A program made the translations under genes and the position numbers. This document shows, in pieces, positions 1 through 64,000 of a DNA stretch of 64,000 nucleotides. Position 1 is the stretch's first letter. Each line of letters begins with the position of its first letter. The notes under the pieces are model-generated. The model searched no databases and was not told the origin of the DNA. It saw only the letters and a program-made list of their open reading frames with translations. The DNA comes from Labilibacter marinus (lineage in GTDB: Bacteria > Bacteroidota > Bacteroidia > Bacteroidales > Marinilabiliaceae): the NCBI RefSeq assembly GCF_001659685.2, contig NZ_LXYE02000052.1, positions 1 through 64,000 on the forward strand, written 5' to 3'.

Positions 1-75
1 TTCATTACAAAACAGGAGTTCGCAGAGTATTCTGGAATTTCAATTGAAGTGATTAGCGAGTATTTGATTGACTAG
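1..75 (+). CDS. C-terminal end of an unknown protein (cut by window edge)
   Basis: An open frame runs from base 1 to a TAG at 73-75 and gives 24 residues ending in EYLID. The start lies outside the window. The piece is too short to assign to a family. It ends about 210 bases before a tRNA 3'-end-like sequence, so it may be the last gene of an element integrated to the left of this window; that is inference only. Confidence 0.4.
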   Translation, partial: FITKQEFAEYSGISIEVISEYLID

Positions 76-159
76 ATTAAGATCGTGTTGTCATGTAATC
101 ATCCTTACCAATATCTCATATAATTTGACTCCATTTAGTTTACAAAGTAAATGTCATTT

Positions 160-213
160 CGTATCTTTGTAAAAGTCAAAGGACTACAAATGAAGTTATT
201 ATCAATTAAATAA
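160..213 (+). promoter_or_regulatory. -7 promoter element followed by a 7-codon mini-ORF
   Basis: TATCTTTG at 162-169 matches the Bacteroidota -7 consensus TAnnTTTG. About 20 bases downstream a short frame at 190-213 (MKLLSIK, stop) begins with ATG. No good -33 TTTG is visible at the expected distance. It could be a leader peptide or chance; no clear gene follows. Confidence 0.3.
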
Positions 214-284
214 TAGGTGAGTAATTCGGGAGTTTTACAATAATCCATACGAATAACTGTTTGAATAAGTACTATTTACATAGC

Positions 285-355
285 TTGGTTCGAGTCCTGT
301 TGGGGCTACATACGAAGTGTCGTAATTAGCTATATTTTAGTTATTTGCGACATTT
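285..355 (+). other. tRNA 3' end plus terminator-like hairpin: probable attachment-site scar
   Basis: Bases 288-308 read like the 3' end of a tRNA: TTCGAGT T-loop (289-295), T-stem 3' strand CCTGT and an acceptor 3' strand TGGGGCT plus discriminator A. No anticodon or D arm precedes it, and the 5' T-stem strand does not pair fully, so it is only the tail of a tRNA. An imperfect 15-bp hairpin (317-331 with 339-353) followed by TTCTGTTTTTG lies just downstream, where a tRNA gene would have its terminator. This arrangement is typical of the far end of an element that integrated into a tRNA 3' end. Confidence 0.45.
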
Positions 356-583
356 CTGTTTTTGCTACACACAGTTCTATACACAGTATAGGATGACTAT
401 GATCGGGCTTTTGAGTGTGTATAGTTTTCTACCCTATAGATACTCGCTTCCTCCTCCAAAAGCCAAAACCCATTCAAATAAATTATTAAGGGTATAAAAA
501 CGATGTCAGTTCTCACGGATCACATACTTTATTACCATAGAATTTATATCATTATAGTTACTTTTTATTGTATTACAGCCGTT

Positions 584-652
584 GATTAATAACTGCTTTT
601 CACAAAATACATCAATTAATAACTGTTTTTCAAGGATAATGACTGCTTTTCA
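584..652 (+). repeat. Three short degenerate direct repeats
   Basis: Three copies of about 18 bases resembling ATTAATAACTGCTTTTCA lie at 584-602, 614-632 and 634-652, differing by a few bases. Spacers of 11 and 1 bases are irregular, so this is not a CRISPR. Function unknown. Confidence 0.5.
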
Positions 653-721
653 TATTTTTGTATAACCACTTTTTACGGATTAATGTCTCCTGAGAAAGGT
701 GCTGGAATCCTATTAGCATCT

Positions 722-1014
722 ACTTATCGATTTTATTCAGTGGTAAACCACCTCCGATAATAATGTAAATGTCTTGAATAATACCATCGATTATTATTCC
801 AAACGAGGTAAACTATCTTCAGAAATAAGATGAGTTTAAAGGGTATTTAGGTGATAAATTTGAGATGCCAGATAACCTAGCTGCCTTCGTAGTTAGGCTC
901 CTTGAGCAAGGAAATGGGGAGTTTTCTAAAAGAGCAATAATTAAAGGATTTAACGATTTTCCGCCTCATGAAATATCGAAAATTGAGAATGAGTATAAGA
1001 CAATATTTATGTAG
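722..1014 (+). pseudogene. Degraded C-terminus of a Fic-family protein
   Basis: The frame 829-1014 encodes the C-terminal tail typical of Fic proteins (DEFKGYLGDKFEMPD, then LLEQGNG.FSKRA, then IENEYKTIF). Just upstream the same frame reads IPNEVNYLQK, then a TAA at 826-828 where the family has Tyr (KYDEF). A one-base frameshift near 797 separates it from VLNNTID. Further upstream only YRFY is recognisable and stops follow. The catalytic HPFx(D/E)GN(G)R core is not present. Fic enzymes transfer AMP or related groups to proteins, often as toxins; this is a dead remnant. Confidence 0.7.
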
Positions 1015-1112
1015 CTAAATACTCACTCTGATATACAAAGCGTATGTTTGTTTTGAATCACACACAGTTTTCACACTATTAAAACTGAGTTACCTCACTT
1101 ACTTATGGATGA

Positions 1113-1147
1113 ACATAAAAAAGGTTGACCTATTGGTCAACCTTTTT
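1113..1147 (-). terminator. Intrinsic terminator of the ribonuclease G gene
   Basis: A perfect hairpin, arms 1118-1130 and 1135-1147 with loop TATT, is followed on the minus strand by a run of T. It overlaps the stop codon of the RNase gene at 1130-1132, so the last codons and the stop lie inside the terminator stem. Confidence 0.85.
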
Positions 1148-2698
1148 GTCTTTATCATCGAGGATCTTGAACTCTAAAAAGCTTAATGAGGCGGAAGGAA
1201 TCAACTTAAGTCCAAAACCGTATTTGAACTTCCATTTTAAAAATATGGACGGGAAACCTTTCGTTAGATAAGCTCCCAAGTAAGGATGAACCTTCAGGGT
1301 CAATTTTTTAATCTTTTGTATTTGAACAGCTTTTTTAATGCTGTCTTCCAACTTCTCTTCAAGTAGGATAGCTGGTGCAATTTTACCTGTTCCATAGCAG
1401 GTAGGACATGACTCATCGGTTTCGATAGCCAATTCTGGTCGTACTCGCTGGCGTGTGATTTGCATGAGACCAAATTTACTTAGCGGAAGGATGTTATGCT
1501 TTGTCCTATCAGGAGTCATAGCTTCCTTCATCTTCTCAAACACTTTTTGCCTGTGTTCCGACTTTTGCATATCAATAAAATCGACAACAATAATACCACC
1601 CATATCCCTAAGTCTCAACTGTCGGGCAATTTCATCGGCGGCTGCAAGGTTTACTTCCAAGGCATTGTTTTCTTGGTTGCTTGCATTTTTAGAGCGGTTT
1701 CCGCTATTAACATCAATAACGTGAAGTGCTTCTGTGTGTTCGATAATAAGATATGCACCACTTTTAAAAGAAACTGTTTTTCCAAAAAGTGATTTAATCT
1801 GTTTTTCAATTCCAAATTGATCAAATAAAGGAACGTCTCCTTTAAATTCTTTCACAATTTTTTCTCGATCGGGCGCAATCAAGCCCACATATTCTTTGAC
1901 CTCTTTGCACATCTCTTGATCTGAGATATAAACGCTGTTAAAAGAAGGGCTCATGATATCCCTAAGAATGGCTGAGGTACGGCCAATTTCTCCAACAACA
2001 AGTGCACGTGACTTTAAATTAAATAATTTGGCAGTGGATTCGTCCCAACGACGGGTAAGGGTTTTCAATTCCTTATCCAGCTCGGCAACTCTTTTGCCTT
2101 CGGCCACGGTTCGGACGATTACTCCAAAATTTTTGGGTTTAATACTGATTAACAGTTTTTTCAGTCTGTTTCTTTCTTCGGCAGATTTAATTTTCTGACT
2201 CACAGAAACTTTATCCGAAAACGGCATCAGTACTAAATTACGTCCTGCAATGGATAATTCAGAAGTTAGCCTTGGTCCCTTTGTTGAAATAGGTTCCTTG
2301 GCAATTTGCACCATAACTTCCTGACCTACTGAGAGAACTTCTGATATGGTACCGTTTTTATCGATATCCATTTCAGCTTTAATTTTGTTTAAGTCAACGC
2401 CTCCCTTTTTAGTGGTTTTGGCCATGTTAAGAAACTTCTTCAGGGTACGAAACTGAGGTCCAAGATCTAGATAATGCAAAAATGCATCCTTTTCGTATCC
2501 TACGTCTACAAAAGCAGCATTCAGTCCTGGCATAATTTTTTTTACCTTACCTAGGTAAATATCGCCAACGGTAAACTGAATATCGACTTTTTCGCGTCTT
2601 AACTCTACCAACCTTCTTTCTTCGAGCAATGCAATAGAAAGCTCTTCGGGAGATACATCAACAAATAGTTCTGCACTCACTTTAGTAGGTATTTTCAA
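1130..2698 (-). CDS. rng: Ribonuclease E/G family endoribonuclease
   Basis: Single-strand-specific, Mg-dependent endoribonuclease of RNA processing and turnover. The protein has 522 residues, the length of RNase G-like proteins, without the long RNase E scaffold tail. An S1 RNA-binding domain covers about 37-130. The DNase I-like catalytic motifs are present: VIDVNSG (327-333, D329) and VVDFIDM (371-377, D376). The CPTC pair at 431-434 forms the Zn-link used for dimerisation. It lies upstream of a tiny basic protein and HU on the same strand only in position; the basic protein and HU genes precede it in transcription. This order is common in Bacteroidota. Confidence 0.95.
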   Translation of the reverse strand: MKIPTKVSAELFVDVSPEELSIALLEERRLVELRREKVDIQFTVGDIYLGKVKKIMPGLNAAFVDVGYEKDAFLHYLDLGPQFRTLKKFLNMAKTTKKGGVDLNKIKAEMDIDKNGTISEVLSVGQEVMVQIAKEPISTKGPRLTSELSIAGRNLVLMPFSDKVSVSQKIKSAEERNRLKKLLISIKPKNFGVIVRTVAEGKRVAELDKELKTLTRRWDESTAKLFNLKSRALVVGEIGRTSAILRDIMSPSFNSVYISDQEMCKEVKEYVGLIAPDREKIVKEFKGDVPLFDQFGIEKQIKSLFGKTVSFKSGAYLIIEHTEALHVIDVNSGNRSKNASNQENNALEVNLAAADEIARQLRLRDMGGIIVVDFIDMQKSEHRQKVFEKMKEAMTPDRTKHNILPLSKFGLMQITRQRVRPELAIETDESCPTCYGTGKIAPAILLEEKLEDSIKKAVQIQKIKKLTLKVHPYLGAYLTKGFPSIFLKWKFKYGFGLKLIPSASLSFLEFKILDDKDKKVDQ

Positions 2699-2830
2699 TA
2701 TAAATAAGAACTTCTACCTGACTTCGTTGTCAGGATTTTTTCAATTTGTACATAAAACAAAGAACAAACAACGAGGAGTTAACTCCTGATGTTTGTTCTC
2801 TATTATGTTTTCACAATAAGATTTCGAAGA

Positions 2831-2920
2831 TTACTTCTTCTTATGCCTATTTTTTCTAAGCCTTTTCTTACGCTTATGCGTAGCAATCTTATGTCTTTTT
2901 CTTTTTTTACCGCTTGGCAT
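2831..2920 (-). CDS. 29-residue highly basic protein, conserved type between hup and rng
   Basis: A 30-codon frame starts MPSGKKRKRHKIATHKRKK and is almost entirely Lys, Arg and His. It sits between hup and rng. I recall near-identical micro-proteins at this place in other Bacteroidota, which usually escape annotation because of their size. Composition and size resemble very small ribosomal proteins, so rRNA binding is plausible, but no function is shown by the sequence itself. The compositional bias and clean start and stop make a chance frame unlikely. Confidence 0.8.
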   Translation of the reverse strand: MPSGKKRKRHKIATHKRKKRLRKNRHKKK

Positions 2921-2949
2921 ACTACAAAAATTTAACTATTAATAACCAA

Positions 2950-3234
2950 TTACTTTACGTTGTTCTTCACCTTAGTAACAAAGCTCTTTGAAGGCTTGAA
3001 TGCAGGAATGAAGTGTTTAGGGATAATGATAGTTGTGTTTTTAGAAATATTACGAGCTGTTTTCTCAGCTCTCTCTTTTACGATAAAACTTCCGAATCCA
3101 CGTAAATATACATTCTTCCCTTTAACTAACGAACCTTTAATAGTCTCCATAAAAGCCTCGATAGTCTTTTGAACTGTAACCTTCTCAATTCCGGTATCTT
3201 TTGAAATCTCGTTTACAATATCAGCCTTTGTCAT
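2950..3234 (-). CDS. hup: HU/IHF-family DNA-bending protein
   Basis: Small nucleoid protein that binds and bends DNA as a dimer. The 94 residues cover the whole family length. Visible features are the N-terminal helices (MTKADIVNEISKDTG), the RGFGSF motif and the beta-arm region with KTARN. The Pro at the arm tip (IIIPKHFIPAFKPS) is conserved in the family. It is the first gene of the hup - basic peptide - rng series on the minus strand and is divergent from mutY. A -7 element (TATCTTTG on the minus strand at 3294-3301) lies 60 bases upstream. Confidence 0.95.
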   Translation of the reverse strand: MTKADIVNEISKDTGIEKVTVQKTIEAFMETIKGSLVKGKNVYLRGFGSFIVKERAEKTARNISKNTTIIIPKHFIPAFKPSKSFVTKVKNNVK

Positions 3235-3293
3235 CTCTCTTTAAAATTATTTAATTATCAACTAATTACATCAATTTTCTAAAATTCAGACTG

Positions 3294-3301
3294 CAAAGAT
3301 A
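3294..3301 (-). promoter_or_regulatory. -7 promoter element for hup
   Basis: TATCTTTG on the minus strand fits TAnnTTTG exactly. A T-rich stretch containing TTTTG lies about 24 bases upstream, slightly further than the usual -33 spacing. Confidence 0.55.
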
Positions 3302-3357
3302 TAACGAATTCGAAAAATAAAAAAACAAAAAGTCTATTTTTGATAAAAAAAAACGAG

Positions 3358-4413
3358 ATGGGTAAGTTCAGTAGTGACTTGATTTTGTGGTATAAAGACC
3401 ATAAACGTGACCTTCCATGGCGCGAAACGACGGAGGTTTACTGTATTTGGGTGTCGGAAATTATATTGCAACAAACTCGTGTAAATCAAGGATTAAGTTA
3501 TTATTATAATTTTCTAGAGAACTTTCCTACGGTACATAAATTGGCAAATGCAACAGAAGATGAGGTGCTTAAATGTTGGCAAGGCTTGGGCTATTATTCT
3601 AGGGCTAGAAATATGCATGCAGCGGCCAAATTTGTTTCTGAGCAGTTGAAAGGTGTTTTTCCGACTTCTTATGATGGTTTGCTACAGTTAAAAGGAGTGG
3701 GAACATATACAGCAGCGGCTATTAGTTCTATTTGTTTTAATGAGCAAAAAACGGTGGTGGATGGAAATGTATTTAGGGTATTAACTCGAATTTATGGAAT
3801 AGAAACGGCAATAAATACTGCCAATGGTAAGAAAGAAGTGGAAGAACTGGCTCAATCGTTAAATGATGGTGATAGTTATGGAGATTTTAATCAGGCCATT
3901 ATGGAGTTTGGAGCTTTGCATTGCACACCTAAGTTGCCAAAGTGTGACACCTGTATTTTTGCACAATCGTGTTGGGCACTTAAAAACAGTAAGGTAGATG
4001 TACTTCCTATAAAAGAGAAAACCTTAAAGATTAAGAAAAGGTATCTGACTTATTTATTTGTGAAAGATAAAGAGGGTAATACGATAATTCAACGTCGTAA
4101 CGAAAATGATATTTGGAAAGGATTGTATCAATTTCCATTATTAGAACATTCACGAAAGTGCAGTGTGCAGAGTGTTTTAGAGCAAACAGAGTTTGTTGAG
4201 CTTATTGGTTTACAATCTATTAAAATACGTAAAGAAGATAATGTAAAGCATATTTTAACGCATAGGCATTTGTTTATTAAGGTGCTTTTTATTGAGCTAG
4301 ATAATTTAGAAAGCTTTTCACAGGATGGTTACCAATTGGTGCATCACTCTGAATTGAATTCCTTTGCGTTTCCTAAACCTTTAAGCAATATTTGGGAAGA
4401 ATGGGATAAATAA
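3358..4413 (+). CDS. mutY: A/G-specific adenine DNA glycosylase
   Basis: Removes adenine mispaired with 8-oxoguanine. The HhH-GPD fold shows the catalytic Glu in WVSEIILQQT and the catalytic Asp in VVDGNVFRVLTR. The [4Fe-4S] cluster ligands are spaced C-x6-C-x2-C-x5-C near residues 189-205. The C-terminal third is the NUDIX-like 8-oxoG recognition domain. A TTG 18 bases upstream (3340) is also in frame, but a TAnnTTTG -7 element (3335-3342) overlaps it, so ATG at 3358 is preferred (351 residues). Followed by ssb in the usual Bacteroidota order. Confidence 0.93.
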   Translation: MGKFSSDLILWYKDHKRDLPWRETTEVYCIWVSEIILQQTRVNQGLSYYYNFLENFPTVHKLANATEDEVLKCWQGLGYYSRARNMHAAAKFVSEQLKGVFPTSYDGLLQLKGVGTYTAAAISSICFNEQKTVVDGNVFRVLTRIYGIETAINTANGKKEVEELAQSLNDGDSYGDFNQAIMEFGALHCTPKLPKCDTCIFAQSCWALKNSKVDVLPIKEKTLKIKKRYLTYLFVKDKEGNTIIQRRNENDIWKGLYQFPLLEHSRKCSVQSVLEQTEFVELIGLQSIKIRKEDNVKHILTHRHLFIKVLFIELDNLESFSQDGYQLVHHSELNSFAFPKPLSNIWEEWDK

Positions 4414-4650
4414 AATTACCGATGCAGAAGTTTATTTTAATAGTAATCATACAAACAGGTAGACTTGTATGTTCTTAAAGTACCTATGTGGTTTTGTAAG
4501 TTTCAGTAATAGAGTTATATGAGAGCCTAAATGTAGAGTCTAATCTAAATTCCAAAAACCAATAAGATATTATTATATACTTCTGATTTTAATATTTGTA
4601 TTGGATAGGAAGTTTTGTATTTTTATCAATCCAAAAATAAGCAAATTATT

Positions 4651-5154
4651 ATGTCAGTAAATAAAGTTATTCTAGTAGGTAACGTAGGGAAAGACCCTGA
4701 GATTAGATATTTTGAAAATGATAGAGCGGTAGCCAATTTTACAATTGCAACAACCGAACGTGGTTTTACAACTAGTTCTGGTCAGCAAATTCCAGAGAAA
4801 ACCGAATGGCATAATATTGTAGTTTGGGGAGGTTTAGCAAAAGTTGTAGAAAGCTATGTGAAGAAAGGTACTCAAATTTACATTGAAGGTAAATTAAGAA
4901 CCCGCTCTTGGGATGACAAAGAAGGAACTAAAAGATACACAACTGAAGTTTATGTAGATAACTTACAGTTATTAGGTCGTAAATCGGATAATCCGGGAGG
5001 TGCTCAAGGACAAGCGGCTAGTTATGGAACACCAGTACAGTCGCCTGCTCAAAACCAACAGCCCATTTCATCACCGCCACAATCGCCAGCTGCGAATGCG
5101 CCTAATGATGATATTTTAGGAGAGTCATCTGAACAGGACGATTTACCATTCTAA
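4651..5154 (+). CDS. ssb: Single-stranded DNA-binding protein
   Basis: Binds ssDNA in replication, repair and recombination. The OB fold spans about 1-110 (MSVNKVILVGNVGKDPEIRY, then TEWHNIVVWG and YIEGKLRTRSW). A Gln/Pro-rich linker and the acidic tail DDLPF follow; the tail is the docking site for repair proteins. The frame is open 12 codons further upstream, but MSVNKV is the universal family start, so ATG 4651 is chosen (167 residues). It sits between mutY and gldE. Confidence 0.95.
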   Translation: MSVNKVILVGNVGKDPEIRYFENDRAVANFTIATTERGFTTSSGQQIPEKTEWHNIVVWGGLAKVVESYVKKGTQIYIEGKLRTRSWDDKEGTKRYTTEVYVDNLQLLGRKSDNPGGAQGQAASYGTPVQSPAQNQQPISSPPQSPAANAPNDDILGESSEQDDLPF

Positions 5155-5175
5155 TATTCACTTAATTCTGCATTC

Positions 5176-6510
5176 TTGGAAACAGATTTGGTTATTTCAT
5201 CCATTCAACCCTATTTTACTTTAATGGAATTGTTGCCTCTAACTGCTGGGGCAACGTTTGCTATACTAACATTAATACTGTTGTTGGTGTTTTCTGCCTT
5301 ACTTTCGGGTTCGGAGGTAGCGTTTTTTTCGCTTAGTCCAGCCGATCTTCAGGATATTGAAGAACACGACGGTAGAAGCAGTCGCATCATATTAAAACAC
5401 CTAAAAGCTCCCGAGCAATTGTTAGCTACTATATTAATTGGTAATAACTTTGTAAATGTGGGTATCGTTATTCTATCGGCCTTTATAACTAAATCATTAT
5501 TTGTTTTTAATGAAGGTTGGATAAAGCTGACAGTGGAACTTGTTGGTATTACTGGGTTAATTTTATTTTTTGGTGAGATATTACCCAAAGTGTATGCATC
5601 CCGTTTTTCTCGCAGATTTGCCGAAGCCATGGCTTATCCAATATTGGTATTAAAAGGCATATTTAAACCTTTAAGCGCCATTCTCGTTGGAACAACGGGT
5701 TTTGTAAATAGACGAGTTGCAAAAAAAACGGGTTCTATATCTCTGGATGATATATCGCATGCCCTCGAATTAACTGGAGATGAAATTACCGAAGAAAAAG
5801 AACTGCTGGAGGGAATTGTTAAGTTTGGTAACTTAAATGCAGCCGAGGTTATGACGGCAAGAGTTGATGTTATCGATATTGAAATTACCTCAGACTATAA
5901 TAAAGTATTGGCAGTCATTATAGAATCTGGCTACAGCCGAATTCCTATATTTGAAAACACACCGGATAATGTGAAAGGTGTTTTGTATGTAAAGGATTTG
6001 CTATCGCACCTTGATGAAACCAAAGACTTTAAATGGCAGGAGTTAATGCGTACGCCATATTTTATTCCAGAAACTAAAATGATTGATGATTTGTTGGAAG
6101 AATTTCAGCAAAACAAAATTCATATGTCTATTGTGGTAGATGAGTATGGTGGAACTTCTGGAATAGTAACGTTGGAAGATATTTTAGAAGAAATAGTGGG
6201 TGAGATTACGGATGAGAATGACGATGATGAGTCTTTCTATGTTCGTCAGCCAGATGGCAGTATTATTTTTGAAGGCAAAACGTTATTAAACGATTTTCAT
6301 AAGGTAACTGAAACTGACGAAACCGAATTTGAAAAAGTAAAAGGCGAGGCAGAAACATTAGCTGGCTTAATGCTAGAAATTAAAGGGGAGATACCTGATA
6401 AAAACGAACAGATTCAATACAAGAAATATTGTTTTACAGTTGTTTCTGTAGATTCAAGAAGAATTCGAAAGCTTAAATTTGAGCTGAAGAATAATAAAGC
6501 CAAAAAGTAA
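5176..6510 (+). CDS. gldE: Gliding-motility-associated protein GldE (CNNM/CBS/CorC-type)
   Basis: Membrane protein of the CNNM/HlyC-CorC family, linked to gliding and assembly of GldD-type lipoproteins in Bacteroidota. An N-terminal transmembrane CNNM (DUF21) domain covers about 20-180 with the SGSEVAFFSLS motif. Two CBS domains cover about 215-335 and a CorC_HlyC domain covers about 350-435. The TTG at 5176 gives METD at the N-terminus, which resembles other GldE proteins; ATG 5224 is the alternative. It is 7 bases from gldD, so the two are co-transcribed. Confidence 0.9.
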   Translation: METDLVISSIQPYFTLMELLPLTAGATFAILTLILLLVFSALLSGSEVAFFSLSPADLQDIEEHDGRSSRIILKHLKAPEQLLATILIGNNFVNVGIVILSAFITKSLFVFNEGWIKLTVELVGITGLILFFGEILPKVYASRFSRRFAEAMAYPILVLKGIFKPLSAILVGTTGFVNRRVAKKTGSISLDDISHALELTGDEITEEKELLEGIVKFGNLNAAEVMTARVDVIDIEITSDYNKVLAVIIESGYSRIPIFENTPDNVKGVLYVKDLLSHLDETKDFKWQELMRTPYFIPETKMIDDLLEEFQQNKIHMSIVVDEYGGTSGIVTLEDILEEIVGEITDENDDDESFYVRQPDGSIIFEGKTLLNDFHKVTETDETEFEKVKGEAETLAGLMLEIKGEIPDKNEQIQYKKYCFTVVSVDSRRIRKLKFELKNNKAKK

Positions 6511-6516
6511 TAATCA

Positions 6517-7101
6517 ATGTTTAAAACCTTATTAATAGCCAGTTGTTTGTGTGCAATAATGCTGTACTCGTGCAAGCAGCATGGCACACCAAAGCCAAGA
6601 GCATATTATCGTATCTCGTTTCCAGAGCATGAATATAAAGTGATGGACCAAGCGGCGCCTTATACCTTCGAATATCCAAGTTACACGCAATTGTTGAATG
6701 ATAATGTTTCGCACGATGCTGAGGAGTTCTGGTATAACTTAAACTACCCTAAATTAAATGGCACGGTTCACATCAGCTATAAAGCCATTGATGATAATTT
6801 AAATGTGATGTTAGAGGATAGCCGAAAACTTGCCTATAAGCATTCCATTAAGGCAGATGCCATAGGAGAGCAGATTTTTATTTCTCCGGAGAAAAGGGTT
6901 TTTGGTACTTTGTATGATATTCAAGGAGATGCCGCTTCGTCGGTGCAATTTCATCTAACCGATAGTAATTATCACTTTGTGAGAGGTTCCTTGTATTTTA
7001 ACGCCATTCCGAATAAAGATTCATTAGCACCTGTGGTTGATTTTGTTACTGCTGATATCATACATTTGATGGAAACATTTGAATGGAAAAAAACGCCTTA
7101 G
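6517..7101 (+). CDS. gldD: Gliding motility lipoprotein GldD
   Basis: Lipoprotein required for gliding and type IX secretion in Flavobacterium. A signal peptide ends in the lipobox LYSC (Cys19). The mature start KPRAYYRISFPEHEY is the GldD signature. Length is 194 residues, normal for the family. It follows gldE by 6 bases and precedes the phosphopantetheinyl transferase by 6 bases, forming a gldE-gldD-pptase operon. Confidence 0.92.
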   Translation: MFKTLLIASCLCAIMLYSCKQHGTPKPRAYYRISFPEHEYKVMDQAAPYTFEYPSYTQLLNDNVSHDAEEFWYNLNYPKLNGTVHISYKAIDDNLNVMLEDSRKLAYKHSIKADAIGEQIFISPEKRVFGTLYDIQGDAASSVQFHLTDSNYHFVRGSLYFNAIPNKDSLAPVVDFVTADIIHLMETFEWKKTP

Positions 7102-7107
7102 AATTAC

Positions 7108-7734
7108 ATGGCTGAAATTTTAAGAAAAAAGACGCAGAACCAAGGTTTGGTGGTGGTATGGAAAATGGAGGAGTCCTTGGAGGAGCTTTTTAGTATGCTT
7201 CAATTGTCGGCAGATGATTTGGAGAAGGTGGACTCTTACAGATTAGACAATAGAAAGAAAGAGTTTTTAACATCGCGTTGCCTGATTAAACAGGTGATTA
7301 ACGAGGAACCCATTATTGAATATTTAGATTCAGGCAAACCGATATTAAAAAATAAGGATTACCGCATCAGCATTAGTCACACCAAAGGATATGTGGCTGT
7401 AGCATTTTCTGTAGGCGAGTATGCGGGCATCGACATTGAGCACCCTTCCGAAAGAGTAGCAAGAGTATACAAGCGTTTTGTGAGCGAAAAGGAAGCGGAG
7501 TTTATTCCAGAAAATCAAAAGGTAGAATATTATACCCTTATGTGGTCTTTAAAGGAGAGCATGTATAAAATGTACGACAGAAAGAATAGTATTTTTAATG
7601 TCAACTTTATATGCCATCCGTTCAATTTAAATAAAGAGGGTAACATAAGTGCCACATTTAGTTTTGAGGACCATAAAACCATGGACTTTGAATATATTAC
7701 AAGTGATGATTTTTTTATGGTTTACCATTGTTAA
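7108..7734 (+). CDS. 4'-phosphopantetheinyl transferase superfamily protein
   Basis: Transfers phosphopantetheine from CoA to a Ser of acyl or peptidyl carrier proteins. The Sfp-type motifs are present: ISHTKGYVAVAFS, GIDIE (metal ligands D109, E111) and WSLKESMYKMY (E150, K154). It has 208 residues, a Sfp-like length rather than AcpS (about 120). Its place after gldE-gldD recurs in Bacteroidota. The substrate carrier protein cannot be read from the sequence. Confidence 0.9.
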   Translation: MAEILRKKTQNQGLVVVWKMEESLEELFSMLQLSADDLEKVDSYRLDNRKKEFLTSRCLIKQVINEEPIIEYLDSGKPILKNKDYRISISHTKGYVAVAFSVGEYAGIDIEHPSERVARVYKRFVSEKEAEFIPENQKVEYYTLMWSLKESMYKMYDRKNSIFNVNFICHPFNLNKEGNISATFSFEDHKTMDFEYITSDDFFMVYHC

Positions 7735-7779
7735 TCATTCTTTACGTTTTATAGCCATCTGTAAAAGGAATATACATAC

Positions 7780-8511
7780 ATGATTCTAAACACAGTACAT
7801 ACTAAGATAAAAGAAGGCAAAAAACTATTTGCTGTACTTATCGACCCAGATAAGTTTCCGAAGGAGAACTTACTGAAGATTATTACGGCTATGGAAACAG
7901 CCAATCCTGATTTAATATTGGTTGGTGGAAGTTTGGTTGCTAGTAAAATAGAGCAAGTCGTACAAATACTAAAAGAAAACTTGAGCGTACCTGTTATTTT
8001 GTTTCCTGGCAATTTGTTGCAGCTTACGCCCAATGCCGATGGTATTTTATTTATCTCATTAATATCAGGGAGAAATCCAGAATTGTTAATAGGTAATCAC
8101 GTGGCTTCGGCTCCGTTTATTAAGGAAAGCGGGATGGAGGTTCTTTCTACAGGTTATGTTTTAATTGATGGAGGCACCACCACTTCGGTAGAATATATGA
8201 GCCAAACAAAACCAATACCCGCTAGTAAAACAGAAATAGCAGTGGCTACCGCTATGGCTGGAGAAATGTTAGGACAAAAACTCATTTATTTAGAAGGAGG
8301 TAGCGGTGCGCAATCGCCTGTTCCTGTTGATATGATTTCTGCTGTTAAAGAAAATATTTCTATCCCTTTAATTGTTGGAGGTGGTTTAAACACCAAAGAA
8401 AAAGTTCAAGAAGCTTGTGAAGCTGGTGCCGACATTATTGTTGTAGGTAACGCCTTTGAAAAAGATTTATCCTTACTAAAGGATTTTAAAGCAGTGGTGG
8501 ATTCGTATTAG
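7780..8511 (+). CDS. Geranylgeranylglyceryl phosphate synthase-family protein
   Basis: Prenyltransferase of the PcrB/GGGPS TIM-barrel family, which joins a polyprenyl diphosphate to sn-glycerol-1-phosphate, the first step of archaeal ether lipids. Seen are LIDPDK near the N-terminus, LVGGS, YLEGGSGA and IVGGGLNT, which form the phosphate and glycerol-phosphate sites. Length 243 fits group II enzymes found in Bacteroidota. Its stop codon is immediately adjacent to the stop of the convergent gene at 8512. The prenyl chain length cannot be told from sequence by eye. Confidence 0.88.
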   Translation: MILNTVHTKIKEGKKLFAVLIDPDKFPKENLLKIITAMETANPDLILVGGSLVASKIEQVVQILKENLSVPVILFPGNLLQLTPNADGILFISLISGRNPELLIGNHVASAPFIKESGMEVLSTGYVLIDGGTTTSVEYMSQTKPIPASKTEIAVATAMAGEMLGQKLIYLEGGSGAQSPVPVDMISAVKENISIPLIVGGGLNTKEKVQEACEAGADIIVVGNAFEKDLSLLKDFKAVVDSY

Positions 8512-10104
8512 TTATTGAACGATTTCTTTTAATGGCTTTCCAATGCATCCATTCGGTTCAGTAATCTCCAATATGGTTGAAATAGTTGGAGCTACATCAA
8601 TCATATCGATGGGGTCAAAAAGTTGAGCGGTTTTAATATTCCAGCCAAAGAAAATTAAAGGTGCATAACACTTCTGCTCAAACTTAATTTCTTTAGTATT
8701 ATGAATCTCTTCTGTCCAGCCTGGCTTTAGTGCTACAAATAAATCGCCCGACCTGCCATAGAAGTAGTTTTGTTGAAACTCGCTAAAAGCACCAGTAGTA
8801 TATTCGTTTACACGCAGGTGGTAGGCAGTAATGGTTTTTTCAATACCCGATACTTCTAATAAAAACTTAGCCGACTTATCCTGAATTTCTTCTATGGTTA
8901 TTTTTTGCTCGTCCAGTAATTTATGGTTAAAATAAAACTGCTTGTCGTGATAGCCTTTTACCCACTTCCCTTGGCCATAAATAGCCATCAGATATAGGTT
9001 GAGTAAGGCAGCTGTTTTTCTGCCATTAAAAATGCCCGTATTTACCTTATTCTTTGCCAGTGTTTCAGGTAACCATCCTGTGGTAGGGGTAGAGTTTAAA
9101 ACAAATAAAGTATGCTCTAATCCAACGTTATCTTTAATGAGCTGGATAAGCGATTCTATCTGAAGATCCATTCGCAATAGCATATCCTCCAGCTCCATGT
9201 CGAACATTTCCTGCGGCCTTTCTAAAAAAGGATTACACGATAACGAAATACTTAACATATCGGTATACTCATCCTTACCCAATTCCTCATTAATTAATAA
9301 AGCGGCTGCAAAATCTCTAAGCAACACATTACCCGATGGCGAACCAATAATCTTTTGATAAGGCGTTAAAGGGTTATTGCTTTTTTTATTGTACATAAAA
9401 TGGCGAGGTTTAATCGGGTTTTCAGAAACAAACTCCTGATATTTTCTTAACTCCCTTAATGGTCCCCAATGTCTATCCAGATAGATATCCTGAAATTTCA
9501 TGCTATTATATTTCGCCACCCAAGGTTTAGGTATGGAGTCGTGACTATTGGTCATTTCTCCCGTGGTACGGTTAAACCAGAATGATAAATCTTCATCTAC
9601 ATGACCTTGGTAAGCCATATCTTCAGGAACCAATGAGATGGCTGCTATTTTAGATTTCCCTTTGTAGAAGATATTTAACTCATCTGCAATCGTAGAAGCG
9701 TGTAAGTGAGGAAAAACAATACGACCAGAATCGGGCTGAGCGGTTTCATCCACCGTAATAAAAGAACTGGCATGTTCCTCCTTCTCTTTGTTGGAGGCAA
9801 ACCAGCTTTCGCCAATTATACCATGTGTTGAAGGGTAGCAACCTGTATGCATATTCACCAACTTGGTTCCGCTAAAATAGGTGCTTGTTTTAAAATCGCC
9901 TTTATGGTAAAAGGTTCCATTGTTAACCAGTTGGTTAAAACCAAATTTCCCAAACTTCTCTCGAAAGGTAATGAGGTGCTCAGTTCTTAGCTCATCTAAA
10001 TTAAGAAACACCACCAATTTAGGAGGTTGAACTTCATAATCGTTTTGAGCAGATAGAGAATGTATTGAATACAGAAATATAATAAGGACAAGCGATAACT
10101 TCAT
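8512..10104 (-). CDS. Alkaline-phosphatase-fold secreted protein, probable pseudoenzyme
   Basis: Exported protein (signal peptide 1-19) of the PafA/type I phosphodiesterase group, 530 residues. The fold is recognisable from LVVFLNLDELRTEHL (first metal Asp, D37), PSTHGI (91-96), the insertion region, and the end IAPT-like VAPTISTILEITEPNG. However the other metal ligands are gone. The family D..GH segment reads SLSCNPFLERPQE (287-299), the DHG segment reads NSTPTTG (337-343), and the last His before the APLIFFG strand is absent. The nucleophile loop TAPGH reads SGTKL. Hydrolysis by the family mechanism looks impossible. It may bind a ligand or be a structural envelope protein. Confidence 0.85.
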   Translation of the reverse strand: MKLSLVLIIFLYSIHSLSAQNDYEVQPPKLVVFLNLDELRTEHLITFREKFGKFGFNQLVNNGTFYHKGDFKTSTYFSGTKLVNMHTGCYPSTHGIIGESWFASNKEKEEHASSFITVDETAQPDSGRIVFPHLHASTIADELNIFYKGKSKIAAISLVPEDMAYQGHVDEDLSFWFNRTTGEMTNSHDSIPKPWVAKYNSMKFQDIYLDRHWGPLRELRKYQEFVSENPIKPRHFMYNKKSNNPLTPYQKIIGSPSGNVLLRDFAAALLINEELGKDEYTDMLSISLSCNPFLERPQEMFDMELEDMLLRMDLQIESLIQLIKDNVGLEHTLFVLNSTPTTGWLPETLAKNKVNTGIFNGRKTAALLNLYLMAIYGQGKWVKGYHDKQFYFNHKLLDEQKITIEEIQDKSAKFLLEVSGIEKTITAYHLRVNEYTTGAFSEFQQNYFYGRSGDLFVALKPGWTEEIHNTKEIKFEQKCYAPLIFFGWNIKTAQLFDPIDMIDVAPTISTILEITEPNGCIGKPLKEIVQ

Positions 10105-10168
10105 GTAGGCATTTTTTTACTTGTCCAAAAGTAAGCAGTGTACCGCAATATCTCAAATTTAAATCAAA

Positions 10169-10537
10169 CTACTTGAGACTTTCTTTTATTTCTTCATGTT
10201 TTCTATAAGAAACTACATCCACATCCTCAATAAACACAATGCCAGCCCCATTAGCTTTGTCTATTAGCCCAGAAACCACTTTCGAAAAATCTTCGATTCG
10301 CTCAGCTTTGTCAATAATTTCAATAATTACTGGTGCTTCAGCTGAAAGCTCGTAAGTTTTAGATGAGTTATTTAGGCCGTTGGCACCATAGCCAGCAATA
10401 CCTTTAGTTACAGTTGACCCGGCTAGGGTATATTTTTTTGCTGCAAAAACAATGGCTTCGTATAGTGATCGCTGGTATACTTTTTCTGTTTCCTGAATGA
10501 TTATCTTAAGCTTTTTAGCATTCCCCTCTAATATCAT
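10169..10537 (-). CDS. DUF190 family protein
   Basis: The 122 residues cover one DUF190 domain, a ferredoxin-like, PII-like fold. Typical features are the ALYEAIV-like segment (LYEAIVFAAKKY), GSTVTKGIAGYG and PVIIEIIDKAERI. DUF190 proteins often accompany CrcB fluoride channels or transporters, but none is adjacent here. It lies upstream of the phosphatase-like gene with a 64-base gap on the same strand. Role unknown; a regulatory trimer is plausible from the fold. Confidence 0.85.
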   Translation of the reverse strand: MILEGNAKKLKIIIQETEKVYQRSLYEAIVFAAKKYTLAGSTVTKGIAGYGANGLNNSSKTYELSAEAPVIIEIIDKAERIEDFSKVVSGLIDKANGAGIVFIEDVDVVSYRKHEEIKESLK

Positions 10538-10950
10538 AATGTCCCGTTTTTAGTTGTGTTGATTAAAGTAAGCCAAACCATAGGCTACTTCAAATTACAA
10601 CTATTATAGCACACAATCAACTTAAAAAAAGATTTTTATTGAACCTGTGCATATGAATGCAAAATACTTAGTATCAACACTAAATTTGAGTGCAAATTAC
10701 TTGATTGTTATCTAAATATTATTAATTTTGAAGACGTATCCTTAGAAAACGCGTTTCTTTTGATGTTTAATCCCTAAACCAAATTTTAAGTGTTTTCTAA
10801 TATCCCTTAATTTACTAACATGGTCAAAATTCAAATTCAAATATTGATGCAGTTACGGTGATTCCTAACAGCCCCAATGTGAGGCTGTGTTAAACCCTTT
10901 TTGTGTAGATTATTTGACTCTTTTTGATTTGGCCGCAATTCTAATGTTTT
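10538..10950. other. Divergent intergenic region between DUF190 and EF-G2 genes
   Basis: 413 AT-rich bases without a credible gene. The only clear element is the promoter at 10701-10730 for the EF-G-like gene, which leaves a long 5' leader of about 210 bases. No riboswitch or strong hairpin was recognised in the leader. Confidence 0.6.
10701..10730 (+). promoter_or_regulatory. Promoter of the EF-G-like gene
   Basis: TTG at 10701-10703, a 19-base spacer and TAATTTTG at 10723-10730 match the Bacteroidota -33/-7 consensus (TTG - 19 - TAnnTTTG). The start codon is about 215 bases further on. Confidence 0.6.
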
Positions 10951-13107
10951 ATGAAGGTATATCAAGCAAGTCAAATTAAAAACATAGCTCTTCTTGGAAG
11001 TTCGGGCTCGGGTAAAACCACCCTCGCCGAGGCTATGTTATTTGAGGGTGGTGTTATCAGTCGTAGAGGCGATATCGAAAACCGAAGCACGGTTTCAGAT
11101 TATCACAAAGTAGAACATGAATACGGTTACTCAGTATTTTCATCGGTGATGTATGCCGAGTGGCTCGATAAAAAACTCAATTTTATCGATTGTCCAGGCT
11201 CAGATGATTTTATTACAGGAGCCATTACTTCTTTAAATGTTACCGATACAGCCTTAATGTTATTAAATTCTTCTCAAGGCGTGGAGGTAGGAACACAAAA
11301 CCTTTTTAGATATACTGAGCAATATAATAAACCAGTAATTTTTATTGCGAATCAGCTTGATAATGAAAAGGCAAATTTTGAACAAACCATTGACCAAGCT
11401 AGGGATAGTTTTGGTAGTAAGGTGGTTATTGTGCAGTATCCAGTAAATGTGGGTGCTGATTTTAATGCCTTGGTTGACGTGTTAAAAATGAAAATGTATA
11501 AATGGGGGCCTGATGGAGGCAAACCCGAGATTTTAGATATCCCAGCAGAAGAAAAAGAAAAAGCAGACGAATTACATAATATTTTGGTAGAGGCTGCTGC
11601 AGAGAATGATGAGAGCCTGATGGAGTTATTCTTCGATAAAGGTACGCTAGATGAAGATCAGATGCGTTCTGGAATTCATAAAGGCCTAGTTGCACGAGAT
11701 TTATTCCCCGTTTTTTGTGTGGCTGCAGGTAAAGATATGGGTGTTAGAAGATTAATGGAATTTCTAGGAAATATCGTTCCATTTGTATCTGAAATGCCAA
11801 AACCAATTACAAAAGATGCAGAAGAGGTTACTTGTAGTGCCGATGGACCAGCATCTATTTTTGTGTTTAAAACAAGTATTGAACCTCATTTAGGAGAAGT
11901 ATCATTTTTTAAAGTAATGTCAGGAAAGGTAAGCGAGGGCATGGATTTAATGAACATGACCAAGGATTCCAAAGAGCGCCTTTCTCAATTATATTGTATT
12001 GCTGGAAATAACAGAACAAAAATTAGCGAATTAGTAGCTGGTGATATTGGAGCAACGGTTAAACTGAAAGAAACAAAAACAAACGACACCTTAAACGAAA
12101 AAGGGTGTACCTACGCATTTGAGCCTATTCATTACCCCGATCATAAGTTTAGAGCCGCTGTAAAACCAGTTAACGAGCATGATGACGAGAAACTTGGAGA
12201 AGCACTCCATCGCATGCACGAAGAAGATCCAACCTTAGTGGTTGAGTACTCTAAGGAGTTAAAGCAAATCCTCGTATTTGGTCAAGGAGAATTCCATTTA
12301 AATACCATGAAATGGAGAATTGAGCATAACGACAAAATAAACCTTGAATTTTTACGTCCTAAAATCCCCTACAGAGAGACGATTACAAAAGCTGCTAGAG
12401 CAGATTATCGACATAAAAAGCAGTCGGGAGGATCTGGTCAGTTTGGTGAAGTTCATATGATTATTGAGCCGTATACAGAAGGAATGCCTACTCCAACCTC
12501 ATACCGTTTTAACGGACAAGAGTTTAAAATGAATGTGAGAGGTACCGAAGAGGTAATTTTACCTTGGGGTGGTAAGCTGATGTTTTACAATTGTATTGTT
12601 GGTGGAGCCATTGATGCAAGATTCCTACCTGCCGTATTAAAAGGTATCATGGAAAAAATGGAAGAAGGTCCCCTAACAGGTTCTTACGCTCGTGATATTC
12701 GCGTTTGTGTGTATGATGGTAAGATGCATGCAGTGGATTCTAACGAAATTTCGTTTAAGCTTGCTGGTCGACACGCCTTTAGTGACGCCTTTAAAAATGC
12801 TGGGCCAAAAATTCTAGAACCTGTTTATGATGTGGAGGTAAAAGTTCCATCCGACAGAATGGGTGATGTAATGAGTGATTTACAAGGCCGAAGAGCGCTT
12901 ATCGAAGGCATGAGTAGCGAAAAAGGCTTTGAGGTAATCAATGCTAAGGTACCGTTAAAGGAACTGGATAAATATTCAACTTCCTTAAGTTCGATAACAG
13001 GTGGTAGAGCTATGTTTACATTAAAATATGCACAGTATGATATAGTTCCGCACGATGTGCAAGGTTTGTTATTGAATGACTACCAAAAAGAACTGGAAGA
13101 AGTATAA
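10951..13107 (+). CDS. Elongation factor G paralogue (EF-G2 type) with altered GTPase site
   Basis: Ribosomal translocase-family protein of 718 residues with all EF-G domains. G1 GSSGSGKTT (16-24) and G4 NQLD (134-137, instead of NKxD) are visible. G3 is DCPGSDDF (80-87): the His of the normal DTPGH motif, needed for GTP hydrolysis, is Ser84. A Bacteroides EF-G2 described as a translation factor lacking GTPase activity, important during carbon limitation, has this general form; orthology here is inferred. It is preceded by its own promoter with a long leader and followed by a strong terminator, so it is monocistronic. Confidence 0.9.
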   Translation: MKVYQASQIKNIALLGSSGSGKTTLAEAMLFEGGVISRRGDIENRSTVSDYHKVEHEYGYSVFSSVMYAEWLDKKLNFIDCPGSDDFITGAITSLNVTDTALMLLNSSQGVEVGTQNLFRYTEQYNKPVIFIANQLDNEKANFEQTIDQARDSFGSKVVIVQYPVNVGADFNALVDVLKMKMYKWGPDGGKPEILDIPAEEKEKADELHNILVEAAAENDESLMELFFDKGTLDEDQMRSGIHKGLVARDLFPVFCVAAGKDMGVRRLMEFLGNIVPFVSEMPKPITKDAEEVTCSADGPASIFVFKTSIEPHLGEVSFFKVMSGKVSEGMDLMNMTKDSKERLSQLYCIAGNNRTKISELVAGDIGATVKLKETKTNDTLNEKGCTYAFEPIHYPDHKFRAAVKPVNEHDDEKLGEALHRMHEEDPTLVVEYSKELKQILVFGQGEFHLNTMKWRIEHNDKINLEFLRPKIPYRETITKAARADYRHKKQSGGSGQFGEVHMIIEPYTEGMPTPTSYRFNGQEFKMNVRGTEEVILPWGGKLMFYNCIVGGAIDARFLPAVLKGIMEKMEEGPLTGSYARDIRVCVYDGKMHAVDSNEISFKLAGRHAFSDAFKNAGPKILEPVYDVEVKVPSDRMGDVMSDLQGRRALIEGMSSEKGFEVINAKVPLKELDKYSTSLSSITGGRAMFTLKYAQYDIVPHDVQGLLLNDYQKELEEV

Positions 13108-13174
13108 TGATAATTTTAGAAATGGATTAAGTGAACAATCGATTTCTAATAGGTTTGGTTAATTGTTGAAAGTG

Positions 13175-13211
13175 ACATCCGGCATAGTGGTTTGTGCCGG
13201 ATGTTTTTTTG
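13175..13211 (+). terminator. Intrinsic terminator after the EF-G-like gene
   Basis: Ten-base perfect arms ACATCCGGCA (13175-13184) and its complement (13195-13204) are followed by a T-run to about 13210. Confidence 0.9.
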
Positions 13212-13313
13212 TAAATGGGTTAAAATAGTCCCATTTAAAGGTAAAAAGAGTAAAAGCAAAATTTACGAATGTAGTTACATTTATATCATGTTATTAATCA
13301 ATAAGAAACGAAC

Positions 13314-14489
13314 ATGATAAAGAAGATTTCTGTAGTAGTTTTCGTTATTGTTATATCGGCTTGTTCAAAATCAACGGATCACCTTTATTTTGGGCAAACA
13401 CCTCCAGGTGACTCTGCCATTCTTTTTGCACCTTCTTTTATTTCATTGCCAGATAGGTGGGAGCCATGTATTACTTTCTCAAAAGACTTACATACTGCAT
13501 GTTTTTATATAGAGCATTGGCCCAAGCGCGATACCAATTATATATTAATTACATCTTACCAGGATGGGGTGTGGTCTGTACCTCAAAAAGCCACTTTTGC
13601 TCATAAAAGGTATACTGGGGAGCCATTCTTTTCTCCTATAGATAATGATGTTTTGTATTTATATAGTAATCATTCAGACAATCAAGTGGGTGAACTCGAT
13701 TTGAGTTTTGTAAGTAGAAAAGATTTTGAATGGAACGAACCTCGGAGCCTTGGAGCTCCCCCTAATATGCATAAAGGGCAGTTTCATCCTTGTGTTGTGG
13801 AAGATGGTTCTTTGTACTATGCAACGGATAAAGAAGGTGATATATGTAGAAGTCAATTTAAAGATGGTAAGTACATGAAGCCTGTTCGATTACCTTATCC
13901 AATTAATGGAGCAAATACGGATAGAACATGGGGCGATCCTTTCGTGTCACCTGATGAGTCTTATCTTATTTTTAAATCTACCAGAAAAGGAGGTTTGGGG
14001 CAAAATGATATTTATATCTCATACAAGAAAGTGGATGGTGGTTGGACGAACCCTAAAAATTTGGGGCCAAAAATCAATACGTCGTACGATGAGAGTGCAG
14101 GTGACATAACCCCTGATGGAAAGTACATGACATTTTGTTCTAACAAAGATCTGTACTGGATATCATCGTCATTTATTGATCGATTTCGAAGCACCAATTT
14201 TACTCCATATTTAAACGATTCTATTGATTCTATAACCTGTAAAAAGGGAGATGATTTTAAATACAAGTTCAAAGACAATGTATTTATTGATGATGATGGA
14301 AATGAAACTTTAAGTTATACGCTAACTATGGAAGGCTCTACGGTTTTGCCTGAATGGTTGCATTTTAGTGCTCAAAATAATTCCATCCAGGGAAAAACAG
14401 ATCTGGCTGGTTCGTATCACCTATCATTAAAAGCACAAGACTCGGCTGGAGATTCTGCTGTTTGTAAATTTAGACTTATAGTTGAGTAA
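13314..14489 (+). CDS. PD40/beta-propeller lipoprotein with C-terminal Ig-like domain
   Basis: Probable surface or periplasmic lipoprotein of 391 residues: signal peptide with lipobox ISAC (Cys17). Residues about 60-290 contain WD40-like PD40 blades (FSPIDNDVLYLYS, DGSLYYATDKEGD, VSPDESYLIFKSTRKGG, ITPDGKYMTFCS). The last 90 residues form a cadherin/He-PIG-like domain (LSYTLTMEGS, LPEWLHF, IQGKTDLAGSYHLSLKAQD). Such proteins bind carbohydrates or peptidoglycan partners in Bacteroidota, but no ligand is evident. It ends 9 bases from the convergent GIN-domain gene. Confidence 0.75.
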   Translation: MIKKISVVVFVIVISACSKSTDHLYFGQTPPGDSAILFAPSFISLPDRWEPCITFSKDLHTACFYIEHWPKRDTNYILITSYQDGVWSVPQKATFAHKRYTGEPFFSPIDNDVLYLYSNHSDNQVGELDLSFVSRKDFEWNEPRSLGAPPNMHKGQFHPCVVEDGSLYYATDKEGDICRSQFKDGKYMKPVRLPYPINGANTDRTWGDPFVSPDESYLIFKSTRKGGLGQNDIYISYKKVDGGWTNPKNLGPKINTSYDESAGDITPDGKYMTFCSNKDLYWISSSFIDRFRSTNFTPYLNDSIDSITCKKGDDFKYKFKDNVFIDDDGNETLSYTLTMEGSTVLPEWLHFSAQNNSIQGKTDLAGSYHLSLKAQDSAGDSAVCKFRLIVE

Positions 14490-14498
14490 AAGCCTAAT

Positions 14499-15257
14499 TT
14501 ATTCTTCAACCGGGATAGCCTTTCCACTACCATCAAAGTAGGGATGATTAATGTAGTCAATGTTTAGTTCAGCAGGCATTCCACAATAACAGGCATTTCC
14601 TTGAGAGTACATTTTAATATTTAATGATTGCGAAGCATTTACTGAAATATCTGCCATTGAGCGATGGTTTAAATTGGTATTTTTCGATTTTAAATGAATT
14701 GCATCGACAACTACACCTCCTTCTATCCGATACGAACAATTATCGGCCTCTCCCTTAAGTATGTACTTGCCTATATTCGTTAGCCCGTAGCAAGTTAGGT
14801 TAAGCTTGTTTACATTTATGTCTAACAAGGCTTCGGTAAATGCACCCGATCCATTTGTTACAATGTTAAGCCTCTCAGCATTGTAACACCCAACAGTACT
14901 CAACTGACTCGGTTCATTAATGGTTATCTGATTAAGGTTAGTAGAAGAAATTTGAACCGTAATTAAATGATTCTTTCCTAGTAGCGGTCTTTTATTGTGG
15001 TTTAGGTACAAAGTATTGCCTTCCTTGTAACAGTTCATATCTTTTATAAGATAGTCATAGCCTTCTACTTTAATAGAGGAAGATTCATTATTACAAAAAA
15101 CGATGTGGTAAGATGCATCTACTACAATTTCTGAAAAATCAGAAACTTGTATTTCATCTTGAATTATTTCTCCTTCTTTTGGAGACAGTGATTCTATATA
15201 ACTGCATGATGGTAAGATGAATAATAACAGTATGTTGAGTTTTAGGTAATTTCTCAT
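14499..15257 (-). CDS. GIN-domain (DUF2807) lipoprotein
   Basis: Signal peptide with lipobox LPSC, followed by an auto-transporter-adhesin-like beta-helix (DUF2807/GIN): SDFSEIVVDASYHIVF, then repeated short strands such as LNIVTNGSGAFTE. An in-frame ATG at 15269 is possible and would overlap the upstream gene by 11 bases. ATG 15257 follows the upstream stop by one base and gives a normal signal peptide. Tight spacing implies translational coupling with the PagL-like gene. Function unknown; related proteins are anchored to the envelope. Confidence 0.8.
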   Translation of the reverse strand: MRNYLKLNILLLFILPSCSYIESLSPKEGEIIQDEIQVSDFSEIVVDASYHIVFCNNESSSIKVEGYDYLIKDMNCYKEGNTLYLNHNKRPLLGKNHLITVQISSTNLNQITINEPSQLSTVGCYNAERLNIVTNGSGAFTEALLDINVNKLNLTCYGLTNIGKYILKGEADNCSYRIEGGVVVDAIHLKSKNTNLNHRSMADISVNASQSLNIKMYSQGNACYCGMPAELNIDYINHPYFDGSGKAIPVEE

Positions 15258-15258
15258 A

Positions 15259-16386
15259 TTAGTTTCCATATTTTATTCTGTATCCAATACCGAACTCTAA
15301 AAATTCTGATTTAAAAAAACTTGCTTTTACACTAAAGTTAGCGACTAAATGATCGTTAATGTTATATCTAACTCCTAACCTGGAATACAAAGGTTCTGGC
15401 GGTTTTACTCCTGAATACAAATAAGTACCAAGATTCATGACTAAAGTAGTTTTATTCAAATACACATGGTATGCTAAAAATGTTCCCAATGCCCATTTCT
15501 CTGCGTTAGCAATTTCAGAACCTTCCTTGTATTCTTCGTAAGGTCTCCATATGTAGGATGCAATAGGCATGTATAAGCCATCTAGGCCCAGGCCAATTCC
15601 TCGTCGTGCATTTAGGTGCCAAATGTGGTTCAGGCTTAAGCTGCTGTTCCAATATATTTTAGGATTTCCCATTTCTGCCTGACTTGTTCCAACGCTTGCT
15701 ACAGCAATAAATTCCTTCATTTTACTTTTAGGAGCTTTTATCTTTTCAGTTATTGGAGTAAGTGCAGGATTAAAATGATATTTCAATCCAAGGCTTGCCG
15801 AAACTGTATTTATGCCATGGTTGGGTTTTTGGGTAGCGCCATTTGAAAGGTGGTTTACAGCACCACTTAAAGCCAGTGAAAATTGTTTGTTTATTCTGTA
15901 ATCAGCCAAAAGCGCAAAACCAACATATACATGAAAATGCGAACCAGAAACCAGATTGTACGGGTTGCTCTGTAGATCGAAAGGTTCAGAAGCGTAACCT
16001 AAGCCCATAGATACTTTGTTTTGAAGCGAGAATTTTGGTGTTCTGGCCATTTTGTAATTGATGTATGGAAAAAGAGCCATACCATGTCCATATACTTCTT
16101 TATTGCCAAAGGTTCCGTAATAAAAGCCCAATCCAATTTCGGGGTAATTAAAATATTTTTCCCAAGAATCGCTTTTAAACTTAGATCTACCATAGCTTAT
16201 TTCAAAACCACTTACGTAGTCCTCTAAAAGATAAAGCATGCTGGAGTGATGAGGAATCACAATGCCTTTATGGTAACGAGCAGTAATATATTGATGTGTT
16301 TCGGTACTATCGCTTTGTGCAAAACAGGTTTGACAAAGGATAATAATTATTGAAACAAGGAGGTTTGATTTAATGAAGGTATTCAA
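15259..16386 (-). CDS. PagL-like acyloxyacyl hydrolase family outer-membrane protein
   Basis: Signal peptide 1-23, then a beta-barrel protein of the acyloxyacyl-hydrolase/PagL family. PagL removes the 3-O-acyl chain of lipid A. The motif NHLSNGATQKPNHGIN at about 178-193 contains the His-x-Ser pair (H179, S181) and the following N and PN residues of the PagL active site. The C-terminal half (about 225-375) repeats barrel-like strands and makes the protein twice PagL length, as in Bacteroidota homologues. It is upstream of, and coupled to, the GIN-domain gene. Confidence 0.8.
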   Translation of the reverse strand: MNTFIKSNLLVSIIIILCQTCFAQSDSTETHQYITARYHKGIVIPHHSSMLYLLEDYVSGFEISYGRSKFKSDSWEKYFNYPEIGLGFYYGTFGNKEVYGHGMALFPYINYKMARTPKFSLQNKVSMGLGYASEPFDLQSNPYNLVSGSHFHVYVGFALLADYRINKQFSLALSGAVNHLSNGATQKPNHGINTVSASLGLKYHFNPALTPITEKIKAPKSKMKEFIAVASVGTSQAEMGNPKIYWNSSLSLNHIWHLNARRGIGLGLDGLYMPIASYIWRPYEEYKEGSEIANAEKWALGTFLAYHVYLNKTTLVMNLGTYLYSGVKPPEPLYSRLGVRYNINDHLVANFSVKASFFKSEFLEFGIGYRIKYGN

Positions 16387-16417
16387 TGGTGTTTTGTAAT
16401 TAAATGAAAAAAGAAGA

Positions 16418-17674
16418 CTAGTTACCTCTGAACAGGTGTAGTGAGTTTTCTAACTTACGACTCTCGCCTTGGTTAAATCCAGTAGCCGTAATCACATAAA
16501 AGTATACACCTTCCGCTGCATCTTTGCCCGCAATTTTTCCATCCCAGGCATCGCCGGGGTTAGTGGTTTGAAATACCTTGCGACCCCATCTATTAAAGAT
16601 GACCATTTTAAAATCTTTTATAGAGCTGTATACCACCATAAACTTGTCGTTGGTGCCATCGCCGTCAGGTGTAAAAACGTTGGGTGCATCTAAATAGATT
16701 TCCTCTACTTTAATAGGGCCAAGCGACTCGGTATCTTTACAGCCACTCACATCGTTTTTAACTGATATATCCATATGATAGGTCCCAATTTTATCAAACC
16801 TGACCTCAATTAAATCATCTTCACTTGGTTTTTCTTCGCCATCATCTGTTCTAAAATCTATTTGATAGCTTTTATTTAAACCTTTGGCCGAATCGTTAAT
16901 GAAGCAAATGATACCAGCTGACCCTGTGTAACTCTTTATGTTTTTAAATTCTGTGTTTTCAGGCAATTCATTTTCGTTTTCTCTATCTAAAACATTAAAT
17001 GTAAATATGGCTTTAACTGCAATAGGCTCTTCGTTGTAATGCAGACTTTCACCTGTAAGTTTGTGTGCATCATTAAAAGCTGAAGCATCTACGTAGTAAA
17101 ACATTTCCTCGTATGGAGGTTCAATAAGCGGTTGCGAATTATCCGGAATGGCATCTTCTATACTTGGTTCTGATGTCCAATTATACGATATATTATAGTC
17201 TACTGTGTAATAGTCACCATTGCTAGGGTTGTAATATTCAAGTGTTTTTGTACTAATATCTGCAATTAATTGAATGTTGTTACAATTGCTAAAAAGTGAA
17301 TCTGCTTTTAGGCTTAATATTTCTGGTTGAAAAGTCCAGCATACATCTTGCCTATCAATTGTGCCATTATTATTTACCGTAACTCTATATCCGCCATCAC
17401 TCAGGTCAGTTAAACTGGGTTCTGTTCCTGTCATCACTACATCCCAATTGCCAGAATTATATTTTTCCCAAGTATAGGTAACATTGATTCCTCCTACTGG
17501 TGGTGTTGCTGTTAATGCACCTGTTTCAACATTAGGATATAAATAGATCAAATCATTCTCAGTATATTTTGTCTCCTGAGTATCGGTATGACCAGTGGAT
17601 ATGATTTGAGCTGAAGCACATGTGGCTGCCAGAAGCAACGTGAATGATAAAATATATTTGAAAAAAGTATTCAT
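16418..17674 (-). CDS. Type IX-secreted protein with CHU_C (type B) sorting domain
   Basis: Signal peptide 1-22, followed by Ig/PKD-like strands (PVGGINVTYTWEKYNSG; SYNWTSEPS; GTYHMDISVKN) and a C-terminal gliding-motility-associated domain from about 335. This has the hallmarks NVFTPDGDGTNDKF, FNRWGRKVFQT, WDGK and GVYFYVI. Such domains direct secretion by the type IX system (PorSS/Gld). A -7 element TATCTTTG (minus strand, 17704-17711) lies 30 bases upstream. It is downstream of the LuxR regulator gene on the same strand and could be one of its targets, though the shared palindrome is not seen here. Confidence 0.85.
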   Translation of the reverse strand: MNTFFKYILSFTLLLAATCASAQIISTGHTDTQETKYTENDLIYLYPNVETGALTATPPVGGINVTYTWEKYNSGNWDVVMTGTEPSLTDLSDGGYRVTVNNNGTIDRQDVCWTFQPEILSLKADSLFSNCNNIQLIADISTKTLEYYNPSNGDYYTVDYNISYNWTSEPSIEDAIPDNSQPLIEPPYEEMFYYVDASAFNDAHKLTGESLHYNEEPIAVKAIFTFNVLDRENENELPENTEFKNIKSYTGSAGIICFINDSAKGLNKSYQIDFRTDDGEEKPSEDDLIEVRFDKIGTYHMDISVKNDVSGCKDTESLGPIKVEEIYLDAPNVFTPDGDGTNDKFMVVYSSIKDFKMVIFNRWGRKVFQTTNPGDAWDGKIAGKDAAEGVYFYVITATGFNQGESRKLENSLHLFRGN

Positions 17675-17703
17675 TACAAACCCTTGTTGATTATTTGAGA
17701 TTT

Positions 17704-17711
17704 CAAAGATA
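17704..17711 (-). promoter_or_regulatory. -7 element of the type IX cargo gene
   Basis: TATCTTTG on the minus strand matches TAnnTTTG. The -33 region has TTTT rather than TTTG at about the right distance, so the assignment is moderate. Confidence 0.45.
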
Positions 17712-17799
17712 TTTATTTAAACGGTTTTGCGGAAAATAAATTGCAAATCAGGTAAATATTGAAATTCAAATAATCAAGATAGTTTAGTGACTTTTTAGT

Positions 17800-18543
17800 T
17801 CAACTAACTATTAAGCCATTGGATATGGACGTTGCGATAAGTTCTGCTGTATTAGCTAGTTTTGATTTTGCCAGCATTTTTCTGCGATGGGTATCAACGG
17901 TGTGTTTGCTAATTTCTAAATCGAGTCCAATTTCGCAGCTGCTTTTGCCAAGTGCCAATAGGTGTAAAATTTGTAATTCTCTTGCTGTAAATATTAATAT
18001 GTGTTCCCGTTTTAAGCTCTTTTCTTTTGAGGTGTGAATATTATTTACATCATTAGATGATGAAACTATAGAGCACTCGCTAAAGAGTTTAAAGCCTTTT
18101 TCCCAATTCAATTTTTCGTGTAAGGTATTGGTGTTTCGTAATTTAATGTAGTTGCCATTTATATCCTTTATTCTAAACTCAATAGAGAAAATATCTGCAC
18201 CTAACGGAAGGTTGGAATAATTGTTTAAGATAAACTGGCATGCGTTTTTGTAGGAAGAAGCTACGATATCAATATCTTGTGGATGGATGATGTTTAAAAT
18301 ACTTCTAATGTTCAGTAGGTCGTTATGCTGACCGCAAATTTCTTTGAATTCTTTAGATATGTGTGTTAATGAAAAATGAGGAAATCTAGTAATAAAAGTA
18401 AATTGCTTTTTAGTGGCAATAGTAAGATCCTCCGCTATGTTACTAGTTTTGTTGAATGTTCCATTAGATAATTGATCCTCGGTGTAAACCTGATCAATTT
18501 CACTAATTATTTTCTGATGAACTTTGTCCATTATTAAATCCAT
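17800..18543 (-). CDS. PAS - LuxR-type transcriptional regulator (module copy A)
   Basis: 247 residues. The N-terminal two-thirds hold a PAS-like sensor domain (HFSLTHISKEFKEICG, IIHPQDIDIV, FSIEFRIKDINGNYIKLRN). A LuxR/GerE helix-turn-helix follows at about 180-243 (FTARELQILHLLALGKSSCEIG, KHTVDTHRRKMLAKSKL). No receiver domain or membrane segment is present, so it senses a cytosolic signal or a protein partner. It is the paralogue of the gene at 19712-20494, and each follows a secreted TonB-C-like protein gene. The intergenic RNA upstream contains two hairpins. Confidence 0.88.
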   Translation of the reverse strand: MDLIMDKVHQKIISEIDQVYTEDQLSNGTFNKTSNIAEDLTIATKKQFTFITRFPHFSLTHISKEFKEICGQHNDLLNIRSILNIIHPQDIDIVASSYKNACQFILNNYSNLPLGADIFSIEFRIKDINGNYIKLRNTNTLHEKLNWEKGFKLFSECSIVSSSNDVNNIHTSKEKSLKREHILIFTARELQILHLLALGKSSCEIGLDLEISKHTVDTHRRKMLAKSKLANTAELIATSISNGLIVS

Positions 18544-18573
18544 AATCTTCTTGCTATCAAAAGTGAATGTTTA

Positions 18574-18619
18574 ATATATCTGACTTTGTTAGTGTTCGCT
18601 AACATGCATTCAGATATAT
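18574..18619. promoter_or_regulatory. Nested palindrome upstream of regulator A
   Basis: Outer arms ATATATCTGA (18574-18583) and TCAGATATAT (18610-18619) are perfect. Inside them TGTTAGTG (18587-18594) and CGCTAACA (18597-18604) pair at 7 of 8 positions around TT. It can act as a double operator or as a long hairpin in the transcript entering the regulator gene, whose ATG is 31 bases away. Confidence 0.6.
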
Positions 18620-18627
18620 GATTATAG

Positions 18628-18659
18628 CCTGCCCAATCCTGATAAAAGAATTGAGCAGG
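18628..18659 (-). promoter_or_regulatory. Hairpin between secreted protein A and regulator A
   Basis: Thirteen-base arms (18628-18640 and 18647-18659, two G-T type mismatches) without a T-run on either side. Not a classical terminator; may attenuate or stabilise the mRNA between the two genes of the module. Confidence 0.5.
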
Positions 18660-18751
18660 TATAAACTTTTGTATTATTGAATAAGATTTTGTTAAAAACA
18701 GACAATTAAAATTGGATCACCTTAAAGGTGGGCAATAAGGAGCTTGAATTG

Positions 18752-19477
18752 TTATAGAGGTACACCAACCACTTCAACTGTGGCTTGATAATTAGGATCA
18801 ATTAAGCTTGAAAATTCATTTAGCTTTTGAGTTTTCATCATTTCATCACCATTTAGTTCGTGCGTTTTAGCTTGCCAGAATACGACTGATGGTTCTGATG
18901 GTAAAAAGCGTTCAGCAGTTTTTAGTAGTGCTAGGGCAGAGTTTAAGCGATTAGTGGATTTTTTTTCAGCTCTTTCTGCTGACAAGCTAATGTTTTGTTG
19001 TGCATCTATTGCCGCATTGTATTTTTTAATAGCCAACTGAAGGCTAGCATTACCTTGTTCTATTGGCGTTCCGTTTTCTGGATCGTAAAAACTAACAAAG
19101 ATTTTGCGTTGCATTTCTGCTGGTGTTCCGTTTACCATACCAGGTTGCCACATGCCGGATGTTTCAGAAATTACTGAAGCTACGGCTTTATCTGTTTGAG
19201 TAGAAACAGAATTCTCAATACTTAAGTTACTTACCGAGCCATCTGAATTGATGGTGAATAAAACGGATACAACACCTTCATCTAATATAAACTCATTTTC
19301 GAGTTGTGTACCTAAATACTGGCAGATAGGTGAACAATTAGAATTCTCATCAATTGTAAAGCTAGTGCTTCCTGTAAATTTTGGCGATTCAACGGTGGTT
19401 TCTGATAGTCTTGTCATTTGAGCAAATGACAAACATGTAATAACTAATGCTGCTGTTAATAATGAAATCCTTTTCAT
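18752..19477 (-). CDS. Secreted TonB-C-domain-like protein (module copy A)
   Basis: 241 residues with signal peptide 1-19 (ending LSFAQ). Residues about 65-135 resemble the TonB C-terminal domain: GVVSVLFTINSDGSVSNLSIENS, then TDKAVASVI and MWQPGMVNGTPAEM. There is no N-terminal anchor or Pro-rich spacer, so it is not a classical TonB. The C-terminal 90 residues are helical and may form a TPR-like pair (NSALALLKTAERFLPSEPSVVFWQAKTHELNGD). Promoter and a palindrome 25 bases upstream of its -7 element are shared with copy B. It is followed by regulator A. Confidence 0.75.
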   Translation of the reverse strand: MKRISLLTAALVITCLSFAQMTRLSETTVESPKFTGSTSFTIDENSNCSPICQYLGTQLENEFILDEGVVSVLFTINSDGSVSNLSIENSVSTQTDKAVASVISETSGMWQPGMVNGTPAEMQRKIFVSFYDPENGTPIEQGNASLQLAIKKYNAAIDAQQNISLSAERAEKKSTNRLNSALALLKTAERFLPSEPSVVFWQAKTHELNGDEMMKTQKLNEFSSLIDPNYQATVEVVGVPL

Positions 19478-19581
19478 GACATCTGGTTTTTAAAGTTTCT
19501 GATGAATTTAAAAATCTGGAGGACCTAAATTATAGTAGGCTCCAGGTGATGTATTACTTAGGTTTTTAATCAAAGACAATA

Positions 19582-19589
19582 TAAAAGTA
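19582..19589 (-). promoter_or_regulatory. -7-like element of module copy A
   Basis: TACTTTTA on the minus strand matches TAnnTTTG at seven of eight positions. The palindrome at 19613-19628 lies exactly 25 bases upstream of it (counted to its 12-base core). Confidence 0.5.
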
Positions 19590-19612
19590 CCTTAAACTCT
19601 TTTATTTGTCCA

Positions 19613-19628
19613 TACTCAATGTTGAGTA
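19613..19628. promoter_or_regulatory. Palindromic operator candidate, module copy A
   Basis: TACTCAATGTTGAGTA: perfect 7-bp arms around TG. It occupies about -40 to -50 relative to the expected start of transcription, the usual place of a LuxR-type activator box. The same motif lies at the same distance upstream of module copy B. Confidence 0.65.
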
Positions 19629-19711
19629 GTGTTTTTTAAATGCTTGATAGTAAAGGTAAAGAGTTTTTATGAATTTTAAAAATTAACATACATTAACAGA
19701 ATGGTAGGTTT

Positions 19712-20494
19712 TTATAAGTGAGATTCATCAATTAAATTGTTTGAAATTGAATAGGCAACTAATTCCGTTGTATTTCCAAGGTGTGATTTGGATAGCATTT
19801 TTCTTCTGTGCGTATCTACCGTATGTCTGCTAATACGAAGCATTTTGCCAATCTCAGAACTGCTTTTACCAACAGCTAACAGGGCAAGCACTTGTCTTTC
19901 GCGATGTGTAAATAAGGAGGAAAACTCTGACAATTCTTGATCTGGGAATGGGCATGAAACTCCATCTCCATTATTGGTGTAATTGAATTCCATTTGTACA
20001 TTGTTTTTTAGATGACTGATGTCGGTACTTAAAGCAAGTGCTTTAAATTCCTTATCGTCTGTATCTTTTTTGAATATGCAATTCTGATTATATAATCTAA
20101 TATAGTGACCGTCTTTATGCATGATTCTAAAATCCATGGACATAACACTCTTAAAGGGTTTTAAGTTATTATAATTATCAATTACGAATTCACACATTTT
20201 TTTTGTTGCGAGTAATGCAATAGGGTAATCTTCGGGGTGAATGAGGCCGTATAGTTTACGTAAAGTCATTTCTTTGGGATGATAACCAAGAACGTCCGAG
20301 ACGCTAGGTGAAATATATAGCGTTTTAAATGCGGGAAATTGTATGATATGGAAGAATTGATTGTTGAAACATATTAACTTTTGTATTTCTTCTAATTCAA
20401 TACCTTCCTTCGTGTAATTTGTAGAAATAAATTCTTTCCCCGAAAGTGTTTCTATTAAGCAGATTAAATCATTGTATGAAAAAAACTTATTCAT
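19712..20494 (-). CDS. PAS - LuxR-type transcriptional regulator (module copy B)
   Basis: 260 residues, paralogue of the gene at 17800-18543. PAS-like domain with FPAFKTLYISPSVSDVLGYHPKEMTL, LIHPEDYPIA and MDFRIMHKDGHYIRLYN. LuxR helix-turn-helix at about 190-255 (FTHRERQVLALLAVGKSSSEIG, RHTVDTHRRKMLSKSHL). A GTG at 20509 is also in frame, but AAGGGAGG lies 7 bases before ATG 20494. This unusually strong Shine-Dalgarno for the Bacteroidota points to 20494 as the start. An upstream terminator separates it partly from the secreted protein gene. Confidence 0.88.
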   Translation of the reverse strand: MNKFFSYNDLICLIETLSGKEFISTNYTKEGIELEEIQKLICFNNQFFHIIQFPAFKTLYISPSVSDVLGYHPKEMTLRKLYGLIHPEDYPIALLATKKMCEFVIDNYNNLKPFKSVMSMDFRIMHKDGHYIRLYNQNCIFKKDTDDKEFKALALSTDISHLKNNVQMEFNYTNNGDGVSCPFPDQELSEFSSLFTHRERQVLALLAVGKSSSEIGKMLRISRHTVDTHRRKMLSKSHLGNTTELVAYSISNNLIDESHL

Positions 20495-20596
20495 GATGCC
20501 TCCCTTCACGCACTTGTTGTAAAAGTTATGTTTGCTTTGAGCTCGATGGTATAAGTTATTTCAATTTGATTGGTTTGTCAATATTAATAATCAAAT

Positions 20597-20640
20597 AAAA
20601 ATGCAGTTTAAAGTTCGCTTTGTTTCTTTAAACTGCATTT
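20597..20640 (-). terminator. Terminator/attenuator between secreted protein B and regulator B
   Basis: Perfect 15-bp arms (20599-20613 and 20626-20640) with a 12-base loop. On the minus strand the hairpin is followed by TTTTTATTTG. It lies 41 bases after the stop of the secreted protein gene, so the regulator probably depends on read-through or its own promoter. Confidence 0.8.
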
Positions 20641-20681
20641 ACCGGTTTAATTTTTTATCTATCATTGGTTTAATCGCTTAG

Positions 20682-21422
20682 TTAATCAAATTTGAATGCG
20701 ATAGTTTCAGCGTTATTAGAACTGTACATTCTAACCAATTCTTCTAATTCTAAAAATTTCAAATCTCTATTAATTTCATCACCTAACATATCGTAAGTGC
20801 AGGCTTGATAATGAATCACGCATGGTTCGTTGGGTTGATATCTTGATGCATGATTAAATGATGTAAGCGCAGTTTTTAGTTTTCTATTTACTTTTTTATT
20901 ACGCTTATCCTTGGATGAGAAAAGAGAATTTGACCATTCATTGGCCCGGTAGTATTTTTTAAGTCCTTTTGAGTAGTAAGCTACAGCTTGTTGTTGAAGA
21001 GTTACGCCTTCTGTATCGTAAAAATTAACAACAATTCTTTTTTCCATTGCAATGGCCTCGCCGTTATTTTGCCCAGGTAGCCACGAGCCTGAAGTTGACT
21101 TAATAGCACTTAAAACTGCTTTATCGTTCCTGTTTGAAACAGAGTTTTTTATAGCGTAATTTGATAATGTGCCATCAGCATTTACAGTAAAATCAATAAT
21201 AACTTTACCTCCAGTAAAATCAATAGATCTAGCTTGATCAGCAAGGTCAGTAGATAAAAAGGCAGCTAGAGGAGTGGTTGCAATGCCATTAACTTCAGCA
21301 GTGGTTGATGAACTTTTAAAAGTAGGAGCCATTACTTCAATTTCTTCAATTCTTTGATGTTCCTGTCCAAGGCAAATAATGGATATCAGAAACAATCCTG
21401 TTATAAATCCAATTGCTTTCAT
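20682..21422 (-). CDS. Secreted TonB-C-domain-like protein (module copy B)
   Basis: 246 residues, signal peptide 1-19 (ending CLGQE). The TonB-C-like domain covers about 70-140: GGKVIIDFTVNADGTLSNYA, NDKAVLSAIKSTSGSWLPGQNNGEA. The C-terminal part is basic and helical (KGLKKYYRANEW; KKVNRKLKTALTSFNHASRYQPNEP) and parallels copy A. Copies A and B share domain order and the downstream PAS-LuxR gene, which shows tandem duplication of a two-gene unit. It is divergent from the helicase gene. No known function assigned. Confidence 0.75.
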   Translation of the reverse strand: MKAIGFITGLFLISIICLGQEHQRIEEIEVMAPTFKSSSTTAEVNGIATTPLAAFLSTDLADQARSIDFTGGKVIIDFTVNADGTLSNYAIKNSVSNRNDKAVLSAIKSTSGSWLPGQNNGEAIAMEKRIVVNFYDTEGVTLQQQAVAYYSKGLKKYYRANEWSNSLFSSKDKRNKKVNRKLKTALTSFNHASRYQPNEPCVIHYQACTYDMLGDEINRDLKFLELEELVRMYSSNNAETIAFKFD

Positions 21423-21453
21423 GATGTTTTTGTTTTAATGAATAATGCAAGAT

Positions 21454-21461
21454 CAAATATA
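21454..21461 (-). promoter_or_regulatory. -7 element of module copy B
   Basis: TATATTTG on the minus strand matches TAnnTTTG exactly; 25 bases separate it from the 12-base core of the palindrome at 21485-21500. The expected transcript start is about 25 bases from the ATG. Confidence 0.6.
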
Positions 21462-21484
21462 TGTAAGTATGGTCCTTTTGTAAA

Positions 21485-21500
21485 TACTCAGTGCTGAGGA
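21485..21500. promoter_or_regulatory. Palindromic operator candidate, module copy B
   Basis: TACTCAGTGCTGAGGA: arms CTCAG/CTGAG perfect, outer pair imperfect. Together with copy A the consensus is TACTCARTGYTGAG. The compensatory A-T to G-C change in the arms keeps the symmetry, which supports a protein-binding palindrome. Confidence 0.65.
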
Positions 21501-21537
21501 TAGTGTCTTATGCTTATTCTTGCTGAAGTATTTTCTA

Positions 21538-21545
21538 TATCTTTG
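21538..21545 (+). promoter_or_regulatory. -7 element of the UvrD/PcrA helicase gene
   Basis: TATCTTTG matches TAnnTTTG and lies 25 bases before the GTG start at 21571, which rules out upstream in-frame starts. Confidence 0.55.
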
Positions 21546-21570
21546 CGATACATCAAAAAAAAGGAAGTTA

Positions 21571-23865
21571 GTGCAAAAGTATCTCGAACAGTTAAACCCA
21601 GCGCAACAAGAAGCAGTAGTCACTACCGAAGGGCAATCTTTGGTAATAGCAGGGGCAGGATCTGGTAAAACCAGGGTGTTGACATTTAGAATAGCTCATT
21701 TACTTACGCAAGGAGTAGCTCCTCATCGTATCTTATCGTTGACTTTTACTAATAAAGCGGCCAAAGAAATGAAAGAGCGTATTGCTACTATTGTAGGAGG
21801 CGATGTAGCTAAAAATTTATGGATGGGTACGTTTCACTCCATTTTTGCACGAATTTTACGAAGCGAAGCGGAAAAACTCGGATATCCATCTTCCTTTACC
21901 ATTTACGATACCCAAGATTCTAAAAGTCTGTTGAAGTCCATTATAAAGGAAATGAAACTGAACGACAAGGAATATAAAGTAGGTGCTGTATTAGGAAGGA
22001 TTTCGGCGGCAAAGAACGATTTAGTAACGCCTGCTGCTTATGCACGCGATCAGCACCGTATGTCCGAAGATCAAGCATCCCGTAAAGGATTGGTATACGA
22101 AATATACACACGTTATATGCGTCAGTGTTATAAGTCAGGCGTAATGGATTTTGATGATTTATTATTAAACACCAATATCCTGTTTCGAGATCATCCAGAG
22201 GTACTACAGAAATATCAAAATTGGTTTCAGTATATCATGGTTGATGAGTATCAGGATACCAATTACTCGCAGTATATTATTATTAAAAAGCTGGCCGAAA
22301 AGCACGGTAATATTTGTGTAGTAGGAGATGATGCACAGAGTATTTATAGTTTTAGGGGAGCAAAAATCGAAAATATTCTAAACTTTAGGAATGATTACCC
22401 CGATTATAAAATGTTTAAGTTGGAACAGAATTATCGTTCTACACAGAATATTGTAAATGCAGCGAATAGCATTATTGCTAAAAATTCAAAGCAAATAAAA
22501 AAGGATGTATTCTCTGAAAAGGATACAGGAAACAAAATAAAGATTCACAATGCCTACTCGGATATTGAGGAAGGGTACATTGTGATTAATGACTTAAAAG
22601 AAAAGAAACTTAAGCATAACTACGATTATCAGGATTTTGCAATTCTATATCGCACCAATGCGCAGTCGCGTATTTTTGAGGAGGCGCTTAGAAAAGGCAA
22701 TATGCCTTATAAAATATATGGCGGTTTAAGTTTCTATCAGCGTAAGGAGGTAAAAGATCTGTTGGCTTATTGTCGTGTGACCATTAATCCAGCCGATCAG
22801 GAAGCCTTAAAACGTATTATCAATTATCCGGCTAGAGGTATTGGAAAAACCACTTTAGATAAACTTGAAGGGGCTGCTTCAGCTTCCGGAAAAAGCATGT
22901 GGGAGGTGATGATTTCGTTGGAAGGAACGGCCAAGTTATTTAACTCCGGAACGCAGCGAAAATTGAACTCATTTGTGGGTTTAATAAATGGTTTTGCAGC
23001 GGGTGCTAGTCAGCAAACGGCCTTTGATTTGGTGACGGAAATAGCTACCCAAAGTGGTATGATGAAAGATTTATATCACGACAGAACACCCGAAGCAGTG
23101 GCGCGTCAGGAGAATATTCAAGAGCTTTTAAATGGTATCCAGGAGTTCACCAATAACCAGATTGAAGAAGGCGGGGAGAATGGGCTGGTTAACTTCTTAG
23201 AAGGGGTTTCTTTATTAACAGATCAGGATAATGAAGGAGAGGATGATATTAATAAGGTAACTTTAATGACCATTCATTCCAGCAAAGGTTTAGAGTTTAA
23301 AAATGTATATGTGGTGGGAGTAGAGGAAGGATTATTTCCTTCAACTATGACTTTAGATAGCGAGCAAGGCGTAGAGGAAGAACGAAGATTGTTTTATGTG
23401 GCGGTGACAAGAGCCGAGGATAATGCTACTATTTCTTTTGCACGTACACGTTATAAGTATGGTGAATCCGCTTTTTGTAGGCCTAGTCGTTTTATTGCAG
23501 ATATAAACGAAGAGTTTATTGAGTTTGCCGGCGGCGACCAAGCAAAAATACAGGATAAACCAGGCCGATTTGCTCCTAAGCCTACCCAAAAACGTTCCTT
23601 TGGTAGTTCTCAGCCAGCGCAAAAGCCAGGTTATAATTTTAAGAAAGTAAGCAGTGAGCAGGCAGCCGCCAAGCCAAGTTCTTTTTCAGGAGGAACAGCA
23701 GGTAACCTTAAAGCGGGAGTGAGCGTAGAACACATTCGTTTTGGCAAGGGAAAAATTGTAAGTATCGATGGACAAATGCCCAATGCAAAAGCCACTGTAC
23801 ACTTCGATAATGCAGGAGTTAAACAATTACTTTTAAAATTTGCCAAACTTAAAATTTTGGGTTAG
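21571..23865 (+). CDS. ATP-dependent DNA helicase, UvrD/PcrA type
   Basis: Superfamily 1 3'-5' helicase for repair and replication restart, about 764 residues. Motifs in order: LNPAQQEAV (Q motif), AGAGSGKT (Walker A), TFTNKAAKEMKER (Ia), VDEYQDTN (Walker B), GDDAQSIYSFRGA (III), QNYRST (IV), MTIHSSKGLEF (V) and VAVTRA (VI). The C-terminus has the PcrA/UvrD Tudor-like end (GVSVEHIRFGKGKIVSIDG). GTG at 21571 is preferred because the -7 element overlaps the region upstream. It stands alone, divergent from module copy B. Confidence 0.95.
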   Translation: MQKYLEQLNPAQQEAVVTTEGQSLVIAGAGSGKTRVLTFRIAHLLTQGVAPHRILSLTFTNKAAKEMKERIATIVGGDVAKNLWMGTFHSIFARILRSEAEKLGYPSSFTIYDTQDSKSLLKSIIKEMKLNDKEYKVGAVLGRISAAKNDLVTPAAYARDQHRMSEDQASRKGLVYEIYTRYMRQCYKSGVMDFDDLLLNTNILFRDHPEVLQKYQNWFQYIMVDEYQDTNYSQYIIIKKLAEKHGNICVVGDDAQSIYSFRGAKIENILNFRNDYPDYKMFKLEQNYRSTQNIVNAANSIIAKNSKQIKKDVFSEKDTGNKIKIHNAYSDIEEGYIVINDLKEKKLKHNYDYQDFAILYRTNAQSRIFEEALRKGNMPYKIYGGLSFYQRKEVKDLLAYCRVTINPADQEALKRIINYPARGIGKTTLDKLEGAASASGKSMWEVMISLEGTAKLFNSGTQRKLNSFVGLINGFAAGASQQTAFDLVTEIATQSGMMKDLYHDRTPEAVARQENIQELLNGIQEFTNNQIEEGGENGLVNFLEGVSLLTDQDNEGEDDINKVTLMTIHSSKGLEFKNVYVVGVEEGLFPSTMTLDSEQGVEEERRLFYVAVTRAEDNATISFARTRYKYGESAFCRPSRFIADINEEFIEFAGGDQAKIQDKPGRFAPKPTQKRSFGSSQPAQKPGYNFKKVSSEQAAAKPSSFSGGTAGNLKAGVSVEHIRFGKGKIVSIDGQMPNAKATVHFDNAGVKQLLLKFAKLKILG

Positions 23866-24032
23866 ATTTGTAGCCATAGTACTGCATGATATACACATGT
23901 TTACTGCACTATTTAAGATAAATACCCCCAAAATCTAAATCGATTACATTATTAAGATTAAGTTTATTGATGTTTTAGGTTTTGAAATTGTCTCATAAAG
24001 ATTGATTTAGAGAAGAGATTATATAGTTAATT

Positions 24033-24671
24033 ATGGAATATAATTCGAATAGGAAAAAGTTACTTTTACCTGAGTATGGTCGTCATATTCAAAAAATGGT
24101 AGATCATTGTGTATCTATCGAAGATATGGACGAAAGAACAAAGTGTGCACATTCCATTATCGGAAATATGGGAAATATGTTTCCACACTTGCGTGATGTA
24201 AATGATTTTAAACACAAGTTGTGGGATCATTTAGCTATCATGTCTGATTTTAAATTAGGGATAGAAACACCTTTTGAACTTCCTGAGAAAGAAACGCTAT
24301 ACGAGCGTCCGAAAAAAATGCCTTATAACAATCAGCGCATTAAGTATAAGCATTACGGTCGTACTATTGAGCAAATGATAGACAAAGCTACTGAAATGGA
24401 AGATGGTGAGCATAAAAAGCATTTAATTATGCTGATTGCTAACAACATGAAAAAGTCTTTGATAACCTGGAATAAAGATTTTCCTGGTGACGAGCGCGTT
24501 TTTAATGATATTAAAGCTATGTCTGGAGGAGCACTTGAAATTCCGGATGATATTAAAATTCCAGAGCAGCGAGAGCATCACTCTAATCATAGTCATAGCC
24601 AAAATAGAGGTCGCAGCAACAATAATAATAAAAAACGCACTTTTAAGCGTCAAGATGATAGAAGAAACTAA
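24033..24671 (+). CDS. DUF4290 domain protein
   Basis: 212-residue protein of a Bacteroidota-specific family normally found directly upstream of murA, as here (26-base gap). The N-terminal 180 residues are the DUF4290 domain (EYNSNRKKLLLPEYGRHIQKMVDHC; GNMFPHLRDVNDFKHKLWDHLAIMS). The last 30 residues are a low-complexity basic tail rich in His, Asn, Arg and Lys, suggesting nucleic acid or surface binding. No signal peptide. Biochemical role unknown. Confidence 0.88.
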   Translation: MEYNSNRKKLLLPEYGRHIQKMVDHCVSIEDMDERTKCAHSIIGNMGNMFPHLRDVNDFKHKLWDHLAIMSDFKLGIETPFELPEKETLYERPKKMPYNNQRIKYKHYGRTIEQMIDKATEMEDGEHKKHLIMLIANNMKKSLITWNKDFPGDERVFNDIKAMSGGALEIPDDIKIPEQREHHSNHSHSQNRGRSNNNNKKRTFKRQDDRRN

Positions 24672-24697
24672 TCTTTAATTATTATAATCCACCCATA

Positions 24698-26002
24698 ATG
24701 CATTGTTTCGAAATAGAAGGAGGGCATAGGCTTTCTGGCGAAATCACTCCTCAGGGAGCAAAGAATGAGGCACTTCAAGTTATTTGTGCAACGCTACTAT
24801 CAAAAGAAGAAATAATCATCAGCAATATTCCAGATATTGTTGATGTTAACAACCTAATCGATTTATTAGGTGATATAGGTGTCGAAATCAATAGAATCAG
24901 CAGAGATGTTTGTTCTTTCAAAGCAGAAAATGTTGATTTAGATTATCTACAATCCATAGAGTTTCGTAAAAAAGCATCTTCATTGCGTGGTTCTATCATG
25001 ATTATGGGACCTTTATTGGCGCGTTACGGAAAAGCTTATTTTCCTAAGCCTGGTGGCGATAAAATTGGTAGACGTAGACTGGATACTCATTTTATTGGTT
25101 TTGAAAAGTTAGGTGCGCGATTCCATTATAATCCAAACGAAATATTTTATAGTCTAGAAACAGATGGTTTAAAAGGAACCTATATGTTGTTAGATGAAGC
25201 ATCAGTAACAGGTACGGCTAACGTGGTGCTTGCTGCCGTGCTTGCTCCAGGTAAAACCACTATTTATAATGCGGCTTGTGAGCCTTATTTGCAGCAGTTA
25301 TGCAAAATGTTGGTAAGCATGGGTGCTATCATTACAGGTATTGGTTCTAATCTTCTGCATATTGAAGGAGTTGAAAGCTTAGGAGGTTGTAAACATAGAT
25401 TATTACCTGATATGATTGAGATTGGTAGTTTTATCGGGATGGCTGCTATGACAGGTTCTGAAATTACCATTAAAGATTGTGCTTACGATGAATTGGGTAT
25501 TATACCTGAGGCTTTTCGTAAAATGGGTATTAAGCTAGAGCGTAAAGGGGATGATATTTATATTCCTGCACAAGAGGAATATGAAATAGAAACCTTTATT
25601 GATGGTTCTATAATGACTATTGCCGATGCGCCTTGGCCTGGATTAACGCCTGATTTACTAAGTATATTCTTGGTTATTGCCACGCAGGCAAAAGGAAGTG
25701 TTCTTATTCATCAAAAAATGTTTGAGAGTCGTTTGTTCTTCGTGGATAAGTTAATTGATATGGGAGCCAGAATCATACTATGCGATCCACATAGAGCCAC
25801 TGTCATTGGAATGAACAAGGAAACTTCGTTAAGAGGAACTACCTTAACCTCGCCTGATATTAGAGCAGGTGTAGCTTTGTTAATTGCAGCGCTTTCTGCA
25901 AAAGGCAAAAGTACCATTCAGAATATCACACAGATAGATCGAGGATATCAGGATATTGATAAACGATTACAGAATTTAGGAGCTAAGATAAAAAGAGTTT
26001 AA
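24698..26002 (+). CDS. murA: UDP-N-acetylglucosamine 1-carboxyvinyltransferase (Asp-type)
   Basis: First committed enzyme of peptidoglycan synthesis; transfers enolpyruvyl from PEP to UDP-GlcNAc. 434 residues with the two inside-out barrels. KNEAL (22-26) holds the catalytic Lys. The active-site loop reads PKPGGDKIGRRR: Asp121 stands where Escherichia coli has Cys115, the residue alkylated by fosfomycin. Natural Asp variants are active and fosfomycin-insensitive. Co-transcribed with the DUF4290 gene and followed by a terminator. Confidence 0.95.
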   Translation: MHCFEIEGGHRLSGEITPQGAKNEALQVICATLLSKEEIIISNIPDIVDVNNLIDLLGDIGVEINRISRDVCSFKAENVDLDYLQSIEFRKKASSLRGSIMIMGPLLARYGKAYFPKPGGDKIGRRRLDTHFIGFEKLGARFHYNPNEIFYSLETDGLKGTYMLLDEASVTGTANVVLAAVLAPGKTTIYNAACEPYLQQLCKMLVSMGAIITGIGSNLLHIEGVESLGGCKHRLLPDMIEIGSFIGMAAMTGSEITIKDCAYDELGIIPEAFRKMGIKLERKGDDIYIPAQEEYEIETFIDGSIMTIADAPWPGLTPDLLSIFLVIATQAKGSVLIHQKMFESRLFFVDKLIDMGARIILCDPHRATVIGMNKETSLRGTTLTSPDIRAGVALLIAALSAKGKSTIQNITQIDRGYQDIDKRLQNLGAKIKRV

Positions 26003-26029
26003 TACTCTATTTTGAGTCAAAAATATTTA

Positions 26030-26057
26030 AAGGGTTCCTGTATCGGAGCCCTTTTTT
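26030..26057 (+). terminator. Intrinsic terminator after murA
   Basis: Arms 26030-26038 and 26045-26053 (one G-T pair) followed by TTTTTT. Confidence 0.85.
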
Positions 26058-26412
26058 GTTTTATTGAACTTTACTTATAGATAGGTTACGTTTGTTAACA
26101 TTGTTTAACAGGCGCATGTTTTGTCTATTTTTATAAATCACTTAAAAGTTGTATTGGTCTGAAATAGTGCAATTTGAGAGCTAGTGCTGTAGTGTTGTGT
26201 AGTGTTATTTTTGAACCAAGCTTATAAAAATACACATTTATTTTATAATTCAAAAGAAAATAATTTTGGTTGTTAATGTTTTTGAACATACTTTCGCCGA
26301 CCGTTTTACTAACATTTGTCATGAAAACGATGATGTTAATCTAATTTAAGATGGATGGCACTGAAAAAGTTTTAAACTTTGCAGTGTGAGTATTAACCAA
26401 AATTGTGTGTGT
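26058..26412. other. Intergenic region upstream of the TlpA-like pair
   Basis: About 355 AT-rich bases. TAAACTTTG at about 26374-26382 resembles a -7 element with one extra base. A short minus-strand frame (26131-26322) has no recognisable features and is not called. Confidence 0.4.
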
Positions 26413-26943
26413 ATGAGAAAGCTAAAACTATTGATATTAGTTGTTTTAGCCGGGTTTGTGTTTTTATCTTTTAATAACGGAATGCCAGAACCAAATACTG
26501 GTGTAGCTATTGGAGATAAAGTACCAGAGATAAGAACTAGCTTATTGAATGGGTCGGATTTTGATTTAGAATCATTGAAAGGTAAAATGGTTTTAATTGA
26601 CTTTTGGGCTTCATTTGATGGAGAATCACGTGTGGAGAATCATCAAAAGATGATGCTTCAAAAGAAATTTGCTAACAGCAAGTTTCACAAAGGAGAAGGA
26701 TTTGTTGTTGTATCCATTTCTCTTGATCGTTTCAGATCGCCTTTAGCAAAAGCTATTAAAGCGGACGGACTTACAAATGTTTTGCATATTTGCGATTACA
26801 TGGGTGCTGAGTCTGACATTGCAAAAAGCTTTGAGGTACAAAAACCAACCAACTTCCTTATTGATGGCGAAGGCCGCTTAGTGGCGTATAGCTCAAGTAT
26901 CAACAAAGTGACAGAGTCGCTAGAGTACCTTCAAAGAAATTAA
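26413..26943 (+). CDS. TlpA/AhpC-like thioredoxin-fold protein lacking the CxxC cysteines
   Basis: 176 residues from ATG 26413 (an in-frame GTG at 26386 would spoil the signal peptide). Membrane-anchor or signal segment at 1-20, then the TlpA-like fold: IGDKVPEI, LKGKMVLIDFWAS. Where the active site CGPC should follow, the sequence is FDGES: D69 and S72 replace the two cysteines. VVVSISLD and PTNFLIDGEGRLV keep the cis-Pro region. It cannot perform disulfide exchange, so it may be a chaperone-like or regulatory partner of the intact paralogue downstream. Confidence 0.82.
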   Translation: MRKLKLLILVVLAGFVFLSFNNGMPEPNTGVAIGDKVPEIRTSLLNGSDFDLESLKGKMVLIDFWASFDGESRVENHQKMMLQKKFANSKFHKGEGFVVVSISLDRFRSPLAKAIKADGLTNVLHICDYMGAESDIAKSFEVQKPTNFLIDGEGRLVAYSSSINKVTESLEYLQRN

Positions 26944-27000
26944 TTTCCCTTTTTAAGATTTTATCGATTTTAAGATATTTAGTTAACAACTAAGTTTGCT

Positions 27001-27049
27001 GAAAGAATTGGTTTAGGGCGCATTTATTTGCACCCTGAATCATTTCTTT
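27001..27049 (+). terminator. Hairpin after the cysteine-less TlpA-like gene
   Basis: Core arms AGGGCGCA (27015-27022) and TGCACCCT (27029-27036), extended outward by GAAAGAA...TTTCTTT pairing, followed by TTTAAATTT. A moderate terminator candidate. Confidence 0.5.
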
Positions 27050-27181
27050 TAAATTTGAAATCGAATTCATCCAATTTGAATTGTCAGTAATTCGTTATTG
27101 TTGCGACTATGCTTGCAAACAATATTCAGATTGTGTTTGTTTTGAGATTATAAAAAGTTGAAAACATTTAAGTTTCGAGTT

Positions 27182-27724
27182 ATGAAGAAGGTAGATTTAA
27201 AGAGAGCGACAGTTGTATTAGGCTTTATTGTGTGCCTAGCAATTTCAGCTCATGCGCAAAATAATGGAAAGGTTGGTTTAGAGATTGGCAACAAAGCTCC
27301 AGAAATTAAGATGCTATCGCCTCAGGGTGATGTTATTTCCTTGTCTTCCTTAAAAGGCCAATTGGTATTGATAGATTTTTGGGCTTCATGGTGCGGGCCT
27401 TGTAGAAAAGAAAATCCACATGTGGTGGAGGCATATGAAGATTACAAGGATAGAAAGTTTTCAAACGCTAAAGGTTTTACTATTTTAAGTGTATCCTTGG
27501 ATTCCAATAAAAAAAGTTGGGAAAAAGCCATTAAAGCCGATGAGTTGGTGTGGCCAAATCATGTAAGCGACTTAAAAGGTTGGAAATCGAAAGCTGCAGA
27601 GATTTATCGAGTAAGAGGTATTCCGGATAATTATTTGGTTGATGGAGATGGTATTATTGTGGCAAAGGGATTGCGTGGCCCATATTTAGAAGCTGCTTTA
27701 AAAAAGCTGGCTAAAAAGAAGTAA
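27182..27724 (+). CDS. TlpA-family thiol:disulfide reductase
   Basis: Periplasmic thioredoxin-like protein, 180 residues from ATG 27182. Signal peptide 1-25 (ending ISAHAQ). The fold shows IGNKAPEI, LVLIDFWASWCGPC (active-site C71, C74), SVSLD, and the cis-Pro segment VRGIPDNYLVDGDG. It keeps disulfides of envelope or cytochrome-maturation substrates reduced. The gene before it encodes a similar protein without the cysteines, suggesting a duplicated pair. Terminator follows at 27748. Confidence 0.9.
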   Translation: MKKVDLKRATVVLGFIVCLAISAHAQNNGKVGLEIGNKAPEIKMLSPQGDVISLSSLKGQLVLIDFWASWCGPCRKENPHVVEAYEDYKDRKFSNAKGFTILSVSLDSNKKSWEKAIKADELVWPNHVSDLKGWKSKAAEIYRVRGIPDNYLVDGDGIIVAKGLRGPYLEAALKKLAKKK

Positions 27725-27747
27725 GAAAATATTTAATATAAATTTCG

Positions 27748-27784
27748 ATGGCAGTATGCAGTTTGTGTACTGCCATTGTTTTTG
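27748..27784 (+). terminator. Intrinsic terminator after the TlpA-family reductase gene
   Basis: Arms ATGGCAGTA (27748-27756) and TACTGCCAT (27768-27776) followed by TGTTTTTG. Confidence 0.85.
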
Positions 27785-27906
27785 TATGCTGACAATAGTT
27801 AAGTGCAATGCTGCAAAAGGCTGTCAATTTGTCCCAAATAATTGGCTTGGCAAAGTAATTGTAAAACATGTCTCGTCAAAATAGAACAATAAAAAGAAAT
27901 AATATA

Positions 27907-28500
27907 ATGGCAAGTAAAGGATCTAAAAAAGAAAAGAAAGAGGAAGTTGTTGAGGAGCAAGTAACGAATAACGAAACAGAATCTGCAAAAGCAACAGAAG
28001 AGCAAGTAGAGGAAGCATCGGAAGAAGAAGTTACTGAGCAAACAGAAGAAAGCGAAGTAGAAAAGCTATCTCTTAAGGTTTCTGAGTTAAACGATAGATA
28101 CCTTCGCTTAAGTGCAGAGTACGACAATTATCGCAAGCGTACCTTAAAGGAGCGCATGGAGTTAACTAAAAGTGCTGGAGAAGGATTACTAAAAGGATTG
28201 CTTCCTGTTGTAGATGACTTTGATAGAGCGATTGCTCACCTAAGTGAAGCTTCTGATTTAGATGCAGTGAAAGAAGGTATTGACTTGATTTATAATAAAT
28301 TTCAGGAATTCTTTAAGCAAAATGGAGTGATTGAAATAGAAGCGAAAGAAAAAGATTTTGATACTGATTTACACGAGGCAATTACTAAAATACCAGCGCC
28401 TACAGAGGACATGAAAGGGAAAGTAATTGACTGTATTGAAAAAGGATATACGCTGGGCGATAAAGTGATGCGTTTTTCTAAAGTTGTTGTAGGAGAATAA
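27907..28500 (+). CDS. grpE: GrpE nucleotide exchange factor
   Basis: Cofactor that releases ADP from DnaK. An acidic, disordered N-terminus (residues 1-50, rich in Glu and Thr) precedes the coiled-coil dimer helix (KLSLKVSELNDRYLRLSAEYDNYRKRT) and the beta-wing (FDTDLHEAITKI, GKVIDCIEKGYTLGDKVMRFSKVVVGE). The frame is open 13 codons upstream (ATG 27868), but MASKGSKK at 27907 gives a normal start. Dispersed 25 bases before dnaJ in the same operon; dnaK is not nearby. Confidence 0.93.
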   Translation: MASKGSKKEKKEEVVEEQVTNNETESAKATEEQVEEASEEEVTEQTEESEVEKLSLKVSELNDRYLRLSAEYDNYRKRTLKERMELTKSAGEGLLKGLLPVVDDFDRAIAHLSEASDLDAVKEGIDLIYNKFQEFFKQNGVIEIEAKEKDFDTDLHEAITKIPAPTEDMKGKVIDCIEKGYTLGDKVMRFSKVVVGE

Positions 28501-28524
28501 TTAAGCACTAGATACCATATTATT

Positions 28525-29694
28525 ATGTCGAAAAGAGATTATTACGAAGTTTTAGAAGTATCAAAAAGTGCAGAGGCTAGTGAAATTAAAAAAGCCTATC
28601 GTAAAAAAGCGATGCAATTTCACCCGGATAAGAACCCTGGGGATAAAGCAGCCGAAGAGAAATTTAAAGAGGCAGCTGAAGCTTATGAGGTACTTAGTGA
28701 TGACCAAAAAAAGGCGCGTTACGACCAGTATGGTCATGCCGGTGTAGGTGGTGCATCAAGCGGTGGTTATGGTGGCGGAGGTATGTCCATGGATGATATC
28801 TTTTCGCATTTCGGCGATATTTTTGGAGGCGGTGGCGGAGGCGGCTTCGGAGGTTTTAGTGGCTTTGGCGGTTTCGGCGGAGGCGGTGGAGGTCGTCAAC
28901 GTGTCAACAAAGGATCTAACCTACGTGTAAAAGTGAGCCTAACGCTGGATGAAATATTAAATGGCGTTGAGAAAAAAATAAAGGTAAAAAAATATGTTCC
29001 GTGTAGCCACTGTAGTGGTTCAGGAGCTGACGGAGGTGCTTCTCATAGTAACTGTTCTACTTGTAATGGTTCCGGGCAAGTGACTCGCATTTCAAATACC
29101 ATTTTAGGTCAGATGCAAACGGCATCAACGTGTCCTACTTGTGGAGGTGAAGGGAAAATCATCACCAACAAGTGTAAGCATTGTGCTGGAGAGGGTATTG
29201 AGAAAGATGAGGAAGTGATTTCGATCAATATTCCTGCCGGAGTGGAAGAGGGTATGCAACTTTCTGTTTCAGGAAAAGGTAATGCTGCACGAAGAGGAGG
29301 TATCAATGGCGATTTATTGGTGTTGATACATGAAGAGGATCATGATGAGCTAGTGCGTGACGGAAGAGATTTATTGTATAACCTATTTATTAGTATTCCA
29401 GAAGCTACACTTGGAGCACCAGTTGAAATACCTACTTTAGAAGGTAAAGTAAAAGTGAAGATTGAAGCAGGAACGCAGCCGGGTAAAGTATTGCGATTGA
29501 GAGGTAAAGGTTTACCAGAAGTAAATGCTTACGGAAGAGGTGATTTGTTAGTAAAAATCAATGTGTGGATTCCAAAAGATTTATCTAAGGATGAGAAAAA
29601 AGCAATGGAAAAAATGGCTGACTCAGATTCATTTACGCCAAGACCTACATCTCAGGAAAAAGGTTTCTTCAGTAAAATGAGAGATATGTTTTAG
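28525..29694 (+). CDS. dnaJ: Chaperone protein DnaJ
   Basis: Hsp40 co-chaperone of DnaK, 389 residues. J domain 1-70 with the HPD motif at 33-35. A long Gly/Phe-rich linker (about 73-130) follows, with runs of Gly. Four CxxCxGxG zinc repeats follow: [32 protein letters not shown]. The C-terminal substrate domain ends at about 370. The full class I (type A) architecture is present. Operon with grpE. Confidence 0.96.
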
Positions 29695-29721
29695 AAAAAA
29701 AAGCAAAGTTTTTTTTAGCTA

Positions 29722-29912
29722 TTGGTTTTTAGCTCTTAGCTACAAAATATAAAACCCCAATTTGCATCGCAAATTGGGGTTTGTTTTTTTTAGTAATGCT
29801 CTTAGTTCTTCCCTTAGCTTTGTAGCCGGGGAAGTACCGCATCAAAGATGCGAGGATGGAGGCTACCTTTCCTGTTCTTTTGCCAACAGCAAATAGCTAA
29901 AGGCTAAAAGCC
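29722..29912. repeat. Structured intergenic element with imperfect terminal inverted repeats
   Basis: Between dnaJ and kbl. The outer segments 29722-29743 and 29891-29912 are imperfect inverted repeats (about 18 of 20 positions, TTTTAGC..TTAGCTA type). Inside are the terminator 29752-29782 and a nested stem: GTAGCC (29822-29827) with GGCTAC (29861-29866), enclosing CGCATC-AAA-GATGCG (29838-29852). It looks like a small non-autonomous repeat or structured RNA; no relative was found elsewhere in the window. Confidence 0.4.
29752..29791. terminator. Bidirectional terminator between dnaJ and kbl
   Basis: Perfect 14-bp arms (29752-29765 and 29769-29782) with loop ATC, followed by T-runs on the plus strand and TTTTATATTTTG on the minus strand. 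It serves the convergent dnaJ and kbl genes. Confidence 0.9.
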
Positions 29913-29917
29913 ACCTC

Positions 29918-31105
29918 CTATATCACTTTTAGTTCTTTACCTATCTTAATAAAAGCTTCAATGGCTGTATCAAGATGTTCTTTTTCGTGAGCGGCCGATA
30001 TTTGAATTCTGATGCGCGCTTGATCTTTAGGCACTACAGGGTAGTAAAAGCCAATCACATAAATTCCTTCAGCCAATAACTTCTCAGCAAACTCTTGCGA
30101 TAGTTTAGCATCGTATAACATCAACGCTACAATGGCAGAATTAGTGGGTTTAATATCAAAACCTGCAGCCTGTATTTTTTCCTTAAAGTAAGCGGCATTT
30201 TCAATAACCTTATCTCTGTACTGGGTTGACTCCGTTAACATGTCAAACACCTCAGAAGCTGCACCAACAATAGCAGGAGCTAATGAATTAGAGAATAAAT
30301 AAGGGCGAGAGCGCTGACGGAGCATATCGATAATTTCCTTTTTACCAGTAGTAAAACCGCCTAATGCACCACCTAATGCCTTTCCTAGGGTGCTTGTGAT
30401 AATGTCAACACGATCCATTACATTATGGTATTCATGGGTTCCTCTACCGGTTTTTCCAATGAAACCTGAACCATGACTATCATCCACCATAACCAGGCTA
30501 TTGTATTTCTCCGCTAAATCGCATATTTCGTTCAGTTTAGCAATGTCCCCATCCATAGAAAAAACACCATCGGTAACAATAATTCTATAGCGCTGATCCT
30601 GCGATTTTTTTAGCTGCTCTTCTAAGTCGGCCATGTCGGCGTGCTTGTATCGATAACGAGCTGCCTTGCATAAACGCACTCCGTCAATAATAGAAGCGTG
30701 GTTTAATTCATCAGATATAATAGCATCTTCTGCAGAAAGTAAAGGTTCAAACACACCACCATTGGCATCAAAGCAAGCCGCATATAAAATGGTATCTTCC
30801 GTACCTAAGAAATCAGCAATCTTCTGTTCCAGGTTTTTATGAATGTCCTGCGTTCCGCAAATAAAACGAACCGACGACATGCCGTAACCATGTGTATTCA
30901 TTACCTCTTGTGCTGCTTTTACTACTCTTGGGTGCGATGAAAGCCCTAAGTAATTATTAGCACAAAAGTTCAGTACTTTATCTCCTGTACTCACTTTAAT
31001 TTCTGCTCCCTGAGCCGATGTAATAATACGCTCGTTTTTATATAAACCCGATTCTTTAATCTGATCTATCTCCTTTATAAGATGATCCTTAAAATCTCCG
31101 TACAT
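29918..31105 (-). CDS. kbl: Glycine C-acetyltransferase (2-amino-3-ketobutyrate CoA ligase)
   Basis: PLP enzyme of threonine degradation, cleaving 2-amino-3-oxobutyrate with CoA to glycine and acetyl-CoA. 395 residues, alpha-oxoamine synthase fold. Motifs: [42 protein letters not shown], and the PLP lysine in STLGKALGG (K242). [11 protein letters not shown] is typical of Kbl rather than of the BioF or SPT relatives. The threonine dehydrogenase partner is not in the window. Confidence 0.93.
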
Positions 31106-31503
31106 ATGCTAAAATTTAGTTTTACCCAAAATTAAGCACCTATTTGGATTAAAAAAATGACTTACACCAACTTTATGATAGAGCTAAGCTTAAATAATTA
31201 TTGCGCCATTATTAAGGAGGATTCATGTTCGATGTTTGTCCAATACTGACTCGGTATATATACTGACGAAATACACATCAAACTCAGACCAAACTCACAG
31301 ATATGTGAGTTTAGTCTGAGTTTGATGTGAGATTAACCATAGTTTGTATCGAAGCATTATCGAAGATGTACAAACTGTATTTAGAAGATTACTATGAATA
31401 AGGGAGGAAATACAGCGATAAACAGTCTCGATGGACAGGTTAATTGTAATTATTGTGGTATAATTGTTGCTTCCAAATCGAAAATCTTTAACTTTTTAAT
31501 TCC
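31106..31503. other. Divergent intergenic region between kbl and the DUF5686-like gene
   Basis: 398 bases with no credible gene. It holds the long hairpin at 31274-31329 and, next to it, two copies of TACTGAC (31244-31250 in CAATACTGAC; 31261-31267). The promoters of the flanking genes could not be assigned with certainty. Confidence 0.5.
31274..31329. repeat. Very long near-perfect hairpin
   Basis: Arms of 25 bases (31274-31298 and 31305-31329) match at 24 positions around a 6-base loop AGATAT. It lies between divergent genes, where a terminator is not expected, and no T-run follows. Possible roles are an operator, a cruciform or the scar of a small mobile element. Confidence 0.75.
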
Positions 31504-33390
31504 ATGAGGCTTTTTACTCTATTTCTTTTACTTATTGCTTTTTACGTTAATGCATCTTCTATAACAATCGATGGTACTATTTTTAGCAAAGGCAATAACA
31601 CTCCGCTTCCATTTGTCAACATAAGCCTAAAAGGAACCTATAATGGAACTGTATCTGATGCTGATGGCAATTATAAATTAAAGATTCCTCCAAATAAGGA
31701 ATATACAATATGCTTTAGTTGTATTGGATTTGAATCAAAAGAAATTAAGCAAAGTCTGCTGGAGCAAAATCCCAATATTGTATTAAAGCCTTCTGTGGTT
31801 CCCATTAGCGAGGTGGTGGTAATGCCTGATAGTACCTTGCGCAGTTTTCTGCGAAAAGCTTACAATTTAATTCCTGAGAATTATCCTGACGTTCCTACTT
31901 CTTATGAAGTTTTTCATCGTGGCGGTATTCAGAATAATAAGAAGGAATATTTTAGACTTAACGAGGCAGTGTTGCAGGCCTATAAGCCATCCTATAAAAA
32001 TAAAGCAGATGGAACCATTGAAGTTCTTAAAACCAGAAAGTATAATGAGGTAGAGCAAAGTGATGGTTTTAGATATGTTTATTATGGAGGTTTGCATCGA
32101 ATTCATCGAGACGATGAGGTTAAGAACCGTGAAGATTACCTGAAACCTCATAAAGATTATAATTATGATTTAGTAGGTCAAGAATATTATAACAATAGAA
32201 AAGTATATGTAATAGCTTTTAGGCCTAAGCAGGATAAAAATTTACGTTATACAGGTAAGTTTTATATCGATGTAAAAAGCTTAGGATATATAAAGGTAGA
32301 GTTAAAGCCCACCGCTAAATGGATAGAAGAAAGGTATAATGATTTGTTGGGAATACACCGCGACATTAAAGCTAAGGATTTTGATTTTGTGGTAAATTAC
32401 AACATACAAGATTCTATTTTCTATTATCAATCATCCTATTATAAAGAAAGGCTTGTTCACAGAGATAGTACTTATTATTCAATATCGGAAAATGTAGTTA
32501 CTTCCATGCAAAAGGATTCGGTGGATAAGATTCCTTTTCAGCAGCAAACCCCTATTACCTATGTACCCACACTCGAAGCTACTGAATACGCCCAAAGTAA
32601 TTGGAAAGATTATGCCACCATGCCTAATGCAATAGAGATTGATACTGTTGTGGCAAAAGAATTATTTAATACATCTGCTCCAAAGCCGAATAAAAAAGAA
32701 ACTCTGCTAAAAACACTGAATAGGCTCGAAGTAGTATGGGGAGTAGGATATTCAGATTATTCAATGCAAGCATCTCATATAAATTTGGCTTATAAGCATC
32801 TTAATTTTAGTAAACAATTGGATGGGGCAAGTTCTGCGCTGAACATAGAGCAGCTGATATTGTATAAATTTACACCTTATCATGGCATTGGTTATAAATT
32901 AAACTTATCCTTAGGCGACGCCTATTATTACACAGGTAATGCATTGTGTTACAACCTCCGACTCCCAATAAAAACGGTAGGTAAAAATATATACGGTAAT
33001 TTTTCTGTAGGATATTCTTGGCGCAATTTTGGTCAAGGCTTGGGCACTAGTAATTCAGACGCCGAGTTTAAATTTGGAGGCAAAAAGTTTAACACAGATA
33101 AAGTACGTGCTTTTACTGGATTAAAAGAGCATGGTTACGAAACAGGATTTAATTTGATGGTTCAGTTAAAAGCCTTGTGGTATTTAAATGTGGGTGCAAA
33201 TTATTTTTGGGCCAACAAATCTCAAGAAACCATCTATATGAAAGAAGCCAAAGGAGTTTTCAGAACCCAGGCTAACGAAGCCTTAAATCAAGATGATATC
33301 AGCTATCAGATTGATGGAGTAGATTCAGGAATTAGTGGTGTAACAAATAATAATTGGTCAGTTAGTGCAGGAATAAGTATGTGTTTTTAA
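31504..33390 (+). CDS. Carboxypeptidase-regulatory-like outer-membrane protein (DUF5686-like)
   Basis: 628 residues with signal peptide 1-17. Residues 20-95 form a CarboxypepD_reg-like (CNA-B type) domain: ITIDGTIFSKGNNTPLPFVN, then GTVSDADGNYKLKIP and CFSCIGFESKEI. The long central region (about 115-340) resembles the DUF5686-type segment common in Bacteroidota (TSYEVFHRGG, GKFYIDVKSLGYIKVELKP). The C-terminal third carries barrel-like strands ending in F. It is thought to be an envelope protein of unknown role. The 98-bp repeat starts 26 bases after its stop. Confidence 0.7.
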   Translation: MRLFTLFLLLIAFYVNASSITIDGTIFSKGNNTPLPFVNISLKGTYNGTVSDADGNYKLKIPPNKEYTICFSCIGFESKEIKQSLLEQNPNIVLKPSVVPISEVVVMPDSTLRSFLRKAYNLIPENYPDVPTSYEVFHRGGIQNNKKEYFRLNEAVLQAYKPSYKNKADGTIEVLKTRKYNEVEQSDGFRYVYYGGLHRIHRDDEVKNREDYLKPHKDYNYDLVGQEYYNNRKVYVIAFRPKQDKNLRYTGKFYIDVKSLGYIKVELKPTAKWIEERYNDLLGIHRDIKAKDFDFVVNYNIQDSIFYYQSSYYKERLVHRDSTYYSISENVVTSMQKDSVDKIPFQQQTPITYVPTLEATEYAQSNWKDYATMPNAIEIDTVVAKELFNTSAPKPNKKETLLKTLNRLEVVWGVGYSDYSMQASHINLAYKHLNFSKQLDGASSALNIEQLILYKFTPYHGIGYKLNLSLGDAYYYTGNALCYNLRLPIKTVGKNIYGNFSVGYSWRNFGQGLGTSNSDAEFKFGGKKFNTDKVRAFTGLKEHGYETGFNLMVQLKALWYLNVGANYFWANKSQETIYMKEAKGVFRTQANEALNQDDISYQIDGVDSGISGVTNNNWSVSAGISMCF

Positions 33391-33416
33391 ATACTGCGAG
33401 CTCGGTAAAAAACATT

Positions 33417-33514
33417 CCCGCCGCTGTCGCACCAATCTTTCGTGTAACATTTTAACTACCGTTGCTCCCATTTTCCAGTTTACCATTCCTTCTTACAATA
33501 AAAACACAAAAAAC
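33417..33514. repeat. 98-bp direct repeat, copy 1
   Basis: Identical over 98 bases to 39216-39313 and in the same orientation. It begins CCCGCCGCTGTCGCACC and ends ACACAAAAAAC. Its first 27 bases resemble the left half of the REPIN-like elements at 33520 and 33841. It follows the DUF5686-like gene. Confidence 0.95.
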
Positions 33515-33519
33515 CCTGC

Positions 33520-33592
33520 GCTATCGCACGAGTCCTATCGTGTAATAAATAAGAAGTTGTACATAGGTACGCGTGAGGACACGCGCACTAGC
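33520..33592. repeat. REPIN-like double-hairpin element, copy A
   Basis: Left half GCTATCGCACGAGTCCT.. (33520-33542) forms a hairpin CACGA/TCGTG around GTCCTAT. The right half (33569-33592) forms CGCGTG-AGGA-CACGCG. The halves are inverted copies of each other (GCT..GCACG.GTCCT), and their loops TCCT and AGGA are complementary. The middle 26 bases contain AGAAGTTGTAC, shared with copy B. Confidence 0.75.
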
Positions 33593-34259
33593 CTTCGCTG
33601 AGTGGAGCCAGTGTAAAAAACGAAACAAAGTTATATAGTTTGTAACCTTATATTAAGTAAATAAGTAATACCATTGTTGCAAAAGCAATAAGTCATAATA
33701 AATCATAAACTTAAACACCAACCTATAATACAAGGAATTATTCCGCAGCCGCCTGGCTGTAAGTATTAACCCGCCCAATGGGCAAAAAACAGAGTATATG
33801 ATTCAAAACATTAAAAAATCGTATTTCAATCCTACCCCCTGCTATCGCACGAGTCCTCTCGTGTGATAAGTAAGCAGAAGTTGTACTAAAAGAACGCGTG
33901 AGGACACGTGCACCAGCATCGGAAGTGAGTTATATCAATAATAACATGAAATGAGCCATGTAAATATATTCTTTAGGATTTATCCATCGTTATAAAATTT
34001 CACCACTGCTATGGCTATGCTTTAATTTTCCGCCTTGTCTAAATCCAAAATGTCTAATTTTATTTAAGTCCAATTTCATATTGCAATTGGTATTATTTTA
34101 TAAGGCATAGGTAACTCAATATAAAGTTTCAGGAATTGCGCTGCGTTAAATCCACACGAGTGGGAGAAAAAAAAGAATAGATGCGCCTAACCTTATTAAG
34201 CATAACACGTAGGTAATATCTGATACAAATCAACAAAAACACAATTAATACTATACATT
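33593..34259. other. Gene-free spacer containing REPIN-like copy B
   Basis: The 869 bases from 33391 to 34259 contain no credible gene. Apart from the repeats at 33417, 33520 and 33841, small hairpins such as CAGCC-GCCT-GGCTG (about 33748) and GCCC-AAT-GGGC (about 33774) are seen. The remainder shows nothing I can interpret. Confidence 0.6.
33841..33917. repeat. REPIN-like double-hairpin element, copy B
   Basis: Left half 33841-33863 forms a perfect CACGAG-TCCT-CTCGTG hairpin. Right half 33894-33917 forms CGCGTG-AGGA-CACGTG with one G-T pair. Loops TCCT and AGGA are complementary. The whole element is an imperfect inverted repeat (GCTATCGCACGAGTCCT against GCTGGTGCACGTGTCCT). Confidence 0.8.
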
Positions 34260-35663
34260 ATGAGGTTAAATAAATTATTAGTCATTTTGGCTATGGCTTT
34301 AGCGGTATTTACCGCATGTGAGAAGGAGGATAAACCCCCTGTTGTGCCATCGTTACTTGCACCTGAGAACAACGCAGAAATTGAAGATATTATGTTCGGG
34401 GATATATGTTTCGATATTTCAGATGAAAGTAGTGCTGGAGTAACATATACTTTGCATGCAGATACAATTTACCCACCCCAAAAAAGGATTCGTGAATTTC
34501 GTGAGTCTGAAATTTATACTAATGATTTTAAGGCAGGTAAAAAATACTATTGGAGAATATTAGCAACCAGCAGTTCTGGTTTAGTTGATTCTAGTGAAAT
34601 AAGAACTTTTACAACACCTAAAAGTACGAGTGCATCATGGGATTCATATAATATGTCTTTAAGAACTTGGGCTCATTATTTCGAGCAAAAAGGTTTTACC
34701 AAAATTAATGGAGATATAGAAGTAAGTAAAGAAGAATTGGATAAAAATAATTACAAAGATTATTCTTTTTTATCTAACCTAGAAGAAATAGACTTCTTAA
34801 TCATTGAAAATGGAGTTGAAGATTTAAGTTTTTTAAAAAAGTTGCAAAAAATTAACACTGGTCTTTATATAAAAGGTGCTGACGAAATCGAGAATTTGGA
34901 TTTTTTTGAAAGCCTTGAAGAAGTTAATGGTAATTTAAGTATAATTAATAATAGGAAACTATCAGATTTAACAATATTGGATAAGGTCGAAGGCGATATC
35001 TCAGGTTTTGAATACTGGGTTGATAGTGAGCAATTTGTATCTACTAACTTACCTAAGATACTACAATCATGTACGGAGTTAAACAATTTATGGATAAGTG
35101 ATTTTAATGGGGTGATAAATGATTTGAATATGTTAAGTAATTTGGAGGTGGTTCATGGTGATGTAGAAATAGATGCTAATAATATAGATGGTTTGAAAAA
35201 ATTAAATAAAATTGGAGGTAATGCAAGTTTTCGTCCATTAAAATCAACAACCATATCTGATTTAAATAACTTAACAACAATAGGAGGGGATCTAGATTTC
35301 TTATATTCATCTTTAGTGTCATTGGATGGATTAAATAATTTAAAGTCTGTTGGTGGGTTTTTATGGATAAAAGAGAATAAAGCACTGCGTACATTAGATG
35401 GATTAAATAATTTAGAAACTATAGGTGGAGAGTTAAGTATTGTTAATAATAACACATTAATGTCATTAGCAGGTTTAGAAAATTTAACAGAGTGTACGTA
35501 TTTAGCTATTTGGTCAAATGATTTTCTAGATGATTATTGTCCTTTGTATAAGCTCTTTACTAGTGGTAAGTTAATTTATAATAATATTAGTGTACGCAAT
35601 AATAAAGACTCTGAAGCAGATGAGAGAATATTAGATAATGTAATTAACAATTGTAATAATTAG
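34260..35663 (+). CDS. BspA-like leucine-rich-repeat lipoprotein
   Basis: 467 residues with lipobox FTAC (Cys20). Residues about 30-120 form an Fn3-like domain (APENNAEIEDIMFGDICFDIS; KYYWRILATSSSGLVDSSEIRTF). Residues about 165-430 contain receptor-L/leucine-rich repeats of the type DGLNNLxxxGGxLxIxxN (for example LDGLNNLKSVGGFLWIKENKAL, LDGLNNLETIGGELSIVNN). It is very AT-rich compared with neighbouring housekeeping genes and lies inside the block bracketed by 98-bp repeats. Such proteins are cell-surface, often adhesive. The acquisition of this gene with the block is inference. Confidence 0.8.
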   Translation: MRLNKLLVILAMALAVFTACEKEDKPPVVPSLLAPENNAEIEDIMFGDICFDISDESSAGVTYTLHADTIYPPQKRIREFRESEIYTNDFKAGKKYYWRILATSSSGLVDSSEIRTFTTPKSTSASWDSYNMSLRTWAHYFEQKGFTKINGDIEVSKEELDKNNYKDYSFLSNLEEIDFLIIENGVEDLSFLKKLQKINTGLYIKGADEIENLDFFESLEEVNGNLSIINNRKLSDLTILDKVEGDISGFEYWVDSEQFVSTNLPKILQSCTELNNLWISDFNGVINDLNMLSNLEVVHGDVEIDANNIDGLKKLNKIGGNASFRPLKSTTISDLNNLTTIGGDLDFLYSSLVSLDGLNNLKSVGGFLWIKENKALRTLDGLNNLETIGGELSIVNNNTLMSLAGLENLTECTYLAIWSNDFLDDYCPLYKLFTSGKLIYNNISVRNNKDSEADERILDNVINNCNN

Positions 35664-35714
35664 CAAAGGGCATTCATCCCCCTCAATCTTGCACAGCTCC
35701 TGCACGTATCCTCT

Positions 35715-35732
35715 GCTATCGCACGAGTCCTC
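35715..35732. repeat. REPIN-like element copy C, left half, cut by the insertion sequence
   Basis: GCTATCGCACGAGTCCT matches the left halves of copies A and B and stops exactly at the left end of the insertion sequence. Its right half appears to be at 37367-37382, on the other side of the insertion sequence. Confidence 0.65.
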
Positions 35733-37366
35733 CCTAAAATCCGCAGGTAGTGGTTTAAAAAAGCTGTAAAACTCTATTCAATAAAGTTTTACAGCCAAAG
35801 TATTTTCACCTAAATTGGTGTTGCTAACAAAATACCGATATGAAGATACTAAATAGCCCAGCAATATCGCCGTTTGGAGGATTGAACTTTATAATAGAAG
35901 AAACGATTAAATTAAAAATTGATAAACTATTGGAAGAAAATTTACCCATGTTACCCAAACAGTCAACATATAATTGGTTTGACATAGTCATGTCCTATTG
36001 GTCTGTATTCTTCTGTGGAGGAGACTGTGCAGAGGATCTGTCGGTTAACTTGCGGAAAAGTTTTAGAGACAATCCGTTAATAAAAGTACCTAGTCTAGAC
36101 CGAGTTTTAAACAGGTTAAAATCATTGGCTGTTCCTGCAGAATTATTTGTGGCAAAAAGAGACAAGAAAGAGCACCTGTTCTCTTTGACAGATGAGCTGA
36201 ACCGGCTAAACCTGCAAATGCTCTCTCTATTGCCAGGCTTCGAAAAAGGCAATGTGATTTTGGATTATGACAATACCATAATATTTACCGAGAAAGCGGA
36301 TGCAGAACTTACCTATAAAAAAGAAAACGGATATTGCCCCGGAGTAGGTATGGTTGGCCGGCATGTTGTATATGTAGAAAACAGGAATGGAAAAAGCAAT
36401 GCCCATATTTTGCAACATGAAACAATCGACAGGATGGCAGCCCTGCTAGAAGAGGCAGGGATTACCATTGATGTAATAAGGGCAGATTCTGCATCGTACA
36501 CATACAACATCATCAAGTCGATGGAGAAGTGCACCAATCGAATTTTTGTGAAAGCATGGATGACGGAAACTTTGGAGAAAGCAATTACAAAAATTGAAGA
36601 ATGGGAGGAAATAAAAGTTGGAGACGATACCCTGTTCTGGGGCTCTACCTCTTTTACTCCGTTTGTACGCTATGCAAAAGGGAACAAAGAGAAAACGAAC
36701 TCATTAAAGGAATATAGGATTGTGGTCACCAAAGAAGCCAGACGGGATGGGCAACTGAACCTGTTCACGGGCGAAGCATATAACTATAGCGCAATTATGA
36801 CCAACGACTTTGAGATGACAGATGACGAAGTAGTGTTTTTTTACAATGCCAGAGGAGCGCGTGAAAGAGAATTTGATGTATTGAAGAATGATTTTGGCTG
36901 GGACAGAATGCCTTTTTCAAAACTGGAACAGAATTCGGTATTCTTGATAGTCATGGCCATGTGCAAGAACCTATATGTACATATGATCGAGAAATTTTCT
37001 GGTCTAACGAAGGTTTTGTCACCGCACTTCAGGATCAAGAAATTCATCTTCAGATTTATATGCGTGCCTGGCAAATGGGTTTGCTCAGGCAGAACAAGAA
37101 AATTGAGACTGTATGGCTCAACTGGATTTAAAACTTAAAATAAATCAAACATGAACAGGGCAAATTTTAAATAGAGAAAGGTAATAGGCTTAAGCCCTAA
37201 AGGGAATACTATGCCGTTGAGCTCACCCAAGCAGCCTAAATTCATAATTTCAGTTGAGTATTGACTGGAGTTGGATTGAGATTGATAGCGGAGAGCCGCT
37301 AAAAAATTTAAAAGCACGATAGATTGTAGAAAATCAGTATGCGAATTTTGGCATGCGGATTTTAGG
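35733..37366 (+). mobile_element. IS1380-family insertion sequence
   Basis: 1634 bp bounded by perfect 13-bp inverted repeats CCTAAAATCCGCA (35733-35745) and TGCGGATTTTAGG (37354-37366). It contains one full-length transposase. The size and ends fit the IS1380 family. No clear target-site duplication flanks it (TCCTC left, TGGAA right), which may mean later rearrangement or deletion. A second, less perfect copy of the right end (ATGCGAATTTT at about 37339) lies just inside. Confidence 0.85.
35840..37138 (+). CDS. IS1380-family transposase
   Basis: DDE transposase of 432 residues with an uninterrupted frame. Catalytic segments: ILDYDNT (D142/D144), IRADSASY (D216) and the Glu in NARGAREREFD (E342 or E344), followed by the IS1380-type segment KNDFGWDRMPF. 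Motifs GRHVVYVE and EYRIVVTKEARRDGQ are also family-typical. The element appears intact and potentially active. Codon use and neighbours mark it as mobile DNA within the rearranged block. Confidence 0.93.
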   Translation: MKILNSPAISPFGGLNFIIEETIKLKIDKLLEENLPMLPKQSTYNWFDIVMSYWSVFFCGGDCAEDLSVNLRKSFRDNPLIKVPSLDRVLNRLKSLAVPAELFVAKRDKKEHLFSLTDELNRLNLQMLSLLPGFEKGNVILDYDNTIIFTEKADAELTYKKENGYCPGVGMVGRHVVYVENRNGKSNAHILQHETIDRMAALLEEAGITIDVIRADSASYTYNIIKSMEKCTNRIFVKAWMTETLEKAITKIEEWEEIKVGDDTLFWGSTSFTPFVRYAKGNKEKTNSLKEYRIVVTKEARRDGQLNLFTGEAYNYSAIMTNDFEMTDDEVVFFYNARGAREREFDVLKNDFGWDRMPFSKLEQNSVFLIVMAMCKNLYVHMIEKFSGLTKVLSPHFRIKKFIFRFICVPGKWVCSGRTRKLRLYGSTGFKT

Positions 37367-37467
37367 TGGAATCGCGCACCGGCGTTAGAGAAAGCAAACA
37401 GTTAATGAATCCGAAAATATTAATTATAATTGCACAAAATTAATTATCTAAACATCATTATTAAGTT
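37367..37467. repeat. Right flank of the IS with the probable right half of REPIN-like copy C
   Basis: GGAATCGCGCACCGGC at 37368-37383 aligns with the right halves of copies A and B (GGACACGCGCACTAGC, GGACACGTGCACCAGC) at about 12 of 16 positions. The insertion sequence therefore sits at or near the loop between the two inverted halves. The rest up to 37467 is the leader of the next gene. Confidence 0.5.
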
Positions 37468-38727
37468 ATGAACTACAATCAAACCTTTCGAATATACACT
37501 AAGCGAGTATTTTCTATCTTAATATTATCAATCTCTTTACAAACCACGGCAACTTTTGCCGGAAATTTTGCAGACCAAAGCAATAATTATGGTAATGGTA
37601 CGGAAGGTGATCCATACCAAATAGCGGATTTAGCTGACTTACACTATCTTTCTAAAAACCATTCTTTCTGGAAAGAGCACTTTATCCTTACTGCAGATAT
37701 TGATGCAGCAGAAACAGAAACCAATCCTGATTATAATAATGGAGGCAGTGGTTTTTCGCCTATAGGTATTGGAAATAATCCTTTTTATGGGACATTTAAT
37801 GGGAATGGTCACATTATATCAAACTTGTACATCAAAAGTGATGATGATATATTAGGATTATTTGGTGAGGTTTATTTGAAGTCAACAATTGAGAACCTTG
37901 GCATTGTTAACCCTAAAATTATTGGAGGGGAATATAAAAGTAACTCAGTTGGTGCCTTAATTGGATTTGCCTATGGGTATAATGAGCGTGTGGCTACTGT
38001 AAGAAATTGCTTTGTAACAGGAGGAAGTATAACTGGAGATGAAAATATTGGAGGGGTTGTTGGACATGCCAGAGGAGTGAATATCTCCAATTGTTACTCT
38101 TCAACTAATGTTTCTGGTACTAGATACATTGGAGGGGTTGTTGGTATGGCGAGTTTAGACTTAACCATGAGTAATTGTTATTCTAGTAGTCAGGTAACCG
38201 CATACCAATACTCAGGAGCCTTAATAGGTGTAGCTGGATCCTACGGCATGGATGTTTCTGATTGTTTTTGGGATAGCGAAACCTCCGGGGTTTCTACTGC
38301 TGGAGCTATACCTCGTAATGCTGATAAGTCTAAAGACATAAATACTTCAGGATTTGTAAGAAAAAGCAACTTTCCAACTTGGGATTTTGAAAACATATGG
38401 AAGATAGGGAAAAACGCTTGGGATGATACTTTTAGACCAAGATTAAACTATGAGAGTATAACAGAGTACACCTATGTTAAAACCAAAAAAGCTACAGATA
38501 TTCGTATATACCCTACAAGTACAAAAGATTATTTTTGGCTTGAAGGAAAAGATTTAATTGGATCATACATTAGTATTTATGATTTATCAGGAATTCCCGT
38601 TTTTAAAAGCTCAGAAATTAATTCTGAGTATCAATATAATATCAGCAGTTTGAATAAAGGTATATATATAGTTGTTATATCTAGAAACAACTATATATTA
38701 TCTAGTCAAAAAATTATTAAGAAATAA
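37468..38727 (+). CDS. GLUG-repeat protein with type IX (Por) sorting domain
   Basis: 419 residues, signal peptide ending about residue 31 (TATFA). Sequence GNGTEGDPYQIADLADLHYLS followed by FNGNGHIISNLYI and GLUG-type repeats (IGGVVGHARG.NISNCYS, IGGVVGMAS..MSNCYS, SGALIGVAG). The C-terminal 80 residues are a type A sorting domain (IRIYPTSTKDYFWLEG, ISIYDLSGIPVFKS, LNKGIYIVVI). It should be secreted by the type IX system as a surface or adhesive protein. It lies inside the 98-bp repeat-bracketed block. Confidence 0.85.
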   Translation: MNYNQTFRIYTKRVFSILILSISLQTTATFAGNFADQSNNYGNGTEGDPYQIADLADLHYLSKNHSFWKEHFILTADIDAAETETNPDYNNGGSGFSPIGIGNNPFYGTFNGNGHIISNLYIKSDDDILGLFGEVYLKSTIENLGIVNPKIIGGEYKSNSVGALIGFAYGYNERVATVRNCFVTGGSITGDENIGGVVGHARGVNISNCYSSTNVSGTRYIGGVVGMASLDLTMSNCYSSSQVTAYQYSGALIGVAGSYGMDVSDCFWDSETSGVSTAGAIPRNADKSKDINTSGFVRKSNFPTWDFENIWKIGKNAWDDTFRPRLNYESITEYTYVKTKKATDIRIYPTSTKDYFWLEGKDLIGSYISIYDLSGIPVFKSSEINSEYQYNISSLNKGIYIVVISRNNYILSSQKIIKK

Positions 38728-38828
38728 TATTCGTTTGTAGTCAAAGGGTGACATTTACAGCTTGCTTATAGTCACACCTCAGACTGCGAGATTCATTTCA
38801 ACCACCTCCCCTCTCCTACGTCGAGGTA

Positions 38829-38850
38829 CTCCTCCTTTTAAAGGAGGAGA
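38829..38850. repeat. Palindrome CTCCTCCTTTTAAAGGAGGAG
   Basis: A near-perfect palindrome downstream of the GLUG gene. Its centre TTTAAA makes it a possible weak bidirectional terminator; no T-run follows. Confidence 0.45.
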
Positions 38851-38870
38851 AAGTACGTACATGATACAAC

Positions 38871-38905
38871 AAAGGCCGCAAAATGCGGCCTTTGTGTTTT
38901 ATATT
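38871..38905. terminator. Terminator of the valS fragment (works in both directions)
   Basis: Arms AAAGGCCGCA (38871-38880) and TGCGGCCTTT (38884-38893), loop AAA. On the plus strand GTGTTTTAT follows. It is 60 bases after the stop of the valS fragment. Confidence 0.8.
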
Positions 38906-38954
38906 TATGCTGTAGCAGTCTTGAAACTTCCTACTTGATACTTGTGTCTTAAAA

Positions 38955-39217
38955 CTACCCTTTCAAGTTAGCGATGCTTTCTTCTAAAGCTTTGATTTTA
39001 GCTTCGGCATCGGCTTGTTTTTGTTTTTCAATGGCTACCACTTTTTCTGGTGCATTGTTTACAAAACGTTCGTTGCTTAGCTTCTTGCTTACCGAAATAA
39101 GGAAACCTTTATTGTACTTTAATTCCTCTTCTAAACGTTTAATTTCTGCATCTACATCAATTAAATCTCCTAAAGGAATAAAATACTCGTTGGCTTTTAC
39201 CATAAATGATAAAGCCC
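38955..39217 (-). pseudogene. valS: 3' fragment of valyl-tRNA synthetase gene
   Basis: Encodes GALSFMVKANEYFIPLGDLID followed by the coiled-coil arm (KRLEEELKYNKGFL, KKLSNERFVNNAPEKVV, KQKQADAEAKIKALEESIANLKG). This is the C-terminal tRNA-binding arm of valyl-tRNA synthetase, about 87 residues of a protein normally near 875. Its homology stops at the edge of the 98-bp repeat (39216-39313), so the other 90% is missing. The intact, essential gene must be elsewhere. The fragment could be transcribed but would lack all catalytic motifs. Confidence 0.88.
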
Positions 39218-39313
39218 CGCCGCTGTCGCACCAATCTTTCGTGTAACATTTTAACTACCGTTGCTCCCATTTTCCAGTTTACCATTCCTTCTTACAATAA
39301 AAACACAAAAAAC
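39216..39313. repeat. 98-bp direct repeat, copy 2
   Basis: Identical to 33417-33514. It abuts the truncated valS gene on one side and an orphan terminator on the other. The 5.7-kb segment between the two copies is bracketed in direct orientation and could be lost or gained by recombination. Confidence 0.95.
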
Positions 39314-39332
39314 AGGTTATATACTGTAAGCT

Positions 39333-39363
39333 GGCTTTTAGAATGTTCTAAAGGCCTTTTTTT
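39333..39363 (+). terminator. Orphan terminator
   Basis: Arms GGCTTTTAGAA (39333-39343) and TTCTAAAGGCC (39346-39356, one mismatch) followed by TTTTTTTG. It points along the plus strand, but no plus-strand gene ends near it. If the segment between the 98-bp repeats is removed, it follows the DUF5686-like gene (ending 33390). Confidence 0.7.
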
Positions 39364-39459
39364 GTGTAAATATTAATTCTCAGGTTTAATATTAATATTA
39401 CATTTGCCATCTTTGGTGTTTTTAGTACATAAACTATAATAATTAAGCGTGTTATAAGC

Positions 39460-40218
39460 ATGTGTAAGAAGTCAATTTATAAAGTTAAACTTAGGTTAAA
39501 GGCTGTCGCTATTTTTGCGAGTCTGTTTGTTACGCTTACTTTTAGCAAGGCTCAAGATAAATTAGAGTTGGGTGGGTATTTAGGAACTTCTTATTATTTA
39601 GGAGATCTGAATCCGCAAACTCAATTTTATCAGCCCAGTTTTGCTTTTGGAGGCGTAGGACGATATGTGCTTACGGATAGGTATGCAGTGAAGGGAACGC
39701 TCGGAGCTTGTAGAATTAAAGGTAGTTATCCATCAGATAAAGCCTTTTTTCCAGAAGGGGATGTACCTTATTCATTCAATAATTTTTTGGTGGATGGTAC
39801 CGTGCAAATGGAGTTTAATTTTAAATCTTACGATCATGCTTTTGTAAGCGATACCAGGTTTACCCCATATCTTTTATTGGGCTTAGGTACAACGGTTTAT
39901 AAAAGAATTTCTACAGAAAGTGGAAATGATACAAATCAAACGGTTTTTATATTATCTTTGCCATTCGGTATTGGTGCCAAGTATAAACTAAACAAGTGGA
40001 TAAGAGTGGGTGCGGAATGGAGTTTTCGCAAAACTTTTGTGGATGATTTGGATATTGAAGAACAAGCAGGATTTGGTCCTGGTATTCCTAATCCAAGTGA
40101 TCCTTATGGTTTTAATAACTCAGGTAAAATTCACAATACAGATATGTATTCTGTTGCATCAGTAATGGTTACGTTTAGCTTGTTTAGGAAAAAGGGCCAG
40201 TGTAACGGAGGATATTAA
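39460..40218 (+). CDS. PorG-like outer-membrane beta-barrel protein (DUF6089)
   Basis: 252 residues with signal peptide (ending FSKAQD, about 31). An 8-strand barrel is predicted from alternating patterns: LELGGYLGTSYYLGDLN, YAVKGTLGACRIKG, YLLLGLGTTVYKR. Proteins of this type upstream of uppS-bamA are PorG/DUF6089, an outer-membrane component connected with type IX secretion. It precedes uppS by 25 bases and probably shares its operon. Naming as PorG is by family and neighbourhood, not by function. Confidence 0.75.
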   Translation: MCKKSIYKVKLRLKAVAIFASLFVTLTFSKAQDKLELGGYLGTSYYLGDLNPQTQFYQPSFAFGGVGRYVLTDRYAVKGTLGACRIKGSYPSDKAFFPEGDVPYSFNNFLVDGTVQMEFNFKSYDHAFVSDTRFTPYLLLGLGTTVYKRISTESGNDTNQTVFILSLPFGIGAKYKLNKWIRVGAEWSFRKTFVDDLDIEEQAGFGPGIPNPSDPYGFNNSGKIHNTDMYSVASVMVTFSLFRKKGQCNGGY

Positions 40219-40243
40219 AAAAAAAGGCAAAGACAAAAAATAT

Positions 40244-40987
40244 ATGTCAGTAAAGAACCAACTGATAAAAGAAAGACTGCCAGAGCATGTTGCCATTATT
40301 ATGGATGGTAATGGGAGATGGGCAAAAAAGAGAGGTAATTCCAGGGTTTTTGGACACAGGAGTGGCGTTAAGGCTGTTCGTGCTGTACTTGAGGCAGCAG
40401 GTGAATTAGAGATTGGATACATTACTCTTTACGCTTTTTCAACTGAAAATTGGAAAAGGCCCAAGTTAGAAGTGGATGCATTGATGGCTCTTTTGGTTTC
40501 CACAATTACTTCTGAAACAAAAACATTCATGAAAAACAATGTACGTTTGAGTGTGATTGGATGTATTGATACTTTGCCTAAAGAAGTAAAAAGAAAACTG
40601 GTAGAATGTATCGAAAAAACTTCCCAAAATTCAGGTCTTACTTTAAACCTTGCTATAAGTTATAGCGCTAGATGGGAGATTACTGATGCGGTTAAAAAGA
40701 TAGCAGAACAAGTAAAAAATAATGAGTTAGATGTGGATGCGATTGATGCGGAAACTATTTCTAACAACTTAACAACAGCTAATATTCCTGATCCTGAGTT
40801 AATGATTAGAACCAGCGGCGAGTTAAGAATAAGTAACTTTTTACTGTGGCAATTGGCCTATGCAGAGTTGTATTTCTGTGATACCTTATGGCCCGATTTT
40901 CAGAAAGAAGATTTTTATGAGGCCTTAATGGACTTTCAGTCGAGAGAAAGACGCTTTGGCAAAACAAGCGAACAATTAAAGAAATAG
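40244..40987 (+). CDS. uppS: Isoprenyl transferase (undecaprenyl diphosphate synthase)
   Basis: Cis-prenyltransferase making the C55 lipid carrier for peptidoglycan and O-antigen. 247 residues. Active-site IIMDGNGRWAKKRG (D21), HRSGVKAVR, YAFSTENWKRP, AISYSARWEI, and PELMIRTSGELRISNFLLWQLAY plus FxDxLWP-like CDTLWPDF are all present. The first gene-pair partner is bamA, 20 bases downstream. Confidence 0.95.
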   Translation: MSVKNQLIKERLPEHVAIIMDGNGRWAKKRGNSRVFGHRSGVKAVRAVLEAAGELEIGYITLYAFSTENWKRPKLEVDALMALLVSTITSETKTFMKNNVRLSVIGCIDTLPKEVKRKLVECIEKTSQNSGLTLNLAISYSARWEITDAVKKIAEQVKNNELDVDAIDAETISNNLTTANIPDPELMIRTSGELRISNFLLWQLAYAELYFCDTLWPDFQKEDFYEALMDFQSRERRFGKTSEQLKK

Positions 40988-41007
40988 AACAATTTAGAAA
41001 CCATATA

Positions 41008-43650
41008 ATGTTGAAGCACTTTACACTTTTCTTAATCATTCTCACCATATTCCCCACAATATCATTTGCTCAGAGTCAAGAGAGTGTACCTGTAATCAGC
41101 TATTCCGGAACTCCCCGAAAATACGAAATAGCCGAGATTAATGTAACAGGTATACAAAATTATGACCCTAAAATATTGGCTAACCTTTCTGGTTTAGCCG
41201 TAGGACAAAAAATTACGGTTCCTGGCGAAGAGATCTCAGAGTCTATTAGAAAATTCTGGAATCATGGACTATTTTCTGACGTAAAAGTTAAAGCGACAAA
41301 AATTGAGTCTGGGAAAATATGGATTGAAATTGAACTGGAAGAACGTCCTCGCTTATCGGAAATCAATTATTATGGTTTAAAAAAATCAGAGATGGAAACG
41401 GTTGCTGAAAAAGTAGCCATGATGAAAGGTAGCCAGGTAACACCTTATTTAATTACCCGATCAGAGAAGTATATTACGGATTATTTTGTGGGTAAAGGTT
41501 TTTATAATACGGAAGTTCATGTAGTTCAAAAAGATGATACTACTAAGATAAATCACGTATATCTGGATATTACAGTAGATAAAAAAGAGAAAGTAAAAGT
41601 AAGCAGTTTGGATTTTGTTGGCAATACGGTTTTTACTGACCAAAGCTTAAATCGTGCCATGAAAAAAACCAATGCAAAAGGTAAAGTTGTAAACTTCTTC
41701 CGTACCAAAAAGTTTATTGACGAAACCTACAAAGAGGATTTAATAGCTTTAATTGATAAGTATAACGAACAAGGTTATCGTGATATGGTTATTGAGTATG
41801 ACTCAATAGCCCGGAATGATGATAATACCGTTGATATTAAAATTGGCATTGAAGAAGGACGCCAGTATTATTTAGGTGATATTAGCTGGATTGGTAATAG
41901 TATTTACCCTGGAGAATACTTAGGTGCGGTTTTACGACTTGAAAAAGGAGATATCTTTAACCAAAAGTTATTAGATGAGCGTTTGTATCAGGATGATGAT
42001 GCGGTACATAACTTGTATATGAACCATGGTTATCTTTTCTCTAATATTCAACCTATCGAAATAAAAGTTTACGGAGATACCATTGATTTAGAGATGCGTA
42101 TTTACGAAGGAAAAAAAGCAACCATTAGTAATATTGTTATTAATGGTAACACCAAAACACACGAACATGTAGTTCGTCGTGAGATAAGAACAAAACCAGG
42201 ACAGTTATTTAGCAAAGCTGAATTAATTCGTACGGTACGTGAGCTGTCTCAATTGGGGCACTTTAACCCAGAGAATATTCAGCCCGATGTTCAGCCAAAC
42301 CCAGAAGATGGAACGGTAGATTTAGTATATAATCTAGAAGAAAAAGCAAACGACCAGATTGAGCTTTCTGGAGGTTGGGGAGCAGGTATGTTTGTAGGTT
42401 CTGTAGGACTTAAGTTTTCTAACTTCTCGATGCGTAACATCTTTAATAAAGAAGCATGGAAACCTTTACCTACTGGTGATGGACAAACTTTATCTTTACG
42501 AGCTCAAACCAATGGTAAGTACTATCAATCATATAGTCTTTCATTCACGGAGCCGTGGCTAGGAGGTAAGCGTCCTAACTCTTTAACTGTTTCTGCATAT
42601 CGCTCTATTCAATCAAGTGTTTCTAATCAATACCAAAACAACTTTAATAACTATAATGGTTATGGTTACGGTGGTGGTTATGGCGGTGGTTACGGTGGAG
42701 GCTATGGTGGTGGTTATGGTCAGAGTGTAACTTATGATGATTCCGAGATAGATATGCATATGAAAATATCTGGTGTATCTGTTGGTTTTGGTAAGCGTTT
42801 AACATGGCCAGATGACTGGTTCTCACTTTATACAGAAGTAAGTTATCAGCATTACGATATTCAAAATTGGCAAAGTTTTGTGATGCAGAATGGAATATCG
42901 CAGAATCTGCATTTCAAACTGATGTTATCGCGTAATTCTATTGATAACCCTTTATATACACGTAGTGGATCTAATTTTTCCATTGGGCTTGAGTTTACTC
43001 CACCATATTCTATGTGGTTAGATAAGGATTATGAAGGATTATATGAAATGACTAAATCAACAGACGCGGATGAAAGAGCAGAAGCGCAAGGACAATTATA
43101 TGATTTAATTGAATATCATAAGTGGACTACTCAAGGATCAATTTTTAAAGCACTTGATAAAAGCCAGAAGTTAGTTATCATGGGTAAATACGAAATGGGT
43201 TTCTTAGGATATTACAATGAGTACGTTCGTTCTCCGTATGAGAAATTTATGCTTGGTGGTGATGGAATGTCTGGTTATAGTATGTATGGTAGTCAAACTA
43301 TAGGATTAAGAGGTTATGAGAACTCCTCACTGACGCCAAGGGATGAGTACGGTAGTTATGATGGTAACATGTATAACAAATTAACCTTTGAAATGCGTTA
43401 CCCTCTTACGCTACAGCCATCGGCTCAGGTATATTGTTTAGCTTTCCTTGAGGCAGGTAACGCATGGAGCGATTTTAGAGATTATAGTCCATTTGATTTA
43501 AAACGTTCAGCAGGTGTTGGAGTTCGTATATTCTTACCAATTTTTGGATTGATGGGAATTGATTGGGGTTATGGATTTGATGATGTTTCTAATACGAATA
43601 GTAAAGTGAATGGAAGTCAGTTCCACTTTGTAATGGGACAGCAGTTTTAA
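41008..43650 (+). CDS. bamA: Outer membrane protein assembly factor BamA
   Basis: Core of the BAM complex that inserts beta-barrels. 880 residues: signal peptide 1-22, five POTRA domains (about 40-430), then the 16-strand barrel. The SGGWGAGMFVGSVGL segment marks the barrel start. An insertion at about 548-571 is almost pure Gly and Tyr (repeated GYGGG) in an extracellular-side loop, not needed for the fold. The C-terminus ends in F (HFVMGQQF), the usual barrel signal. Downstream are three Skp-like genes. Confidence 0.96.
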   Translation: MLKHFTLFLIILTIFPTISFAQSQESVPVISYSGTPRKYEIAEINVTGIQNYDPKILANLSGLAVGQKITVPGEEISESIRKFWNHGLFSDVKVKATKIESGKIWIEIELEERPRLSEINYYGLKKSEMETVAEKVAMMKGSQVTPYLITRSEKYITDYFVGKGFYNTEVHVVQKDDTTKINHVYLDITVDKKEKVKVSSLDFVGNTVFTDQSLNRAMKKTNAKGKVVNFFRTKKFIDETYKEDLIALIDKYNEQGYRDMVIEYDSIARNDDNTVDIKIGIEEGRQYYLGDISWIGNSIYPGEYLGAVLRLEKGDIFNQKLLDERLYQDDDAVHNLYMNHGYLFSNIQPIEIKVYGDTIDLEMRIYEGKKATISNIVINGNTKTHEHVVRREIRTKPGQLFSKAELIRTVRELSQLGHFNPENIQPDVQPNPEDGTVDLVYNLEEKANDQIELSGGWGAGMFVGSVGLKFSNFSMRNIFNKEAWKPLPTGDGQTLSLRAQTNGKYYQSYSLSFTEPWLGGKRPNSLTVSAYRSIQSSVSNQYQNNFNNYNGYGYGGGYGGGYGGGYGGGYGQSVTYDDSEIDMHMKISGVSVGFGKRLTWPDDWFSLYTEVSYQHYDIQNWQSFVMQNGISQNLHFKLMLSRNSIDNPLYTRSGSNFSIGLEFTPPYSMWLDKDYEGLYEMTKSTDADERAEAQGQLYDLIEYHKWTTQGSIFKALDKSQKLVIMGKYEMGFLGYYNEYVRSPYEKFMLGGDGMSGYSMYGSQTIGLRGYENSSLTPRDEYGSYDGNMYNKLTFEMRYPLTLQPSAQVYCLAFLEAGNAWSDFRDYSPFDLKRSAGVGVRIFLPIFGLMGIDWGYGFDDVSNTNSKVNGSQFHFVMGQQF

Positions 43651-43711
43651 AAATGGTTTGATTTTTGAGATATAGGGTTGAACTTATTGTTTAACCAAAA
43701 AATTAAGACAC

Positions 43712-44224
43712 ATGAAAAAGATAGCTTTAATTGCGATAGTAATGTTTGTAGGCCTAGGCTTAAAAGCGCAAAAATATGCCTTTGTAGATACAGAGTATAT
43801 CTTAAAAAATATTCCTGCATTCGAAGCGGCTAATGATCAGTTAAACCAAGCATCGCAAAAATGGCAAAAAGAAATTGAAGCCGTTTATGCCGAGGTAGAA
43901 ACCATGTACCAGAATTACCAAACCGAAAGTGTATTTTTATCTAACGAGATGAAAATTAAAAAGGAAGAAGAAATTGTAGCAAAGGAAAAACAAGCAAGAC
44001 AATTACAAACCAGATACTTTGGACCAGAAGGAGAGCTGGGTAAAAAAAGAGAAGCGCTGGTTAAACCTATTCAGGATGACATTTATAATGCCATTCGTGA
44101 AATGGTTGAGGATGATGGCTACGCAGCCATTTTTGATAAAGCTTCTGGTGGAGTAGTTTTATTTTCCGATGCAAAATACGATATTAGCGACGACGTACTA
44201 GAAAAACTTGGATATAAAAAATAG
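43712..44224 (+). CDS. OmpH/Skp-family periplasmic chaperone, paralogue 1
   Basis: 170 residues with signal peptide (ending KAQKYAF). Starts YAFVDTEYILKNIPAFEAANDQL, then a long coiled-coil hairpin (EIEAVYAEVETMYQNYQTES; KKEEEIVAKEKQARQLQ), and the Skp closing strand GYAAIFDKASGGVVLFSD. Skp trimers cage unfolded outer-membrane proteins on their way to BamA. It is the first of three tandem paralogues after bamA. Confidence 0.92.
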   Translation: MKKIALIAIVMFVGLGLKAQKYAFVDTEYILKNIPAFEAANDQLNQASQKWQKEIEAVYAEVETMYQNYQTESVFLSNEMKIKKEEEIVAKEKQARQLQTRYFGPEGELGKKREALVKPIQDDIYNAIREMVEDDGYAAIFDKASGGVVLFSDAKYDISDDVLEKLGYKK

Positions 44225-44278
44225 ATGATTGTGGGTGATGCTTTATTTTATCACTGATGCAATACTAATACAAACTAT

Positions 44279-44803
44279 ATGAAAATTCTTAAACATTTAT
44301 TTATTGGCTTAGCTCTTATGGGTTCAACCATGGCAGTTTCGGCGCAAACAGCGCTTAAATTTGGGCACGTGAACACACAAGCTATCCTATCAACCATGCC
44401 TGAATTGCAGACGATTGATACTCAGCTAAAGGCTGAATATGAAACGTTAGAGGGGCAATTAACGGATATGCAAGAAAGCCTTAAGGCACTTCAAACCGAT
44501 TATCTAACTAAAATGCAAAGTGGTGCTTTAACTCCGCAAGAGCGTACTGCTTTAGAAACGCAAATTCAAGAAGGTAACGGTAAGGTTCAAAACTTTTACC
44601 AAAGTTCTCAGCAAGCGTTGAAGCAAAAGGAACAAGAGCTTAAAAAACCTGTATTTGATAAGGTTAGTAACGCTATTCAGGAAGTAGGAGCCGAAAATGG
44701 TTTTCTATATATATTTGAAGAAGTAGGTGGACTTACAGTATACAAGTCTGAAAAAAGCGTTGATGTGTCTGCATTAGTTAAGGCAAAGTTAGGTCTTCAA
44801 TAA
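44279..44803 (+). CDS. OmpH/Skp-family periplasmic chaperone, paralogue 2
   Basis: 174 residues, signal peptide ending SAQTA. LKFGHVNTQAILSTMPELQTIDTQL, coiled-coil arms (EYETLEGQLTDMQESLKAL; QQALKQKEQELKKPVFDKV) and closing segment NGFLYIFEEVGGLTVYKSEKSVD. It is more similar in pattern to paralogue 3 than to paralogue 1. Confidence 0.93.
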   Translation: MKILKHLFIGLALMGSTMAVSAQTALKFGHVNTQAILSTMPELQTIDTQLKAEYETLEGQLTDMQESLKALQTDYLTKMQSGALTPQERTALETQIQEGNGKVQNFYQSSQQALKQKEQELKKPVFDKVSNAIQEVGAENGFLYIFEEVGGLTVYKSEKSVDVSALVKAKLGLQ

Positions 44804-44839
44804 TCAATTATTAATCTAGGAATTTAAAAAACTAAGAAT

Positions 44840-45358
44840 ATGAAATCGATAAAATTACTATTAGTTATAGCGGCTGTTGTTGTTAGCTCAAGCGTATTTG
44901 CGCAGGATTTAAAATTCGGTCACGTAAACATTCAAGAATTAGTTGCTGCATTACCAGCAAAACTTGAGGCAGATAAAAAACTTCAGGATGAAGCTCAAAA
45001 ATTAGAGCAAAACCTTAAAGTGATGAACGAAGAATTAGATTCTAAGTACACAGATTACATGGAAAAAAGAGATTCTTTACCTGAGTTAATTCGTGCAACA
45101 AAAGAAAAAGAGATTCAAGAAATTAGTCAGCGTTTACAAAACTTTCAAATGCTAGCGCAACAAAACTTACAACAACAAGAACAGCAACTACTTCAACCAA
45201 TCATTCAAAAAGTACAAAAAGCGATTGATGAAGTAGGTTCAGAAAATGGATTTATCTATATTTTTGATGTAAGTTCTAGAGTGGTTATTTATCATTCAGA
45301 AAAAAGTACAGATGTTGCCGAGTTAGTAAAAGCTAAATTAGCGACACCTGCATTATAA
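44840..45358 (+). CDS. OmpH/Skp-family periplasmic chaperone, paralogue 3
   Basis: 172 residues, signal peptide ending VFAQD. LKFGHVNIQELVAALPAKLEADKKL, a Gln-rich coiled-coil (QNFQMLAQQNLQQQEQQLLQPIIQKVQKAID) and NGFIYIFDVSSRVVIYHSEKSTD. It is 36 bases after paralogue 2 and ends before a strong terminator, closing the operon porG-like - uppS - bamA - skp1-3. Confidence 0.93.
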   Translation: MKSIKLLLVIAAVVVSSSVFAQDLKFGHVNIQELVAALPAKLEADKKLQDEAQKLEQNLKVMNEELDSKYTDYMEKRDSLPELIRATKEKEIQEISQRLQNFQMLAQQNLQQQEQQLLQPIIQKVQKAIDEVGSENGFIYIFDVSSRVVIYHSEKSTDVAELVKAKLATPAL

Positions 45359-45386
45359 GTAGCAGCAAATAAAATTTATATATTTG

Positions 45387-45417
45387 AAGGATGGTTATTT
45401 ATAGCCATCCTTTTTTT
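45387..45417 (+). terminator. Terminator of the bamA - skp operon
   Basis: Arms AAGGATGGTTA (45387-45397) and TAGCCATCCTT (45402-45412, one G-T pair) followed by seven T. Confidence 0.9.
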
Positions 45418-45452
45418 GTGCTTTAAAAATAGACTTTCAACTTATAATTGAA

Positions 45453-46280
45453 ATGAATAATAATATAGGACCAATAGCTGTTTTTGACTCTGGGTACGGT
45501 GGCCTTACAGTGCTAGATAAACTTCGTAAGCAAATGCCAGATTACGATTTTATATACCTGGGAGATAATGCACGTACACCATATGGTACGCGTTCTTTTG
45601 ATGTGGTTTATCAATACACTTTGGAGGCGGTTAAAAAGCTCTTTTCTATGGGGGTCCATTTAATTATTTTAGCATGTAATACGGCATCTGCAAAGGCATT
45701 AAGAACTATTCAGCAAAAAGATCTTCCTTTGATTGATCCCCAAAAAAGAGTGTTAGGTGTTATTCGACCCAGTGCAGAGGTGATTTCTTCATATACAAAA
45801 ACGAATAAAGTGGGTGTTTTAGGTACTATTGGTACGGTTCAGTCTTTATCTTATCCCATGGAAATAGAGAAGCAGTCAGCTGCTATTACTGTGTATCAAG
45901 AGGCTTGCCCGATGTGGGTACCTTTGGTAGAAAATGGAGAAGCAAATTCTGAGGGAACAGATTATTTTATTAAAAAGAATATAGAAGGCCTAATTAGCCA
46001 AAATAAAGATATAGATACTGTCATCCTAGGATGTACTCATTATCCTCTATTAAAAGATAAAATTAAGGCTTATATGCCTAAAGATACAACTATTCTTTCG
46101 CAAGGTGATATTGTAGCTACTAGTCTGGTTGATTATTTAAAGCGTCATCCAGAAATGGACGAACGTTGTAGAAAAAATGGCGAGCTAACTTTTTATACTA
46201 CAGAGAATGTGGACAAGTTTAAACAAACGGCAGGGTACTTTTTAAAAGAAGATATTGAAGTAAAACATATTCATCTGTAA
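45453..46280 (+). CDS. murI: Glutamate racemase
   Basis: Makes D-glutamate for peptidoglycan. 275 residues. Motifs: AVFDSGYGGLTVL (substrate-binding), YGTRSFD, ACNTASA (first catalytic Cys, about 74), VIRPSAEVIS, and GCTHYPLL (second catalytic Cys, about 191). The second Cys has the usual Thr-His pair. It follows the bamA operon terminator and faces the gamma-carbonic-anhydrase-like gene on the other strand. Confidence 0.94.
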   Translation: MNNNIGPIAVFDSGYGGLTVLDKLRKQMPDYDFIYLGDNARTPYGTRSFDVVYQYTLEAVKKLFSMGVHLIILACNTASAKALRTIQQKDLPLIDPQKRVLGVIRPSAEVISSYTKTNKVGVLGTIGTVQSLSYPMEIEKQSAAITVYQEACPMWVPLVENGEANSEGTDYFIKKNIEGLISQNKDIDTVILGCTHYPLLKDKIKAYMPKDTTILSQGDIVATSLVDYLKRHPEMDERCRKNGELTFYTTENVDKFKQTAGYFLKEDIEVKHIHL

Positions 46281-46283
46281 TAG

Positions 46284-46358
46284 TCACTTGCCAATGGTCA
46301 ATAGTAAAATGGTTATGAAATTACTAATGACCAATGACTAATGACTAATGACCAATAA
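46284..46358. repeat. Short tandem degenerate heptanucleotide repeats
   Basis: CAATGGTCAATAG, then the ACTAATGACC, AATGACTAATGACTAATGACC and AATAACT units: a 7-base periodicity of the pattern AATGACY. It separates the convergent murI and carbonic-anhydrase-like genes. Such heptamer arrays are found at many places in Bacteroidota and other genomes; function unknown. Confidence 0.6.
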
Positions 46359-46871
46359 CTATTTGTACCAACTTGAATACATCAGGTAGTTGTTGGCTAT
46401 TTTGTTAATCATTTCCTTGGTTTGGTTAGGCTCAATGTCTTTTACTTTTTTAGCAGGAACACCAGCATAAATGCTATTAGGTTCTACTTGGGTTCCACTT
46501 AAAATAAGTGAATTAGCAGCAATAATAGAGTTCTCTCCAATTACAGCATCATCAAGCACAGTTGCTCCCATACCTACCAATACATCATTTTTAATTTTAG
46601 CACCGTGTATAGTTACGTTATGACCGATAGATACATTGTCGCCAATTTCGATGGTTGATTTTTGGTAAAGCGTATGTAAAACTGATCCATCCTGAATATT
46701 AACCTTATTACCAATTTTAATAGAGTTTACATCACCGCGTAAAACTGCATTAAACCAAATACTACAGTCATTGCCCATTTCTACGTCACCCACAATGGTT
46801 GCATTTTCTGCTAAAAAAACATTCTCGCCAAATTTTGGCGTAAACCCTCTTACTTCTTTAATTAAAGCCAT
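46359..46871 (-). CDS. Gamma-carbonic-anhydrase-like hexapeptide protein
   Basis: 170 residues from ATG 46871 (the frame is open to 46949 but MALIKEV is the normal family start). A left-handed beta-helix of hexapeptide repeats: ATIVGDVEMGNDCSIWFNAVLRGDVNSIKIG, then VNIQDGSVLH, VSIGHNVTIHGAKI, VLVGMGATVLD. The three metal-binding His of the gamma-class enzymes (SVLH, GHNVTIHG) are all present. Family members bind Zn or Fe; carbonic anhydrase activity is common but not universal. Confidence 0.85.
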   Translation of the reverse strand: MALIKEVRGFTPKFGENVFLAENATIVGDVEMGNDCSIWFNAVLRGDVNSIKIGNKVNIQDGSVLHTLYQKSTIEIGDNVSIGHNVTIHGAKIKNDVLVGMGATVLDDAVIGENSIIAANSLILSGTQVEPNSIYAGVPAKKVKDIEPNQTKEMINKIANNYLMYSSWYK

Positions 46872-47205
46872 TATATATGTTATTAGTTTTTTAATTGATA
46901 GTGTGGCAAAATTAGTGTTTTTACAGGCAAATAATATGTTCCTTAACACTCCTTCACTTTTTATTTTAGGTATTAATAAACCTATATCCTACTAATTTTC
47001 TTGCTATAAGATGATTTGGAATTGTATTTGTTACTCAAATAAAATCATAAAATATTGGTTTTCACCGATAAATACTGACGTCTGTCAAGCTTTTGTTGTT
47101 TTATAGCCATTACCTTTACTGGTAGTTAACGCAAATCAGTTTTTAGTGAAGTAAGATTCACTTGAAGATTGAATGAAAAAATCCTGAAAAAGTTTTATAA
47201 TCATT

Positions 47206-49056
47206 ATGGGCAGAAGTTCAAAAGTAATCGAACGGGACGAGGTTGTTGTTCGGTTTTCGGGCGACTCCGGAGACGGCATGCAGCTGACCGGCACCCTGTT
47301 TTCAAATACCTCAGCGGTTTTTGGCAACGATATTTCTACATTTCCAGATTACCCTGCGGAAATTAGAGCCCCTCAAGGAACCATTGGAGGTGTATCTGGC
47401 TTTCAAGTTCATTTTGGACATACGGAAGTATATACTCCTGGAGATTATGCTGATGTTTTGGTGGCGATGAATCCAGCAGCACTGCGAGCAAACTCTAAGT
47501 GGGTTAAACCTGGAGGTACTATCATTATGGATGTGGATAGTTTTGATGATCGAAATCTGGAAAAGGCAGGTTATCAAACGGATGATCCAATTACAGAGGA
47601 TAAATTAGGAGACTATAATATTATAAAGGCACCTATTACTGAGCTTACCAAAATAAGTTTAAAGGATATGGGTCTGGATAAGAAGAGTATTCTGCGAAGT
47701 AAAAATATGTATGCTTTAGGTTTGGTGTATTGGTTATTCGATCGCCCATTGGAGCATACTAAAGAGTTTATTAAAAAGAAATTTGCTAAAAACCCCATTG
47801 TGGTGGAAGCTAATCTGAAAGTATTAAAGGAAGGTTACGACTATGGTGTAATTATACAGGCCGTAACGCCTTCTTTTCATATAAACCCAGCATCGATTAA
47901 AAAAGGGAAGTACCGTAATTTAAATGGTAATGTGGCTGTTGCTTGGGGATTAATAGCTGCAGCTCAAAAGGCAAGTTTGGAGTTGTTTTTAGGTTCTTAT
48001 CCTATTACGCCAGCTACGGAGATTCTGCAAGAGCTATCTGCCAGAAAAGATTTAGGAGTAAAAGTTTTTCAGGCAGAGGATGAGATTGCAGGTATTTGTA
48101 CAGCTATTGGAGCAAGTTTTGCCGGCGATTTAGCTGTGACGACTACATCTGGTCCTGGGTTAGCATTAAAAGGTGAAGCCATTGGTTTGGCTATAATAGC
48201 AGAATTACCATTGGTTATTGTAAATGTTCAACGTGGAGGTCCTTCTACAGGATTGCCTACCAAAACGGAGCAAAGTGATTTAATGCAAGCACTGTATGGT
48301 AGAAATGGGGAAAGTCCTTGTGTGGTGATAGCCGCATCTTCGCCCATTAACTGTTTTGAGTATGCCTTTTATGCAGCCAAAATAGCAGTGGAACATATGA
48401 CGCCTGTAATTTTATTGACTGATGGATTTTTAGCCAATGGTACCCAGCCATGGAAGATTCCTGATTTAAAAGACTATCCTACCATTAAACCCAAGCGAGT
48501 AGCTGAAGATAAAAAGGATACCTGGATGCCTTACCATAGAGACCCAGAAAGCTTAGTAAGAAGTTGGGTGCCTATTGGAACACCTGATTTGATGCATCGT
48601 ATTGGCGGTTTAGAGAAAGACGAAAATACAGGAGGGGTTTCTTATGATGCCATGAGCCACCAAAAGATGGTTGACTATCGTCAGAATAAAATTAAAAAGA
48701 TTGAAGACCATATTATTGAGCAAGATGTATTAGGAACTCCCGAAAGTGACTTGCTAGTTGTTGGTTGGGGTGGAACATTTGGTCATTTATTTACAGCGGT
48801 TGAAGAGCTGGAAGAGGAAGGCGTAGGAGTAGCTTTGGCTCACTTTAATTATATTAATCCATTACCACGAAACACTTATGACATTCTTAAGCGATACAAA
48901 AAGATTGTAGTGTGTGAATTAAATCTGGGGCAGTTTGTCAACTATTTACGAATGAATTTCCCTGATATTGATTACAAACAATTTAATAAAGTGCAAGGGT
49001 TACCATTTACAGTGGTTGAAATTAAGGATCATGTTAAAAAATTATTGGAGGAATAG
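47206..49056 (+). CDS. korA: 2-oxoacid:ferredoxin oxidoreductase, alpha subunit (gamma-alpha fusion)
   Basis: Oxidatively decarboxylates a 2-oxoacid (probably 2-oxoglutarate) with CoA and ferredoxin. The 616-residue subunit begins with the gamma domain (VVRFSGDSGDGMQLTG, 1-200), which is fused to the alpha domain (VAVAWGLIAAAQKASLELFLGSYPITPATEILQ; TTSGPGLALKGEAIGLAI). The pairing with a 338-residue beta subunit 3 bases downstream is the KorAB arrangement. The assignment to 2-oxoglutarate rather than pyruvate rests on the domain fusion and family, and is not absolute. Confidence 0.85.
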   Translation: MGRSSKVIERDEVVVRFSGDSGDGMQLTGTLFSNTSAVFGNDISTFPDYPAEIRAPQGTIGGVSGFQVHFGHTEVYTPGDYADVLVAMNPAALRANSKWVKPGGTIIMDVDSFDDRNLEKAGYQTDDPITEDKLGDYNIIKAPITELTKISLKDMGLDKKSILRSKNMYALGLVYWLFDRPLEHTKEFIKKKFAKNPIVVEANLKVLKEGYDYGVIIQAVTPSFHINPASIKKGKYRNLNGNVAVAWGLIAAAQKASLELFLGSYPITPATEILQELSARKDLGVKVFQAEDEIAGICTAIGASFAGDLAVTTTSGPGLALKGEAIGLAIIAELPLVIVNVQRGGPSTGLPTKTEQSDLMQALYGRNGESPCVVIAASSPINCFEYAFYAAKIAVEHMTPVILLTDGFLANGTQPWKIPDLKDYPTIKPKRVAEDKKDTWMPYHRDPESLVRSWVPIGTPDLMHRIGGLEKDENTGGVSYDAMSHQKMVDYRQNKIKKIEDHIIEQDVLGTPESDLLVVGWGGTFGHLFTAVEELEEEGVGVALAHFNYINPLPRNTYDILKRYKKIVVCELNLGQFVNYLRMNFPDIDYKQFNKVQGLPFTVVEIKDHVKKLLEE

Positions 49057-49058
49057 TC

Positions 49059-50075
49059 ATGAGCGAACATTGCGAATTAAAATATACCGACTTTAAAAGT
49101 GATTTAAGTGTAAGATGGTGCCCAGGATGTGGAGACCATGCCATTCTTAATGCGGTTCAAAAAGCTATGGCTAACTTAAAAGTGCTGCCGCACGAAGTAG
49201 CCGTTATTTCAGGAATTGGTTGTTCTTCTCGTTTTCCTTATTACATGAACACCTATGGGTTTCATACCATTCATGGTAGGGCAGCAGCGGTGGCGTCAGG
49301 AGTTAAGGTAGCCAATCCAAACTTACATGTTTGGCAAATTACAGGCGATGGAGATGCTTTGGCTATTGGAGGAAACCATTTTATCCATCTTATCCGTAGA
49401 AATATAGATATTAATGTCATTCTTTTTAATAACCAGATTTATGGTTTAACCAAGGGGCAATATTCACCTACTTCTAAGCGTGGATTTATTTCAAAAACAT
49501 CGCCTTTTGGTACAGTTGAAGACCCTTTTCGTCCAGGTGAATTAGCCCTAGGAGCCAGGAGTCAGTTTTTTGCACGTACCGTGGATAAGGAGTTGAAATT
49601 ATCCATAGAAGTGATGCAAGAAGCTGCAAAGCATAAAGGAACCTCTATTGTGGAGGTATTGCAGAATTGCGTTATCTATAACGATAAAACCCACGAGGCC
49701 ATTACTGATAAAAAGCATAAAGCCGACAGGACAATTGTTTTACACCATGGCGAGAAAATGGTTTTTGGTGCTAATAAAGACAAAGGTTTAGTTTTAGATG
49801 GTATGGATATCAAAGCGGTAACTATTGGAGAAGATGGTTATACTTTAGAAGATATTTTGGTTCATGATGCAGAGAGTTATCATGTTTCGATGCATCGTAA
49901 GTTGGCCAATATGGATTATCCTGAATTACCCGTGGCGCTGGGCGTTATTCGCTCGGTAGAGGGCTTAAGTTACGATCAGAGTGTAGAACTTCAGTTAAAA
50001 GAAGTACAAGCTCAAACCAATATTTCATCTTTTGAAGAATTGGTTAATGCTGGAGATGTTTGGGAGGTGAAATAG
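49059..50075 (+). CDS. korB: 2-oxoacid:ferredoxin oxidoreductase, beta subunit
   Basis: Thiamine-diphosphate-binding subunit of 338 residues. Cys motifs WCPGCGDH and GIGCSSRF bind the cluster near the cofactor; the TPP motif is GDGDALAIGGNHFIHLIRRNIDINVILFNNQIYGLTKGQ. It starts 3 bases after korA ends. Together the two would supply succinyl-CoA and reduced ferredoxin. Followed by a terminator at 50157. Confidence 0.92.
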   Translation: MSEHCELKYTDFKSDLSVRWCPGCGDHAILNAVQKAMANLKVLPHEVAVISGIGCSSRFPYYMNTYGFHTIHGRAAAVASGVKVANPNLHVWQITGDGDALAIGGNHFIHLIRRNIDINVILFNNQIYGLTKGQYSPTSKRGFISKTSPFGTVEDPFRPGELALGARSQFFARTVDKELKLSIEVMQEAAKHKGTSIVEVLQNCVIYNDKTHEAITDKKHKADRTIVLHHGEKMVFGANKDKGLVLDGMDIKAVTIGEDGYTLEDILVHDAESYHVSMHRKLANMDYPELPVALGVIRSVEGLSYDQSVELQLKEVQAQTNISSFEELVNAGDVWEVK

Positions 50076-50156
50076 TAAAGAGGAGTATTAAATTTCATGA
50101 GTTTATAACTAATTCTATATAGCTCATGCGGTATAACTATACAATAGGTATACATG

Positions 50157-50186
50157 AAGGATTGTTCTAATGAGCAATCCTTTTTT
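50157..50186 (+). terminator. Terminator after korAB
   Basis: Arms AAGGATTGTTC (50157-50167) and GAGCAATCCTT (50172-50182, one G-T) followed by TTTTTT. Confidence 0.88.
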
Positions 50187-50268
50187 CATTTAAAAAAAGT
50201 TTTGTTGTAACTTTTCATTTTATCGGAGCGTCACATGTAATAGAAAGACTTATTTTAATAATATCGTT

Positions 50269-50970
50269 ATGACAAAAGCTAAATTAGTAATATCCGCCTT
50301 TGCAGTTCTTATTGGACTTAACCTGTTTGCAGGTAATCAAAATACAGAAAGAGAAGTTCGTAAAGTAGAATCCTTTCATTCTGTTTCAGCTTCTTCGGGA
50401 GTGAATGTATACTTGACTCAAGGAGATCAAGTGAGTGTAGAAGTGGAAGCTTCCAAAGACCAAATTCATAGAATTATAACTGAGGTTGAAGGAGGAACGT
50501 TGAAGGTATACGTAAAAGGTAATTTTAGATGGAACGGAAAAGATGTACGTAAAGTATATGTGAGTGCACCGGAATATAAACATCTTAAAGCTAGTGGCGG
50601 CGCCGACATTAGAGGTAATTCACCCATCAAGGCAGACTTGCTAACGTTAAATTCAAACGGTGGTGGAGATATTTACCTTTCTGTAGCAACCACTACTTTG
50701 AAAATGAACTGTAGTGGTGGTGCTGATATTATGGTGGAGGGAACCACAGAAACAATGACTGCATCAGCTTCTGGAGGAGCCGATATTAATGCCAAAAAAC
50801 TCAAAGCAAAACATGTTACAGCTTCTGCCAGCGGTGGTGGAGATGTAGATGTTTATGCATCGGAATCGTTGACTGCTAAAGCCAGTGGTGGTGGTGATGT
50901 TAATTATACTGGTTCGCCAAAGGATAAAAAGATTAGCGAATCTGGTGGTGGTGATGTCTCTCGATTTTAA
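50269..50970 (+). CDS. Secreted GIN-domain (DUF2807) protein
   Basis: 233 residues, signal peptide (ending LNLFAG). Full GIN/head domain: VESFHSVSASSGVNVYLTQGDQ, then repeated short beta-strands punctuated by SGGADI and SGGGDV (seven SGG[AG]D-type turns from about 105 to 230). This beta-helix-like repeat is common in Bacteroidota envelope proteins. There is no lipobox, unlike the other GIN-domain protein of the window (14499-15257). Function unknown. Confidence 0.82.
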   Translation: MTKAKLVISAFAVLIGLNLFAGNQNTEREVRKVESFHSVSASSGVNVYLTQGDQVSVEVEASKDQIHRIITEVEGGTLKVYVKGNFRWNGKDVRKVYVSAPEYKHLKASGGADIRGNSPIKADLLTLNSNGGGDIYLSVATTTLKMNCSGGADIMVEGTTETMTASASGGADINAKKLKAKHVTASASGGGDVDVYASESLTAKASGGGDVNYTGSPKDKKISESGGGDVSRF

Positions 50971-50989
50971 TCTTCGCTAAAGTAAGAAG

Positions 50990-51029
50990 CAAAAAAAATG
51001 TGTATCTCTAATTAAAAAGAGATACACAT
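50990..51029 (-). terminator. Terminator between convergent genes
   Basis: Perfect 12-bp arms ATGTGTATCTCT (50998-51009) and its complement (51018-51029) with an 8-base loop. The minus strand continues with TTTTTTTT, making it an effective terminator for the gene at 51078-51704. Confidence 0.88.
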
Positions 51030-51077
51030 ATATAATAAAGTTTGTTGGGGGATATAAACTTTCTAATTTCCTGCAGA

Positions 51078-51704
51078 CTACTTCTGGAACTCATAGCTAT
51101 ACTTTGAATCTCCTGAGTTAATACTTACAGTATACTGCCCGATTGGTAAAGCAGAGATATCAAATTTTCCTGAGTAAGTAGAGTTTCCTTCAACGCTTTT
51201 TACAAATACATCTTCGCGGTTAGAATCAGCAATTGAAATACCAAAAGAGTTACTTCCAAAAGTAATGTGACTTACGTAAAGTGTGTTTTCAACAAGGTTA
51301 AAGAATGCTCTTAATTCCTCTTCGCTAACTTCTTGTTTTGGTGTAACTAATTTATGATTCTTAATAATAAAGGTCTCAGTTAAATCATCGCTACCATTTA
51401 CTTTAAGAATAGCTCTGTAAGTTCCGTCTTCTGCATGAGCAAAGTCAAGTACTTTTTGAGATAAACCATCTTTTTTAACCCACTCTTTGTAATAAACTTC
51501 GCCATTGTCATCAACAATTTTAAAAACCGCTGTTTTATCTGTTTTGTTAGATAATGAGATTACTGAATAATCAGTATTTAAATAAGGAGCTATTTGCATA
51601 TCGCTTTTTCCTTTTTCACCTTCACCTGCAAATGCTACTGAACCTAATACAAAAACAAACATTACTCCCAATGCTAGTCTTTTTACAAAATTTGTTGTTT
51701 TCAT
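51078..51704 (-). CDS. Secreted protein of unknown function, beta-rich
   Basis: 208 residues with a signal peptide (AFAGEG). It has two Ig/Fn3-like patterns: ISLSNKTDKTAVFKIVDDNGEVYYKEWVKKDG...GTYRAILKVN, and FGISIADSNREDVFVKSVEGNSTYSGKFDISALPIGQYTVSI. The last pattern resembles the DUF3244-like/type IX-like sheet but lacks the sorting signature. A promoter (TTTG, TACTTTTG at 51765-51798, minus strand) and a strong terminator show it is an independent transcription unit. I do not recognise the family with certainty. Confidence 0.7.
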   Translation of the reverse strand: MKTTNFVKRLALGVMFVFVLGSVAFAGEGEKGKSDMQIAPYLNTDYSVISLSNKTDKTAVFKIVDDNGEVYYKEWVKKDGLSQKVLDFAHAEDGTYRAILKVNGSDDLTETFIIKNHKLVTPKQEVSEEELRAFFNLVENTLYVSHITFGSNSFGISIADSNREDVFVKSVEGNSTYSGKFDISALPIGQYTVSINSGDSKYSYEFQK

Positions 51705-52105
51705 TATATATGATTTTTATTTATTAAACTTGTTTGTGTCAAGCATTACTTCCGTTTGACATTTCAAAAGTAGATATTCAGTTTGAGGTGATTGCAAAAT
51801 AAGGGGGTGTGGACTAGTGCTTTTAATTTTATTTAAGGGATTAAGATAAAAACGTCCTTAATTAATAAAAAGGAAACATACAGATAACATTAAATTAACA
51901 TTGAGAACAGAGATTAACAAAACGGCCTAGTTTTAACAAATGATTAGAGATTCAACTTTAAGTTGTTAAAAATTTAGGGGCATTTGTTCAAAATGTTAAT
52001 GAGTGTTGGAAGAAAGCCTTAATATTTGTAGTTATATTGTTACAATTAATTAATTTTCATGTTTTAAACCCCTGTTTATAAATTAACACAAACCATACGT
52101 TCCTC
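51705..52105. other. Intergenic region between divergent genes
   Basis: 401 bases. It contains the minus-strand promoter at 51765-51798 (TTTG, 22 bases, TACTTTTG) and an AT-rich stretch with no other identifiable element. The promoter of the hydrolase gene was not located with certainty. Confidence 0.45.
51765..51798 (-). promoter_or_regulatory. Promoter of the secreted beta-rich protein gene
   Basis: TACTTTTG (-7, 51765-51772) fits TAnnTTTG exactly; TTTG (-33, 51795-51798) lies 22 bases upstream, slightly more than typical. Confidence 0.5.
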
Positions 52106-53035
52106 ATGAAAAAGATATTCTTAAGCTTTTGTATCGCCCTATTATTTAGTTTTTCTGCTATAGCACAAAACGAAGTAAGCTTAAACACTTCCAAAGGCGA
52201 TTTAAAAGGCACGCTACTGATTCCTGAGAAAGCAAAACAACCTCCATTGGTAATTATTATTGCAGGTTCGGGTCCAACCGATAGAAATGGTAATAATCCT
52301 ATGATGATGAATAACTCCCTAAAAATGTTGGCAGAGGGACTAATGGATAAAGGGATTGCTAGTTTAAGGTTTGATAAAAGAGGAGTGGCAGCAAGTAAAG
52401 ACGCTGTAATTACCGAAAAAGATTTAAGGTTTGAGGATTTTGTAAAAGATGCCTCGGCATGGGTGGATAAATATAAAAGCGATGAACGCTTTGGAGATAT
52501 ATTGATAGCTGGGCATAGTGAGGGCTCGTTAATAGGAATGTTAAGCGCACAAAATAAAGAGGTTGATAAATTTATTTCCTTGGCAGGAATTGGAGGTATG
52601 GCTTCAAATACTATAAGCAAACAAGTAGCAAGTCAGGCACCTATGTTATCTGCCCAAGTAGATACTATATTAGTGGATTTAGAAAATGGACAAACTGTAG
52701 ATTCAATACCGCCCATGCTGTTTAATTTATTCCGTGCTTCCGTTCAGCCTTATCTCATTTCTTGGTTTAAATATAATCCTTCTAAAGAGCTTGCTAAATT
52801 AAATAAGCCTGTTTTAATTGTTCAGGGAACTACAGATTTACAGGTTGACGTGAAAGATGCAGAAATGCTTTACCAGGCACAACCTAAGGCGCAAATAGCC
52901 ATTATTGAAGGAATGAATCATATATTAAAGCCTGCTGAGTTAGATAGAATGAAGAACATGCAGACATACAGCAAAGCAAATTTAGCCTTGCATCCAGAAT
53001 TACTGCCAATAATTGTTAGTTTTGTTTTAAACTAA
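52106..53035 (+). CDS. Secreted alpha/beta-hydrolase
   Basis: 309 residues with signal peptide 1-20 (ending AIAQN). The alpha/beta-hydrolase fold shows the oxyanion region PPLVIIIAGSGPTDRNGNNP, nucleophile elbow AGHSEGS (S138), acid in QGTTDLQVDV (about 253) and His in GMNHILK (about 278). Periplasmic or surface esterase/peptidase-like hydrolases of this length are frequent in Bacteroidota, but the substrate is unknown. Linked by 7 bases to the FkbM methyltransferase gene. Confidence 0.9.
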   Translation: MKKIFLSFCIALLFSFSAIAQNEVSLNTSKGDLKGTLLIPEKAKQPPLVIIIAGSGPTDRNGNNPMMMNNSLKMLAEGLMDKGIASLRFDKRGVAASKDAVITEKDLRFEDFVKDASAWVDKYKSDERFGDILIAGHSEGSLIGMLSAQNKEVDKFISLAGIGGMASNTISKQVASQAPMLSAQVDTILVDLENGQTVDSIPPMLFNLFRASVQPYLISWFKYNPSKELAKLNKPVLIVQGTTDLQVDVKDAEMLYQAQPKAQIAIIEGMNHILKPAELDRMKNMQTYSKANLALHPELLPIIVSFVLN

Positions 53036-53042
53036 TCGGAGC

Positions 53043-53729
53043 ATGAATTCAAAACTTACACGTTTATACTTTATATTAAAAGGAAAATATAGTCATATTA
53101 AAAGGTCGGCACGAGTACCTAAAAAGTGGTATGGAAACAGAGGTGGCGGTTTTTATGTGGCACATCGTTTATTAAATCCAGATTCTATAGTGTACTCTTT
53201 TGGTGTTGGAGAGGATATTACCTTCGACCGTAAGATGATTGAAGAGCACGGTTGCAAAGTGTTTGCATTTGACCCTACCCCAAAGTCTATCAATTGGTGC
53301 AAAAAACAAGAATTACCTAAGGAATTTTCTTTGAATGAATATGGAATAGCTCAAGAGTCGGGTACCATGCAATTTCATCTACCTAAAAACAAAGAACATG
53401 TTTCGGGCAGTCTGCATCAGAATAATGCGGTTTCAGATACGGATATGATTGATGTACAAATGAAGTCATTTATTGATATTACTCAGGAGCTAGGACACAC
53501 ATGCATCGATTTTTTAAAGATGGATATTGAAGGTGCCGAGTACGATGTAATTGATGGCGTTTTGAATGCCAACATTGATATTAAACAAATAGCCATTGAG
53601 TTTCATGAGCGTTTCTTTGAAGATGGAAAACAAAGAACCATTGAGTTAATTGAAAAAATGAAAGCCAAGGATTATCATATATTTGGTATCTCCGATATTT
53701 TTGAAGAAGTGTCTTTTATTAAAAAGTAA
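53043..53729 (+). CDS. FkbM-family methyltransferase
   Basis: 228 residues, SAM-dependent. Motifs: SIVYSFGVGEDITFD (motif I region), KVFAFDPTPKSINW, FLKMDIEGAEYDVIDG (FkbM signature) and IKQIAIEFHERFF. Family members methylate O- or N- groups of sugars, antibiotics and other small acceptors. The neighbours (hydrolase, CAP protein) do not identify the substrate. No signal peptide, so it acts in the cytosol. Confidence 0.85.
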   Translation: MNSKLTRLYFILKGKYSHIKRSARVPKKWYGNRGGGFYVAHRLLNPDSIVYSFGVGEDITFDRKMIEEHGCKVFAFDPTPKSINWCKKQELPKEFSLNEYGIAQESGTMQFHLPKNKEHVSGSLHQNNAVSDTDMIDVQMKSFIDITQELGHTCIDFLKMDIEGAEYDVIDGVLNANIDIKQIAIEFHERFFEDGKQRTIELIEKMKAKDYHIFGISDIFEEVSFIKK

Positions 53730-53761
53730 TTGATTTCTCTACCTTCCCAAACATCACATTA

Positions 53762-56056
53762 ATGAGGACTCTATTTATTGTTTGCTTACTGTTAATAAAG
53801 GTAAGTGTTATGGCTCAGTTATCTACGCACGAACAAAATTACCTTTCCGATGCACTTTTTAATAAGGTAAATGAATTACGAGTTAGCAAAAAACTGGAAG
53901 TGTTGACTGAGGATAGCAACCTTATTAAAGCTGCTCAACTTCATTCAAGCTATATGGCTCGGGTAAATCGCCTCTCGCATAAAGAATCATCATCAAAGCT
54001 TCGTACGCCAAGTTTACGAGTAAAGAAATTTGCCAGCAATTTTGAACTCGTAGGAGAAAATATTCTATACGTACAAAATAAGAAGAAGCACCTAAAGGAT
54101 GATATGATGGATGCTTTGGCTCAAGAAATGTTTACTGGTTGGAAAGAATCTCCTGGCCATTATGCTAATATGACCCACCCCAATTATGAGTTAGGTGGAT
54201 TTGGTTTTGCTCGAAGTACGCGAGGGATGTTATATGCCACCCATGTTATGGCTACTAAAGGAATTGTTATTAACGGACAGAAATCGGATAATGCGTTTGG
54301 AGTAAAGCCTGCAGATAACAGCTGTAATAAGTTTCTGCAATCGAGGGATAATTTTGTGATTAATATGGGTAACTCATTACAAACCTATGGAAACAAGGTA
54401 GAGATGTATTACCATTCCAAAAGTTTGATTGATGAGATGATACCCAATGCCAAAGATGGTATTGCCATTGATTTGGTTACTCGCGACCAGTTTACATGCA
54501 AAAGTGAAAATATCATCGACTTTTCTCCTGTGTATGATGGCGTAATGCTGAAACCTGTTTACAGAGATGAGTTGTTTAAAAATAATACCGCAGAAAGTAA
54601 ATTTAGATTTATTTCAGAAGTAGGTACCATTCCTGATGAGTTTCATGAAAAAGACTATAAGCCTAATTTGATATATATTATTAATGGAAAAGTATGTAGA
54701 TATAATCAACCCATAACTATCCCTCGTGGCCGATATTCTTTGCAAGAGATAGAACCCCGAATTATGCACTCCAAACAATACCCTTTATTAAAATGGGGCA
54801 TTGTTAATAGCGAAACCATGTATTTTGATTTTGATAGAGGTATGACTTCCCCTGTTAGAGAAAATGAAAGCCTTGCTTTAGAGGGAAAGCTAAAAGAAGT
54901 TGAAATAGTTAGTTATAGTTCTATTGAGGGTGATTCTGTTAAAAACAGCATACTGCAGCAAGAAAGAGCATCCTACATTAAAAACTATTTAAAAGATTTA
55001 TTCGGTTCTGATAACGTACCGACTACAGTAAAAGCCAAGGAAAACTGGGAGACGATGGATTTTCAGTTGGAACTTATGGCTTTAAATGATATGCGAAAAA
55101 AGAGCCATGAAGAGCTACGAAAATTTGTGAGTATAGATACCCTTCATAATTGGGACTCTCTTTTGTATATTCAACGCAGGTCATACGCTACCATATTTTA
55201 CGAAGGCAAGTTAAATCCTTCCGATAGTTTGTATTATCAACAGAATTTCCATTCGGGTATCCATAAATCAAACGTTGGTATAAGCAATCGAGCATTGGCC
55301 GAAATTTATAAAAACAATAGTCTTCATTTCTATTTGTTCCATCCGTCGGAAATGGAATTTATTTTATCTAAACCTGAATTGGTGCAGAATACGGCTGCCA
55401 TTTTATCTAAAATATATGATTTTGATTTAGAGCAGAGCGTTTTGTTTTTACGACATTGGCTCAACCATCCAGACGATTTAACCCAAGATGCTAAATACAA
55501 TTTAAGCATTTTATATTGTCAGGTAGTCTCTTACATATTGCACGATTGGGATGTGAGTAACAAAGTGTTTGAGAAAATTGTGAACCCGCATAAAATTGAA
55601 GATATCATTAGCGAATTTCAGGGCATCCAGGCTTTTAATCAATTGATTTTAAATTATCACTTAACTGCCATAAAGTATTTTGGACAGAATAATGACGCTA
55701 AGGGACTAAACTATTCATTCGGTTTCATAGAGAAATATTTTAAACAAATGGCACTTGATATACAGGATGAAATAGATTTGTGTTTGTTTTATAATAGTTG
55801 GAGTCGATATGATTTAACCATTGAAATGCTTTTAAAGCGATCTAAGCAAAAGGGATTTAATGAGGAGGCGGCCTTTATTCTAGCTCAAACCAGTATGGCC
55901 TATCCATCCCGACTAAAAGAGGAGGAGTTAAATAAGATAATGAGTCGCGCATTTCGCTTTAATAAAAAACGTTGGTGCACGTGGGTAGATCTTAATTTTC
56001 AGAACTTAAGGTATCCTAAGATGAAAGAAATTTATTGTAAAGAATGCAACAAGTAA
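53762..56056 (+). CDS. CAP-domain protein with an OmpA-like segment
   Basis: 764 residues, signal peptide 1-18. Residues about 30-170 form a CAP (SCP/PR1) domain: LFNKVNELRVSKKLEVL, HSSYMARVNRLSHKES, VGENI, FTGWKESPGHYANMTHPNYELGGFGFAR and THVMATK. The central region about 360-435 has an OmpA-like pattern: YFDFDRGMTSPVRENE, VEIVSYSSIEGDSVKNSILQQERASYIKNYL. The C-terminal 330 residues are helical with TPR-like repeats. This combination is unusual; peptidoglycan attachment through the OmpA-like part is inferred. Confidence 0.78.
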   Translation: MRTLFIVCLLLIKVSVMAQLSTHEQNYLSDALFNKVNELRVSKKLEVLTEDSNLIKAAQLHSSYMARVNRLSHKESSSKLRTPSLRVKKFASNFELVGENILYVQNKKKHLKDDMMDALAQEMFTGWKESPGHYANMTHPNYELGGFGFARSTRGMLYATHVMATKGIVINGQKSDNAFGVKPADNSCNKFLQSRDNFVINMGNSLQTYGNKVEMYYHSKSLIDEMIPNAKDGIAIDLVTRDQFTCKSENIIDFSPVYDGVMLKPVYRDELFKNNTAESKFRFISEVGTIPDEFHEKDYKPNLIYIINGKVCRYNQPITIPRGRYSLQEIEPRIMHSKQYPLLKWGIVNSETMYFDFDRGMTSPVRENESLALEGKLKEVEIVSYSSIEGDSVKNSILQQERASYIKNYLKDLFGSDNVPTTVKAKENWETMDFQLELMALNDMRKKSHEELRKFVSIDTLHNWDSLLYIQRRSYATIFYEGKLNPSDSLYYQQNFHSGIHKSNVGISNRALAEIYKNNSLHFYLFHPSEMEFILSKPELVQNTAAILSKIYDFDLEQSVLFLRHWLNHPDDLTQDAKYNLSILYCQVVSYILHDWDVSNKVFEKIVNPHKIEDIISEFQGIQAFNQLILNYHLTAIKYFGQNNDAKGLNYSFGFIEKYFKQMALDIQDEIDLCLFYNSWSRYDLTIEMLLKRSKQKGFNEEAAFILAQTSMAYPSRLKEEELNKIMSRAFRFNKKRWCTWVDLNFQNLRYPKMKEIYCKECNK

Positions 56057-56141
56057 TATCGCATGAACTAATTTTCATTGCGTTTCAAGTAAACTATCCG
56101 TAATTTGCTATCTTCCGAAATTAAAACAGGAATATTAATAT

Positions 56142-58082
56142 ATGATTAAGCGTATTATATCGGTTTTCATCTTGATGTGTTTTTGCGTATTATGTTTTGA
56201 TCAGAGCGTTTTGTTAAGCGCTACTTCATCACAGGATATCACGAATATAAAAAGCAAAAAACGCATTCTTGTTTTGCATGCATACCATCCAGGTTTTCAT
56301 TGGACGGATAGAATTATGGATGGTATTAAGCAAGGTTTTAAAGATAGAGATGATGTGCTTTTGTATGTTAATTATATGGATACCAAAACAGTGTCCGACA
56401 GTATTTATTTTAAGCAGTATAAAGAGCAATTAAAACATAAATATGAAAAGATAAAGTTTGATGCTATTATCTCGTCAGACGATCATGCACTCAACTTTTT
56501 AGTTCAATATAAGCAAGAACTCTTCCCCAATGTACCAGTAGCTTTTTGTGGCATTAACGATTTTGTAGAAGATCGTTTAGTTTTAGAAAAGGATTATACA
56601 GGAATCTACGAATCCTATGATATTGAAGGAACTGTAGATATGGTTTTACAGAATCATCCAAAAGCAAAAAACATTGCATTTATCTCAGATAGTACCTTAT
56701 CGGGAATTAAATTCTTAAATAAAATACAACGTGTTAAAAAGTATGAGGATACTGATTTAAAGATTAGTTACCTCACAAACTTGTCTCCTGAAAAATTAAA
56801 GGAGCAATTAAATAGCTTAGCTAAAAACACCGTTGTTATCTGGTCCATGTATTTACGAATGCCAGATGAAACCGTTTTTTCGCCAGAGGAAAGTATAGAT
56901 TTAGTAACCAGTTTTACGAGCTTGCCTGTATATTGTGTTTGGGATGTAGTAGGAATGGGTGTGGTTGGAGGTAAAGTAACAAGTCCGCAATTTCAAGGGC
57001 AAGAGTCTGCTCAATTGGTTAGCTCATTTTTAAACGGAACAAAGGCTAAGGACATTCCGATTAAAAATAGCCCGATGATTTTTAAATTTGACGAGCAACA
57101 ATTAATCAAATTTAATATTGATAAAGATGTTCTACCTAAAAACCGTGTCATCATAAACCAGAATATTTCAGTTTTTGTGACCCATAAGAATACCTTTATG
57201 AGTATGGGCGTTGTGTTTGCGGCTCTTGTAGTCGTTATACTGCTATTACTCTATTCTATTAGACGAAGGAAAGTAGCAGAGGAAAAGCTGCAGGCCAGTT
57301 ACGACGAATTGATTATAACAGATGAGGTATTGCGAGAAACAAACCTACTATTGGCAGAAGCAAAGAATAAAGCGGAAAAGAGTGATAAACTAAAATCCGT
57401 TTTCTTGGCAAACCTAAGTCACGAAATTAGAACGCCCATGAACGGCATTATGGGATTTGCGGATTTATTAAAGCATGAAAACCTACCACAACCGTTGCAG
57501 CAAGAATATATTCAAGTAGTTGAAAATAGTGGAAAACGAATGCTCTCTATTATAGAAGAGTTGGTAGATATTTCAAAGATTGAGGCTGGGCTGGTAGAGG
57601 TGCATGCTAAGGCAGTTAAATTAAATCAGATTCTGGATGGCATCTTCAATTTTTTTCATTTAACCGCCAAAAGTAAGAAGCTGGAATTTAACCTGCATAA
57701 AGGCTTAAACGACTTGGAGGCACATATATTAATGGATACGGTTAAGGTGGAGCAGATTTTAATGAATCTGATAAAAAATGCCATGAAGTTTACTAAAGAG
57801 GGCGGGGTTAAATTTGGCTACGACATGGATGATGCTAAATTGATGTTTTATGTAACGGATACTGGTATAGGTATTAGTGAGGAGGCGATGAAAGTTATTT
57901 TTGAACGCTTCCGAAAAGTAGAAGATCACACCTTAGCTTATGAGGAAGGAATAGGTTTGGGCTTAGCTATTTCAAAATCGTTTGTAGAAATGATGGGTGG
58001 TAAAATATGGCTTGAATCGCAGTCTGACGTTGGTACTACATTTTACTTTCAATTGCCATATGTTCCTGCAATTGCTCATTAG
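56142..58082 (+). CDS. Sensor histidine kinase with an ABC substrate-binding-like sensor
   Basis: 646 residues. The N-terminal 345 residues form an exported ABC_sub_bind-like domain (KKRILVLHAYHPGFHWTDRIMDGIKQG, DAIISSDDHALNFL, VAFCGINDF, YCVWDVVGMGVVGG). One membrane helix lies at about 353-373 and a short coiled-coil at about 376-415. The HisKA domain has SHEIRTPMNGIMGFADLL (phospho-His H427). HATPase_c has NLIKNAMKFT (N box), DTGIGIS and GIGLGLAI. There is no receiver domain and no response-regulator gene nearby. The ligand cannot be read from sequence. Confidence 0.9.
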   Translation: MIKRIISVFILMCFCVLCFDQSVLLSATSSQDITNIKSKKRILVLHAYHPGFHWTDRIMDGIKQGFKDRDDVLLYVNYMDTKTVSDSIYFKQYKEQLKHKYEKIKFDAIISSDDHALNFLVQYKQELFPNVPVAFCGINDFVEDRLVLEKDYTGIYESYDIEGTVDMVLQNHPKAKNIAFISDSTLSGIKFLNKIQRVKKYEDTDLKISYLTNLSPEKLKEQLNSLAKNTVVIWSMYLRMPDETVFSPEESIDLVTSFTSLPVYCVWDVVGMGVVGGKVTSPQFQGQESAQLVSSFLNGTKAKDIPIKNSPMIFKFDEQQLIKFNIDKDVLPKNRVIINQNISVFVTHKNTFMSMGVVFAALVVVILLLLYSIRRRKVAEEKLQASYDELIITDEVLRETNLLLAEAKNKAEKSDKLKSVFLANLSHEIRTPMNGIMGFADLLKHENLPQPLQQEYIQVVENSGKRMLSIIEELVDISKIEAGLVEVHAKAVKLNQILDGIFNFFHLTAKSKKLEFNLHKGLNDLEAHILMDTVKVEQILMNLIKNAMKFTKEGGVKFGYDMDDAKLMFYVTDTGIGISEEAMKVIFERFRKVEDHTLAYEEGIGLGLAISKSFVEMMGGKIWLESQSDVGTTFYFQLPYVPAIAH

Positions 58083-58125
58083 CTAAGTATATTCTTATAC
58101 CTTTGCAGGGCAAAAAGGTAATTTC

Positions 58126-59085
58126 ATGTTTCAAACTTTATTTTTAAATGTTTTTACGGTTTTCCTGATGATCATCCCAGGTTATCTTCTCATTCGTAAA
58201 AATATTATTAGCGAGGCTACACTTAAAGATCTTAGTCAGATTATTATTAAGGTGTTGTACCCTGCGCTAATTTTTAGTTCTATTACCAAAGGGTATAGTA
58301 TTGAAAAAGTGCTTGAGTCGTGGCAATTACCTGTGTCTGTTTTTATTTTATGTGTTATTGGTTATGTGGTAGGGCTGATATTCTTAGGTTTCTTTAAGCA
58401 CAAAGATTTACAAAGGCGTAAGGCTATTTTGTTTCAGATGACCATCAATAATTTTTCGTTTTTACCTTTGGCTATAATAGCCAAGTTATACGACGAGCAA
58501 CATATGGCTGCACTGATATTATCTACCTTGGGTGCAGAAATTTCGGTATGGACCATTGGTATGTCTATCCTAAACAAAAAGGAGGAAGGTTTTAAGCTCG
58601 AAAACTTGAAACACCTTTTATCTCCTCCCTTAATTAGTATTTACTTTTCTTTAGTAGTGTTATTAATATTGCATTATTTTAATCTCACCTTACCTGAAGT
58701 ATTAGAGAAAAGTGTATTTATTAATTACACCCAAAAAACCATTTACCAATTAGGACAGGCTGCTATTCCTATTTCTTTAATTATGGTAGGTGGACGAATG
58801 GGCAAAATAAAGTTTAAGGAGTTATTGCAGGTTGACTACTGGTCGGTGATGTTATTTCGCCTTTTGATTATTCCCTTATTAGGAGTAGTTATTCTCCAAT
58901 ATTTGTTTCCATCCCATCCGTATTTAAACGTCATGTTAATTGTTGCTGTAATGCCCAACTCTATATCTAGCTTAGTATTGGGTGAGCTATACGGAGCCGA
59001 TCAAAAACTCATGAGCGGTACTGTTTTACTATCTCATCTTATCTCTTTAATAACCATACCGCTTTGGTTATTGTTTTTGTTGTGA
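58126..59085 (+). CDS. AEC-family transporter
   Basis: 319 residues with about 10 membrane segments. The auxin-efflux-carrier (AEC) fold shows the GYLLIRKNIISEATLKDLSQIIIKVLYPALIF start, SFLPLAIIAKL, and the second repeat QAAIPISLIMVGGRMGKI with VAVMPNSISSLVLGELYGAD. Members move malate, malonate and other organic acids in bacteria; the substrate is unknown here. It follows the sensor kinase by 43 bases, so it could be that kinase's target pathway. Confidence 0.85.
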   Translation: MFQTLFLNVFTVFLMIIPGYLLIRKNIISEATLKDLSQIIIKVLYPALIFSSITKGYSIEKVLESWQLPVSVFILCVIGYVVGLIFLGFFKHKDLQRRKAILFQMTINNFSFLPLAIIAKLYDEQHMAALILSTLGAEISVWTIGMSILNKKEEGFKLENLKHLLSPPLISIYFSLVVLLILHYFNLTLPEVLEKSVFINYTQKTIYQLGQAAIPISLIMVGGRMGKIKFKELLQVDYWSVMLFRLLIIPLLGVVILQYLFPSHPYLNVMLIVAVMPNSISSLVLGELYGADQKLMSGTVLLSHLISLITIPLWLLFLL

Positions 59086-59116
59086 TATACGAACATAGTG
59101 TAAATATACATGCAGA

Positions 59117-59146
59117 CTTCCCCTTGCTCATAAAAACAAAGGGAAG
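59117..59146. terminator. Weak hairpin between convergent genes
   Basis: Arms CTTCCCCTTG (59117-59126) and CAAAGGGAAG (59137-59146), one mismatch, between the transporter and sulfatase genes. No T-run directly follows. Confidence 0.35.
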
Positions 59147-59232
59147 CCTATTTAGGATATAGTTTTTTCGTGTTCAGTATCTAGGAAGTATCACGATTAG
59201 CGTTTCGTCCTTCTCCATAAGCACCAAAACGC

Positions 59233-61188
59233 TTAAATCTTAATCACTTTCTCAATCGTTAAATTATCATCGGCTTTAACTTTTAAAATGTACATGCCGC
59301 TTTTGAGTTCAGTAGCATCAACGCTTGTTTCTTGCACATAAGACGATTCTATCTTTTTAATTAATTTACCTGAAGTAGTATAAAGAGAAAGCTCCAAGTT
59401 ATTGATGGAAGTATCAAATGTAATATGAAAGCTATCGTTACTTGGGTTTGGATAAATGTGGTATAAAGAAGTAATAATGTCTTCAACATCTAAAGTAGGG
59501 TCGTTATAGGTATTGTGGAAACCTGGGAAAATAGGATCGGCAGTATTACCGGCTAAATCTTCGCCAAACCAATGTATACGATGTGGATGACCATCACCAC
59601 GATCATGATCGAACCAAGCAGGTTTTACATCTGCAAATTCTCTTACCCAATCAGCACCTTTGCGCTCAAGTTCGGCAATAATAGCATCGGCAGTTGTATT
59701 ATCCACCACACCAGTCAACTGTTGTTCTGGGTTCACATCTACGTGGTATAATTTCCATTGGCCATTTCCGCCTTTGCGCACAATACGGTATGGGTACGAA
59801 ATGATAGCAGCATTATGAAAACCGTTTTGAGGACGTAACACATGTAATACTTCTCCAGGACGAGCATCTTCACCTGCAATCATCTTATCCATAAAGTTTA
59901 CCCCATCAATGGTTTTAGTTGCAGGAACTGTTCCTCCAGCCAAACTCACCAAAGTAGGGTATAAATCCATTGAGCTTATTTGATAAGGATAATGAGCTTG
60001 TTCCGTTATTTTATTGGGCCAATGTACAAAGAATGGAACTCTATGTCCACCTTCATCAACACTTCCTTTTAAAGCTGCAAGTGGATAGTTAACTGCGCCT
60101 TTACTATAAGTATAACCACCGTTATCACTAAAAAATACGATAACTGTATTATCCATTTCGCCAGTTTCGTTTAGCTTAGCCACTATTCTTCCTATGTTGG
60201 TATCCATGTTGGTCACCATGGTAGCGTAGGTAATACGAGCATCTACAAACTTATCAATGAGAGCTTGCTTTTTAACCGGATCGGTTTCTTTAGTCACTGG
60301 GGTAGATGCTGTAATGTAAGTACTGTTTCTAATCAAGCTCTCAAAGTTTGGGTTAGCTAATTTAAAAGCGTCAATCTCTTCTTGAGGAGCCTCTAGAGGT
60401 GTATGTGGCGCATTGTATGCCAAGTACATCATAAAAGGATCGGCATCGGCAGCTTTCCTGTTGATAAAATCAATGGCTTCATCTGTTAATATATCCGTTA
60501 GGTATTCATCCAAAGCAAACTCTTTTCTATCTACGTATTCTCGGTTTCTTTGCAAAGGATCTTGGTATTCGTTTTTTACTGTTCCTTTGGCGGTATTCCA
60601 TTGATTCGGGTCGTTATATTGGACGGCGTGATTCGCGTTGCTGTTACTCCACTTGTACCAGATATTATCGTATTCACTTTGAAAATACGCCTTGCCACCA
60701 CCTAAGAACCCAAAAAACTCGTCAAAACCTCTATCCATTGGTTGATATTTTCCTTCTTCAAAACCTAGGTGCCATTTGCCAAATGCAGCGGTATTATAAC
60801 CTGTTTCATCAATTAAAGTAGAAAAGTAAGTTTCGCTTACAGGTATGCCTTTATCGTCGGTAATATCGTTAGGTAAGTTATATTGAGCACCAATTCTATG
60901 CGGATACATTCCTGTCATAATAGCTGCTCTACTGGGGCCACAAAAAGGGTGTGCCACATGCGCATTGCTACAAATTATACTATAATCTGCCAAAGCATCC
61001 AGATGCGGTGTAGGAATTACTCCTCTATCTTCGGGATAGCTGGCGTCGCGGTTAAAACCTACATCAGCATAACCTAAATCGTCGGCTAAAATTATTAAAA
61101 TGTTAGGGCGTGTTCCAGCCGTTTGTGCTGTCGTCAGCGTAATGGCTGACATCAACAATACAATGAATGTGCTTAATTTTAGATTCAT
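59233..61188 (-). CDS. Secreted sulfatase with type IX sorting domain
   Basis: 651 residues with signal peptide 1-21. The alkaline-phosphatase-fold sulfatase: ILIILADDLGYADVG (metal-binding D36, D37), HPFCGPSRAAIMTG (C83 is the Cys converted to formylglycine in C-x-P-S-R), FGKWHLG, VIVFFSDNGGY. The last about 80 residues are a type A sorting domain (LYHIYPNPSNDSFHI, LYTTSGKLIKKI, LKSGMYILKVKAD). It should be exported to the cell surface to remove sulfate from polysaccharide or glycan. The nearest regulator is the AraC gene at 61441. Confidence 0.93.
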   Translation of the reverse strand: MNLKLSTFIVLLMSAITLTTAQTAGTRPNILIILADDLGYADVGFNRDASYPEDRGVIPTPHLDALADYSIICSNAHVAHPFCGPSRAAIMTGMYPHRIGAQYNLPNDITDDKGIPVSETYFSTLIDETGYNTAAFGKWHLGFEEGKYQPMDRGFDEFFGFLGGGKAYFQSEYDNIWYKWSNSNANHAVQYNDPNQWNTAKGTVKNEYQDPLQRNREYVDRKEFALDEYLTDILTDEAIDFINRKAADADPFMMYLAYNAPHTPLEAPQEEIDAFKLANPNFESLIRNSTYITASTPVTKETDPVKKQALIDKFVDARITYATMVTNMDTNIGRIVAKLNETGEMDNTVIVFFSDNGGYTYSKGAVNYPLAALKGSVDEGGHRVPFFVHWPNKITEQAHYPYQISSMDLYPTLVSLAGGTVPATKTIDGVNFMDKMIAGEDARPGEVLHVLRPQNGFHNAAIISYPYRIVRKGGNGQWKLYHVDVNPEQQLTGVVDNTTADAIIAELERKGADWVREFADVKPAWFDHDRGDGHPHRIHWFGEDLAGNTADPIFPGFHNTYNDPTLDVEDIITSLYHIYPNPSNDSFHITFDTSINNLELSLYTTSGKLIKKIESSYVQETSVDATELKSGMYILKVKADDNLTIEKVIKI

Positions 61189-61440
61189 AGGAATTGAAAT
61201 TTCAAGAAATGTTTTCCAAATGTTTTTTACCGCTACAATAATAGCGCATAAGCAAATGGATAATATCCTGAAACTTACCTGGTCAATCCACTATTTTACC
61301 CTTTGTTGTTTTGTTAAGTAGGGTGAGGTAGGGATGTTTTATAGTTGAGTTGGGGTATCGAGGGCGGTATTTTTTAGTGATTAATGCAAATCAAGCGTTG
61401 AGTGTACGAAAAGAGAAAAATTGCACAATTACGTGTTTCT

Positions 61441-62250
61441 TCAATTAAAATAATCCGAAAAAGGTTCTTCATTTGTAAAAAATTGCTTGGGTGACATACC
61501 TGATAAGGATTTAAAATCATTAATCATATGTGATTGATCGAAATATCCGCACTGATGGGCAATTTCGGTCAGGCTTAAATTTTTGTTTTTTGATTTTATG
61601 TGAATGGCATTTTGGAAACGAACGATTTTTTTAAACTGCTTTGGCGAGCTTCCTATTATATCGGAGAAGGTACGTTCAAATTGCTTTCTGCTTAAAAAAG
61701 TCTGTTCAGCCAATTCGTTAATCTCCACCAGGCCTTTAGTTTTATTAATTTCGTTAACTACATATCTAATTCTATCGTATTTGTACTCTCTCTCTTTTTG
61801 CTGTAGTCGTTTGATTAAGAATTTTTCGGCCACTGCAATTTGACCTTTAAATGTTGGTGCTGCATATAACTCATCTTCTAATTGATTTACTACCTCTTTC
61901 ATTACATCCTTTAATGGTACGCTTTGGTTAAAAAGCGCCTTAATAGGAAGGTTTAAAAACATTGATAACCCTTGGGGCAGAAAGTAAATGGCAAAAAGAG
62001 ACAAGCGACCGACTATTTTTAAATCGTGATGTGTTTTGAGCTGACCTGTGATAATTACATTTTCGGTAATTGATTTTTTGTGGTCGCTGGCCTCAGGTCT
62101 GTCGTTTAAATAAAAGATGAGTTCAAATAAACCGCTGGGCACAATGCGTTGAATATGTGATTCCCCTGTTACAACATTACTATCTAAACTCCAATACTGC
62201 TTAACGTATTGAGAGAGATATGGAGATGGTTTAGAGATGTTGTATTGCAT
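61441..62250 (-). CDS. AraC-family transcriptional regulator
   Basis: 269 residues. The N-terminal 160 residues form a DUF6597-type sensor domain (YWSLDSNVVTGESHIQRIVPSGLFELIFYLND, IITGQLKTHHDL). The AraC/XylS helix-turn-helix pair follows (LAEQTFLSRKQFERTFSDIIGSSPKQFKKIVRFQNA; LSLTEIAHQCGYFDQSHMINDFKSLSGMSPKQFF). It is 252 bases downstream of the sulfatase's start on the same strand and may govern it. The ligand is not evident. Confidence 0.9.
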   Translation of the reverse strand: MQYNISKPSPYLSQYVKQYWSLDSNVVTGESHIQRIVPSGLFELIFYLNDRPEASDHKKSITENVIITGQLKTHHDLKIVGRLSLFAIYFLPQGLSMFLNLPIKALFNQSVPLKDVMKEVVNQLEDELYAAPTFKGQIAVAEKFLIKRLQQKEREYKYDRIRYVVNEINKTKGLVEINELAEQTFLSRKQFERTFSDIIGSSPKQFKKIVRFQNAIHIKSKNKNLSLTEIAHQCGYFDQSHMINDFKSLSGMSPKQFFTNEEPFSDYFN

Positions 62251-62453
62251 GGCGAATTAAATATGAATTACAAATTTAATGATTTTGATATAACGCGGTA
62301 TTCGTAAAGCTTAATGCAGCAAGGTAAATGTATTTAACCATGAAAGCTTGCAGATCGATTTTTCGACATCACTAAGCTAGCTTCGGCCCATTAAAAATTA
62401 AGAACTAGTGGGTAAGCGGTGGGCTTCTTTGTTTACCTTTCTTCGGCTATAGG

Positions 62454-62493
62454 AAGAAAGTAAAAGCAAGCAAAGTTTGACTTTTACTTTCTT
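62454..62493. repeat. 13-bp perfect inverted repeat
   Basis: AAGAAAGTAAAAG (62454-62466) and its complement (62481-62493), loop of 14 bases. No T-run follows on either side. It is in the 296-base gap between the AraC and VOC genes and may be a structured remnant. Confidence 0.6.
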
Positions 62494-62546
62494 AAAATAA
62501 TGTTTTTATGGCAGGCATAACCAAGTGTTGACTTTAAAGGCAAACA

Positions 62547-62906
62547 CTAGGCATTACCATAAAGGCCAACCCGGTTTCCTTCGCTATCTATAAAGATGGC
62601 AAAGTAGCCACGACCTTCAGCTTCAATTTTAGTTTTACCTTGAATAATACTGCCACCATGATCACTTATTCGTTGTAATGCTCTGTCCATATCATCTTCA
62701 ACATTAAAACTGACCAAAGCCCCGTTTTTACTGGGCTTAAAGTTAGGTGCATAAGAAATAGCGCCCTCACCACCAGGAAAGCAAGCCATCTTTTCCTGTT
62801 CGCATTCAACAACTTGAAGATCTACCTTTAACACTTTGCTATAAAAACTTACTGCCTGATTAAAGTTTACGCAAGGGATTTCGACCCACGAAATTAGTTT
62901 TGTCAT
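62547..62906 (-). CDS. VOC-family (glyoxalase-like) protein
   Basis: 119 residues, one VOC domain: ISWVEIPCVNFNQAVSFYSKVLKVDL, FPGGEGAISYAPNFKPSKNGALVSFNVEDD, YFAIFIDSEGNRVGLYGNA (Glu/Gln position at the end). Members bind metals and act as dioxygenases, lyases or resistance proteins; specific function is unknown. It stands alone. Confidence 0.85.
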   Translation of the reverse strand: MTKLISWVEIPCVNFNQAVSFYSKVLKVDLQVVECEQEKMACFPGGEGAISYAPNFKPSKNGALVSFNVEDDMDRALQRISDHGGSIIQGKTKIEAEGRGYFAIFIDSEGNRVGLYGNA

Positions 62907-63093
62907 TGCATCGTTTATTAAGTGAATAATTAATAATACAAATGTATGGCGAGCTCACTTCCTAAAATTGTAGAATTGCGACATTGTTAAGAATATAGGA
63001 TAGGAAAGAGCTATTCAATTTGTCATGATGTGGCCTGGTATTTTCCTGTTTATATCTTTACACTTGCACCTTTTTACATGTCCTCAGTTTGTC

Positions 63094-63654
63094 TTATTCT
63101 AAAATAGCTTTTATTAGTTTTTGTAAGTTGGCTACACCTATCATATTAAAGTATGCAATTTTCAATGAGCCACTGCTTCCATGAATACTTCTTAAATCGG
63201 TGACTTCATCAATTGTTGTAAAGAGAGGTTTTGGTAAAACTCTGTTGAACTCATATGTTTTGCTACCTAGTAGCGAATAGTTATTGTTGTAAGGCAATGA
63301 TGAAACATGAGTAAATAAACCTAAAATAAAGTGGAATAATTTATGCTTAGGATATATCTTCCAAGAACAATCTCCCATATTTAGTCCCTTGAAAAGTATA
63401 AAAGTATGTTTTGATAGATTAGATTTTGGAGTAGTCCCTCCAGATATACTAGTAATTTGTCGTGATGCATTAACTATTATATCAGCATTTTTGTGCCTGA
63501 AATTAAGTTCTAATTCAAGGGTTTGCCCATTTACTAATCCTGTAATCGTTCCATTCATTTTCTGAGCAAACTTTTCCCATTCTTCAGCCAACCTTACATT
63601 ATGATGGTAGTATATGCTGGTTTCATCTCGTCGTATGGGAACTCTTTCTATCAT
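63094..63654 (-). CDS. Unknown protein following a site-2-protease-like gene
   Basis: 186 residues. I do not recognise the family. It is a mixed alpha/beta protein without signal peptide or membrane helix, beginning MIERVPIRRDETSIYYHHNVRLAEEWEKFA with a beta-rich centre (ITGLVNGQTLELELNFRHKNADIIVNA). It starts 12 bases after the membrane protein gene at 63667, so the two are co-transcribed and may function together. Confidence 0.65.
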   Translation of the reverse strand: MIERVPIRRDETSIYYHHNVRLAEEWEKFAQKMNGTITGLVNGQTLELELNFRHKNADIIVNASRQITSISGGTTPKSNLSKHTFILFKGLNMGDCSWKIYPKHKLFHFILGLFTHVSSLPYNNNYSLLGSKTYEFNRVLPKPLFTTIDEVTDLRSIHGSSGSLKIAYFNMIGVANLQKLIKAILE

Positions 63655-63666
63655 CTTCTTAAATTA

Positions 63667-64000
63667 TTATAAATAAATACATAGTACAACTATAATTATA
63701 GAAATCACGGCTGAAGTATTTTTCAAAACAATGCTATATTCCTTCTTTCTTTTAGTTTCGATGGATGAAATAATAAAATTGCCCATGCTAAAACCAGGAA
63801 AAGGCAAAAGGTTTAGAATAACGAGAATTAATAGTCCTTGCACTAAAAGCATGGTAATATGCGAAATAGTGCTACCTCTATGTATTGTGCCAAATCCTCC
63901 AATTTGCTGATAGTTTACAGGTGTTGGATTGATTATAAGAAGAGAATGTTGCCATATTGACCCAAAACCATTTATCGCATCAGATAACCCTAATTTTTCT
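63667..64000 (-). CDS. Partial membrane protein, site-2-protease (M50) C-terminus-like
   Basis: The frame runs off the window edge at 64000 (111 residues visible, start outside). It reads GLSDAINGFGSIWQHSLLI...IGGFGTIHRGSTISHITMLLVQGLLILVILNLLPFPGFSMGNFIISS..., with two membrane segments. LNLLPFPGFSMG lines up with the LPIPxLDGG motif of M50 proteases, but the catalytic Asp is replaced by Ser. This suggests an inactive or divergent site-2-protease relative. The zinc-binding HExxH half would lie outside the window. Confidence 0.55.
   Translation of the reverse strand, partial: EKLGLSDAINGFGSIWQHSLLIINPTPVNYQQIGGFGTIHRGSTISHITMLLVQGLLILVILNLLPFPGFSMGNFIISSIETKRKKEYSIVLKNTSAVISIIIVVLCIYL

What the first reader, a model, noticed from the sequence alone, without database searches (positions are those of the whole stretch)
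17800..21500. Tandemly duplicated two-gene module: secreted TonB-C-like protein plus PAS-LuxR regulator with a shared operator
Order on the minus strand is secreted B (20682), regulator B (19712), secreted A (18752), regulator A (17800). Both secreted proteins have the same layout and both regulators are clear paralogues. Upstream of each secreted gene lies the same palindrome (TACTCARTGYTGAG), exactly 25 bases before the -7 element, at the usual place of a LuxR-type activator box. Compensatory changes in the palindrome arms fit a protein-binding site. The result is a plausible self-contained signalling unit, not one I can match to a described system.
Basis: partly seen in the sequence, partly recalled or inferred. 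Interest (0 to 1): 0.85.

Follow-up and report, generated by a model that had tools for sequence, protein, structure and literature searches.

The report
Paired regulator–secreted protein genes with operator
Two neighbouring copies of a gene pair in a marine Bacteroidota bacterium each encode a predicted switch protein and the predicted exported protein it most likely turns on, and a short DNA site that fits this role recurs at the same position in related species.

Summary
Four ORFs, secB–regB–secA–regA, form two copies of an operator–sec–reg unit. Both sec promoters carry a 16-bp palindrome exactly 23 bp from the -7 box (25 bp from its 12-bp core). Of 40 full-length sec genes examined in relatives, 10 of 10 directly upstream of a PAS–LuxR gene have this palindrome (at least 11 of 12 positions), and 0 of 30 others do. 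A family-wide scan also hit a collapsed sec–reg relic in another genus. The palindrome is a NarL-type 7-2-7 inverted repeat centred near -43.5, a class II activator position. The regulators resemble VqmA, EL222 and 3CLO, one-component PAS–GerE factors. The secreted protein is a TonB_C plus TPR-like protein without a TonB-type anchor. Most likely the regulators activate sec. The block is absent at the same locus in a congener, and the duplication predates the species. Homologous sec genes elsewhere sit beside AraC–TPR or hybrid-kinase regulators and lack the palindrome, so sec looks like a fixed output with exchangeable control. Signalling between the two proteins is unsupported. Binding, signal and Sec function are untested. 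New variant of a known kind.

The parts
20682..21422 (-). secB: hydrophobic signal-peptide-like N-terminus + TonB_C domain + C-terminal part, 246 aa
19712..20494 (-). regB: PAS_3 + GerE (LuxR-type) regulator, 260 aa from ATG 20494
18752..19477 (-). secA: signal-peptide-like N-terminus + TonB_C + TPR-like helices, 241 aa
17800..18543 (-). regA: PAS-like (below Pfam cut-off) + GerE regulator, 247 aa
21485..21500 (-). secB operator, 16-bp palindrome with one arm mismatch
21480..21484 (-). secB -33 region, TTTAC
21454..21461 (-). secB -7 element TATATTTG
19613..19628 (-). secA operator, perfect 16-bp palindrome
19608..19612 (-). secA degenerate -33 region, TGGAC
19582..19589 (-). secA -7 element TACTTTTA (one mismatch to TAnnTTTG)
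20551..20581 (-). regB's own predicted promoter, TTGAC-N18-TAACTTAT, without palindrome
20599..20640 (-). 15-bp perfect stem between secB and regB, terminator-like by position (not reported by the consensus terminator scan)
17744..21529 (.). extent of the block absent from the same locus in congener G004; flanking homology ends at 17743 and resumes at 21530

Best explanation
RegA and RegB are cytoplasmic one-component activators. A PAS domain senses an unknown small molecule or redox cue and gates a GerE-type DNA-binding domain (sensing inferred). As dimers they bind the 16-bp NarL-type 7-2-7 palindrome centred near -43.5 of the sec promoters and recruit RNA polymerase to promoters with a poor -33 element (inferred from position, conservation and co-occurrence). 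The product, Sec, is exported to the periplasm, where its TonB_C-like domain and TPR-like helices probably act as a non-energised binding adaptor in the envelope (inferred). The unit is operator–sec–reg, present twice. Both regulators keep the same recognition-helix core, so they probably cross-act on both operators (inferred). regB has its own predicted promoter, and in relatives with 32-70 bp gaps reg may also be read through from sec, giving positive feedback (inferred).
For: Palindrome of at least 11 of 12 positions upstream of 10 of 10 sec genes directly upstream of a PAS–LuxR gene (one, G008 secA, counted by inference because its contig ends), against 0 of 30 other sec genes; random 330-bp stretches of Markov sequence reach 11 in 2 of 1819. 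Exact 23-bp spacing in 9 of 9 genus sites (pattern fitted to these nine, three of which are degenerate) and, out of sample, in 4 of 6 sec genes of another genus, the four directly upstream of reg. The 47-bp composite at up to 1 mismatch in 71 family genomes: 14 hits against 2 for the reversed control, 8 at sec–reg units and one at a sec–reg relic. 21 of 28 half-sites match the NarL heptamer TACYYMT at 6 or more of 7; NarL can activate from -44.5. TAnnTTTG lies at -12 to -5 in a Flavobacterium, which puts the palindrome at about -43.5. 0 of 10 palindrome promoters have TTGAC at -33, whereas 7 of 11 reg genes have TTGAC-N18/19-TAnCTT and no palindrome (motif chosen after seeing the sequences). 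Foldseek: Reg like EL222, 3CLO and VqmA; Sec like TonB-CTD and TPR proteins, weakly.
Against: No binding or expression data. Two regulators with the same HTVDTHRR core (L181, L182) have no composite site within 2.5 kb. 5 of 14 composite hits lie at other genes, and other GerE regulators of the genome might share the site. Three tail sec genes keep only a degenerate site. The Reg model is of middling confidence (pLDDT 72.8, pTM 0.56) and its Foldseek TM-scores over the full length are only 0.3-0.4 for EL222, 3CLO and VqmA. The Sec search has no hit at E 0.001 or below, and its first hit is a FKBP52 TPR protein. What the PAS domain senses is unknown.
Confidence: 0.7

Rival explanations
1. The palindrome is bound by a different NarL/FixJ-type regulator elsewhere in the genome; the neighbouring PAS–LuxR genes act on other targets.
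For: The own genome holds 6 further matches to RegB, mostly in the GerE part; the site is a generic NarL-family box; 5 of 14 composite hits are not at sec–reg units.
Against: The palindrome tracks the PAS–LuxR neighbour: 10 of 10 against 0 of 30. One pattern hit fell on a sec–reg relic. 65 of 71 family genomes have a match to the Reg profile at 1e-15, but only 13 of 71 have the composite at up to 1 mismatch.
Confidence: 0.13
2. Reg is a repressor of sec, released by a ligand.
For: Position alone cannot exclude repression; a dimer reaching about -36 abuts the -33 region.
Against: A centre near -43.5 is the class II activator position; the -33 pentamer is degraded in sec but not in 7 of 11 reg promoters; VqmA is an activator (abstract; EL222 recalled).
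Confidence: 0.09
3. Sec is the periplasmic sensor that passes a signal to Reg (a two-gene signalling unit).
For: Adjacent and co-duplicated genes; elsewhere Sec pairs with AraC–TPR regulators that have a predicted membrane segment, where periplasmic contact is possible.
Against: No membrane segment in RegA/RegB by hydropathy; regulator classes beside Sec are unrelated; no predicted relay through the membrane.
Confidence: 0.08

Closest known systems
VqmA of Vibrio cholerae (PAS–LuxR receptor for DPO; palindrome at PvqmR)
   Same: Cytoplasmic PAS + HTH one-component factor acting through a palindrome (passages of PMC8284805); Foldseek hits 6ide, 6ugl
   Different: Its operator is GG-N6-CC and its target an sRNA gene (abstracts); DPO binding by RegA/RegB is untested; about 16% identity
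EL222 of Erythrobacter litoralis (LOV–HTH)
   Same: First Foldseek hit for RegB (8a5r, 1.3e-8, TM-score 0.32-0.38); PAS-fold + LuxR-type HTH
   Different: RegB matches PAS_3, and by eye I see no LOV cysteine motif (motif recalled, not scored by a tool)
3CLO, Bacteroides thetaiotaomicron putative regulator with LuxR domain (NP_811094.1)
   Same: Same phylum; profile match over query residues 82-245; second Foldseek hit
   Different: A structure only; none of the 8 papers listed of 182 holds '3CLO'; 16-18% identity
NarL/NarP 7-2-7 operators of E. coli
   Same: Two TACYYMT-like heptamers, inverted, 2 bp apart; activation from -44.5 is described
   Different: RegA/RegB show no receiver domain; the promoter is of the Bacteroidota TAnnTTTG type
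TonB C-terminal domain proteins
   Same: TonB_C domain and fold
   Different: Signal-peptide-like N-terminus in place of the coupled anchor, no proline-rich spacer by eye, TPR-like helices follow

Membership tests
PAS–GerE one-component transcription factors (VqmA/EL222/3CLO type) | N-terminal PAS fold plus C-terminal GerE HTH | tested here: met
   Pfam (PAS_3 below cut-off for RegA); RegB model and Foldseek
PAS–GerE one-component transcription factors (VqmA/EL222/3CLO type) | No receiver domain and no membrane segment | tested here: met
   No Response_reg at E up to 1; no segment by simple hydropathy
PAS–GerE one-component transcription factors (VqmA/EL222/3CLO type) | Ligand or light gates DNA binding | not testable with these tools
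   needs biochemistry
NarL/FixJ response regulators | Receiver domain with phospho-acceptor | tested here: not met
   No Response_reg match in RegA/RegB; no NCBIfam equivalog cut-off reached
NarL-type operator | Inverted TACYYMT heptamers spaced by 2 bp | tested here: met
   21 of 28 half-sites at 6 or more of 7; the 6 half-sites of the 3 tail sites and one arm of the secB site fall short
AHL quorum-sensing LuxR | Autoinducer-binding N-terminal domain | tested here: not met
   Pfam lists PAS_3 and no autoinducer-binding domain
TonB energy transducer | TonB_C domain | tested here: met
TonB energy transducer | N-terminal anchor with SxxxH motif and proline-rich spacer (recalled) | tested here: not met
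   Alignment of 19 rows, by eye: short signal-peptide-like N-terminus, no conserved His, no spacer
Class II activator-dependent promoter | Activator bound next to a poor -33/-35 element | tested here: inconclusive
   Sequence layout fits; start sites, binding and dependence not measured

The most novel reading that the evidence does not exclude
Sec is a conserved envelope output whose control has been re-plugged several times: PAS–LuxR with a 7-2-7 palindrome, membrane AraC–TPR with GCAAC repeats, and a hybrid sensor kinase–AraC. RegA/RegB would be receptors for an unidentified diffusible cue in Marinilabiliaceae, and Sec a soluble, non-energised TonB-like adaptor that occupies TonB boxes or envelope partners and so tunes TonB-dependent uptake.
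Probability: 0.2. Interest if true: 0.75.

Novelty: new variant of a known kind. Interest (0 to 1): 0.52.

Why it matters
It gives a clean, testable regulator–operator–target trio in Marinilabiliaceae and ties a group of PAS–LuxR factors of Bacteroidota to a defined DNA site. If the swapped-control picture holds, the same exported protein under unrelated regulators points to a function worth controlling in different ways, and offers a natural experiment on how operators and regulators are exchanged. A soluble TonB_C–TPR protein would also raise the question whether TonB-box binding can be used without energy coupling.

Tried and rejected
A single-protein scan of named genomes found no relative. 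A mechanical sigma-70/terminator scan found no more than its shuffles. PADLOC gave only weak matches in the HTH part of the regulators and none for the sec products. Plasmid search with SecA: no match. Phage search with RegB: one 24% match, not followed. The five composite hits away from sec–reg (G016, G033, G067, G088, G090): ORFs around all five were listed, and Pfam was run on the downstream gene of three (G016 chemoreceptor, G033 TetR, G090 no family); I do not take them as regulon members, but this is a judgement. The Reg tree does not resolve whether RegA and RegB are each one clade. In order- and class-level samples, with only about 6 first-look candidates scored per genome, full-length Sec was found in 2 genomes outside the family (393 genomes) and no Reg at 1e-45 outside the own genome (395 genomes).
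Full report
What is in the window. Four minus-strand ORFs, secB (20682-21422), regB (19712-20494), secA (18752-19477) and regA (17800-18543), lie between a CHU_C-domain gene and a UvrD-type helicase gene. Both sec products have a signal-peptide-like N-terminus (hydropathy only) and a TonB_C domain above Pfam's cut-off. Both reg products have a GerE domain; PAS_3 is above cut-off in RegB and below it in RegA. Protein searches of the own genome found no further full-length copy, only partial matches: 6 to RegB at 0.001 and 2 to SecA at 0.01.

The operator. CTCARYRYTGAGTA occurs without mismatch only at the two sec promoters in the whole genome; at 1 mismatch it is no commoner than its reversed control (16 against 14). 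The full site is a 16-bp palindrome, TACTCA-N4-TGAGTA, whose end is 23 bp from the -7 element. In the four genomes of the genus that have the unit, 9 of 9 sec genes at this locus have the site or a variant at exactly this spacing (the pattern was fitted to these nine, and 3 of them are degenerate). In a second genus, 4 of 6 sec genes beside a PAS–LuxR gene have it without mismatch, all four being the sec directly upstream of reg; the other two lack it.

One search took 40 full-length sec homologues (of 41 matches at E below 1e-50; the one left out, L109, is a near-copy of L108). The palindrome (at least 11 of 12 positions within 330 bp) lies upstream of 10 of 10 sec genes that sit directly upstream of a PAS–LuxR gene, and of 0 of 30 others: 3 tail copies in the genus with a degenerate site, 2 extra copies in the second genus, G021 where another gene lies between, and 24 beside other genes. 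G008 secA is placed in the first class by inference, because its contig ends. In random 330-bp stretches 2 of 1819 reach 11.

Pattern scan. The 47-bp composite in 71 family genomes at up to 1 mismatch gave 14 hits in 13 genomes against 2 for the reversed pattern. Eight are at sec–reg units already seen. One, new, in G011 of another genus, stands before a short ORF whose first codons resemble a sec start (by eye, weak) and whose end is the C-terminal HTH of a Reg-like protein (69.7 bits): a collapsed pair with its operator. Five are elsewhere. The genus copies with weaker sites (G007 and the tail copies) are missed at this threshold.

What the site is. The half-sites match the NarL heptamer TACYYMT at 6 or more of 7 positions in 21 of 28 cases (consensus from passages of PMC4886647). 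NarL sites are 7-2-7 inverted repeats and NarL can activate from -44.5 (passages of PMC7419079). With TAnnTTTG at -12 to -5 (passages of PMC9723704) the palindrome is centred near -43.5; start sites here are not mapped. The -33 pentamer is TTGAC in 0 of the 10 palindrome promoters, whereas 7 of 11 reg genes have TTGAC-N18/19-TAnCTT, and 0 of 11 the palindrome (chance 0.002 per 250 bp, but the motif was chosen after seeing the sequences). regA is among the four without it. This contrast fits an activator-dependent sec promoter and an independently expressed regulator.

The proteins. RegB's model (mean pLDDT 72.8, pTM 0.56) matches EL222, the B. thetaiotaomicron protein 3CLO and VqmA by E-value, with full-length TM-scores of only 0.3-0.4. 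VqmA is a cytoplasmic PAS–HTH factor (passages of PMC8284805). The 10 regulators next to the site and the relic share the helix ISxHTVD[TI]HRRxML; two with the same core but another continuation, L181 and L182, have no site nearby. SecA's model (pLDDT 83.7) is a TonB_C-like fold followed by four helices; PDB matches are TPR proteins and TonB C-terminal domains, at weak E-values.

Evolution. In the Sec tree the nine genus copies form one clade (99/96); SecB copies of three species group together (99/97), so the duplication predates these species. The Reg tree does not resolve this. Congener G004 has the CHU_C gene and the helicase directly adjacent; promoter homology ends at 17743 and resumes at 21530, with about 240 unaligned bases between in G004. 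The block therefore seems to have been gained or lost as a unit. In four other congeners no sec or reg ORF was seen beside the helicase as far as the fetched contigs reach (under 700 bp in G006), and none of the four has a full-length Sec match. Three relatives carrying the unit are named: Plebeiibacterium marinum, P. sediminum and Labilibacter sediminis, Marinilabiliaceae.

Exchangeable control. Sec homologues elsewhere are next to AraC–TPR regulators: HTH_18 in 10 of 10 proteins scanned, TPR in 9 of those 10 at the thresholds used, with one predicted membrane segment in 9 of 10 and two in the tenth. Others are beside a hybrid kinase–receiver–AraC protein or a LuxR protein without a PAS match, or beside no regulator. 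None of these has the palindrome. Of 11 beside AraC–TPR genes (one, L058, with only the TPR part in view; one, L189, a partial sec) 10 have [TA]GCAAC in the 300 bp upstream, against 3 of 19 others (motif chosen after seeing some of these sequences). Outside the family the pairing with an AraC–TPR gene recurs in G244; in G200 the upstream gene is a chemoreceptor.

Literature. Searches of the open PMC library listed no paper that by title or abstract start describes this gene pair. Several lists were capped (20 of 85, 12 of 191, 8 of 182, 10 of 1,225), and subscription journals are mostly not held, so this is no proof of absence.

Verdict. The mechanism most likely is class II activation of sec by a VqmA/EL222-like regulator. 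The role of Sec and the signal are open.

Noticed in passing
L193 4405-4721 (G011): Operator in front of a collapsed sec–reg relic in another genus.
   Followed up: partly
L207 4714-4968 (G004): Empty site: CHU_C gene directly beside the helicase, without the four-gene block.
   Followed up: yes
L055, L058, L060, L063, L097, L098, L100-L103, L189: Sec homologues beside AraC–TPR regulators, 10 of 11 with [TA]GCAAC upstream instead of the palindrome.
   Followed up: partly
window 18587-18604: A different small palindrome, TGTTAGCGAACACTAACA, upstream of regA.
   Followed up: no
window 20599-20640: 15-bp perfect stem between secB and regB, terminator-like by position.
   Followed up: partly
L192 1120-1166 (G016): Exact composite palindrome upstream of a chemoreceptor (MCP) gene in a genome without a close Reg.
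   Followed up: partly
L107, L110, L111: Another Sec subgroup lies divergently beside a long gene, an MscS-type channel in the two scanned (L107, L110).
   Followed up: no
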